Assembly: GCA_903881425.1 (NCBI GenBank)
Contig: CAIRTF010000023.1
Span: forward strand, 1 to 40,080
Source: an uncultured Chitinophagaceae bacterium
Lineage (GTDB): Bacteria; Bacteroidota; Bacteroidia; Chitinophagales; Chitinophagaceae
DNA: 40,080 nucleotides
Direction of reading: 5' to 3'
Shown: positions 1-40,080 of the stretch, one piece after another
Layout of the letters: the number at the start of each line of letters is the position of its first letter
How positions within the stretch are numbered: position 1 is the first letter of the stretch
Made by a program: the position numbers and the translations under genes
Notes under the pieces: generated by a model
Told to the model about the DNA's origin: nothing
What the model saw: the letters and a program-made list of their open reading frames with translations, nothing else
The model's database searches: none

Positions 1-125
1 GTGTGGATGTCTGGGAACATGCTTATTATTTAAAATATCAAAATAAAAGACCGGATTATTTATCAGCTATCTGGAATGTAATCAACTGGAATAAAGTTGC
101 AGAACGTTTTGCTGCAGCGAAATAA
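1..125 (+). CDS. Superoxide dismutase (Fe/Mn family), C-terminal fragment
   Basis: Only the last 40 codons lie in the window, read from base 3. The fragment begins with the Fe/Mn-SOD metal-binding signature DVWEHAYY, whose Asp and His are two of the four metal ligands. It continues with the typical C-terminal helix ending in [15 protein letters not shown]. The enzyme dismutates superoxide to peroxide and oxygen. The rest of the gene lies to the left of the window. The metal (Fe, Mn or cambialistic) cannot be told from this part. A strong hairpin terminator follows 28 bases after the stop. Confidence 0.93.
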
Positions 126-153
126 TCATCGCTAAAAAATATTACTTTTAAAT

Positions 154-180
154 CCTCTCAATAAATGAGAGGTTTTTTTA
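154..180 (+). terminator. Rho-independent terminator after SOD
   Basis: A 7-bp perfect stem (cctctca 154-160 with tgagagg 166-172) closes a 5-nt loop and is followed by a run of seven T. It lies between the SOD stop and the start of the downstream lipoprotein gene, so the two genes are probably separate transcripts. Confidence 0.85.
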
Positions 181-202
181 TTTCACTAAACAAATACTAC
201 TT

Positions 203-817
203 ATGAAATTTTCTTTCATTACAATACTTGCAATTGTTGCTTTAATAGTAACTTCTTGTCATTCAAAAAAAATTTATGTGGATGCAAAAGGTCATGCCAT
301 AATTGATAAGGATAATAAGACCATTACTTTAAAAGATGGCGGCGGTTCAGAACAAGTAACAGAAACATTCAGCACATCCGGTACATTAAGTTTGAAAATA
401 AAAAAAGAAGATGGCGAAACATCTGTTGATATTGCCGGAGATGGATTGTACTTTTTAAATGCCAAGAACGATACCATCATTGGCAGTTATTTGCATTTTG
501 GTGAGCAGAAAAAAGATTTGGTGGTAACACAAGCTGAAATTTTAAAAAGTATTGATTCATTGCAACAATTAATAGAGAATAAAAATGTTAGTGCTGCAAA
601 TAAAAATTATTTTATTCTTCCTTATCATGCTGCAAAAATTACAGATAATACCAAAGCCATTATTGTTGCGCCTTTTCATCAAATGACATTTCTGGAAAAA
701 GATGGTGATAAAGATCCGGAAGTATATCGCTTTTACAGTATTAAAGAGATCAGAGAAAAAATAGAAAAACAAAAAGCAATGACAGTTGCTCCGGCTGATG
801 AACCGGTAAAGAAATAA
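203..817 (+). CDS. Hypothetical lipoprotein (204 aa)
   Basis: I do not recognise this family. The N-terminus is a lipoprotein signal peptide: a short hydrophobic stretch (residues about 4-17) ending in a lipobox-like VTSC, with Cys19 as the predicted lipidated residue. The mature part is hydrophilic, rich in Lys and Asp, with a short Gly-rich segment (DGGGSEQ) and a predicted helical stretch around EILKSIDSLQQLIENK. The C-terminus is charged. It is probably anchored in the outer or inner membrane facing the periplasm. Its stop lies one base from the convergent yidD stop. Nothing in the context points to a role. Confidence 0.75.
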   Translation: MKFSFITILAIVALIVTSCHSKKIYVDAKGHAIIDKDNKTITLKDGGGSEQVTETFSTSGTLSLKIKKEDGETSVDIAGDGLYFLNAKNDTIIGSYLHFGEQKKDLVVTQAEILKSIDSLQQLIENKNVSAANKNYFILPYHAAKITDNTKAIIVAPFHQMTFLEKDGDKDPEVYRFYSIKEIREKIEKQKAMTVAPADEPVKK

Positions 818-818
818 T

Positions 819-1049
819 TTACGGGACCGGGTCAAACCCACTGCCACCGTTTGGATGACAGGATGCAATGCGCTTTGCTGCCAGCCATCCGCCTTTAAAT
901 AATCCATATTTTTTCATCGCTTCAATGGCATATTGCGAACAGGTTGGTGTGTATCGGCATTTAGGACCGATGTTGGGTGAGATCACATACTGATAAAATT
1001 TGATCAGCAATATAAAAGGGTAACTAAGTATTTGCAATATTATTTTCAT
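819..1049 (-). CDS. yidD: Membrane protein insertion efficiency factor YidD
   Basis: 76 aa, the usual length for YidD. It has an N-terminal amphipathic/hydrophobic helix (residues 3-22) and the family core with the conserved cysteine cluster [14 protein letters not shown] followed by KRIASCHP. YidD is a small inner-membrane-associated protein that assists YidC-dependent insertion of membrane proteins. The gene overlaps the end of rnpA by 26 bases in another frame, the conserved rpmH-rnpA-yidD arrangement. The next gene usual in many bacteria, yidC, is not here. An unrelated convergent lipoprotein gene ends one base away. Confidence 0.95.
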
Positions 1050-1431
1050 TCAATGATTTTATCAACTTCGCAATAACAGTCGGCATTTTATTTTGTAACA
1101 AAGAAAACGCCGGAATGGTTTTATCAATAAATAAAAAGAACACTGCTATCTTTTTATTGTTGATTTGAATGAATTCAGTCAAAGGAATTTTATTCAATCG
1201 ATACGCTTCCCGCAATAATCTTTTGATTCTGTTTCTATCCACTGCTTTTTTAAAATGTTTACTGCTTACGCCAACACCTACTTTCATTGGTGCATCCGAT
1301 TCATTATTTACTTCAGCAAAAAATACTTTGACGGGAAAAACTAAAAATGATTTTCCTTTCGTAAACAATGCATCTAATTGTTTACGGCTTTTTAATTTTT
1401 CTGTTGAATTATATGAAAAGGTTTTTGCCAT
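1024..1431 (-). CDS. rnpA: Ribonuclease P protein component
   Basis: 135 aa. This is the protein subunit that binds the RNase P RNA and helps it cleave the 5' leader of pre-tRNA. The diagnostic RNR motif is present as [13 protein letters not shown] (residues 66-78), preceded by [15 protein letters not shown]. The N-terminal part, [18 protein letters not shown], matches the substrate-binding region of the family. The gene sits downstream of rpmH with a hairpin in between, and its 3' end overlaps yidD, so translation of the two is probably coupled. Confidence 0.96.
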
Positions 1432-1439
1432 TATCTGTT

Positions 1440-1473
1440 AAAACTAAAAAAGCCCCATCAAAAAGATGAGGCT
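1440..1473 (-). terminator. Terminator or attenuator between rpmH and rnpA
   Basis: Read on the minus strand, AGCCTCATC pairs with GATGGGGCT (one G-U wobble) around a 5-nt loop (1460-1464), followed by a T-rich tail (TTTTTTAG). It lies 39 bases after the rpmH stop and only about 10-20 bases before the rnpA start. It would either end the rpmH transcript or let only part of transcription into rnpA-yidD. Confidence 0.75.
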
Positions 1474-1511
1474 AAATTATATTAAACAACGGATTTACCG
1501 TTTGGATGATT

Positions 1512-1667
1512 TTACTTCAATCCTTTTTCGTCGGAAATGGTTAATTTCTTGCGACCTTTCTTTCTGCGGCTGGCCAATACTTTACGACCATTGGCAGTTT
1601 GCATACGCTTACGAAAACCGTGTACTGTTTTACGGCGGCGTTTATGCGGTTGAAATGTACGTTTCAT
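1512..1667 (-). CDS. rpmH: 50S ribosomal protein L34
   Basis: 51 aa, a very basic protein that begins [18 protein letters not shown] and contains the L34 core [17 protein letters not shown], then a short acidic tail ISDEKGLK typical of Bacteroidota L34. It is a component of the large ribosomal subunit. The ATG at 1665-1667 gives the canonical N-terminus. The leader upstream is about 85 nt and is preceded by a good Bacteroidota -7 element. The gene comes first in the rpmH-rnpA-yidD cluster; dnaA is not adjacent. Confidence 0.97.
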
Positions 1668-1751
1668 AATTAATAAGTTTTACTACCCAACAATATTTTT
1701 ATTTCAACTTCAACGGTGGTCACCATACCACTCAGTTTTGTGAAAGGACGG

Positions 1752-1759
1752 CAAAGGTA
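1752..1759 (-). promoter_or_regulatory. Candidate promoter -7 box for rpmH
   Basis: The minus strand reads TACCTTTG, an exact match to the Bacteroidota -7 consensus TAnnTTTG. A TTTC, a weak -33 candidate, lies 20 bases upstream (1780-1783). Transcription would start near 1747, giving a leader of about 80 nt before the L34 start codon. Confidence 0.55.
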
Positions 1760-1843
1760 AGGGCTGGCAGCTAAAATGTGAAACATTTAGAGAAGTTTTT
1801 TGAGCCAATCGCTAAAACGCTGACCTGGCTTGGATGGAGCCTG

Positions 1844-1862
1844 TCCCGAATTCATTTCGGGA
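1844..1862. repeat. Short palindrome, probable dispersed intergenic repeat
   Basis: A 7-bp perfect inverted repeat (tcccgaa / ttcggga) with a 5-nt loop ttcat sits 25 bases beyond the murI stop in the intergenic region. There is no T-run on either side, so it is not a standard terminator. I see only one copy in this window. From memory, similar palindromes recur in the intergenic DNA of related genomes, but that cannot be tested here. Confidence 0.5.
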
Positions 1863-1886
1863 TCGCACACTTCAGCTTAATTTTCT

Positions 1887-2720
1887 CTATTCAGCAAGTA
1901 AATCTAAGTGCTTTGATACTACTTTTTTGCCAAAAAAATAGGCGGCATGATTGTCAAAGTCAGCCGTTGAATCCGTAGTAAAAAAATCAATTTTACCTTC
2001 TTTCAAACAATTATTTTCTATTTCAGGATGACGTTGCAAGTAATTTCCTAAACTCTTGGCAACAATCTCTCCCTGCGAAATAATTTTTGTATGTGCAGGT
2101 ATATATTCTTTTATTTTATCTGTCAACAATGGATAATGGGTACAGGCCAATAAAATAGTATCGATTGCAGTAGATTGATTTAATAAAGCATCCACATATT
2201 CTTTCACAAAAAAATCAGCACCTTCTGAATGATGTTCATTGTTCTCTATCAATGGCACCCACATCGGGCATGCTTGCTGAAATACCTTTATATCAGGAAA
2301 GAATTTTTCTAATTCAATCAAATAAGAATTGGATTGAATTGTTCCTGTTGTACCGAGAATGCCGATTTTTTTTGTTTGAGAATAATTACCGATCACCTCT
2401 GTTGTTGGGCGAATAACACCCAATACTCTTTTTGATGGACCGATTTTATTTAAATCGTTTTGTTGTATGGTTCGTAAAGCTTTTGCTGATGCGGTGTTAC
2501 AAGCTAATATCACTAATGGACAACCTTGTTCAAAAAACCATTTCACACATTGTAATGTGTATTGATATACTGTTTCAAAACTTCTATTACCATAAGGTGC
2601 TCTTGCATTATCACCTAAATACAAATAATTGTATTGCGGCAATTGATGCACTATTTCTTTTAAAACAGTTAATCCACCATAACCGCTATCAAAAATACCA
2701 ATGGCGCCTTTTGTTTGCAT
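1887..2720 (-). CDS. murI: Glutamate racemase
   Basis: 277 aa. It converts L-glutamate to D-glutamate for the peptidoglycan stem peptide in the cytoplasm. The N-terminal substrate motif GIFDSGYGGL is at residues 8-17 and DNARAPYG at 37-44. The two catalytic cysteines are Cys74 in ACNTASA and Cys193 in ACTHYPLL. Length and motif spacing are normal. It follows the bamA-ompH-ompH block, but a stable hairpin lies just before its start, so it may have its own promoter or be expressed by read-through. Confidence 0.97.
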   Translation of the reverse strand: MQTKGAIGIFDSGYGGLTVLKEIVHQLPQYNYLYLGDNARAPYGNRSFETVYQYTLQCVKWFFEQGCPLVILACNTASAKALRTIQQNDLNKIGPSKRVLGVIRPTTEVIGNYSQTKKIGILGTTGTIQSNSYLIELEKFFPDIKVFQQACPMWVPLIENNEHHSEGADFFVKEYVDALLNQSTAIDTILLACTHYPLLTDKIKEYIPAHTKIISQGEIVAKSLGNYLQRHPEIENNCLKEGKIDFFTTDSTADFDNHAAYFFGKKVVSKHLDLLAE

Positions 2721-2733
2721 ATATCAAAAATAA

Positions 2734-2760
2734 GAAGCACCGCATGTAATGCAGTGCTTC
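2734..2760 (-). terminator. Hairpin terminator after the distal OmpH gene
   Basis: The RNA of the minus strand folds into GAAGCAC-U-GCAU / AUGC-G-GUGCUUC, a 12-bp stem with one G-U pair and a 3-nt loop, followed by UUAUUUUU. It lies between the stop of the 210-aa OmpH gene and the murI start 14 bases away. The U tract is interrupted, so termination may be partial. Confidence 0.7.
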
Positions 2761-2785
2761 AGTAAAAATATATTTATCAAATCTA

Positions 2786-3418
2786 TTAATGTTTAACCGG
2801 GGTCTTAGCAGGAGTATTGCCACCGGCAGGTTTTGCTGCTGGAGCACCGCTTGATAAGCCTTGTGCCTTTAAAGCATCTTCTACTTCCTGTGGTAATTTC
2901 AATCCTAATTTTTTAGCAACTTTAATAGTAATATTATCAGCTAAAGCAGGTTGAAAATAAGGATGCACCGCATCTTGCTTTAATACCCATGTATATTTTT
3001 GTTCAGCTACAACTTCTTGAAAGGCATTGAATATTTTTTCCAAATATGGTTTTAAATATTCTTGTTGTTTAGCCTGATACATTTGTTGTTGTGATTGCTG
3101 CCAGTTAACTAAGATTGCTCTCAATTTAGTTACTTCATCAATTCTTACTTTTTTGATAGAAGGAGATAAAGTTCCTTTAGCACTGTCTGCTTTCAATAAG
3201 CTGTCTTTGTATTGATAGTCAGCCAATGTAACTTCATATTGTGGTTGTAAAGAATCCTTCACGTATTTCTGCATTAAAGTATCAACCTTGGTAATACCAG
3301 GAATTAAACTCAACACATCGTTTTCGTCAAAGATGCCTATTTTAACCTGCGCCTGTGTGTTATTGGTAAATAAAAGGCTTGCTGCAAAAGCCACACACAC
3401 TACTAAAATTTTCTTCAT
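2786..3418 (-). CDS. OmpH/Skp-family periplasmic chaperone (distal copy)
   Basis: 210 aa. A signal peptide (about residues 1-23, ending NTQAQ) is followed by a charged, mostly helical OmpH/Skp body that should form the coiled-coil tentacles used to hold unfolded outer-membrane proteins. The C-terminus is an unusual Ala/Pro/Lys/Gly-rich low-complexity tail (APAAKPAGG, NTPAKTPVKH). It is the second of two adjacent OmpH genes directly downstream of bamA, the usual Bacteroidota arrangement, which supports a role in delivering substrates to the BAM complex. Confidence 0.9.
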   Translation of the reverse strand: MKKILVVCVAFAASLLFTNNTQAQVKIGIFDENDVLSLIPGITKVDTLMQKYVKDSLQPQYEVTLADYQYKDSLLKADSAKGTLSPSIKKVRIDEVTKLRAILVNWQQSQQQMYQAKQQEYLKPYLEKIFNAFQEVVAEQKYTWVLKQDAVHPYFQPALADNITIKVAKKLGLKLPQEVEDALKAQGLSSGAPAAKPAGGNTPAKTPVKH

Positions 3419-3446
3419 TGTTTTTATTTTATGGTTTGTTGGTTTT

Positions 3447-3962
3447 TTAAATTTTAATCCCGAGTTCTTTTAATACTTCATCGCTTTTATCCAGTTTCGG
3501 GTCGGCAAATATAATGGTAATTCCTTCACTTTTATCCAATACAAAATCATAAGCATGGGCCACGGCAATTCTTTGAATCGCATTGTAAACTTTATCCTGT
3601 ATGGGTTTCACTAATTTTTGTCTTTCTTTAAATACGTCACCTTCATAGCCAAAACGTTTTTTTTGAAACTCTCTTACTTCTTTTTCTTTATTAAATAATT
3701 CCAACTCTCTTTTTCTTTTCAATTCATCGCTTAGCATAAATTGTTCTGCATCATAACTTTTATACAATTGATCCAACGCAGATTGTTTATCATCAATTTC
3801 TTTTTGCCATTGTTCACTTAACAACTGTATTTTTTTATCGGCGTCTTTATATTCCGGCATTTTATCCAGAATATATTTTGTATCGATGATGGCATAACGC
3901 TGTGCATTAACGCTAAATGCTGAAAGCATAATGCCCAATACAATTAAAAATATTTTTTTCAT
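3447..3962 (-). CDS. OmpH/Skp-family periplasmic chaperone (proximal copy)
   Basis: 171 aa, close to the standard Skp length. It has a cleavable signal peptide (residues 1-20, ending VNAQ), then the OmpH start RYAIIDTKYILDKMPEY and a long charged helical hairpin region rich in Lys, Glu and Gln (about residues 35-125). The C-terminal strand region reads YDFVLDKSEGITIIFADPK. It lies 24 bases after the bamA stop and 28 bases before the second OmpH copy, so the three genes are one transcription unit for outer-membrane protein assembly. Confidence 0.92.
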   Translation of the reverse strand: MKKIFLIVLGIMLSAFSVNAQRYAIIDTKYILDKMPEYKDADKKIQLLSEQWQKEIDDKQSALDQLYKSYDAEQFMLSDELKRKRELELFNKEKEVREFQKKRFGYEGDVFKERQKLVKPIQDKVYNAIQRIAVAHAYDFVLDKSEGITIIFADPKLDKSDEVLKELGIKI

Positions 3963-3986
3963 GCGGTGTTAGTTTTAAAGATGAAA

Positions 3987-6731
3987 TTATTCCGGCTCAA
4001 AACCTAACATAAATGTAAAGCGTGACATGTCTTTTAATGAAGCACCAGGCGTATATCTATCCAATCCTATACCATAATCAAATCCTAACAAACCGAACAT
4101 AGGTAAAAAGAAACGCATACCCACACCCACTGAACGACGCAAACGGAAAGGATTATATTCTTTAATATTATACCAACCATTGGCAGCTTCGTAAAAAGCT
4201 AATCCATAAATAGTGCTGCTTGGATTTAAACTTAGCGGATATCTTAATTCCAACACATATTTATTGAACATAGTAAAATATTGTGTTGCACCTGATTGAT
4301 CAGGATTTACTTTAGGATCGGATGTTTGATACACCGGATAACCTCTTTGTGCAATAATATCGTAACCAATTAATGCATATTGATTATTCAACCCGGCATC
4401 ACCCAATTGAAAACGTTCAAATGGTGATATTTGCAATTGAGAATTATATCTTCCTAAGAAACCAAATTTGGCTGCTGCTTTCAATACCAATTGCTTTCTT
4501 TCTTCGCCTGTTGGTTTTGTTAATCCAACATACCATTCTGCATTGAAGCGCCATTTGTGATATTCCACCCATTTATATGGATTGCTTTGCTCAACGATCG
4601 ATTTATCAATCAAAGAGAAAGGTGGTGTGAATTGTAAACTTGCAGCAAATGTTGAACCGGTTCTTGGAAATGTTGGAAAGTCAACTGTTGATCTTTGTAT
4701 TCCAACTTTAAAATTAAAATTGTGAGAGAACCCGTTATTGAATCCCGGTAAGGTAACCGGACTGATATAATAATTTACCAAATGATATTGTGTAAAGTTC
4801 ACACCCATTGAAACAGAGAAATAATCATCCGGCCATTTAACTTGTTTTGACAAACTAACACCACCACCGGTTGTCATTAAATAAGAGTTATTAGCAGCAG
4901 AACTTGTGTATGTTCCTGTTCTTGGATCATATGCATTTGCATACTTGGTATTATAAATAGAGAATGATAAAGCGTTTCTATGTTTACCGCCTAACCATGG
5001 CTCTGTGAAAGAGAAATTATAAGAACGAAATGCACGTCCGCTACTTTGTACACGCAAACTTAACTTTTGTCCGTCACCTGTTGGTAAAGGATCCCATCCT
5101 GCTTTATGAAAAATATTTTTGGTAGAAAAATTATTGAATGTAATACCCAATGTTCCGGTTAAACCAATCGCGCCACCATAACCGGCACTTAGCTCTAATT
5201 GATCACTTGATTTTTCTTCAACTTTATAATTGATATCTACTGTTCCATCTTCAGGGTTGGGTATTGGTTGAATGTCAATTTTCTCCTGATTGAAATAATT
5301 TAATTGAGCAATTTCACGCTGAGAACGAACCAATGCTTGTCTGCTGAATTTATCACCCGGAATGGTTCTGATCTCACGTCGAATTACATATTCTTTCGTT
5401 TTTTCATTGCCATAAATTCTAATGTTCTTAATGGTAGCCTGCGGACCTTCCACCATTCTGATCTCGTAATCAATTGTATCATTATATACAGCCGTTTCAA
5501 TAGGATCTGTTCTAAAGAAAAGATAACCATCATCCATATACAATCCACTGATATCGCCGCCTTCAGGCGAACCGCCTTTCCCCAATTTTTTATTCAATAA
5601 CTCCAGGTTATAAATATCTCCTTTATGAATTCCTAAAATAACCGATAATATAGAATCGGTATATTTTGTGTTACCGCGCCATGTAATATTTCCAAAATAA
5701 TATTGATGACCTTCTTTAAATCTGATATCAATATTCAATGCTTTCTTTCCGTTCAACATAACGGGATATACTGCATTCGTATCGATGATGGCATCTCTAT
5801 ATCCCAATGAATTATAGTAGCTGATTAATTTATCCTTGTCTTCTTCATATTTTTTTTCATTGTATTTAGAAGAAGTGAAGAATTTGATACGAGCATACGG
5901 ATCTAATACTTTTTTTGTTTTGCTTGGATATAAATATCCTTTGTCTTTAAGATATTGATCGAATGTATATCTTTTGGGATTGATGAATCCGCCTTTATCG
6001 AAAGTTGGATATAGTGTTAATCTTGATTGCTCTTTGGTTCCCTTCATTTGTTTTTTCAACTGACCATCTTCAACCGTATTACCTTCAAAATTGATATTAT
6101 TGATATGAACTTTTGTTCCTTTATTAACTGTATAAGTTAATGTTAAATAGTTGGAACCGGTGTCTTTTTTTGCATCAATAGCCACTTCTACATTTTGAAA
6201 GCCTTTATCAAAATAAAATTTTCTGATAACATCAACAGATGTTCTGCGCATATTTTCTGTAACTACTCTTCCTTTTACCAATCCTGTTCTGCCAATAAAC
6301 TCCTCAGCTTCTCCTTTCTTTACTCCTTTAAAAAAATAATTTTGTAAACGAGGTCGTTCCTGAACTTCTAATTCCAAATAAATATTTTTCCCTTCTAATT
6401 TGGTAATGAAGATCTTGGCATCGCTGAAATAATTTTGACCCATTAATTTAACAATGGCTTTCGAAAAATTATCGCCGCCGGGAATTCGAATCTCATCGCC
6501 AACACTGATACCTGAAATAGAGATTAACAGATTTTCATCAAAATTTCTGTTGCCGGTTACTTTGATAGCCGCCACCTTATAATTTTTAGGTGTTTTTTGA
6601 TTGAAGATATTAATCAAGTCAGCTTCAATAGAAGTAATGGTAGTGTCTGATTTTTCCTGCGTGTACGCATACGAACCAATAAAACTTGAAACTAATGCCA
6701 GCACTAAAAATTTGTAGAACTTCTTCTGCAT
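3987..6731 (-). CDS. bamA: Outer membrane protein assembly factor BamA
   Basis: 914 aa, the large Bacteroidota form. It has a signal peptide (1-25) and a series of POTRA domains from about residue 50 to 505. The first POTRA begins YKVAAIKVTGNRNFDENLL and the last begins ATIKNIRIYGNEKTKEY. The Omp85 barrel runs from about residue 505 (SDQLELSAGYGG) to the C-terminus. BamA is the central subunit that folds and inserts beta-barrel proteins into the outer membrane. Two OmpH chaperone genes follow at once. The upstream gap of 141 bases holds a possible promoter. Confidence 0.95.
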   Translation of the reverse strand: MQKKFYKFLVLALVSSFIGSYAYTQEKSDTTITSIEADLINIFNQKTPKNYKVAAIKVTGNRNFDENLLISISGISVGDEIRIPGGDNFSKAIVKLMGQNYFSDAKIFITKLEGKNIYLELEVQERPRLQNYFFKGVKKGEAEEFIGRTGLVKGRVVTENMRRTSVDVIRKFYFDKGFQNVEVAIDAKKDTGSNYLTLTYTVNKGTKVHINNINFEGNTVEDGQLKKQMKGTKEQSRLTLYPTFDKGGFINPKRYTFDQYLKDKGYLYPSKTKKVLDPYARIKFFTSSKYNEKKYEEDKDKLISYYNSLGYRDAIIDTNAVYPVMLNGKKALNIDIRFKEGHQYYFGNITWRGNTKYTDSILSVILGIHKGDIYNLELLNKKLGKGGSPEGGDISGLYMDDGYLFFRTDPIETAVYNDTIDYEIRMVEGPQATIKNIRIYGNEKTKEYVIRREIRTIPGDKFSRQALVRSQREIAQLNYFNQEKIDIQPIPNPEDGTVDINYKVEEKSSDQLELSAGYGGAIGLTGTLGITFNNFSTKNIFHKAGWDPLPTGDGQKLSLRVQSSGRAFRSYNFSFTEPWLGGKHRNALSFSIYNTKYANAYDPRTGTYTSSAANNSYLMTTGGGVSLSKQVKWPDDYFSVSMGVNFTQYHLVNYYISPVTLPGFNNGFSHNFNFKVGIQRSTVDFPTFPRTGSTFAASLQFTPPFSLIDKSIVEQSNPYKWVEYHKWRFNAEWYVGLTKPTGEERKQLVLKAAAKFGFLGRYNSQLQISPFERFQLGDAGLNNQYALIGYDIIAQRGYPVYQTSDPKVNPDQSGATQYFTMFNKYVLELRYPLSLNPSSTIYGLAFYEAANGWYNIKEYNPFRLRRSVGVGMRFFLPMFGLLGFDYGIGLDRYTPGASLKDMSRFTFMLGFEPE

Positions 6732-6758
6732 CCGGTTGGTATTTGTAAAAATTGAGGC

Positions 6759-6766
6759 CGAAAGTA
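6759..6766 (-). promoter_or_regulatory. Candidate -7 box for bamA
   Basis: The minus strand reads TACTTTCG, one mismatch from TAnnTTTG, in the 141-base gap upstream of bamA. It predicts a start near 6754 and a leader of about 22 nt. A second partial match (TAATCTTTG, one base too long) lies further upstream near the uppS stop. No clear -33 TTTG is seen, so the call is weak. Confidence 0.35.
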
Positions 6767-6872
6767 TGATATTAAGTTCTTTCAGCAGTTAATTTAGATT
6801 TTAAAAGCGGCAAATTAACGGGAATATTTAAAAGTGTTTGTTAAATAAGGCAAAGATTAGCGTAGATTTTGC

Positions 6873-7649
6873 TTATGCAGGTACTGTTTCTGTCTTTATT
6901 TGGCTGCCGGTTTTACCAAATCTCCTTTCTCGGTTCTGAAAATCAACAATTGCTTCATATAAATTCTCTTTTCTGAAATCGGGCCAACGGGTGTTGGTAA
7001 AATACAATTCGGCATAAGCCAATTGATACAAAAGGAAATTACTGATGCGATATTCGCCGCTGGTGCGGATCATTAATTCCGGGTCAGGTAAATTGCTCGT
7101 TGTTAGATATTGTTGTAATGTATTTTGATCAATTTTTTGTGGGTCTATCTTACCTGCTTTTACATCAATGCCAATATTTTTTACGGCATTAACCAATTCC
7201 CATCTGCTGCTGTAACTCAATGCCATCACAAGGTTTAGCCCGGTATTATGACTGGTCATTTCTAATGCTTCCTGTAATTCTGCTGCAGCATATTCCGGTA
7301 ACATTTTCAAGTCACCAATCACATGAAGTTTTATATTATTTTTATTTAAAACGGGAACTTCTTTTCTAATCGTATCCACCAATAAAGCCATCAATCCATC
7401 TACTTCTTGTTGTGGTCTATCCCAATTTTCGGTACTAAAAGCATATAATGTTAGATAACCGATGCCCAATTCTGCACAACCTTCCACAATATTTCTAACA
7501 CTTTCCACGCCATGAAAGTGACCGTATAATCTTTCCTGACCTTGTTCTTCGGCCCAACGGCCATTTCCATCCATAATGATGGCAATATGCTTTGGTAAGC
7601 GTGATTTATCAATTTGTTCAATGAGTGTCGGCATAACTGTTTCCAACAT
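6873..7649 (-). CDS. uppS: Isoprenyl transferase (undecaprenyl diphosphate synthase)
   Basis: 258 aa. It builds the C55 lipid carrier for peptidoglycan and surface glycans by adding isopentenyl units to farnesyl diphosphate. The catalytic motif IAIIMDGNGRWA has Asp27, followed by the conserved H-x-x-G region (GHFHGVESV). Later blocks YAFSTENWDRP, MALSYSSRWELV and DPELMIRTSGEYRISNFLLYQLAYAELYF are all present. Two ATG codons lie five codons apart. Because a perfect -7 box ends six bases before the first, the second (7634) may be the real start. It lies between bamA and the DUF6089 gene, as in many Bacteroidota. Confidence 0.96.
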   Translation of the reverse strand: MLETVMPTLIEQIDKSRLPKHIAIIMDGNGRWAEEQGQERLYGHFHGVESVRNIVEGCAELGIGYLTLYAFSTENWDRPQQEVDGLMALLVDTIRKEVPVLNKNNIKLHVIGDLKMLPEYAAAELQEALEMTSHNTGLNLVMALSYSSRWELVNAVKNIGIDVKAGKIDPQKIDQNTLQQYLTTSNLPDPELMIRTSGEYRISNFLLYQLAYAELYFTNTRWPDFRKENLYEAIVDFQNRERRFGKTGSQIKTETVPA

Positions 7650-7655
7650 TTACTG

Positions 7656-7663
7656 CAAAAGTA
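7656..7663 (-). promoter_or_regulatory. Candidate -7 box for uppS
   Basis: The minus strand reads TACTTTTG, an exact TAnnTTTG. It ends six bases before the first ATG of uppS, so transcription would start at or next to that ATG. This favours either a near-leaderless message or use of the second ATG at 7634. No strong -33 element is visible. Confidence 0.5.
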
Positions 7664-7710
7664 GTAAAATGCTTTTTGTTAATGACGCTTTTCACTTGTT
7701 TAAGAAAAAT

Positions 7711-8559
7711 CTAATGTGTAGGACAGCGATAGGATTGTAAATTAAAAGAAATACCCACTTGCATAGTAATAAAAGCATCTTTTTGCGGACTGTTGCCTCG
7801 CTGTCTGCCTTTGATACCAATAGGCGATCCGGTTTCATAACTTCTGTCTTGCAACAAATATCCTACTGTTGGATTACCATTGGCATCAGGCGGAAATGCA
7901 TCGGGTGCATAATTTCCGCTTACATCATCCAAATAATCAGTAGTTGTAAAACGAAATACTATTTCACCAAAGAGATTCATTCTTTCGTTCAATGCATATT
8001 TATATCCCACTCCAACCGGAATACTCATGGCAATTAAACTGTAAGGTGAAAGATTGGGATACAATGGGCTTCCTTGTCCTTCTGTACCCAATGGCTGTAA
8101 AAAATATTTTTTCCCGCCCAAATAGGCATATGGATTATATGAAAATATACCCACACCTAAACTAACATAGGGAGTAAAACGATATTCCGGAAAGCCCGGA
8201 TGAAATTCAAAAAAATTAAAATCGCCATTGACACTTAATTCCCAAACATCTGTATTGAAGCTTAAATTTCTTCTTCTTTGTGTTGCGTTATCGCTATATG
8301 CATCAGAATATCCTAGAAATGCATAATTACCGGCAATTTTAAAACCTACATAATTATTGAGTTGCTTTCTATAAAAAATACCTGCGGCAAATTTGGGATG
8401 ACTAATATCGATATTCGGATTAAGGTCTCCGAAATAATGCGATAAACCCATGGATACACCTAATTCTCCCTGATGAACAAATGTTTGAAAAAGCTGGGCT
8501 TTTGATGATTGCATCAAACCAATAAATAAAAAAAATATCAGCAATTTTCTAAACATCAA
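7711..8559 (-). CDS. DUF6089 / PorG-like outer-membrane beta-barrel protein
   Basis: 282 aa. It has a signal peptide (about residues 1-21, ending SSKAQ), then alternating hydrophobic strands typical of an 8-stranded barrel. The family signature near the N-terminus is ELGVSMGLSHYFGDLNPN. The last residues are SFNLQSYRCPTH. The family includes PorG, an outer-membrane part of the type IX secretion system, but I infer only relatedness and not that function. The placement between nadK and uppS, upstream of bamA, is conserved in Bacteroidota and fits an envelope role. The start could be either of two consecutive ATG codons. Confidence 0.85.
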   Translation of the reverse strand: MMFRKLLIFFLFIGLMQSSKAQLFQTFVHQGELGVSMGLSHYFGDLNPNIDISHPKFAAGIFYRKQLNNYVGFKIAGNYAFLGYSDAYSDNATQRRRNLSFNTDVWELSVNGDFNFFEFHPGFPEYRFTPYVSLGVGIFSYNPYAYLGGKKYFLQPLGTEGQGSPLYPNLSPYSLIAMSIPVGVGYKYALNERMNLFGEIVFRFTTTDYLDDVSGNYAPDAFPPDANGNPTVGYLLQDRSYETGSPIGIKGRQRGNSPQKDAFITMQVGISFNLQSYRCPTH

Positions 8560-8611
8560 ACGAACTTTATATTTTAAAAATACAAATGAAATATTTACTT
8601 TTTTGTTAAAG

Positions 8612-9490
8612 CTAATTTCTCTTATCTAACCCCCATGTTAACTTGGTTCGAAGGGTTGATAAGAAACTGTTTTCATTTAAACGAATTAAACTGGCACAAA
8701 ATTTTTCTTTCTTTACTGCTAACTGAACACTTTTATCAACAATCTCTCGTCTTGCATCCAATGCACAAATAAATTGTTCACTTCTGCCTTCTATTTCAAA
8801 TGAAATCACATTGTTATCAGAAACTACGATGGAACGAACATTTAAGTTATGCGGTGCAACGGGTGTTATTACAAAGCTGGAAGATTCCGGGAAAATAATC
8901 GGTCCATTACAACTCATATTATATCCTGTAGAGCCGGTTGGTGTTGATACGATTAATCCATCAGCCCAGTAAGTATTTAAAAATTCACCGTTTAAATAAG
9001 TATGGATTTTTATCATCGGTGCCGTATCTCTTTTATGAATGGCAAATTCATTTAATCCAAATGGAACGTCACCAAATAAAGATTGATTAGAATCAACATG
9101 TATCAAACTTCTCTTGTCTACCAGATAGGTTCTATTAACAAGCGCATCTACTGCACTGCTTAGCTCATCCGGGCTGATACTTGCTAAAAATCCAAGTCGG
9201 CCGAAATTAATTCCAAGGATAGGAATGTTCTTATCTCTTACCAAAGTAACTGCATCCAGAATAGTTCCATCGCCGCCTACACTTATCAAACATTCCACTT
9301 CATTATCCAAATCATCCGGCACTTGAAAAGGTGTGATATGCTCTAACATGGATGCAGGCAAAGGATAGATACCCAACAGAGGTCTATACACTAATATCTT
9401 CACTTCATATTTTACCAATTCTTCCAACAATATTTGTAAAGAATTGCCTTGTTCAATATCTAAGCCTCTGCTATATACTGCTACTTTCAT
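8612..9490 (-). CDS. nadK: NAD kinase
   Basis: 292 aa. It phosphorylates NAD to NADP in the cytoplasm. The ATP/NAD-binding motif GGDGT is at residues 72-76 with catalytic Asp74. It is followed by NFGRLGFLA (95-103) and the nucleotide-binding block STPTGSTGYNMSCNGPI. The N-terminal Rossmann-like part is typical. It stands 52 bases upstream of the DUF6089 gene in the same orientation, so the two are probably co-transcribed. Confidence 0.96.
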   Translation of the reverse strand: MKVAVYSRGLDIEQGNSLQILLEELVKYEVKILVYRPLLGIYPLPASMLEHITPFQVPDDLDNEVECLISVGGDGTILDAVTLVRDKNIPILGINFGRLGFLASISPDELSSAVDALVNRTYLVDKRSLIHVDSNQSLFGDVPFGLNEFAIHKRDTAPMIKIHTYLNGEFLNTYWADGLIVSTPTGSTGYNMSCNGPIIFPESSSFVITPVAPHNLNVRSIVVSDNNVISFEIEGRSEQFICALDARREIVDKSVQLAVKKEKFCASLIRLNENSFLSTLRTKLTWGLDKRN

Positions 9491-9557
9491 TTATCAAAAT
9501 TATTTCAACAAAATATTTATGATACTTATTGCAATTTTTTTTTACAAAAAAATCTCA

Positions 9558-10976
9558 TCAATTGGCATGTAAATATATTCCATTATTGCCGAGTTGATTA
9601 AAACTATATTCCAATCGAAATACAAAATCATAAATAGAAACAATATCCAATCCAAAGCCCCATGTTCGCATCAATGTATTATTGAGCAAATTATTATTCA
9701 CGTATGGATTGTAGGCATATCCAAGATCTCCATAAATTTTTGCATAAAATCGAAAAGGGATTCGATCATGTGTGGTACTTTTAAATGGATTTTTTACAAT
9801 GAAATGAAGAAATTGATGCGCATAAGTAAACTTGCCCAATGCACCGGCCATCCCATCTACCACATAATATTCTAAGCCGCGTAATTGCATGAAACCATAG
9901 CCAAATAAAGCCTGACTAAAAAAATAAGGATTATAAGGAAATTTAATATTAGCGGCACCTTCAAATCGTAAGAAAGATTTTTCTGAAAGCGGCACAGCAT
10001 AAATACCTCGCAAACCAATTTGCCATAAATCGCTGATAGAATTTAATCCACGTTTATAGATACTTGCTTGTCCAATAAATCCTTTAGATGGATATGCATA
10101 ATAATCTGCATTATAATATTGCAACGTATAAGAAAAATCAGGATATCTGATTGACTTAAGTAATGAAGGAAAATAGTTTTGATTTAATTTCAACACGGTA
10201 TCGCCAATCCATTCATCATTGAATGAAAAACGAACATAATGTCTGAATCGTTGATTGGGCCTATACGAATAAGTAATATCAAAACGCGTAAATACTCTGG
10301 TAAAATCATTATCTGATTTTACAAATTCTTGTTTATTGGAAAGATCTGTTCCATAATTCATTTCATGTTGTCTTGAATATAAAAAGCCAACACTAAATCC
10401 TTTGGTGAGCGCTTTATTTACAAAAGGCAATTGATATCGTAAAGAAACTTGTTGATCATAACCATTTACCAATAACACATTCAACTTATCATTTTTACCG
10501 CTGAAATTAGAATGCGATAAACGTATTCCGTAATCCACTCTGTCTAAACTCGCTTTTGACTGCACCAACCACTCATTAAAATTTCTATCAGCAACAACAA
10601 AATAAGGCAACGGAATAAAATACCATCTTTCTTTTACATGAACTGTAACGGAAACTGAATTGTTGATCTTATTTGAAATGTATACACTATCATCCACAAA
10701 TAAAGCAGTATTGTAAATGAGTTGACGGGACAATTCTAATTTAGCATTCAGTTCTGAAGATGCAATAACATCTCCTTTTTTGAATGCCATTTCGCGAAGA
10801 ATAATGTACTCTTTTGTTTTTTTATTCCCAATAACATTGATATCACCAATCAAAATATTTTCGGAATGAACTACACTATCCTGTGTGTTTTTTTGAATAA
10901 TTTTTTCATTAGCTCTTTCTTGTGCAGTTACTGTTATGAATAGTAATAAAAGAATACAAGAAAGTAAATACCTCAT
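9558..10976 (-). CDS. BamA/TamA-like Omp85 protein with a single POTRA domain
   Basis: 472 aa. A signal peptide (1-18, ending TAQ) is followed by one POTRA domain at about residues 40-115 (GDINVIGNKKTKEYIILREM) and an Omp85-type barrel to the end. The POTRA start resembles the last POTRA of the BamA encoded nearby (NEKTKEYVIRREI), the domain closest to the barrel. It is a smaller Omp85 member, not the essential BamA. Its substrate is unknown; a role in outer-membrane protein or lipid handling is inference. It lies 67 bases upstream of nadK. Confidence 0.85.
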   Translation of the reverse strand: MRYLLSCILLLLFITVTAQERANEKIIQKNTQDSVVHSENILIGDINVIGNKKTKEYIILREMAFKKGDVIASSELNAKLELSRQLIYNTALFVDDSVYISNKINNSVSVTVHVKERWYFIPLPYFVVADRNFNEWLVQSKASLDRVDYGIRLSHSNFSGKNDKLNVLLVNGYDQQVSLRYQLPFVNKALTKGFSVGFLYSRQHEMNYGTDLSNKQEFVKSDNDFTRVFTRFDITYSYRPNQRFRHYVRFSFNDEWIGDTVLKLNQNYFPSLLKSIRYPDFSYTLQYYNADYYAYPSKGFIGQASIYKRGLNSISDLWQIGLRGIYAVPLSEKSFLRFEGAANIKFPYNPYFFSQALFGYGFMQLRGLEYYVVDGMAGALGKFTYAHQFLHFIVKNPFKSTTHDRIPFRFYAKIYGDLGYAYNPYVNNNLLNNTLMRTWGFGLDIVSIYDFVFRLEYSFNQLGNNGIYLHAN

Positions 10977-11055
10977 CAGTTGAGTCGATTAAAATGTGCT
11001 GTAAAAGTAAAACTAAAGCTACAAAAGCAAGTAGTGGAAAAAAATAAAAGGTTTT

Positions 11056-11715
11056 CTATGTATTGAGATAAGACAATAAGTTTTGATAATTCTCTTTCAT
11101 CTCGTTGGCATATTGCTCTTCACCAAAATAATAACGAATATGATAATCGTATCGTTGAAAAGTAGCTACGATATCACTCACTTCCTGTTTATTTATTTTG
11201 ATGGTAACCATGATCAATCCGGTTTCCGGTTCAATATTCGTATTCAATTGAGTGATATAAGCATCGTTTGTTTCTACCAATCTGCTGATCTCACCAAAAG
11301 AATAATTTCTTTTATCAATTTCTATAACAATCGTTGCGCCAGGTTCTTCACCACCTACAAATTTGGAAACAGCTTTTAATAAATCAATTCGGGAAATAAC
11401 ACCACTCAATTCTTTTTGATCATTCACAACAGGTATAATAGATAACTGCATTTCAGCAGAGAGTTTCAGTGCTTGCAGGAAATGATCTTCTGATTTTACA
11501 GAAGCTTTAATTAATTGATACTCCAAAGAAGTAATTAAACTACTTTCATCTGCATCAAAAGCATCATCCTTGCTGATTAGTCCAATGTATTTTTCTTCAC
11601 TTAATACAGATAAATGTTGTACATCATAATCTTCCATCAATTGCAAAGCAAGTGATACCTTATCAAAAATATTGACAGAAGGATAATTTGTTTGTATGAA
11701 TTGTGATGCTAACAT
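11056..11715 (-). CDS. CBS-domain protein with C-terminal ACT-like domain
   Basis: 219 aa, cytoplasmic, with no signal peptide or membrane segment. Residues about 1-125 hold two CBS repeats (SLALQLMEDYDVQHLSVL; ALKLSAEMQLSIIPVV, then SGVISRIDLLKAV). From about 130, after GEEPGATIVIEID, the sequence resembles an ACT fold (ISRLVETNDAYITQLNTNI). Such proteins bind adenylates or small ligands and regulate partners. The gene is commonly found next to nadK in Bacteroidota, so nucleotide sensing is plausible, but this is inference. Confidence 0.85.
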   Translation of the reverse strand: MLASQFIQTNYPSVNIFDKVSLALQLMEDYDVQHLSVLSEEKYIGLISKDDAFDADESSLITSLEYQLIKASVKSEDHFLQALKLSAEMQLSIIPVVNDQKELSGVISRIDLLKAVSKFVGGEEPGATIVIEIDKRNYSFGEISRLVETNDAYITQLNTNIEPETGLIMVTIKINKQEVSDIVATFQRYDYHIRYYFGEEQYANEMKENYQNLLSYLNT

Positions 11716-11751
11716 GTATATTCTTTGCTCCTTATATTAAGATACCAAAAA

Positions 11752-12531
11752 CTATGCTACAGTTGAAGTGGGCTCTTTCTGCTTAGTAAGGAATTTGTCT
11801 AATATCTCGTTAAATTCTCCGGGCACTTCCATCATCGGTGCATGTCCGCACTTATCAATAAAATATAATTCACTGTTCGGAATTAATTTATTGAACTCTC
11901 TGCCTACAAATGGTGGTGTGATGATATCATTATTTCCCCAGATCAACAATGTTGGTTGCTTAATTTGATTTAACTCTTCACCCAAATTGCTTCTGATAGC
12001 ACTTTTTGCCAATGAGATAATTTTTATTACTTTAACCCTGCTGTTGGTTATTTCAAATACTTCATCTACCAACTCTTTAGTAGCAATGGCGGGGTCGTAA
12101 AAAGTAACTTGTGTTTTTGTTTTGATGTATTCATAATCGCCGCGTTTAGGATAAGTATCCCCCATTCCGTTCTCAAACAAACCGGAACTTCCGGTTAAAA
12201 TCAACGATTTTATTTTTTCGGGGTGTTTTAATACATGCACCAATGCAACATGCCCGCCCAAAGAATTTCCCAACAGATGAATTTTGTTATAACCTCTTGC
12301 TTCAATAAATTTTTGTACATGTTTTTCCAATCCGCCAACTGTTGTATGAAATATATCCAAATCAAACAAAGGCAAAATAGGCACAACTACTTTATATGAT
12401 TTTTTAAAGTAGTCAACCAAATCCTGAAAATTGCTCATTGCACCGAACAGCCCGTGCAAAAGCAATAAAGTTTCACCTTCACCTTCTTCAATAAACTTAA
12501 ACTTATCCTGTTGTTTAATTTGGTACTCCAT
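11752..12531 (-). CDS. Alpha/beta-hydrolase fold protein
   Basis: 259 aa from the ATG at 12531 (MEYQIKQQDKFKF). An upstream in-frame ATG would add 23 hydrophobic residues rich in Phe and Lys that do not fit the family, so I prefer the shorter form. The catalytic triad is visible: Ser90 in the nucleophile elbow GNSLGG, Asp202 in WGNNDIITP and His230 in CGHAPMMEVP. The oxyanion-hole motif LLLHGLFG is at residues 23-30. The substrate cannot be told. It lies 36 bases upstream of the CBS gene and may be co-transcribed. Confidence 0.88.
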   Translation of the reverse strand: MEYQIKQQDKFKFIEEGEGETLLLLHGLFGAMSNFQDLVDYFKKSYKVVVPILPLFDLDIFHTTVGGLEKHVQKFIEARGYNKIHLLGNSLGGHVALVHVLKHPEKIKSLILTGSSGLFENGMGDTYPKRGDYEYIKTKTQVTFYDPAIATKELVDEVFEITNSRVKVIKIISLAKSAIRSNLGEELNQIKQPTLLIWGNNDIITPPFVGREFNKLIPNSELYFIDKCGHAPMMEVPGEFNEILDKFLTKQKEPTSTVA

Positions 12532-12681
12532 AGTTTGTTTCTTATGCAAGCAATGTTGGTTGGTTACAAATAAAAGCAAAATCCAACAAAAAAAAACCAA
12601 TTACAATCAATTATTAATTCAGATGTAACACACTATCTGCTAAATTACTCTATTTCAACAGAAAATTTGATTTGAATCATG

Positions 12682-13218
12682 CTATTTTATATGCGTGGCC
12701 ACTGTTTCAAAAAAAGTTTCGAGTTGCGTAAACATATCTTTAAAGAAAGGAATAATAACGGAAAACCAATTAATTACTTTCGGACCCCAGGGTTCAACAA
12801 ATGCAAATGTTTTAGATGCATTAATAGTTTCTGCTTTCAGAAATTGCATTTTATCTGCGTAAAATAATATAACACTAAATAGGGTAAGATAGATAACAAT
12901 GTATAAAACAATTCCACCAATACGATTGATCCAACCCATCAGCATCATTTCAACACTTTTTTGTAAAATATTTGCCACTAACCGGATGAGGATAATCACT
13001 CCAATCATTACCAATGCAAATGCAATAAACGGTAACCATTGCTTAGCAATATGTGTACTGTTTTGCAACCATCCTGCAACAGCTGTAGATAATTTCAACG
13101 CAGCAGCTAAGCCAATGATGATGGCAATAAATGAAAAAAGTGCAACAATCAAACCACGACTATAGCCTTTGATGATTGCCCAAATAACAATGATGATGAA
13201 AAGAATATCGATTGACAT
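12682..13218 (-). CDS. CvpA family membrane protein
   Basis: 178 aa with four predicted membrane segments (about 3-20, 24-44, 62-86 and 96-117) and the family start DILFIIIVIWAIIKGYSRGLI. CvpA-like proteins are inner-membrane proteins linked to colicin V production and envelope stress in other bacteria; their biochemical role is not settled. The C-terminal 55 residues are soluble and end with a predicted amphipathic helix (FFKDMFTQLETFFETVATHIK). A clear terminator separates it from the upstream yqeY-like gene, so it likely has its own promoter. Confidence 0.85.
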   Translation of the reverse strand: MSIDILFIIIVIWAIIKGYSRGLIVALFSFIAIIIGLAAALKLSTAVAGWLQNSTHIAKQWLPFIAFALVMIGVIILIRLVANILQKSVEMMLMGWINRIGGIVLYIVIYLTLFSVILFYADKMQFLKAETINASKTFAFVEPWGPKVINWFSVIIPFFKDMFTQLETFFETVATHIK

Positions 13219-13221
13219 AAA

Positions 13222-13267
13222 TAAAAAATCCTGTTACTAAATGCAAAACGCAATTCAATAACAGGAT
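13222..13267 (-). terminator. Rho-independent terminator after the YqeY gene
   Basis: A 9-bp perfect stem (atcctgtta 13228-13236 with taacaggat 13259-13267) is followed on the minus strand by TTTTTTATTT. The 22-nt loop contains a smaller inverted repeat (tgc / gca) that would extend the hairpin. It lies between the YqeY stop and the cvpA start. Confidence 0.8.
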
Positions 13268-13283
13268 AGTATTAAAATAAAAA

Positions 13284-13736
13284 TTATTTACTCAATAATT
13301 CTTTTACTGCAGCCGAAATAGCTTTGCCATCTGTTTTACCCGCTAATTGTTTAGTAGCCACTCCCATTACTTTTCCCATATCTGCCGGAGATGTTGCTCC
13401 AACTTCAGCGATAATTTTTGATACTGCTTCTTTTAATTCTTCGGGGGTAAATTGTTTCGGTAAAAATTTTTCTATCACGGCAATTTCTTCACTTTCTTTT
13501 TGTGCAAGATCGGCTCTGTTTTGTTGCGTAAAAATTTCCAATGAATCTTTTCTTTGCTTCACTAACTTCTGTAATAATTTTAATTCGCCATCTTCTGTTA
13601 CTGCACCACCTGCACCGGGTTCTGTCTTTGCTTTAATGATCTCTGCTTTAATAGCACGCAATCCACGCAAAGTGGCTTCATCCTTGGCTTTCATTGCCTC
13701 TTTCATTTCATTCATGATCTGTGTTTCTAAACTCAT
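13284..13736 (-). CDS. GatB/YqeY domain-containing protein
   Basis: 150 aa, the standard length of stand-alone YqeY proteins. The family features are the N-terminal helix MNEMKEAMKAKDEATLRGLRAIKAEI, a central KLVKQRKDSLEIF and the C-terminal PADMGKVMGVATKQLAGKTDGK, similar to the tail domain of GatB that contacts tRNA. A role in tRNA amidotransferase-type reactions has been proposed, but its function as a free protein is unproven. It is cytoplasmic and lies 27 bases after gldC in the same direction. Confidence 0.93.
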   Translation of the reverse strand: MSLETQIMNEMKEAMKAKDEATLRGLRAIKAEIIKAKTEPGAGGAVTEDGELKLLQKLVKQRKDSLEIFTQQNRADLAQKESEEIAVIEKFLPKQFTPEELKEAVSKIIAEVGATSPADMGKVMGVATKQLAGKTDGKAISAAVKELLSK

Positions 13737-13763
13737 ATCGATTAATTTTATTGATTAGATTAA

Positions 13764-14114
13764 TTAAGACAATTTATTTTCTTTCAATTGTGTAGCCCTG
13801 AATTTCTGATAAAAATCTTTTGCAAATTTTTTCATGTCTTCTACAATTTCATGTTGGTGTGTTGCTCTGTCATAACTATCGGCCATTCCCATCATAGTTT
13901 GATAAAAAAAATCTGCCATTTCATCCACCATCATATCTTTTGTCCAAAGATCAATGCGCAATGCACTTTTATCAACACCATCCCAAAAAGAAACCATCAT
14001 GGCTTTTGCCAATTGAGATTCTTCTGCTGTACTGCCTGCTGCATTCCAGTTTATTTTTTGAGGAACTTTATTTTCGTCTAAATGAACGTCGATAGTAATT
14101 GTTGATGTATGCAT
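13764..14114 (-). CDS. gldC: Gliding motility protein GldC
   Basis: 116 aa from the ATG at 14114 (MHTSTITIDVHLDENKVPQ). An upstream in-frame extension would add a 29-residue hydrophobic stretch and run into the glycosyltransferase gene, so it is rejected. The core KINWNAAGSTAEESQLAKAMMVSFWD and the DLWTKDMMVDEMADFFYQTM segment match GldC of gliding Bacteroidota. GldC is a cytoplasmic accessory protein of the gliding/type IX secretion machinery. No other gld genes are adjacent. A consensus -7 box lies 20 bases upstream. Confidence 0.9.
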   Translation of the reverse strand: MHTSTITIDVHLDENKVPQKINWNAAGSTAEESQLAKAMMVSFWDGVDKSALRIDLWTKDMMVDEMADFFYQTMMGMADSYDRATHQHEIVEDMKKFAKDFYQKFRATQLKENKLS

Positions 14115-14133
14115 AATACTGTTGTATAAAATG

Positions 14134-14141
14134 CAAATGTA
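14134..14141 (-). promoter_or_regulatory. Candidate -7 box for gldC
   Basis: The minus strand reads TACATTTG, an exact TAnnTTTG, in the 47-base gap between the glycosyltransferase stop and the gldC ATG. It predicts a leader of about 15 nt and supports the start at 14114 over the longer form. Confidence 0.5.
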
Positions 14142-14161
14142 AGAGAATAGAAAGATTGCAA

Positions 14162-15295
14162 TTATTTTGATGACGAAACCGATTTTAAAATAGTCTGCCA
14201 CATCAATGCTGCTGTATTATCCCAGCTAAATGTAGATGCTTGTTGTTTTCCGGTTTCTATTAATTTTTTACGAAGCGATTCATCTTTATACAAAGCGAGC
14301 ATTTGTTTTGCAATCGAATCTGCATCGGCTGCATTCGCATACAATGCAGCGCTGCCGCCAATTTCAGGCATACTACTTTGATTTCCGGTAACAACAGGAA
14401 CACCTGATTGCATCGCTTCCAAAACAGGAACTCCAAAACCTTCCCAAAAAGAGGGATATAAAACACCATAAGCAGAAGCCATAATATTGGCTAATTCATT
14501 TTCATCCACATAATCCAATAACACTACATCATTCCGATACTTAAAGGTTTTTAACTTTTTCAGTACTTCATCATATTGCCAGGCCAATCTTCCTGCCACC
14601 AATAATTTCATATTGCTTTGCTGCCATTTTTTAAACAGAGAAAATGCTTTAAGCGTATTCAATAAATTTTTTCTTGGATGAATACTGCCCGTAAATAAAA
14701 AGAATTCGCATCCATCAGCATATTCTTCTTTTATATTTTGCTGACGAGTAGTATCAATGGGTTTGAAAATATTTTTAGCAGCACTATACACCACATCAAT
14801 TTTAGATAATTCAACTTTATATTGATCGATGATATCTTTTTTAGAAAATTCAGAGACTGTTGCAATTCTTGTTGCCTTATTTAAGAATTTTGGAGTAAAG
14901 AATCTGTAATACCATAAATGTTGCCCAGAAATAAATTGAGGATAATGTTTAAATGCCAAATCATGTACTACCAATAATTGAGGAGTCTTAGTTGTCAAAC
15001 TGCAAAATCCATAAGGCTGAATAATAATATCTGGTTTAACAGAACGCAATGCCAGCGGTAGTTTCACATCATACCAAAATTTAAATGCCAATGCATGTCG
15101 GGCTTTAGGAGTAACCAATATTGGTTTTATATTGGAAGAAAAAATAAATTGCTCTTCAAACTTTCTGTCAAAAACAAAAATAAATTCATGTTCAGGATAT
15201 TGTTTTGCCAATCGCTTAAATATCTCCTGCACAAAATAACCATACCCTTCTAAGTTATTTTTATATAAAAAAATACAATTGACTGCAATTTTCAT
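14162..15295 (-). CDS. Glycosyltransferase family 4 (GT-B fold)
   Basis: 377 aa. The C-terminal GT4 nucleotide-sugar site is clear: FLFTGSIHPRKN (199-210), YPSFWEGFGVPVLEAMQSG (280-298) with the E-x7-E pair Glu285/Glu293, then PEIGGSAALY. The N-terminal acceptor domain begins MKIAVNCIFL. It likely transfers a sugar to a lipid-linked or surface glycan; donor and acceptor are unknown. No neighbouring glycan genes are present. A -7 box ends four bases before the ATG, so its message is predicted to be leaderless. Confidence 0.93.
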   Translation of the reverse strand: MKIAVNCIFLYKNNLEGYGYFVQEIFKRLAKQYPEHEFIFVFDRKFEEQFIFSSNIKPILVTPKARHALAFKFWYDVKLPLALRSVKPDIIIQPYGFCSLTTKTPQLLVVHDLAFKHYPQFISGQHLWYYRFFTPKFLNKATRIATVSEFSKKDIIDQYKVELSKIDVVYSAAKNIFKPIDTTRQQNIKEEYADGCEFFLFTGSIHPRKNLLNTLKAFSLFKKWQQSNMKLLVAGRLAWQYDEVLKKLKTFKYRNDVVLLDYVDENELANIMASAYGVLYPSFWEGFGVPVLEAMQSGVPVVTGNQSSMPEIGGSAALYANAADADSIAKQMLALYKDESLRKKLIETGKQQASTFSWDNTAALMWQTILKSVSSSK

Positions 15296-15299
15296 ATCG

Positions 15300-15307
15300 C
15301 AAAGGTA
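15300..15307 (-). promoter_or_regulatory. Candidate -7 box for the GT4 gene
   Basis: The minus strand reads TACCTTTG, an exact TAnnTTTG, followed by only four bases (CGAT) before the ATG. With the usual spacing the transcript would begin at the A of the start codon. The protein start is well supported by the family N-terminus, so a leaderless message is the simplest reading. Confidence 0.55.
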
Positions 15308-15365
15308 ACTACCATTTATAGATATTTTTTTTGAATGATAATTATAAACAATTTATTTTTAATAC

Positions 15366-16550
15366 ATGAATAAAACACCAATTACGCTATTATCTTTTTT
15401 ATTGTGTTGTTTGATGCTTCATGCACAAGACTCATCTTTTATTCAACTCAATAAAATTCAATTTAATAAGCAAGACACTGTAGAGTTTTCTTGCAGTCTA
15501 TCAAATTATAAAACGCAAAATATTCGTTATACTACTTTGCATGTGTGGATTGAAAATGTTGAGACCAATAAATCTTGGAAATTCAGATACCCCATCATCA
15601 ATGGTGAAAGTAAGGCAAGTTTTATTATTGATTCTACTTTAACCAATGGCAAATACGCATTGAATTTTTTAGTGCAAAAAAGTTTTTTTTCTCTAGAGGG
15701 GCAGATAAAAAATTATGATACTTTACAAAAGAACATCAATTATATCATGTTCACGAAGGATGACAATTCTTATCTAAATACTTTCACGCCTGATGAAAAT
15801 GGAACATTCCGATTAAAGGGAATTTTATTTCAAGACACCGCCACTTTTGTATTTACTCCTTCCGCAAAAAATATAGAAAATACACTTATTCTTGACATCA
15901 AATCACCACTCGATTCCTTCTTCTCTGCGGATACTGCTTTTTCACAAATCATTACAATTGAAGAATCTAAAAATATCGCTGCTAATCAACCTGCTACAAA
16001 TACAATTCCCTTACATTCAAATTACCAATTCGATTATAATAAATTTTATGATAAAACAACCTTACCGGAAATAATTGTAAAAGGAAAAGTGAAAAAGAAA
16101 ATCGAGCAATTTGATGAAAAGTATTCAACAGGTTTATTTAAAAATGATAATGCTAAAATATTTGATGGAATAGAAAGCGATCAAATTACCAGATACACCA
16201 GTTTTATTCAGTTTTTACAGGGGCGTGTTGCCGGCTTAAATATATCTCCAATAGCAAACGGAGGTTATAAATTAATTTGGAGAGGAGTCAGCGATTTCAG
16301 GGGCGGTTCTAATGTTGATATTTTTATTGATGAAATGAGAATGGATCCAAATTCATTTGATTTTAATTCTATTAATCCGGCAGATATTGCCATGATCAAA
16401 GCATATCCGCCACCTGCTTATTTATCAGCCGGTGGAAGCAGGGGTGCTATTGTTATTTATACAAAACGTGGTGATTATGAAATTGAAGCAAAAGGAAAAT
16501 ATAAATTTAAAATATTTGGCTATTCTTCTCCCGAAATTATTTGGAAATAA
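15366..16550 (+). CDS. Short secreted protein with TonB-receptor plug domain, no barrel
   Basis: 394 aa. It has a signal peptide (1-20, ending LHAQ), an N-terminal beta-rich region (about 25-120) that resembles a macroglobulin (MG2) domain, a second beta-rich part (130-200), and a plug-like domain at 233-370: LPEIIVKGK, FLQGRVAGLNI, VDIFIDEM, GGSRGAIVIYTKRGD. A TonB-dependent receptor would need a further 500 or more residues of barrel, which are absent. The closing segment FKIFGYSSPEIIW resembles the end of larger MG-plus-plug proteins of Bacteroidota, so this is probably a complete short member and not a truncation. Its function is unknown. Confidence 0.75.
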   Translation: MNKTPITLLSFLLCCLMLHAQDSSFIQLNKIQFNKQDTVEFSCSLSNYKTQNIRYTTLHVWIENVETNKSWKFRYPIINGESKASFIIDSTLTNGKYALNFLVQKSFFSLEGQIKNYDTLQKNINYIMFTKDDNSYLNTFTPDENGTFRLKGILFQDTATFVFTPSAKNIENTLILDIKSPLDSFFSADTAFSQIITIEESKNIAANQPATNTIPLHSNYQFDYNKFYDKTTLPEIIVKGKVKKKIEQFDEKYSTGLFKNDNAKIFDGIESDQITRYTSFIQFLQGRVAGLNISPIANGGYKLIWRGVSDFRGGSNVDIFIDEMRMDPNSFDFNSINPADIAMIKAYPPPAYLSAGGSRGAIVIYTKRGDYEIEAKGKYKFKIFGYSSPEIIWK

Positions 16551-16552
16551 AT

Positions 16553-17401
16553 TTAATACTGATGAAATCCTTTCCCGGTTTTTCGCCCTAATTCATTGGC
16601 ATCAACTTTTTGTTGTTGAATGATGGATGGCTTCAATCTTTCGGGTTTTCCTAAATTGTTCCAAACAATTTTACTTACGCTGTAATTAATATCCAATCCT
16701 ATCAAATCCATTAATTTAAATGGCCCCATTTTAAATCCTGTTGCTTGCATTATGGCGTCTACAGTTTCAATTGTTGCAAATCCGAGTTCAATTAATTTCA
16801 TCGCTTCTAAATAATAATGTCTGGCTACCCTGTTCACAATAAAACCCGGTACATCTTTGCAGATTACCGCAGTCTTATTCATCTCTTTACAAACAGCAAC
16901 AATCAATTCTATTACTTCGTTGTTAGTTGTTTCTGTTTTGATAACTTCTACCAATTTCATTAAAGGAGCCGGATTAAAAAAATGCATACCCACAACTTGT
17001 TGAGAATACTTTATTTCGTTGGCAATTGAGTGAATGGATATAGAAGATGTATTACTTGCGAAAATGGTTTCACTATTATTGATAGCAGCTAATTGATTGA
17101 ACAAGTTTATTTTGGCCTCTTTGTTTTCAATGATGGCTTCAATGATCAGATCAGCTCTGCATATTTGAATATTATTGGTAAAAACAATTCGCTCAATTAT
17201 TGCATCTTTCTCAGCAATTCCTATTTTATCTTTTTCACTTAAGATCAATAAATTCATTTTTATCAAAGCCTTACTCTTGCTTAACATTGCTTCATTCACA
17301 TCAAACTGGATAGTTTGAAACCCTGCCTGCGCACATACTTGCGCAATGCCGCTTCCCATTGTACCGGCGCCACAAACACAAATCGTTTTAATACCTCTCA
17401 T
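16553..17401 (-). CDS. 3-hydroxyacyl-CoA (3-hydroxybutyryl-CoA) dehydrogenase
   Basis: 282 aa from the ATG at 17401 (MRGIKTICVCGAGTMGSG). An upstream in-frame start would overlap the divergent MerR gene and add 31 non-conserved residues. The NAD-binding Rossmann motif GAGTMGSG is at 11-18 and the catalytic His140 lies in VVGMHFFNPAPLMKLVEVI, followed by PGFIVNRV. The enzyme oxidises 3-hydroxyacyl-CoA in fatty-acid or short-chain acyl-CoA metabolism. The length matches the single-domain PaaH/Hbd type. The gene ends two bases from the convergent plug-protein gene. Confidence 0.93.
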   Translation of the reverse strand: MRGIKTICVCGAGTMGSGIAQVCAQAGFQTIQFDVNEAMLSKSKALIKMNLLILSEKDKIGIAEKDAIIERIVFTNNIQICRADLIIEAIIENKEAKINLFNQLAAINNSETIFASNTSSISIHSIANEIKYSQQVVGMHFFNPAPLMKLVEVIKTETTNNEVIELIVAVCKEMNKTAVICKDVPGFIVNRVARHYYLEAMKLIELGFATIETVDAIMQATGFKMGPFKLMDLIGLDINYSVSKIVWNNLGKPERLKPSIIQQQKVDANELGRKTGKGFHQY

Positions 17402-17479
17402 TATTGCAAGATACTTACATCTTTTCCACCTGCCAATCATTTTACCGATGCTAACGATTACGAATACTAATTTTACAAC

Positions 17480-17965
17480 ATGGAAAAAGTGCAATTAGGT
17501 TTATTTGAAACAGCAATAGCTTCTTCTGAAAAGAAGGAAGAAAAAAATATTCCAAAAAATTCTGGAGCAAAAAGAGGAAGAAAATCTTACAAAGAAATAT
17601 TTGCCGAAGTGGATCTTATTGATGTTCCTGATGATGAGACTTTGAAACAAAAATTATATTATCCTATCGGTGAAGTAGCAAAATGGTTTCGGGTAACTAC
17701 TTCACAAATTCGTTTCTGGGAAAATGAATTTGATATTCTACAACCACGCAAAACAAGAAAAGGCGATCGGCTATTCAGAGCGGAAGATGTACAAAATTTA
17801 AAACTTATTTATTATCTTTTGCGTAATAAAAAATTAAGCATAGAAGGAACAAAAGAATATCTAAAAACCAATCATCATAAAGCACAAGCAAATCATCAGT
17901 TAATTGAGTCGCTAACAAAGTTCAAATCATTTTTATTAGAATTGAAAGCTAATTTAGATACATGA
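17480..17965 (+). CDS. MerR-family transcriptional regulator
   Basis: 161 aa. A charged, probably disordered N-terminus (1-50) contains GAKRGRKSYKE, which resembles an AT-hook. The MerR helix-turn-helix domain lies at about 61-130: YPIGEVAKWFRVTTSQIRFWENEF, the wing KTRKGDRLFRAEDVQNLKLI, and RNKKLSIEGTKEYL. There is no ligand-binding cysteine motif and only a short C-terminal coil, as in the common Bacteroidota MerR protein of this size. Its stop overlaps the start of the next gene by four bases (ATGA), so both are translated from one message. Targets are unknown. Confidence 0.92.
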   Translation: MEKVQLGLFETAIASSEKKEEKNIPKNSGAKRGRKSYKEIFAEVDLIDVPDDETLKQKLYYPIGEVAKWFRVTTSQIRFWENEFDILQPRKTRKGDRLFRAEDVQNLKLIYYLLRNKKLSIEGTKEYLKTNHHKAQANHQLIESLTKFKSFLLELKANLDT

Positions 17966-18486
17966 AAAAAATATTCTTCTTACTCATTTTAGTAATGATT
18001 GTTTCCTGTTCAACATCGCATTTAATTAATAAAGACAATTATCAAATTTATTTTGATGGTGAAACTAAAAACCTGAAAGGTGTTATTAACCGTACTGCTT
18101 TGGAAAAAGATACCGCATTTAACTGGTTTAAAGAAAATATGAAATGGGGGCAAGCCGACATAACAGCCGTTGAAGCTTTCAGCAAAAAAGCTGATAAGTT
18201 TTCTATATTAGTTTTTGGCGGCACTTGGTGTCATGATACGCAAAACTTATTACCGGTTTTATATAGATTGATTGATAAAAGCGGTTACCCCGAAAAGAAA
18301 GTGACCGTGGTAATGGTTGATAGAAAAAAACAAGCATTGAATGATTTACCTCAACAATATAATTTAAAGAACACGCCTACATTTATTGTATTGCATGATG
18401 GAAAAGAAGTAGGCAGAATTATAGAATACGGCAAATACGGAGCAATTGATAAAGAGTTAGGTGAGATTGTAAATACTATTCCTTAA
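17962..18486 (+). CDS. Thioredoxin-like lipoprotein with one active-site Cys
   Basis: 174 aa. The lipoprotein signal peptide ends at IVSC with Cys16. The thioredoxin-fold part runs from about residue 50. The active-site region is FGGTWCHDTQ, where Cys90 is present but the second position is Thr93, so it is a CxxT form and not CxxC. The cis-Pro loop reads NTPTFIVLHDGKEVGRI. A one-cysteine form cannot do classical dithiol exchange; it may act in isomerase or monothiol chemistry in the periplasm. Its start overlaps the merR stop, and its stop abuts the convergent mscS stop. Confidence 0.85.
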   Translation: MKKIFFLLILVMIVSCSTSHLINKDNYQIYFDGETKNLKGVINRTALEKDTAFNWFKENMKWGQADITAVEAFSKKADKFSILVFGGTWCHDTQNLLPVLYRLIDKSGYPEKKVTVVMVDRKKQALNDLPQQYNLKNTPTFIVLHDGKEVGRIIEYGKYGAIDKELGEIVNTIP

Positions 18487-19581
18487 TTATTTATTATTTA
18501 CCACAACAGTTGTATTAGCTGCAGCTAACTCAACATTCATTTTTTCTAATAAGGCAATTACTTCAAGATTAATATTTTCGCGTAACAAATAAAAATCATT
18601 CAATATTTGCGGCATGAATGTAAAATAATCTACTGCTAAAACATGTGCATTCTTTCCGGTATCCATTAAATAAACCTGGAGAGACTCAATATCATTTTTT
18701 TGTTGCAATAGCTCTCTTATAGAAGAAGATACCTCTTTCAATTGTTGAGACGATGCTGATAAACTTATCTCCAATCTCAATTCAACTTTTCTCTGAGTGC
18801 GCAAAGAAATATTATCAATGATGGTATCTACCATTTGCTTATTAGGAACGGTGATATAAGTTTTTTGTTCAGTACGAATGCGTGTACTACGCAAACCTAT
18901 TTTCTCAATGACACCTGTAAAATTTTGAACTTTAACTGTATCGCCGGTAATAAAAGGTTTATCAAAAAAGATGATAAATGATGCGATCAGGTTTTCTAAG
19001 CTTTCCCGCATACTCAATGCCACTGCGGCTCCAACGATACTTAATCCGGTAAGTAAAGTAGATATTTCTTTTTCAAATCCGAATTTGATTACTAATAAAA
19101 TCCCTATAATGATCAATACCACTTTAAAAAAATCATTAAAGAAAACAATGAGTTGATTGTCAGATTTATCATGTGCCAGATTCGCCTTCTCTTTTAATAT
19201 CTCTGCAATAAATTGTAAGATGCGAATACATAACTGAATAAACACTACAACAATAATAGTAACAGCAATAATGTTAACAATGTATTCTGTAGAAATATGT
19301 TCGTGAAAGAATTTTATTTTAAGATCATTAGGAAAATACAATCTATCCAAAGCAGTATAAGCAATAAATACCAATAAAAATTTCTCAATTGGCTGAATAA
19401 CCAGATGCAAAAAAGCAGAGCGCTTGGCTGATTTTTGTTTAGTAAAAACGCCCAATAATTTACCGGCTAAAAATTTAGAGAGTAATCTTTTGATAAATAG
19501 TATCAACAAAATCGTTCCAACAACATATAAATAAGCTGCAACAGTATTATCTAAAAAAGTATAGTGAAGAATTTCTTTCAT
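18487..19581 (-). CDS. MscS-family mechanosensitive ion channel
   Basis: 364 aa from the ATG at 19581. A GTG at 19596, overlapping lpxH by 8 bases, would add five residues. The protein has N-terminal membrane segments (about 12-32, 65-80, 102-128 and 148-168) and the pore-lining helix with the MscS pattern ISTLLTGLSIVGAAVALSMRESLENLIASFIIFFDKPF, then the beta domain GDTVKVQNFTGVIEKIGLRSTRIRT. It forms a tension-gated channel in the inner membrane that releases solutes in osmotic downshock. It is the last gene of the apparent ftsH-LUD-lpxH-mscS series. Confidence 0.92.
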   Translation of the reverse strand: MKEILHYTFLDNTVAAYLYVVGTILLILFIKRLLSKFLAGKLLGVFTKQKSAKRSAFLHLVIQPIEKFLLVFIAYTALDRLYFPNDLKIKFFHEHISTEYIVNIIAVTIIVVVFIQLCIRILQFIAEILKEKANLAHDKSDNQLIVFFNDFFKVVLIIIGILLVIKFGFEKEISTLLTGLSIVGAAVALSMRESLENLIASFIIFFDKPFITGDTVKVQNFTGVIEKIGLRSTRIRTEQKTYITVPNKQMVDTIIDNISLRTQRKVELRLEISLSASSQQLKEVSSSIRELLQQKNDIESLQVYLMDTGKNAHVLAVDYFTFMPQILNDFYLLRENINLEVIALLEKMNVELAAANTTVVVNNK

Positions 19582-19588
19582 AAAATAT

Positions 19589-20347
19589 TTATTCACTCCA
19601 TTTTTTTAATTCTATATTATTACCATCAAATGTTGCATAAGTAAAATTACGAATCCAATCTCCCAAATTAATATATCGACTTGTTTCATTTAATTTAAAA
19701 TCGATGGGATAATGGCGATGCCCGAAAATAAAATAATCAAAATGCTTTTGCTGTAAAATTTCTTTGCAATAAACAATCAGCCATTCTTTGCCTTCTCCCA
19801 AAAAATGTTCATCACTCGTTCCGGTTTTTTCTCTGCTTTTTCTGCTGAAATAATTGGCTAAATTAATTCCCAGTGTTGGATGCAACTGACCAAATAACCA
19901 TTGGCAAAATTTATTTCTAAATATTTTTTTAATGAATTTATAGCCATGATCGCCGGGGCCTAATCCATCACCATGACCAATAAAAAATTTCTTTTGGTGG
20001 AAAGTGAAAACCTTTGGCTCGAAGTAAACCGGAATATTTAATTCTTTCTGAAAATAATCTTTCATCCACATATCATGGTTACCCACAAAAAAATGAATGG
20101 GAATACCTGCATCTGTTAATGCTGCTAATTTTCCCAATAATCTTACATATCCTTTGGGAACAACTTTTTTGTACTCGTACCAAAAATCAAAAATATCACC
20201 TACAATAAAAATTTGTGCTGCGTCATGCTGAATAGAATCTAAAAAAGAAACGATCTTTTTTTCTCTAATTAAACTTGATGAATAATCAGGAGCACCCAAA
20301 TGAAAATCGGATAGGAAATATATTTTTTTATGTTCGCTGAATGACAT
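19589..20347 (-). CDS. lpxH: UDP-2,3-diacylglucosamine pyrophosphatase (LpxH)
   Basis: 252 aa. It hydrolyses UDP-2,3-diacylglucosamine to lipid X and UMP at the inner-membrane surface in lipid A synthesis. The calcineurin-like metallophosphatase motifs are all present: SDFHLGAP (Asp14, His16), GDIFDFW, GNHD, GHGDGLGPGD and FGHRH. The size is typical of Bacteroidota LpxH. The gene lies 21 bases after the LUD gene and is directly followed by mscS, as part of the rsfS-ftsH operon. Confidence 0.93.
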   Translation of the reverse strand: MSFSEHKKIYFLSDFHLGAPDYSSSLIREKKIVSFLDSIQHDAAQIFIVGDIFDFWYEYKKVVPKGYVRLLGKLAALTDAGIPIHFFVGNHDMWMKDYFQKELNIPVYFEPKVFTFHQKKFFIGHGDGLGPGDHGYKFIKKIFRNKFCQWLFGQLHPTLGINLANYFSRKSREKTGTSDEHFLGEGKEWLIVYCKEILQQKHFDYFIFGHRHYPIDFKLNETSRYINLGDWIRNFTYATFDGNNIELKKWSE

Positions 20348-20368
20348 GCAGTAAAGATAAACAATACA

Positions 20369-21010
20369 TTATTGTTGTGCAGATTCTACTAAAAAACAAA
20401 ACACTTCTTTCGGTCCATGAACACCTACCACTAAGGTTTTTTCAATATCCGCTGTTCGGCTTGGACCTGTTGCTAATGTGATCAATGAGGGAAAACTATC
20501 AGCATATTTTTCTTTCATCAATTGTAATCCATCTTTTATATCATACACCAATTGCGAGGTATAAGCAATACATATATGCACAGGTGCATATACACTGGTA
20601 GTTCTGCCACTTTGCTGTGCAGTACTCATCATGATAGACCCTGTTCTTGCCACCAATACTTCACAAGACGTAATGGATGCATCACAATCATGTAAATTAT
20701 TCGAATAAGTTATATTGAATTGATGTTGAGTTAAATCGTTTTTCAAAATTTCTTCAACACAATAAATATTTTTCCATTTTCTTGATTCAACTAAAGTATG
20801 TAGTTGTTCTGCCAATTCATTTTGATTGGCGCAAAAAGAAAATCTTCCCAAGAGTTTAGAAAAATTTTCTGCAAACTCTATTTCCAATTCTTGTACGGAT
20901 GGTTGAAAGACGGAATCATTGCCTTCGCTTTGGGGAAAAGGAACAGGCACTGGTTGAGCCAATGCCTGTCTGATTTTTTTTAAAATATTTTCTTTAGCAG
21001 TATTTGCCAT
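20369..21010 (-). CDS. LUD-domain protein (LutC/YkgG-like)
   Basis: 213 aa. The LUD fold is shown by VLVARTGSIMMSTAQQSGR and, near the end, ATGPSRTADIEKTLVVGVHGPKEV. In LutABC-type systems the C subunit acts with an iron-sulfur subunit in lactate oxidation. Here no lutA or lutB is near; instead the gene lies 18 bases after ftsH and 21 bases before lpxH. Its substrate in this setting is therefore unclear. It is cytoplasmic, with no signal peptide. Confidence 0.88.
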   Translation of the reverse strand: MANTAKENILKKIRQALAQPVPVPFPQSEGNDSVFQPSVQELEIEFAENFSKLLGRFSFCANQNELAEQLHTLVESRKWKNIYCVEEILKNDLTQHQFNITYSNNLHDCDASITSCEVLVARTGSIMMSTAQQSGRTTSVYAPVHICIAYTSQLVYDIKDGLQLMKEKYADSFPSLITLATGPSRTADIEKTLVVGVHGPKEVFCFLVESAQQ

Positions 21011-21028
21011 TGCAGTAATACTAAAAGT

Positions 21029-23101
21029 TTATGCTTCTGTTTTATCGGAATGAATGGTATCATCCACAATCGGTGCAATAATATCTGCCGGAGGTACACC
21101 ACCGATTGGATCCGTTTCTATATCTTCTAATATTTTCTTTTCTTCAAACGGACGTTTACCGATCAATTGTTCCACATCACTCTTGTGCAATACTTCTTTA
21201 TCCAATAATTCTTTTGCCAATAATTCAACTTCCGCTTTTTTATCAGTCAATAGTTTTATTGTTCTTTGATAGGCTTCATTAATGATTGCTCTTACTTCTT
21301 CATCAATCATCTTTCCCGTTTCTTCACTATATGGTTTAGTAAAAGTATTTTCTTGTGAAGGATCATAGAAACTTACATTACCAACTTTATCATTCATACC
21401 ATACGCTGTTACCATACTGTATGCAATACGAGTAATTTGTTGCAGATCGTTTGATGCGCCTGTAGAAATTTTGCCGAAGAAAATTTGTTCAGCAGCTCTC
21501 CCACCCAATGTCATACAAATTTGATCCATTAATTGATCTGTATTATATAAGTATTGTTCTTTAGGAGTGTATTGCGCATAACCCAATGCTGCTGTGCCTC
21601 TTGGCACGATGGTTACTTTTAATAAAGGATACGCATGTTCCAGGAACCAACCACAAATAGCATGGCCGGCTTCATGATAGGCAATAATTTCTTTTTCGTA
21701 AGGAGCAATGATTTTATTTTTCTTTTCCAATCCGCCAATCACTCTATCAATAGCATCTTGAAAATCGCTCATATCAACTGCAGCTTTATCTTTTCTTGCA
21801 GCGATCAGGGCAGCTTCGTTACAAACATTCGCAATATCCGCACCTGCAAAGCCGGGTGTTTGTTCTGCCAATCTATAAATATCTAATGTTTCAGAAATTT
21901 TAATGGGTGCTAAATGCACTTTAAAAATTTCTTCTCGTCCTTTTACATCGGGTTTATCAATAGATATTTGACGATCAAACCTTCCGGGTCTTAACAGCGC
22001 ACTATCTAACACATCGGGTCTGTTAGTGGCAGCCAAAATAATAATACCTGTATCACCACCAAATCCATCCATCTCCACTAATAATTGATTCAATGTATTT
22101 TCTCTTTCATCATTACTCATAATGGCGTTTCTTCCACGAGCTCTTCCTATCGCATCAATTTCATCAATGAAAATAATGCATGGTGCTTTTTCTCTGGCTT
22201 GTTTAAACAGATCACGAACACGACTTGCGCCAACACCTACAAACATTTCTACAAAATCACTTCCGCTTAAACTAAAAAAAGGAACTTGCGCTTCGCCCGC
22301 AACTGCTTTTGCCAATAATGTTTTACCAGTTCCGGGAGGACCGATTAACAATGCGCCTTTAGGAATTTTGCCACCGAGTGCCGTATATTTTTTCGGACTT
22401 TTTAAGAAATCAACAATTTCCATTACTTCCACTTTTGCTTCATCTAATCCGGCAACATCTGTGAAAGTGATATTTACTTTAGCACCTTTATCAAACAAAG
22501 TGGCTTTTGATTTTCCAATATTAAAAATACCACCGGGACCACCGCCACCACCTGCGCCACCACCCATTTTACGCATCAATAAAATCCATGCACCGATAAT
22601 TAATACCAATGTAATGACTGAATTAAATATGGGACCCCAATAATCAGGATCATCGTGTGCATTAGCACTTACCTCTGTTATTTGCGGATGATCTTTATAA
22701 AAAGATTCCATTCCTCTGTTAAAACTTTCCCAATCTGTTACTTCAAATTCAAATAAAGGAACTTCTCTTACAGTTGCTGGATCAATTTTCTTTTTGAATT
22801 TTTTAATATAAAAATCCTTGCTCACACTTTCGGGTTTAATATATACCCTAACTGTTTTTTTATTGGTGATCTTATCAATCTTAGCTACATCACCTTCTGC
22901 CAACATATTTTGTTTAAACTCCTGCTCTGTTGTTTTTGTAGCATCTTGCGAAAATTTCCCCAACCATTGAGAGCCAATAAGAATTGCAAAAATGATAAGG
23001 TATATCCAATAAATACTGAATTTAGGTCCTTTACGCTGAGGCTTCTCCTCTGATCCTTTATCCAAAAAAGGGAACCGCTGATTTTTATCTTCTTGTGCCA
23101 T
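21029..23101 (-). CDS. ftsH: ATP-dependent zinc metalloprotease FtsH
   Basis: 690 aa, a complete FtsH. There are two membrane segments (about 29-48 and 158-176) with a periplasmic region between, a Gly-rich linker (180-191), then the AAA domain: Walker A GPPGTGKT (254-261), Walker B FIDEID (311-316), second region of homology through [21 protein letters not shown] (357-377). The zinc site is HEAGH at 476-480. It degrades misfolded membrane proteins and regulators such as LpxC. The C-terminal tail is longer and acidic. It lies 74 bases after rsfS and heads the downstream LUD-lpxH-mscS series. Confidence 0.97.
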
Positions 23102-23175
23102 ATATTTTAAAATCGATTGCTTCTTATTAATAATGTTTCACTATCTAAATTGTTCAATGATGCTGTAATTTAACA

Positions 23176-23580
23176 TTACTCATCATGACCCATCACCACA
23201 GCATCATTCCACATTTCTTCTAATCCATAAAATTTTCTGCTATCAGGGTGCATCACATGCACTACAATATTTACATAATCTATCAATACCCATTGCATTG
23301 CTTGTCTGCCTTCATGTTTATAAGGTTTTTCATCACAATTCAGAAACACTTGTTCTTCGATATTATCGCTGATCGCTCTTATTTGAGTGGTACTTCTTGC
23401 AGAACAGATGATAAAAAAATCTGCTACTGCTTCGGGTACTTTACGCAAATCCAAACTAACTATATGTTCACCCTTTTTATCTTGAATGGATTTGATAATA
23501 GCTTTGAATATCTTAGAATTTCGGGTCAGCCTGGATATTGTATTTTTTTTACGGCTGTTTAAAACGGAAAGAGGTGCCAA
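23176..23580 (-). CDS. rsfS: Ribosome silencing factor RsfS
   Basis: 134 aa from a TTG codon at 23580; an in-frame stop two codons upstream excludes a longer form, and no ATG exists before the conserved core. The RsfS domain runs from about residue 23: KIFKAIIKSIQDKKGEHIVSLDLRKV, DFFIICSARSTTQIRAISDNIEEQV, and HEGRQAMQWVLIDYVNIVVHVM. It binds L14 on the large ribosomal subunit and blocks subunit joining when nutrients are short. The basic N-terminal 20 residues are typical of Bacteroidota homologs. It is divergent from birA. Confidence 0.93.
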   Translation of the reverse strand: MAPLSVLNSRKKNTISRLTRNSKIFKAIIKSIQDKKGEHIVSLDLRKVPEAVADFFIICSARSTTQIRAISDNIEEQVFLNCDEKPYKHEGRQAMQWVLIDYVNIVVHVMHPDSRKFYGLEEMWNDAVVMGHDE

Positions 23581-23669
23581 TAATTAATAAAATTTTTCGT
23601 GAAATAATTTTTATGCTTAGTTGTTCAATCAACAGATCAAAATCTATCTCATTAAACATCTACCTTATA

Positions 23670-23677
23670 TATCTTCG
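23670..23677 (+). promoter_or_regulatory. Candidate -7 box for birA
   Basis: TATCTTCG is one base from TAnnTTTG. It lies 17 bases before the presumed TTG start of birA and predicts a leader of about 12-13 nt. It is one base away from the opposing -7 box for rsfS. Confidence 0.45.
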
Positions 23678-23678
23678 C

Positions 23679-23686
23679 CAAAAGTA
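23679..23686 (-). promoter_or_regulatory. Candidate -7 box for rsfS-ftsH operon
   Basis: The minus strand reads TACTTTTG, an exact TAnnTTTG. Transcription would start near 23675, inside the opposing birA -7 box, giving rsfS a leader of about 95 nt. The two promoters are back to back and probably exclude each other. Confidence 0.5.
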
Positions 23687-23694
23687 ATAATTCT

Positions 23695-24444
23695 TTGTCA
23701 TCAAGTCTAACCATAAATCCTGTTGGTACGCCTTTTACCGAATTATTATCGGTATCGAGTACCAATATCTATGCCGCAGACAAGTTAAAAGCAAATTTGG
23801 CTGCTCATGGTGCTGCCTTCTTTGCTCATCATCAAACAGCCGGTAAGGGGCAAAGAAGTAAGCAATGGAATGATGAACCAGTCAAGAATATTCTACTCTC
23901 TGCAATACTGGATACATCCTTCTTATCAACGCTTCATCAGTTTCCACTGAGTGCAATGGTAGCTGTTTCGGTACAAGAATTTTTTAGCCAATACGCAGGT
24001 GATGAAACCAAAATAAAATGGCCCAACGATTTGTATTGGCGTGACAGGAAGGCAGGCGGAATATTGATTGAGACTGTTGCCAATGGTAAATGGGCTATTG
24101 TTGGAGTTGGTATTAATATCAATCAAACAGATTTCCCAAAATATTTGATTAATCCTGTTTCTTTAAAACAGATCACCGGAAAAACATTTGATACTGTTGC
24201 ATTGGCAAAAGAATTATGTATTTATTTAGAGAAGTATTATCAACTATTAAAAAAGAAAAAGATAAAAAAAATTATTGATCTGTACAATCAATATTTATAT
24301 AAAAAAAATGAAGTTGTTAGATTGAAAAAAAACAACGCAGCTTTTAATTGCACTATTAAAAGTGTAAATGAAAATGGTGAATTAATTGTCGCCAATGCTT
24401 TACAAGAGAGTTTTATTTGGGGTGAAGTAGAATGGATATTATAA
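23695..24444 (+). CDS. birA: Biotin-[acetyl-CoA-carboxylase] ligase
   Basis: 249 aa from a TTG at 23695. No ATG exists upstream in frame, and the conserved region starts soon after ([16 protein letters not shown]). The enzyme activates biotin with ATP and attaches it to the carrier domain of acetyl-CoA carboxylase. Biotin-binding motif [11 protein letters not shown] at 48-58, substrate Lys in IKWPNDLYW (107-115) and RKAGGILIE (118-126) are visible. There is no N-terminal DNA-binding domain, so this is a group I ligase without repressor function. It converges with the pterin dehydratase gene, overlapping by six bases. Confidence 0.92.
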
Positions 24445-24669
24445 TAGCGCATCAATTCTTTTTGCTAATTGATGATCTTTCTCTGTAACAATATCTCCTG
24501 CACTATGTGTGTTTAGCCAAATCTCTACCTGATTATAAACATTCGTCCATAATGGATGATGATCCATTTTCTCCGCTTCCATCGCAACTCTTGTCATGAA
24601 AGCAAATGCTTCCGAGAAATTTTTAAAAATAAATTTTTTATAAAGTGTATTATTTTTTTCTTCCCACAT
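24439..24669 (-). CDS. 4a-hydroxytetrahydrobiopterin dehydratase (PCD-like)
   Basis: 76 aa, a little shorter than the usual 95-100. The pterin dehydratase signature is present: [20 protein letters not shown], with the conserved His-His-Pro and Tyr-Asn, then the C-terminal [20 protein letters not shown]. The enzyme removes water from 4a-hydroxytetrahydrobiopterin to recycle the cofactor of aromatic amino acid hydroxylases. No hydroxylase gene is adjacent. The short N-terminus lacks the first strand seen in longer homologs but all active-site residues are kept. Confidence 0.92.
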
Positions 24670-24731
24670 GATTCTTGTTTTTTAAAAATATTACTGTTGA
24701 AATAATGTTTTTAATTCGTGTAACTGGTTTT

Positions 24732-25169
24732 CTAAAAAACCATATTTCCTTTGTTGATTATTTTTTCATTCGTTAATTCTGCTACCATTTGAACGCCATT
24801 AATTGCTTTAATGGATTGTTTTATCCAATTACATTTTTCTTCATCAACAAAATCGCCTTTCATTAACCAAATAAAATCCATATGTCTGAATTCTGGTAAT
24901 AAATATTCGCCGTCAAACTGATTGTGGTATAAATAATGTGTGAGAAAACTATTCGGTTCTTCGGATTGATAAATATTAAAATAATAACTGCGTGCTTTTT
25001 TCTTTACATGAATTTCAATTTCCGGATTTAAAAAAAACTGAAAGCCCATTAAATTATTTAACTGCCAACAGAACTGATAATTTTTTACAGGCGCTGTAAT
25101 GCCCAGCAGCCTTGCATCTTCAAAGAAGTCATCATTCAGCGAATCAATATCTAAAACTAATTTTGCCAT
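24732..25169 (-). CDS. IPExxxVDY family protein
   Basis: 145 aa, cytoplasmic, without signal peptide. The family is named for a short motif, here in the diverged form LLPEFRHMDFIWLMKGD near residues 90-106. N-terminal DIDSLNDDFFEDARLLGI and LVGYxxCWxLN-like text (YQFCWQLNNLMGF) match the family pattern. It is found almost only in Bacteroidota and has no known function. It lies 31 bases after the M28 peptidase gene in the same direction and is followed by the PCD gene at 62 bases. Confidence 0.85.
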   Translation of the reverse strand: MAKLVLDIDSLNDDFFEDARLLGITAPVKNYQFCWQLNNLMGFQFFLNPEIEIHVKKKARSYYFNIYQSEEPNSFLTHYLYHNQFDGEYLLPEFRHMDFIWLMKGDFVDEEKCNWIKQSIKAINGVQMVAELTNEKIINKGNMVF

Positions 25170-25200
25170 GTGTTTTGATAATCAATAAATGTTGAAACTT

Positions 25201-26850
25201 TTAAAATTCAACTTCAAATTCTTTTTCTTCACTCCCTCTTTTAATGCGCAATTTTACTTTATCCCCTTTTTTTAATTTGCTGAGTGTTTGCATATAACTC
25301 ATTACATCTACAAACTTGTAATCACCTAATTGCAATAAAATATCTCCCGCCTGTAAACCAATTTTCTCTGCTAATTTTCCACCGCTCACTCCATCAATTC
25401 GCACACCTGTTCCGGTAAAACCATAATCAGGTATCACACCCAAGCTAACAGTAAACTTAGCACTTCGACCAGCTTGTGGTTCACGTGTTTTAGTAAATGC
25501 CAATTTATTTTTTGCATCGGTCACATTAATCAGTTGATAGATGTATTGCACAATTTCTGCTTCACCATCATAATTAATTTTCTCCCAATCATCTGTTGCT
25601 TTGTGATAATCTACATGACTGCCGGTGAAAAAAAACAACACCGGAATATCTTTTCTGTAAAACGCTTCATGATCACTTGGTCCGCTTCCGGCACTATCAT
25701 ATTTTATGATTAGATTTTTATCAGAAGTTGTTTGAAACATTTCTCCCCAATAAGGCGAAGTGCCATAACCGCCAATGGTTAATTTATGCGAAGTATCATA
25801 TCGCCCTACCATATCCATATTAATCATATAATTAGCTGTGATATTTGTGGTAGGATGTTCTAACCAATATTTGCTTCCCAATATGCCTAATTCTTCTCCC
25901 GAAAAATTAAGGATGAGATAATTATTATGTTTTGGTGATGATTGTTTTAATAATCTGGTCAATTCAATCAAAGCCGCAGTACCACTGGCATTGTCATCTG
26001 CACCATTATGAATCAAATGCCCCGTATCCAATGCATTCTTATCTTCTCCATAACCTAAATGATCATAATGTGCGCCCAACACAACTGTGGTAGTTGCATT
26101 ATTATTGATAAAGCCAACTACATTTCTTGCAAATCTTTTTTTATCACTTAAACTAACATTCAACGAAAGATTAACTGTTGCAGTTGGATCAGGAAAATAT
26201 TTTGCAAACCCTTCTTTATTGATATACAAGACCGGTATTTTAGTGAGTGGTGATTGATCGTTTTTATTGAACTGCACATTGTCCACTTTTGATGAACTGT
26301 TATATAACAATAATGCTGTTGCGCCTTTCAATGCGATTTTATCTGTTTCTTTTTTGATGAATTCATCGATGTCAAAATGCGGATTATTTTGGTTTTCTTC
26401 CAATGCATCTTTCAAATCAATAAACCAAGGCTGACCAGATTCATTCAATGTAGCTGCAACATTTCCTTTTGAATTTTTATTACAACTATATGCTAATGGA
26501 AAAAAGTAAGTACTCAATTCAGCTTTCTTATCATTCACTTGTAAAAAAGTAGTCGCATCAATTTGTTTCCCTTCATTGATCTCAAATTCTTGCACATAAC
26601 CATTAATACCCTTTGGTTCAATTCCCATTAATTTATATTGATCAGCGATGTATTGCATGGCCAATAATTCACCTGCAGTTCCGGTTCTTCTTCCTTCTAA
26701 TTTATCATCTGCTAAGTATTGAATATGTTTTTTCAAATTAGCCACTAATTCTTGCCTGGCTTTTGCTTCAGCTAATTTTTCTTTTTTACTTTTTTTCTGC
26801 GCCACAACCATTAAGGGCAATAACAAAAATATCAGCAACCATTTCTTCAT
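25201..26850 (-). CDS. M28 family zinc aminopeptidase with PDZ domain
   Basis: 549 aa. A signal peptide (1-17, ending VVAQ) and a Lys-rich stretch precede a PA-type insert (about 90-235) and the M28 peptidase core with zinc ligands: HYDHLG (His261, Asp263), GADDNASG (285/286), GEE (Glu319/Glu320), NMDMVGR (Asp346) and GPSDHEAFY. A PDZ domain follows at about 455-549 (GYTGTGVRIDGVSGG-like, then LQAGDILLQLGDYK). It is a periplasmic or secreted aminopeptidase. The PDZ domain may recruit substrates or partners. Divergent from feoB. Confidence 0.92.
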   Translation of the reverse strand: MKKWLLIFLLLPLMVVAQKKSKKEKLAEAKARQELVANLKKHIQYLADDKLEGRRTGTAGELLAMQYIADQYKLMGIEPKGINGYVQEFEINEGKQIDATTFLQVNDKKAELSTYFFPLAYSCNKNSKGNVAATLNESGQPWFIDLKDALEENQNNPHFDIDEFIKKETDKIALKGATALLLYNSSSKVDNVQFNKNDQSPLTKIPVLYINKEGFAKYFPDPTATVNLSLNVSLSDKKRFARNVVGFINNNATTTVVLGAHYDHLGYGEDKNALDTGHLIHNGADDNASGTAALIELTRLLKQSSPKHNNYLILNFSGEELGILGSKYWLEHPTTNITANYMINMDMVGRYDTSHKLTIGGYGTSPYWGEMFQTTSDKNLIIKYDSAGSGPSDHEAFYRKDIPVLFFFTGSHVDYHKATDDWEKINYDGEAEIVQYIYQLINVTDAKNKLAFTKTREPQAGRSAKFTVSLGVIPDYGFTGTGVRIDGVSGGKLAEKIGLQAGDILLQLGDYKFVDVMSYMQTLSKLKKGDKVKLRIKRGSEEKEFEVEF

Positions 26851-26961
26851 AACACACGTTGATTTAAGTAATGCAAAATAAACGAATGAATGAGGCGGTT
26901 TGTTATAGTTGCATTAAATATTCTTTTCCCGACCTCGTAACCTGATGCTATTGTTCAACAG

Positions 26962-26969
26962 TACATTTG
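26962..26969 (+). promoter_or_regulatory. Candidate -7 box for feoB
   Basis: TACATTTG is an exact TAnnTTTG and ends seven bases before the first ATG of feoB, so transcription would begin two to four bases before it, or the ATG two codons later (26983) is used. No Fur-like palindrome or good -33 box is visible in the 126-base gap with the M28 gene. Confidence 0.5.
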
Positions 26970-26976
26970 TTGATTA

Positions 26977-29094
26977 ATGAAAATGCAGCCCTCTTTATTA
27001 CATATCGCATTAGTTGGAAACCCGAACAGTGGCAAAACTTCTTTATTTAACTCTTTAACAGGATTGAATCAAAAAGTGGGCAATTTTCCGGGTGTAACAG
27101 TTGATAAAAAAACAGGTGAGTTAACATTGGAAGAAGGATTAGAAGTGAAGTTGATTGATCTGCCGGGTACTTATTCTTTATATCCGAGAAGAGCCGATGA
27201 ATGGGTGGCATATAAAGTGTTGATGAATGCGGATGCATTGAAACCCGATTCTGTTTTATTGGTGGCCGATGCAAGTAATTTAAAACGAAATCTACTTTTC
27301 TGCACACAAATTATCGATCTGAAGATTCCGGTGGTCATTGCATTAACCATGAATGATCTTGCTGCAAAAAAAGGAATTAAGATTGATGTAGATGGATTGT
27401 CAAAAGATTTGGGCGTTCCGGTAATTGCAGTAAATCCAAGAAAAAATAAAGGATTGGTTCAATTAAAAAAAGCATTGGCAGATGTTGCTAAATACAAATG
27501 GAATGCACCTGATAAAGATTTTATTGATAATAAAAAGTTAGCGGCTCCGTCCATTGAAGAAGTACAACAATATTTTCCGCAATTAAGTGATTATGCCTCT
27601 ATTCATTATCTCATCAATCACGAAAATTTTCCATTGAACGATGAGATGCAAAAGAATATTGAACAAATAGAGATCGATCATAAATTCAATCCCACCAAAA
27701 CTCAGGCTGAAGAGGTAATGCAACGCTATCAACGTATTAATCAGTTGATGCAGAAACATGTTGTGGAACCTGACCCGATGGAAAGAAAAATGTTCACAGA
27801 AAAAATGGATAATATTTTATTGCATCGCGTTTGGGGTTATTTAATATTATTGAGTGTTTTGTTTTTATTATTTCAAAGTATTTTTTGGTTGGCGAGAATT
27901 CCAATGAATGGAATTGAATCTTTATTTCAACAAATTACTCGTTCATTGAATGCATCATTGCCGCATATTTGGTGGAGCGATCTTTTAATCAATGGAGTAG
28001 TTGCGGGATTGGGCGGCATTATGGTTTTTGTTCCGCAGATCATGATATTATTTGGATTGATTACTTTATTGGAAGATACCGGTTACATGGCACGTATCAG
28101 TTTCTTAAGTGATAAATTAATGCGTAAAGTTGGTTTGAATGGAAAAAGCGTAATGCCCATGATCAGTGGATTTGCTTGCGCTGTGCCTGCCATCATGAGC
28201 ACCCGAAATATTGAAAACAAGAAAGAACGTTTACTCACTATTTTGGTTACGCCATTAATGAGTTGCAGTGCCAGATTACCTGTTTACACCATATTAATTG
28301 CATTGGTCATTCCTAATAAATACTATCTCGGATTTTTAAGTTTACAAGGCTTGGTGATGATGGCTTTGTATTTATTGGGTTTGGTAATGGCATTGATTGT
28401 GAGTTATGTATTGAAAGGATTTATTAAACTGAAAGAAAAAAGTTTTTTCATTTTAGAATTACCCGTGTATCGTGCACCACGCTGGAAGAATGCCGGCATC
28501 ACTATGATCGAAAAAGCAAAAATATTTGTGAGAGATGCCGGAAAAATTATCATGCTCATCAGTTTATTATTGTGGTTCTTGAGTTCTTATGGCCCGGGTG
28601 ACAGAATGAAAAAAGTGGAAGACAAATATGCCACCCTCATCATTCAACAACCGCAAATAAAAGATTCCTTACAAAAACATTTATCGGCAGAAAAATTACA
28701 AAATTCTTATGCTGGAATTTTAGGGCAAGCCATTGAGCCAGCCATTAAACCATTGGGATATGACTGGAAAATAGGCATTGCATTAATTACTTCATTCGCA
28801 GCAAGAGAAGTATTTGTTGGAACAATGGCAACATTGTATAGTGTTGAAGAAAATGATGATACATCCTTAAGAGAAAAATTACAAGCAGCTAAAAATCAAG
28901 ATGGCTCTAAAGTGTACACACTCGCTGCAGCTTTATCATTAATGGTATTTTATGTTTTAGCCATGCAATGTATGAGTACATTGGCAGTTGTAAAACGTGA
29001 AACTAAAACATGGAAATGGCCGGTGATACAATTTGTTTATATGACCGGACTGGCTTACGCCATGAGCTTGTTGGTGTATTGGATATTTAAATAA
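26977..29094 (+). CDS. feoB: Ferrous iron transport protein B
   Basis: 705 aa. The N-terminal GTPase domain has G1 GNPNSGKTS (14-22), G2 FPGVTVDKK, G3 DLPGTYSL and G4 TMND. The C-terminal part has about 8-10 membrane helices with two Gate motifs of Nramp-like kind, each with a conserved cysteine: SGFACAVPAIMSTR and PLMSCSARLPVY. It moves Fe(II) across the inner membrane in a GTP-dependent way. No feoA lies before or after it, and no FeoA-like fusion is present. Convergent with bcp, two bases apart. Confidence 0.96.
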   Translation: MKMQPSLLHIALVGNPNSGKTSLFNSLTGLNQKVGNFPGVTVDKKTGELTLEEGLEVKLIDLPGTYSLYPRRADEWVAYKVLMNADALKPDSVLLVADASNLKRNLLFCTQIIDLKIPVVIALTMNDLAAKKGIKIDVDGLSKDLGVPVIAVNPRKNKGLVQLKKALADVAKYKWNAPDKDFIDNKKLAAPSIEEVQQYFPQLSDYASIHYLINHENFPLNDEMQKNIEQIEIDHKFNPTKTQAEEVMQRYQRINQLMQKHVVEPDPMERKMFTEKMDNILLHRVWGYLILLSVLFLLFQSIFWLARIPMNGIESLFQQITRSLNASLPHIWWSDLLINGVVAGLGGIMVFVPQIMILFGLITLLEDTGYMARISFLSDKLMRKVGLNGKSVMPMISGFACAVPAIMSTRNIENKKERLLTILVTPLMSCSARLPVYTILIALVIPNKYYLGFLSLQGLVMMALYLLGLVMALIVSYVLKGFIKLKEKSFFILELPVYRAPRWKNAGITMIEKAKIFVRDAGKIIMLISLLLWFLSSYGPGDRMKKVEDKYATLIIQQPQIKDSLQKHLSAEKLQNSYAGILGQAIEPAIKPLGYDWKIGIALITSFAAREVFVGTMATLYSVEENDDTSLREKLQAAKNQDGSKVYTLAAALSLMVFYVLAMQCMSTLAVVKRETKTWKWPVIQFVYMTGLAYAMSLLVYWIFK

Positions 29095-29096
29095 AT

Positions 29097-29564
29097 CTAT
29101 TTGCTTTGCCAGGCAGCCAATATTTCTTCTGTATGAATTTTTGTTTTGGGCTTGGTGATGATGTGTTTGATCATACCTTTTTCATCAATTAAAAAAGTGG
29201 TGCGATGCATACCAATAAATTCTTTGCCCATAAATTTTTTCCATCCCCAAACACCATATAATTCAGCAATTTTATTTTCAGTATCAGCAATCAATGGAAA
29301 TGGCAAATTATATTTTGTCTCGAATTTTTTATGTTTCTTTTCATCATCGGTGCTAACACCCATCACTGCAAAACCTTTCTTCAGCAATGCAGCATAATTA
29401 TCTCTTAAGTTACAGGCTTGTACGGTGCATGTTGGCGTATCATCATGGGGATAGAAATAAAGAATTATTTTTTTGCCTTTAAAATCTTTTAATGAAATGG
29501 ATTTTCCGTTTTGATCTTTTCCGGTGAAAGAAGGTGCTTTGGTGTTTTCTTGTAACATAGACAT
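29097..29564 (-). CDS. bcp: Thioredoxin-dependent peroxiredoxin (Bcp/PrxQ)
   Basis: 155 aa. The peroxidatic Cys46 lies in the motif YPHDDTPTCTVQAC and the resolving Cys51 five residues later, as in the alpha-2 type Bcp. The catalytic Thr/Arg site continues with NLRDNYAALLKKGFAVMGVSTD, and later HRTTFLIDEKG. It reduces organic and hydrogen peroxide in the cytoplasm. It is convergent with feoB; placing peroxide defence next to iron uptake is sensible, but co-regulation is not shown. Confidence 0.95.
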   Translation of the reverse strand: MSMLQENTKAPSFTGKDQNGKSISLKDFKGKKIILYFYPHDDTPTCTVQACNLRDNYAALLKKGFAVMGVSTDDEKKHKKFETKYNLPFPLIADTENKIAELYGVWGWKKFMGKEFIGMHRTTFLIDEKGMIKHIITKPKTKIHTEEILAAWQSK

Positions 29565-29672
29565 ATCTGATAATTAGTATCTATAACATTAACAAATAAG
29601 ATAGGTTCAGTATTTTTTTCAGCATCGCAAGATAATTTTAAAAATTAACCGTCAATTTTTCTTTTACCACCT

Positions 29673-29680
29673 TACATTTG
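29673..29680 (+). promoter_or_regulatory. Candidate -7 box for carB
   Basis: TACATTTG is an exact TAnnTTTG 16 bases before the carB ATG and predicts a leader of about 11-12 nt. The upstream 90 bases show T-rich tracts but no clear -33 TTTG. Confidence 0.5.
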
Positions 29681-29696
29681 CACAATTTGTAAAATC

Positions 29697-31343
29697 ATGC
29701 CCAAAGACAATTCCATCAAATCCGTACTTATCATTGGTTCCGGTCCTATCATTATCGGCCAGGCTTGCGAATTCGATTATTCCGGTTCTCAGGCTGCACG
29801 CAGTTTGCGTGAAGAAGGGATCGAAGTCATTCTCATCAACAGTAATCCTGCTACCATCATGACTGATCCGATGATGGCAGATAAAGTTTATTTGTTGCCT
29901 TTAACTGTTGAAAGTATTGAGCAGATATTGGAAGAAAATAAAATTGATGCGGTGTTACCAACCATGGGCGGACAAACTGCATTGAATTTATGTAAAGAAG
30001 CTGATGAGCTCGGTGTTTGGAAAAAATATAATTGCAGATTAATTGGTGTGGATGTTGCTGCGATTGATACTGCGGAAGACAGAGAAAAATTTCGTCAGTT
30101 AATGGTGAAGATCGGAATTAAAGTTGCACCCAGCAGAGTAGCCAATAGTTTTTTGGAAGGAAAAGAATTTGCCCAACAAATAGGATTTCCATTGGTAATT
30201 CGTCCATCATTTACTTTGGGTGGAACCGGTGGCGGATTCGTTCATGGAAAAGAAGATTTAGACGCAGCATTAGAAAGAGGATTGAAAGCATCACCGATTC
30301 ATGAAGTGTTGGTAGAGAAAGCTGTGTTAGGATGGAAAGAATATGAATTAGAATTATTACGCGATCAAAAAGATAATGTGGTGATTATTTGTACAGTGGA
30401 GAATGTAGACCCGATGGGTGTGCACACAGGTGATTCCATCACTGTTGCACCGGCTATGACACTGAGTGATACTTCATTTCAGGATATGCGTAATCAGGCA
30501 ATGTTGATGATGCGTTCGCTTGGAAATTTTGCCGGTGGTTGTAATGTGCAGTTTGCACAAAATCCTGAAACAGAAGAATTGATTGCGGTGGAAATAAATC
30601 CAAGAGTAAGTCGTTCTTCTGCTTTAGCATCAAAAGCCACGGGTTATCCCATTGCAAAAATTGCGGCTAAGTTGGCAATCGGTTATTCATTGGATGAATT
30701 AAAAAATCAAATCACACAAACAACTTCTGCTTATTTTGAACCGGCATTGGATTATGTAATTGTAAAAGTGCCTCGTTGGAACTTTGATAAATTTAAAGGA
30801 GCGAATGATACATTGGGTTTGCAAATGAAAAGCGTAGGTGAAGTAATGGCCATCGGCAGAAGTTTCACAGAAGCTATTCAAAAAGCTTGTCAGAGTTTAG
30901 AGAATGATGCTGTTGGTTTAGGATATTATGGAAAGAGTTTGATGAAGAGTGAAGAGATTGTTGAATATATCAAAACACCAAAGTGGGATAGAATATTCAG
31001 AATTAAAGACGCATTGATGCAGGGTGTTACAGTAAAAACAATTTCGCAGGTAACAGGCATTGACAAATGGTTCATCTATCAAATTCAACAAATTTGCAGC
31101 ATTGAAAAAGAATTAATGAATTATACTCTGCAAACATTACCAAATGAATTATTGAAAGATGCCAAGAAGAATGGTTTCAGTGATGCACAAATTGCAAAAG
31201 TGATGCATGGCGATTGTACTGATGAACAAGTGTATGAAAAAAGAAAATCATTAGGCATTACCAGAGTGTATAAAATGGTGGATACCTGCAGTGCCGAGTT
31301 TGAAGCAAAGACGCCATACTTCTATTCAACTTTTGAAAATTAA
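29697..31343 (+). CDS. carB: Carbamoyl-phosphate synthase large chain, N-terminal half only
   Basis: 548 aa; full CarB is about 1070 aa. Residues 1-400 form the first ATP-grasp (carboxyphosphate) unit: [60 protein letters not shown]. Residues 401-548 match the oligomerisation region, ending [25 protein letters not shown], just where the second ATP-grasp unit normally begins. A clean stop and a strong terminator follow, with no remnant of the second half. It likely works with a separately encoded C-terminal subunit, giving carbamoyl phosphate for pyrimidines and arginine. Confidence 0.92.
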
Positions 31344-31361
31344 TTTCTAGATATTATTATA

Positions 31362-31397
31362 ATAAAAAAGAGTCAGATTAATTCCGACTCTTTTTTA
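31362..31397. terminator. Bidirectional terminator between carB and the sulfatase gene
   Basis: A stem of gagtc / gactc extended by inner pairs (gat / att around a short loop) is flanked by A6 on the left and T6 on the right. It works on both strands and separates the two convergent genes. Confidence 0.85.
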
Positions 31398-31403
31398 TTG
31401 CAA

Positions 31404-33836
31404 TTACTTTTTCGCTTTCACTCCATAAATTTTTACATGTAAATCTTTCATTTGAAAGTTGATTGGAATGGAATCTGTCCATATACCTAAATTAAACACC
31501 AATCCTTTTTTATTCTTGTAATCATCCAATGTAAACATGTCTTTTGTTTGAATGGCATTCCATTGCTGCGGAATAAATTCTGTTGTAGAAATATTCGCCA
31601 CTTCACGCATTGCCCAGTATAAATAATCGCTGGTTTTAGGCAATCTATCCACCAATGCCAATCGCATTGAAGGATGGTAATCTATTTCTTTTGCGGGTGA
31701 ATTAACATTCGCAGCTACTTCCACATATAAAAATTTATACTGCTGCGGAATTTTAAAATCGGGCATCAAACTCGTATCGGAAGATCTTGCATAGATATTT
31801 TTAGAGGCAGGATCAATATAATCAAACAGCAATTGTTTATCACCCGGTGCCACAACTTCTTGTGAAGGAAATATTTTATTACTGTCGCATACAAACGTAT
31901 TGATGGTTTTAAAGTTTTCTCTGAGCTTGATAATAAAATTTTTCAAGGAATCATTTTTATATGGCACTTGCAATAGATTGGGTGTGAGTTTGTATAATTG
32001 ATTTCCCGAAACAAAATAATCTTTATAAATATAATCGCTGATGTCTCTGCTCCATTCCATAAAAGCCATAGATTGTTTATTACTGAATGCTACAGTGGTA
32101 TCAATTACATCGCCTAACCAATGCACTTGTTTGGGATGATAAGAAAAATTAAAATTGCGCAATAATAATGTTTCAATTGTTGGTGCAATATTTAAATGCG
32201 AATTGACTGAATAAAACTTCTTCGCTTGTTTTAACATGGGCGAATAAATAATAAATGGTACATGATAATCATCAATGGTGCAGGTGGTAGGGAATGAACC
32301 AATGTGATGATCGCCGGTAATTATAAAAATGGTGTTTTGATAATCTTTGCGTTTTGCATAATCAGCAAAGAATTTTCTGAAGCAATCATCTGCAAACATA
32401 TAAGTCACCAATACTTCTTTGGTTTCATTCAATGTTTTTTTTATATCAGCAGAAACAGTCAATGTCTTTATTTTTTTCTCAAACAATTTTTCATATAATG
32501 GTTTTTGCTCAAACAGGTATGGCATATGAGTTGTAGCCGTATGATAAATATTTAAGTAACGCGGTTTTCTTAATGAATCCATCACTTCAAAACTTCTGCT
32601 AAATAATGCATCATCCGGATAACCCATGCTCCATCCTTCTTTTCCTATGCCCATTTCTTTATACTTGGAAGGATAATGAGACAATACAAAATCTGTTCCT
32701 TGTAAACGAATATATCCACCCATATTATCAAAATCAGGATTGAAACCAATCATGAAATTTGTCCAATAACCATTTTGACGAAGTATTTTAATCAATGATA
32801 AATGATCGGGCATCACATTCATCATAGAAAAACCTCTTGATGCATAAGGCAGAGAACCAGAGATAGAAGGATGTGCCGCAAATGTGCCGGGAGCAGTACT
32901 TAAAAAATTATCCCACACCAAACTTTTTGTAGATAAGGAATCTAAAAAAGGAGTGAAACTGGTAGCGTAAGCATTAGCGCCACTAAAATCTCTCGATAAA
33001 CCTTCTACTACAATCAGTACAATATTCGGTGGAGTTGATTTAAAATTAAAAAAGTTGCCCAACACATCATTGCTGCTGTCTTTATGCAGCAAAGGATATT
33101 CTTTGCTCGTATACTCAAACTGATGTTGTGATTGATAAAAATCGATTTCTGCAGTTAATTCTTCAGCTGTTATTTTATGATTAGTTCTGTTTTTTTCTTT
33201 AAAATACTCGTAACTGTCTTTTATCCAAAAAGTAAATTTATTGCTGGTCAAATAATAAGCTGTTTGTTGTTTGAACCAGGATTGTTCCGGATCGGAAAAT
33301 CTTATCAATACAACAGATAAAACAGAAAGTACCATTGTACCAATTAAAAAATACCCGTGAAAGTTTTTATACAAAAACACTTTAAAATAAGCAATGAAAT
33401 AAATAGCAATATAAACAGCAAAAGGAATGTATAACTTAATTCCGCTTGTCATCATCTGCTTTGAAGTAAGCCAAGATTCGTGGATGCTTCTGGTAAAAAA
33501 TTCATGGTCGAACGGAACATTCCTTTCAGAATAAACCACCAATAATGCCAGATACAAAATAATCAATATCACATTGATGGAATGAAAAACAATTCTGGCA
33601 ATTCTTTGATGAATAAAAAACAAGATTAAAAACAAGAAAAAGCAAACAAAACAATATATAAGCCATGCCCAAACATCGTATAAAAGTCCGCCCAGCTCAA
33701 ATGCAAACGCATGATCCACAAAAGATTTAGAAGCAATAAAAAAGTATTCAAATACCCTGATCAAACAAAAACTAACCAGAAAAGAAATCGTTATTCTAAA
33801 AAATTGCTGCAAAAAAAACCTATTTTGTATAGCCAT
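31404..33836 (-). CDS. LtaS-like membrane sulfatase/phosphoglycerol transferase
   Basis: 810 aa. The N-terminal part has five membrane segments (about 11-35, 50-75, 84-103, 133-155 and 160-179). The C-terminal alkaline-phosphatase-superfamily domain starts PNIVLIVVEGLSRDF with metal ligand Glu278. The nucleophile Thr318 is in LSTAPGTFAAH, with metal/substrate residues in YHTATTHMPY (His437) and ITGDHH (Asp509, His510). Family members move phosphoglycerol or phosphoethanolamine onto surface glycans or lipids. The acceptor here is unknown. An additional C-terminal region (about 640-810) is not recognised. A -7 box lies just upstream. Confidence 0.9.
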   Translation of the reverse strand: MAIQNRFFLQQFFRITISFLVSFCLIRVFEYFFIASKSFVDHAFAFELGGLLYDVWAWLIYCFVCFFLFLILFFIHQRIARIVFHSINVILIILYLALLVVYSERNVPFDHEFFTRSIHESWLTSKQMMTSGIKLYIPFAVYIAIYFIAYFKVFLYKNFHGYFLIGTMVLSVLSVVLIRFSDPEQSWFKQQTAYYLTSNKFTFWIKDSYEYFKEKNRTNHKITAEELTAEIDFYQSQHQFEYTSKEYPLLHKDSSNDVLGNFFNFKSTPPNIVLIVVEGLSRDFSGANAYATSFTPFLDSLSTKSLVWDNFLSTAPGTFAAHPSISGSLPYASRGFSMMNVMPDHLSLIKILRQNGYWTNFMIGFNPDFDNMGGYIRLQGTDFVLSHYPSKYKEMGIGKEGWSMGYPDDALFSRSFEVMDSLRKPRYLNIYHTATTHMPYLFEQKPLYEKLFEKKIKTLTVSADIKKTLNETKEVLVTYMFADDCFRKFFADYAKRKDYQNTIFIITGDHHIGSFPTTCTIDDYHVPFIIYSPMLKQAKKFYSVNSHLNIAPTIETLLLRNFNFSYHPKQVHWLGDVIDTTVAFSNKQSMAFMEWSRDISDYIYKDYFVSGNQLYKLTPNLLQVPYKNDSLKNFIIKLRENFKTINTFVCDSNKIFPSQEVVAPGDKQLLFDYIDPASKNIYARSSDTSLMPDFKIPQQYKFLYVEVAANVNSPAKEIDYHPSMRLALVDRLPKTSDYLYWAMREVANISTTEFIPQQWNAIQTKDMFTLDDYKNKKGLVFNLGIWTDSIPINFQMKDLHVKIYGVKAKK

Positions 33837-33854
33837 GCTTGGGGGTTAATCCGG

Positions 33855-33862
33855 CAAAAATA
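33855..33862 (-). promoter_or_regulatory. Candidate -7 box for the sulfatase gene
   Basis: The minus strand reads TATTTTTG, an exact TAnnTTTG, 18 bases before the ATG. It predicts a leader of about 14 nt. Confidence 0.45.
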
Positions 33863-33952
33863 ATTTTTTATTGTTTTTTATAACGAAATATTATAACAGC
33901 ATACTTTAATTTGCACTAAATACCTGCATGGTATTTGTAACTGACGAACTGC

Positions 33953-36900
33953 ATGAGTACAAACCCTTCGCAAATATTTCAAACCAATACAAAATCTCGT
34001 TGGCAACGTTTTAGGTGGCTGGGAAGGTTACTATTATTCTTTATTGTTCTTTCGGCTGTATTATTTAGACTATATCTTTTTGTTTCTGATAAAACACATG
34101 AGGAAATGAATTTGCCTTTGGAAGACAGGGCAATAAAAAAAGTATTGGTCGATAACATTCCTTCTTATCGAGAAAGCAATTTGGGTAAGCAGTATCGCGG
34201 AATGAGAAAATATATTCAAAATCGTTGGGCTACGGGTAAAGGCTGCGGACAAAAAGATAGTGTATTAAACCTCTCTACCTCTGATTATTTCAGTGATAGT
34301 TTAGGAATTCGTGCTGCTTTTTATGTTGCCTGGGATCCTCAATCATTCTTTTCATTAAGAAAAAATATTTCAAAACTAAATCTTGTTTTACCTGAATGGT
34401 TTTTTATTGATCCGACCGCCGACACCATCATTACAAAAATTGATACCAGAGCTTTTGATTTGATTAAAAAATCGGGTATTGAAGTAATGCCTATTTTATC
34501 GAATGCCATTTGGAACACAGGTAAATTCAATGGTGCCGCACTGCATCGCATTTTCAATAACAAACAAAAATCTGAACGCTTCATCAATCAGATACTCGAT
34601 CTTTTAACAAAGTATGATTTTACGGGTATTAATGTTGATTTTGAAGATCTGAAAGAAAAAAAGAATGAAGTGTTGAGCAATTTTCAAAAGAAGTTATATA
34701 ATCGTTTACATGCAGAAGGTTTTTTAGTAACACAAAATGTTTCTCCATTTAACGATGATTATAATTATGAAGAACTAGCTAAGTATAACGATTATCTTTT
34801 TTTGATGGCATATGATGAACATTCTGATGATACAGGCCCTGGGCCCATTGGTAGCCAAAAATGGGTAGAATCATGCGTTGATAAATTGGCACAAAAAGTA
34901 CCGGCTTCAAAAATTGTTTTAAACCTTGCTGCATTTGGCTATGATTGGAATTTAAAAAATAAAAATAACATTACGCTTACCTACCAGCAGGCGCTTACCA
35001 AAGCAAGAGATACGAATGCCAAACTTGATTTTGATAATGACACTTATAATTTAAATTATCGTTACTACGACGATAAGGATGCCATTCATGAAGTTCATTT
35101 TACAGATGCTGCTACCAATTTTAATTCATTGCGTTTTGCTACAGAATATAATTTAGCCGGCACTGCTATTTGGCGTTTGGGAAGTGAAGATCCAAGGCTT
35201 TGGGATTTTTATAATAAACCCATGACCAAAGCTGCGTTGAAGACTTTTGATTTCAATGATTTTAATAGTATCGATCCCATCAGTGATGTTGATTATATTG
35301 GCGAAAACGGCGATGTAAGCGGGGAGATTTTGGAATTGATGGCAACTCCATCTGAAGGGCATATTACTTCAGAGATTGATACATCCGCCATGTTAATCAG
35401 TGAAGAGCTTTTTGATAAATTACCTTCTTCGTACGTCATTAAAAAATGGGGGCATACTTCTGAAAAGAAATTAATACTCACTTATGACGATGGTCCCGAT
35501 CCTGTTTATACAAAAGAAATTCTTGATACACTTGCTTTCTATCATGTACCTGCTTCATTTTTTGTTGTGGGTATTCAGGCAGAAAATAATATTCCTTTAG
35601 TTAAAAGAATTTACAGAGAAGGGCATGAAATAGGCAATCATACATTCACACATCCAAATATTGCAGAAGTTAGCAAAAGCAGAGCTTTATTAGAAATGGA
35701 TTTGACAGAAGTATTGATTGAATGTATTACCGGACACAGCACTATTTTATTTCGAGCACCATTTAATGCAGATAGTGACCCTGAAGCAAAAGAAGAATTG
35801 GTGCCCATCGCATTAAGTAAATCCAGAAATTATATAACTGTTGGTGAAGGCATTGATCCAACAGATTGGGAAAAAGCAGATCATCCAGAATTGAATTCGG
35901 ATACTATCTTAAACAGAGTGATTAGAATTTATAATGACCATGTTGATAATGGTGATAGTCTTTCTATTATTTTATTACATGATGCCGGTGGAGATAGAAG
36001 TGAAACTGTAAAAGCAACAGGAAAAATTATTCGTTACTATAAAAGCAAAGGCTATAAGTTTACTACTATTGCCGATCTGTTACATAAAACTCGTAATGAT
36101 TTAATGCCTGCTGTACCTCGTGGAAGCGGTTACGCATTGTTTCAATTCAACACATTTTTATGGGAAGCCGGTTATTGGTTAGGCGAAACATTTTATACAT
36201 TATTTTTATTGTTTTTAATACTTAGCTGTATTCGCTTATTGGTATTGGGATTCTTTGCTGTTTCACAAAAAAGAAAAGAAAAGAAAAATAAAGATAGTTT
36301 TATAGATGCTGCCAATATTCCATTAGCATCTATCATAGTTCCGGCATTTAATGAAGAAATAAATGCCATCAGTTCCTTAGAAAATTTATTGCTATGCGAT
36401 TATCAAAATTTCGAAATCATTTTTATTGATGATGGAAGTTCTGATAATACTTACGAAAAAGTAAAAAACGCATTCAACAATCATCCCAAGGTAAAAGTAT
36501 TTACCAAGCCCAATGGCGGAAAAGCTTCTGCATTAAATTTTGGTATTGCACAATCGCAAGCAGCATTTGTTGTTTGTATTGATGCGGATACCAAATTATT
36601 ACCCACTGCTGTAAGTTATTTGATGCGAAATTTTAAAAACGAAAAAGTAGGTGCTGTGGCAGGTATTGTAAAAGTGGGCAACGAAGTAAATATTTTAACC
36701 CGTTGGCAAAGTATTGAATATACAACCAGTCAGAATTTCGACCGAAAAGGTTTTGCTTACATCAATTGTATTACTGTTGTACCCGGAGCTATTGGCGCAT
36801 TTAGAAAAGAGGCCTTATTATCAGCAGGCGGATTTACTACGGATACTTTAGCCGAAGATTGTGATATTACCGTTCGCATTTTAAAAGAAGGATACATTGT

Positions 36901-37399
36901 TGCGAATGAACCAAAAGCCATTGCATTAACAGAAGCACCCGAAAGTATTAAACAATTTATGAAACAACGTTTTCGCTGGACATTTGGTGTAATGCAAACA
37001 TTCTGGAAACAAAAAGAGGTGTTATTTAATTCGAAATATAAATCTTTGGGATGGGTTGCTTTTCCTGATATTCTTTTATTCAAATACATTATTCCATTCT
37101 TCTCTCCTTTAGGGGATGTATTAATGATATTTGGTTTGCTAACTGAAAGTCGTTCTAAAATTTTAACGTATTACTTCATCTTCCTCATTGTAGATGCAAT
37201 GGTTTCTATTTTGGCATTTGCCATGGAAAAACAGAAAGCATGGAAATTGATTTGGTTATTGCCTCAAAGATTAATTTACCGTTGGATGATGCTGATTATT
37301 TTGTTCCGTGCGTTAGGGCGTGCTATCAAAGGTGAATTACAGTATTGGGGCGTATTAAAACGCACAGGCAATGTAAAAGATATTACCGCCTCATCATAA
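33953..37399 (+). CDS. GH18-like / NodB deacetylase / GT2 synthase fusion
   Basis: 1148 aa with three enzyme modules. A membrane anchor (23-45) leads to a periplasmic GH18-like domain (about 117-440), with GINVDFEDL and acid Glu231 at the catalytic strand. A NodB polysaccharide deacetylase domain (505-710) has TYDDGPDP (Asp512/Asp513), HTFTHP (His563, His567), RAPFNAD and LLHDAG. A membrane segment (738-770) leads to a cytoplasmic GT2 domain (790-1010) with IDDGSS, DADT (Asp877, Asp879), LAEDCDI (Asp969) and QRFRW (1005-1009), then two to three helices. It likely makes, deacetylates and trims a beta-linked N-acetylglucosamine-like polymer, similar to PgaB plus PgaC in one chain. The polymer is inferred. 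Confidence 0.92.
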   Translation: MSTNPSQIFQTNTKSRWQRFRWLGRLLLFFIVLSAVLFRLYLFVSDKTHEEMNLPLEDRAIKKVLVDNIPSYRESNLGKQYRGMRKYIQNRWATGKGCGQKDSVLNLSTSDYFSDSLGIRAAFYVAWDPQSFFSLRKNISKLNLVLPEWFFIDPTADTIITKIDTRAFDLIKKSGIEVMPILSNAIWNTGKFNGAALHRIFNNKQKSERFINQILDLLTKYDFTGINVDFEDLKEKKNEVLSNFQKKLYNRLHAEGFLVTQNVSPFNDDYNYEELAKYNDYLFLMAYDEHSDDTGPGPIGSQKWVESCVDKLAQKVPASKIVLNLAAFGYDWNLKNKNNITLTYQQALTKARDTNAKLDFDNDTYNLNYRYYDDKDAIHEVHFTDAATNFNSLRFATEYNLAGTAIWRLGSEDPRLWDFYNKPMTKAALKTFDFNDFNSIDPISDVDYIGENGDVSGEILELMATPSEGHITSEIDTSAMLISEELFDKLPSSYVIKKWGHTSEKKLILTYDDGPDPVYTKEILDTLAFYHVPASFFVVGIQAENNIPLVKRIYREGHEIGNHTFTHPNIAEVSKSRALLEMDLTEVLIECITGHSTILFRAPFNADSDPEAKEELVPIALSKSRNYITVGEGIDPTDWEKADHPELNSDTILNRVIRIYNDHVDNGDSLSIILLHDAGGDRSETVKATGKIIRYYKSKGYKFTTIADLLHKTRNDLMPAVPRGSGYALFQFNTFLWEAGYWLGETFYTLFLLFLILSCIRLLVLGFFAVSQKRKEKKNKDSFIDAANIPLASIIVPAFNEEINAISSLENLLLCDYQNFEIIFIDDGSSDNTYEKVKNAFNNHPKVKVFTKPNGGKASALNFGIAQSQAAFVVCIDADTKLLPTAVSYLMRNFKNEKVGAVAGIVKVGNEVNILTRWQSIEYTTSQNFDRKGFAYINCITVVPGAIGAFRKEALLSAGGFTTDTLAEDCDITVRILKEGYIVANEPKAIALTEAPESIKQFMKQRFRWTFGVMQTFWKQKEVLFNSKYKSLGWVAFPDILLFKYIIPFFSPLGDVLMIFGLLTESRSKILTYYFIFLIVDAMVSILAFAMEKQKAWKLIWLLPQRLIYRWMMLIILFRALGRAIKGELQYWGVLKRTGNVKDITASS

Positions 37400-37473
37400 A
37401 TTAAAACATCTATTTTAAACTCGTTTTCTTTACTTTGCAACACTTAATTCTTTAACTCAAATCATTCTATTAT

Positions 37474-38436
37474 ATGAAATGTGCCGACATTCAAATTCAA
37501 AATGAACAGGAAACGCGTGCAGGTTTTGGCGAAGGTATTTTTGAAGCAGGTAATGCTAACGAAAATGTAGTGGTATTAACTGCTGATCTTGCCGGATCAA
37601 TGAAGATTGCCCCTTTTATAAAAAAATTTCCTGAACGTTTTGTTCAATGCGGTATTGCAGAAGCCAACATGATAGGTATCGCAGCGGGATTAACCATTGG
37701 GGGTAAAATTCCATATACTACAACATTTGCCAATTTCAGTACAGGAAGAGTGTATGATCAAATTCGCCAAAGCATTGCTTACAGCGGAAAGAATGTAAAA
37801 ATATGTGCATCACATGCAGGATTAACTTTGGGAGAAGATGGTGCCACACATCAAATATTAGAAGATATTGGTTTGATGAAAATGTTGCCCGGCATGACAG
37901 TAATTGTTCCTTGTGATTTCAATCAAACAAAAAATGCTACCAAAGCGATTGCTGATTATGAAGGTCCGGTTTATTTAAGATTTGGTAGACCAAAATGGCC
38001 CAACTTTACAAAAGAAGATGGAAGTGATTTTGTGATTGGTAAAGCACAACAACTAAGCGAAGGAAATGACGTAAGTATTTTTGCATGTGGTCATATGGTT
38101 TGGAAAGCCATTGAAGCAGGAAAAGCTTTAGAAGAAAAAGGTTACAGTGTTGATCTCATCAATATTCATACTATTAAACCTTTGGATGAAGAAGCCATTA
38201 TCAAGTCTATTTCAAAAACAAAATGTGCGGTAACTGTCGAAGAACATAATATTATTGGTGGATTAGGCGATAGCATTGCACAAGTAGCTTCAAAACATTT
38301 ACCGATTCCTATTGAATATATTGGTACAAAAGATACATTCGGAGAAAGCGGAAAGCCTTTAGATCTATTAAAGAAGTATGGATTAGATACACCATTTATT
38401 ATTGATGCCGCAGAGAAGGTGATGAAAAGAAAATAA
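37474..38436 (+). CDS. Transketolase, C-terminal subunit (split form)
   Basis: 320 aa. It covers the pyrimidine-binding and C-terminal domains of transketolase: VLTADLAGS, QCGIAEANMIGIAAGL with the catalytic glutamate (Glu67-type), and the C-terminal GHMVWKAIEAGKALEEKGYSVDLINIHTIKPLDEEAI. In the split transketolase of many Bacteroidota, the N-terminal TPP-phosphate-binding subunit (about 280 aa) is a separate gene, usually just upstream. Here the upstream gene is the GH18 fusion, so the partner must be elsewhere. It may serve the pentose phosphate pathway or another two-carbon transfer. Confidence 0.92.
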   Translation: MKCADIQIQNEQETRAGFGEGIFEAGNANENVVVLTADLAGSMKIAPFIKKFPERFVQCGIAEANMIGIAAGLTIGGKIPYTTTFANFSTGRVYDQIRQSIAYSGKNVKICASHAGLTLGEDGATHQILEDIGLMKMLPGMTVIVPCDFNQTKNATKAIADYEGPVYLRFGRPKWPNFTKEDGSDFVIGKAQQLSEGNDVSIFACGHMVWKAIEAGKALEEKGYSVDLINIHTIKPLDEEAIIKSISKTKCAVTVEEHNIIGGLGDSIAQVASKHLPIPIEYIGTKDTFGESGKPLDLLKKYGLDTPFIIDAAEKVMKRK

Positions 38437-38449
38437 AAGTTTACTACTT

Positions 38450-38477
38450 AAACTCATCTTAATAAGATGAGTTTTTT
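38450..38477 (+). terminator. Rho-independent terminator after transketolase gene
   Basis: A 10-bp perfect stem (aactcatctt 38451-38460 with aagatgagtt 38464-38473) with a 3-nt loop is followed by a run of T. The stop codon of the convergent small gene (38476-38478) is inside this T-run. Confidence 0.85.
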
Positions 38478-38739
38478 ATTTCTCGCTAACGCAAAACTTA
38501 CACGCTTTGCGGTGATATTTTTTTAATGCATCTGCCAAATTTACTTTGATGATTTCTTTGCAGCGTGATAAATCTTTGCAACTTGCAGTAGAATGATATG
38601 CTTCTACAGAAACACTATAACAGATATATACTGATGTATCTTTTTTTGTTTCATTATTTTTTTGCTGCTGATAATTATTACCAAATGAAGTAAATAACAA
38701 AAACAAAGTTGCAGCAAAAAGAAGGGTTGTTCTTTTCAT
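38476..38739 (-). CDS. Small secreted Cys/His-rich protein
   Basis: 87 aa with a signal peptide (about 1-20). The mature part has the spacing VYICYSVSVEAYH-x4-C-x5-C, then A-L-x5-HRKACKFC: Cys40, His49, Cys54, Cys60, Cys80 and Cys83. This resembles a small module of the pattern Y-H-x-C-x-L ... A-x-x-G-x-x-PC-x-x-C found in some bacterial secreted proteins and near nuclease domains, likely a zinc or disulfide unit. The function is unknown. In the periplasm the cysteines may form disulfides. I am fairly sure it is a real gene from the signal peptide and motif. Confidence 0.75.
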   Translation of the reverse strand: MKRTTLLFAATLFLLFTSFGNNYQQQKNNETKKDTSVYICYSVSVEAYHSTASCKDLSRCKEIIKVNLADALKKYHRKACKFCVSEK

Positions 38740-38813
38740 AACGGGTTCATGAGTAGTGCAATACTACAACAAAACCCATATTTTCCAAAAGAAAGAAATG
38801 AACTATTGCTTTA

Positions 38814-39380
38814 TTAATAAAAGAGAAATAAAATAATTAACGGAGCAATCATTCCCGCCAAAGCCAATACCCACCCACGTTTTCTGAAACTATATTTCCC
38901 TTTCATCAAAAACATACCACTGATGGCAATAAAGGCGAGTGCCAAACCGAAAATATCGGAGTACCATACCCACCAATTATTGCCGTTAAATTTGTGCAGG
39001 AAATTTAATTGTGCCAATACCGGCTTTTTTCTCCAAATATTAATTTCTCCTTTTCCATTGGCTAAATGAATAGTAGCATCTGCACTTTTATAGGATATAA
39101 CAAGTGTTGAATCTTTTCTGAAATCAAATTGCTGAAAATTTTCTAATTGGTATTGATCGGAAAATACTTGTACACTATCTTTTGTTACAGATTCTTTCGG
39201 AAAATGAAAATTGGTTTGCACTTTTTTAAATTCGTACACATATTTGTCGGGCTTCCATTGTTTACGATGATTTTGTGCGATACCTGAAATAGCAAAAGCT
39301 ATAATCAATCCAACAAAAAAATAACCAAAATCGCGATGTAGATTTCTTAAATTTTTATTCCCCCAAAAATGGTTACTCAT
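38814..39380 (-). CDS. PepSY-associated membrane protein
   Basis: 188 aa from the ATG at 39380 (MSNHFWGNKNLRNLHRDFGYFFVG); an ATG nine codons upstream is also possible. Three membrane segments: about 18-34, 139-159 and 168-187. A periplasmic domain (35-135) contains a PepSY-like beta part (FRKDSTLVISYKSADATIHLANG). The pattern HRDFGYF... and NFLHKFNG..WWVWYSDIFGLALAFIAISGMFL is typical of PepSY_TM proteins, with His15, His37 and His129 as possible heme or metal ligands. It may have a role in iron or redox processes; this is inference. No TonB receptor gene is adjacent. Confidence 0.8.
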   Translation of the reverse strand: MSNHFWGNKNLRNLHRDFGYFFVGLIIAFAISGIAQNHRKQWKPDKYVYEFKKVQTNFHFPKESVTKDSVQVFSDQYQLENFQQFDFRKDSTLVISYKSADATIHLANGKGEINIWRKKPVLAQLNFLHKFNGNNWWVWYSDIFGLALAFIAISGMFLMKGKYSFRKRGWVLALAGMIAPLIILFLFY

Positions 39381-39491
39381 ATTAACAGATTTAATATGAG
39401 CTAACATACAAAAAACTAAGATTGATTGATGAAGAACTGAATAAGTTATTATTAATTTTTTTAATATAAAAGTGTATTAATATATAAATTA

Positions 39492-40058
39492 ATGCTTTCT
39501 CTTAGTATCAATTTAGATGATTATCCTGAATTAAAAAATATTCAAGCCACTAAGAATTTTTCTAATATTTTACAAACAATTCTAAGATTAGGATATAATA
39601 CCTATTTTAACTCTATTTCTAATAATTTGGAATACTATTCTGTTAAAGACGATCTTGTTAATACTCTTAATTCGACTATTCAACCATTAAATGATTTAAC
39701 TAAAAGTTTATATGGTTTAAATACTAGCACAAAAAAAGGTGATATAACAGAAGCTCTAATAGAAGATATAATTATAAAACAATTTCCAGAATATAATTAT
39801 GATGTAAAAAGAGGTATTGCCCATCATGCAGATGGTGAATTAACCAGTCCAAGCGGACTAAAAGCATTAGTAGAAGTAAAGAATTATAACACAACTGTTC
39901 CTGAAGATGAAGTAGATAAATTTAAGTATGATTTATCATTTAGACAAATTAATTATGGATTATTCATATCAACAAAATCTGGGATTCAATATCAGAAACC
40001 ATTTTCTTATGAAAAGTATGAAAAAGATGGAAGTGTATATAATATAGTATATGTATAA
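39492..40058 (+). CDS. PD-(D/E)XK nuclease-like protein
   Basis: 188 aa. The N-terminal 80 residues are helical and unrecognised. The C-terminal half has the nuclease core pattern: KKGDITEALIEDII (with Glu87), then HADGEL (Asp114) and ALVEVKNYN, the E-x-K signature (Glu128, Lys130), followed by INYGLFIST. This fits a restriction-endonuclease-like fold. The gene looks more AT-rich than its neighbours and has a very AT-rich upstream region. No methyltransferase is visible in the window. It might be a restriction enzyme, a mobile-element or phage-like nuclease, or a repair protein. Identity is tentative. Confidence 0.65.
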   Translation: MLSLSINLDDYPELKNIQATKNFSNILQTILRLGYNTYFNSISNNLEYYSVKDDLVNTLNSTIQPLNDLTKSLYGLNTSTKKGDITEALIEDIIIKQFPEYNYDVKRGIAHHADGELTSPSGLKALVEVKNYNTTVPEDEVDKFKYDLSFRQINYGLFISTKSGIQYQKPFSYEKYEKDGSVYNIVYV

Positions 40059-40080
40059 AAAATATTTGAAGAACTACATA

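Follow-up and report, generated by a model that had tools for sequence, protein, structure and literature searches.

A single-gene GH18–CE4–GT2 membrane protein from an uncultured Chitinophagaceae bacterium, a probable synthase of partly de-N-acetylated poly-GlcNAc

NodC and NodB together make the chito-oligosaccharide backbone of the Nod factor, and the hydrolase of PgaB belongs to family GH153 (PF14883). The nearest characterised relative that we identified for the protein described here is Streptomyces MatB, a CE4–GT2 fusion whose GT2 domain is nearest to PgaC and whose CE4 domain is nearest to PgdA and NodB (PMC5972031). MatB is reported to make PNAG on the evidence of binding by antibody F598 and loss with dispersin B, and the Streptomyces matrix is removed by dispersin B only, not by chitinase or cellulase; the authors see the polymer as the target of the CE4 domain (PMC5972031). 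Fusions of CE4 and GT2 are already known (MatB; PMC7112194). A literature search for GH18, deacetylase and glycosyltransferase, in which subscription journals were thinly covered, found no study of a trimodular protein, and no activity, product or mutant was found in the literature for any GH18–CE4–GT2 protein.

The window, by which we mean the whole stretch of 40,080 nucleotides analysed, carries such a three-domain fusion at 33953–37399 on the forward strand. The open reading frame starts with ATG, is unbroken and encodes 1148 aa in the order TM1, GH18, CE4 (NodB), TM2, processive GT2 and three further transmembrane segments. The protein has four Pfam matches, all above the gathering score: GH18 (PF00704, aa 194–410, E=3.4e-22, 80 bits against a cut-off of 29.6), Polysacc_deac_1 (PF01522, aa 501–606, E=3.9e-27), Glycos_transf_2 (PF00535, aa 793–952, E=8.2e-29) and Glyco_tranf_2_3 (PF13641, E=1.2e-24). 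Together with the motifs, these matches bear out the earlier note, which had recognised a GH18-like domain, a NodB deacetylase and a processive GT2 in this one gene.

TM1, a signal anchor with a positively charged N-terminal flank (aa 26–44, 34028–34084, hydropathy 2.64), is followed by the GH18 TIM-barrel hydrolase domain (aa 117–425, 34301–35227), placed by PF00704 and structure matches. A beta-rich linker with five predicted strands, conserved in the alignment (aa 440–499, 35270–35449), leads to the CE4/NodB polysaccharide deacetylase domain (aa 501–712, 35453–36088), which is supported by PF01522, PDB relatives and motifs. Beyond TM2 (aa 750–768, 36200–36256, hydropathy 2.72, six K/R on the C flank) come the processive GT2 catalytic domain (aa 790–1020, 36320–37012), assigned by PF00535/PF13641 and its hyaluronan synthase fold, and three C-terminal transmembrane helices (aa 1031–1126, 37043–37330), predicted at 1031–1062, 1067–1091 and 1096–1126. 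Hydropathy places transmembrane segments at aa 26–44, at aa 750–768 and three times more beyond aa 1031, and the K/R flanks match an N-in orientation in which GH18 and CE4 face outward and GT2 lies in the cytoplasm, the topology that had been proposed from the membrane segments.

The short cytoplasmic N-terminus carries a motif of its own, QIFQT..RW.RF.W (aa 7–22, 33971–34018), seen in the alignment and lying in a region of low pLDDT. Its residues Q7, F9, R16, W17 and W22 are invariant across 27 Bacteroidia homologues but not retained in Alphaproteobacteria, and the RW.RFKW form is likewise kept in Bacteroidia and not in Alphaproteobacteria. In the window protein, the stretch RWQRFRW (aa 16–22, 33998–34018) contains the same QRFRW string as the GT2 motif.

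An AlphaFold2 model of the window protein, built with 27 Bacteroidia homologues as input, reached a mean pLDDT of 80.5 and a pTM of 0.51, at which the individual domains are reliable and their mutual placement is unsure. The modelled GH18 domain matches chitinase 5jh8 with Z 33.9 and SleL with Z about 33.7. The modelled residues 746–1147 match hyaluronan synthases with Z 33.1 (rmsd 3.1 over 382 residues, 17% identity). HAS is a solved representative of a fold common to processive GT2s, and membership in the hyaluronan synthases on the ground of the fold was rejected for that reason. In Escherichia coli PgaC, a loop of about 5 residues connects TM1 to TM2, and the GT2 domain and three more transmembrane segments follow; the fusion has the same order, but about 700 residues separate TM1 from TM2, TM1 being equated with that of PgaC by position alone, with no demonstrable sequence homology between the two. 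The simplest description is that of a PgaC-like synthase with two processing enzymes inside the exit-side (periplasmic) TM1–TM2 loop.

Catalytic motifs were compared across 33 aligned full-length homologues from three phyla, among which the principal residues of the CE4 and GT2 motifs vary little or not at all. All five CE4 motifs are present in the window protein (TYDDGP, HTFTH, RAPFNAD, DPTDW and LLHD), and D512, D513, H563, H567, R601, D635 and H676 are invariant across the 27 Bacteroidia. The GT2 motifs that had been named at first reading, QRFRW and three aspartates, are found as DDG, DAD, ED and QRFRW (aa 1005–1009), together with the transmembrane bundle. The GH18 motif reads G-I-N-V-D-F-E, with D229, E231 and the MxYD tyrosine Y287 present; relative to DxxDxDxE, the first D is replaced by T224 and the second by N227, N occupying the latter position in 29 of the 33 homologues. 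Chitinase 5jh8 has the same active-site string, GINVDFE. A lack of catalytic residues in GH18 or NodB, which the earlier note had named as a refutation, is thus not what the window protein shows. The GH18 acid E231 (34643–34645) is kept in 30/33 homologues, the exceptions being one Bacteroidia row, which has D, and the two Rhodobacterales rows, which have S. Two related fusion homologues, L073 and L075, have MAID instead of MAYD in GH18, and L075 also has D for the acid E; their GH18 is perhaps a weakened hydrolase, to judge from these substitutions.

The likeness to PgaB suggested by the earlier note is one of function only, the hydrolase being GH18 and not GH153, and the CE4 domain being PgdA/NodB-like. 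PF14883 (GH153) has no match in the window protein or elsewhere in the genome. The CE4 domain matches the PdaB, PgdA and NodB models, its eight model matches with E of 0.001 or less include neither PgaB nor IcaB, and a BLAST comparison with PgaB of E. coli aligned one short CE4 stretch only (E=6e-4). Its relatives in the PDB are PgdA, PdaC and chitin deacetylases. The best curated match of the GT2 domain is PgaC/IcaA (TIGR03937, E=5.6e-58), at 196.8 bits and thus short of the curated cut-off of 422.3; NodC lies well behind at 5e-24 and 85 bits. Identity to E. coli PgaC is 32% over 241 aa. As had been noted, no PgaA porin adjoins the fusion, and none exceeds the cut-off genome-wide (best match 28 bits against 366.65). 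No outer-membrane exporter for the product was found; the polymer could leave through some unrelated protein of the outer membrane or may be retained in the envelope. Elsewhere in the window, at 3987–10976 on the reverse strand, two POTRA-domain proteins lie near an undecaprenyl diphosphate synthase in what seems to be an unremarkable cluster of envelope genes.

In a GT2 tree in which MatB itself was represented by plasmid proteins of Kocuria and Streptomyces, the fused GT2s group with actinobacterial CE4–GT2 proteins (90/90) and a Deinococcus GT2. A single clade of all fusions and the actinobacterial CE4–GT2 proteins has a p-AU of 0.216 and is neither shown nor rejected. PgaC and NodC, both on long branches that call for caution, do not join the fusion group, and reading the product from the tree was rejected on this ground.

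Beyond the observed domains, fold, topology signals, motif conservation and distribution, we infer the sugar, the order of action and the destination of the product. The sugar specificity of a GT2 is not readable from its sequence. The fusion is probably a self-contained inner-membrane synthase of partly de-N-acetylated poly-GlcNAc; as to its linkage, the GT2 domain and MatB point to beta-1,6 and the GH18 domain to beta-1,4. The cytosolic GT2 would polymerise UDP-GlcNAc and, as its HAS/PgaC-type fold suggests, thread the chain through its own transmembrane bundle; in the TM1–TM2 loop at the outer face, CE4 would deacetylate the chain as it emerges. Cutting by the GH18 domain would follow at units that are still acetylated, since enzymes of this family rely for catalysis on the acetamido group of the sugar at the –1 position. 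Deacetylation would therefore set the cut sites and the length of the pieces, and the product would be positively charged. A single chain that makes, deacetylates and cuts a polymer would fit the anatomy of the protein.

Two alternatives split the linkage question within this best explanation, and the choice between beta-1,6 and beta-1,4 is about even. The polymer may be chitin- or chitosan-like, with beta-1,4 bonds, GH18 and CE4 trimming it to chitosan or chito-oligosaccharides in a way comparable to the making of the Nod factor backbone by NodC and NodB, a reading to which we give somewhat less than an even chance. Two of the three domains resemble enzymes of beta-1,4-linked GlcNAc, GH18 being chitinase- and SleL-like and CE4 being close to PdaB, PgdA and NodB, but the GT2 domain is far closer to PgaC than to NodC (197 against 85 bits), and MatB, with the same CE4 signature, is reported to make PNAG (PMC5972031). 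Beta-1,6-linked PNAG like that reported for MatB is a similarly serious candidate, again just short of even; the specificity of GH18 would have shifted, the domain replacing the GH153 of PgaB. The PgaC/IcaA match, the identity to E. coli PgaC and the MatB precedent (PMC5972031) argue for such a product, whereas the position of the GT2 domain away from PgaC in the tree and the failure to find PgaA in the genome argue against it. It also conflicts with the beta-1,4 activity of GH18: enzymes of this family are known to act on beta-1,4 bonds, and we know of none that acts on beta-1,6-GlcNAc.

A quite unlikely alternative is that GH18 and CE4 work on peptidoglycan beside the synthase, for example by opening a path through the wall or by modifying its GlcNAc. 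The nearest structural kin of GH18 do include the SleL cortex-lytic enzymes, and CE4 is nearest to PgdA, PdaB and PdaC; against this stand their position, both being permanently joined to a glycan synthase and lodged in its exit-side loop, and the assignment of CE4 to the polymer by the authors of the MatB study (PMC5972031). That the synthase uses another sugar, as for a mixed or hyaluronan-like polymer, is very unlikely: the fold match to hyaluronan synthases favours it, but identity to them is only 17%, both partner domains imply GlcNAc, and hyaluronan finds no support beyond the shared HAS-type fold.

That similar fusions occur in other bacteria had been suggested at the outset, and their spread proved far wider than supposed. 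The full-length fusion is present in 22/395 sampled Bacteroidota genomes, that of the window included, all in the same class and in five families; named carriers in Bacteroidia include Niastella caeni and Prevotella nigrescens. Its distribution is patchy, as only 9/39 nearest-kin genomes carry it. Beyond Bacteroidota, the fusion was found in Deinococcus, Sphingobium, Novosphingobium, Sphingomonas and on Sulfitobacter plasmids, with about 30–35% identity to the window protein across 88–93% of its length; these other phyla were searched unevenly, and no carrier frequency follows for them. The architecture is widespread, and the window protein is a typical example of it; most such proteins are annotated simply as ‘glycosyltransferase’. 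Contig CALPWK020000066.1 is catalogued as Comamonas sp., but searching the phylum around its genome brought up Bacteroidota genomes, and it is likely a mislabelled MAG.

Plasmids of Streptomyces and Kocuria encode CE4–GT2 proteins without a recognised GH18 domain; in Kocuria, the gene that follows is annotated as a chitinase and has a weak GH18 match below the cut-off. In the Rhodobacterales fusions, carried by Sulfitobacter and Limimaricola plasmids, the GH18 catalytic E is lost in 5/5, and a DUF3131 gene lies downstream in all five. Cutting would accordingly not be needed everywhere, and the hydrolase role of GH18 may be dispensable or replaced in Rhodobacterales.

No conserved operon was found around the fusion in Bacteroidia, where the flanks change from genus to genus. 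In the window, the fusion is divergent from a gene for an 810-aa sulfatase-domain protein with hydrophobic N-terminal segments (31404–33836, reverse strand), 117 bp away, and is followed by a transketolase-domain gene; neither neighbour points to glycan synthesis, and the former is common only to three close relatives. In all four sphingomonad loci examined, genes for AcvB/VirJ, of the lysyl-phosphatidylglycerol hydrolase family, and for MprF, the lysyl-phosphatidylglycerol synthase, are found no more than a few kb from the fusion, in varying order. MprF is also divergent from the fusion in two Bacteroidia of one genus. Across Bacteroidota, the co-occurrence is weak: eight of the 22 fusion holders have MprF, and it is adjacent only in these two. 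MprF was sought in the window's genome and none was found; the link is thus not essential. Where it exists, proximity to MprF hints at a contribution to positive charge at the cell surface. Work from 2015 described a deacetylase and a glycosyltransferase of archaeal origin adjoining a gene of the MprF flippase-domain family (PMC5898192).

A broader proposal, which we consider unlikely, is that GH18–CE4–GT2 proteins form a class of one-gene synthases, with trimming enzymes in the exit-side loop, that keep a cationic glucosamine polymer in the diderm envelope with no porin of the PgaA type and that, in some lineages, join the lysyl-lipid of MprF in providing positive charge against cationic peptides. 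If one chain does make, deacetylate and cut its polymer, the whole PNAG-type job could move as a single gene, which fits the patchy spread of the fusion and its lack of fixed neighbours. For Chitinophagaceae and other Bacteroidia, among them Prevotella, the fusion would make a polymer of the envelope or biofilm accessible through one gene. It also offers a way to test whether a GH18 enzyme can take part in exporting a polymer, and whether the connection with MprF holds.

Among known systems, PgaB and PgaC likewise cover synthesis, deacetylation and hydrolysis within one pathway, and PgaC has the same order of transmembrane segments; they are separate proteins with a GH153 hydrolase, whereas the fusion has GH18, no match to the PgaB models and no PgaA that we could find. 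NodC and NodB also pair a GT2 synthase with a CE4 deacetylase, but as separate proteins without a hydrolase, and the NodC GT2 is more distant (27% identity). The group of SleL, YaaH, YdhD and 5jh8 shares the GH18 fold, and 5jh8 the GINVDFE string, in stand-alone, solved chains without an attached synthase. The glycosyltransferase–deacetylase fusions of divergent pga clades resemble the window protein in joining these two activities with no PgaA or PgaD detected, but the main text describing them mentions neither GH18 nor Bacteroidetes (PMC7112194). Streptomyces MatB differs in that it has no GH18, needs MatA and belongs to a monoderm host with no outer membrane to cross; it shares with the fusion an outer CE4 domain joined through a transmembrane helix to a cytosolic GT2, and the same mixed signature.
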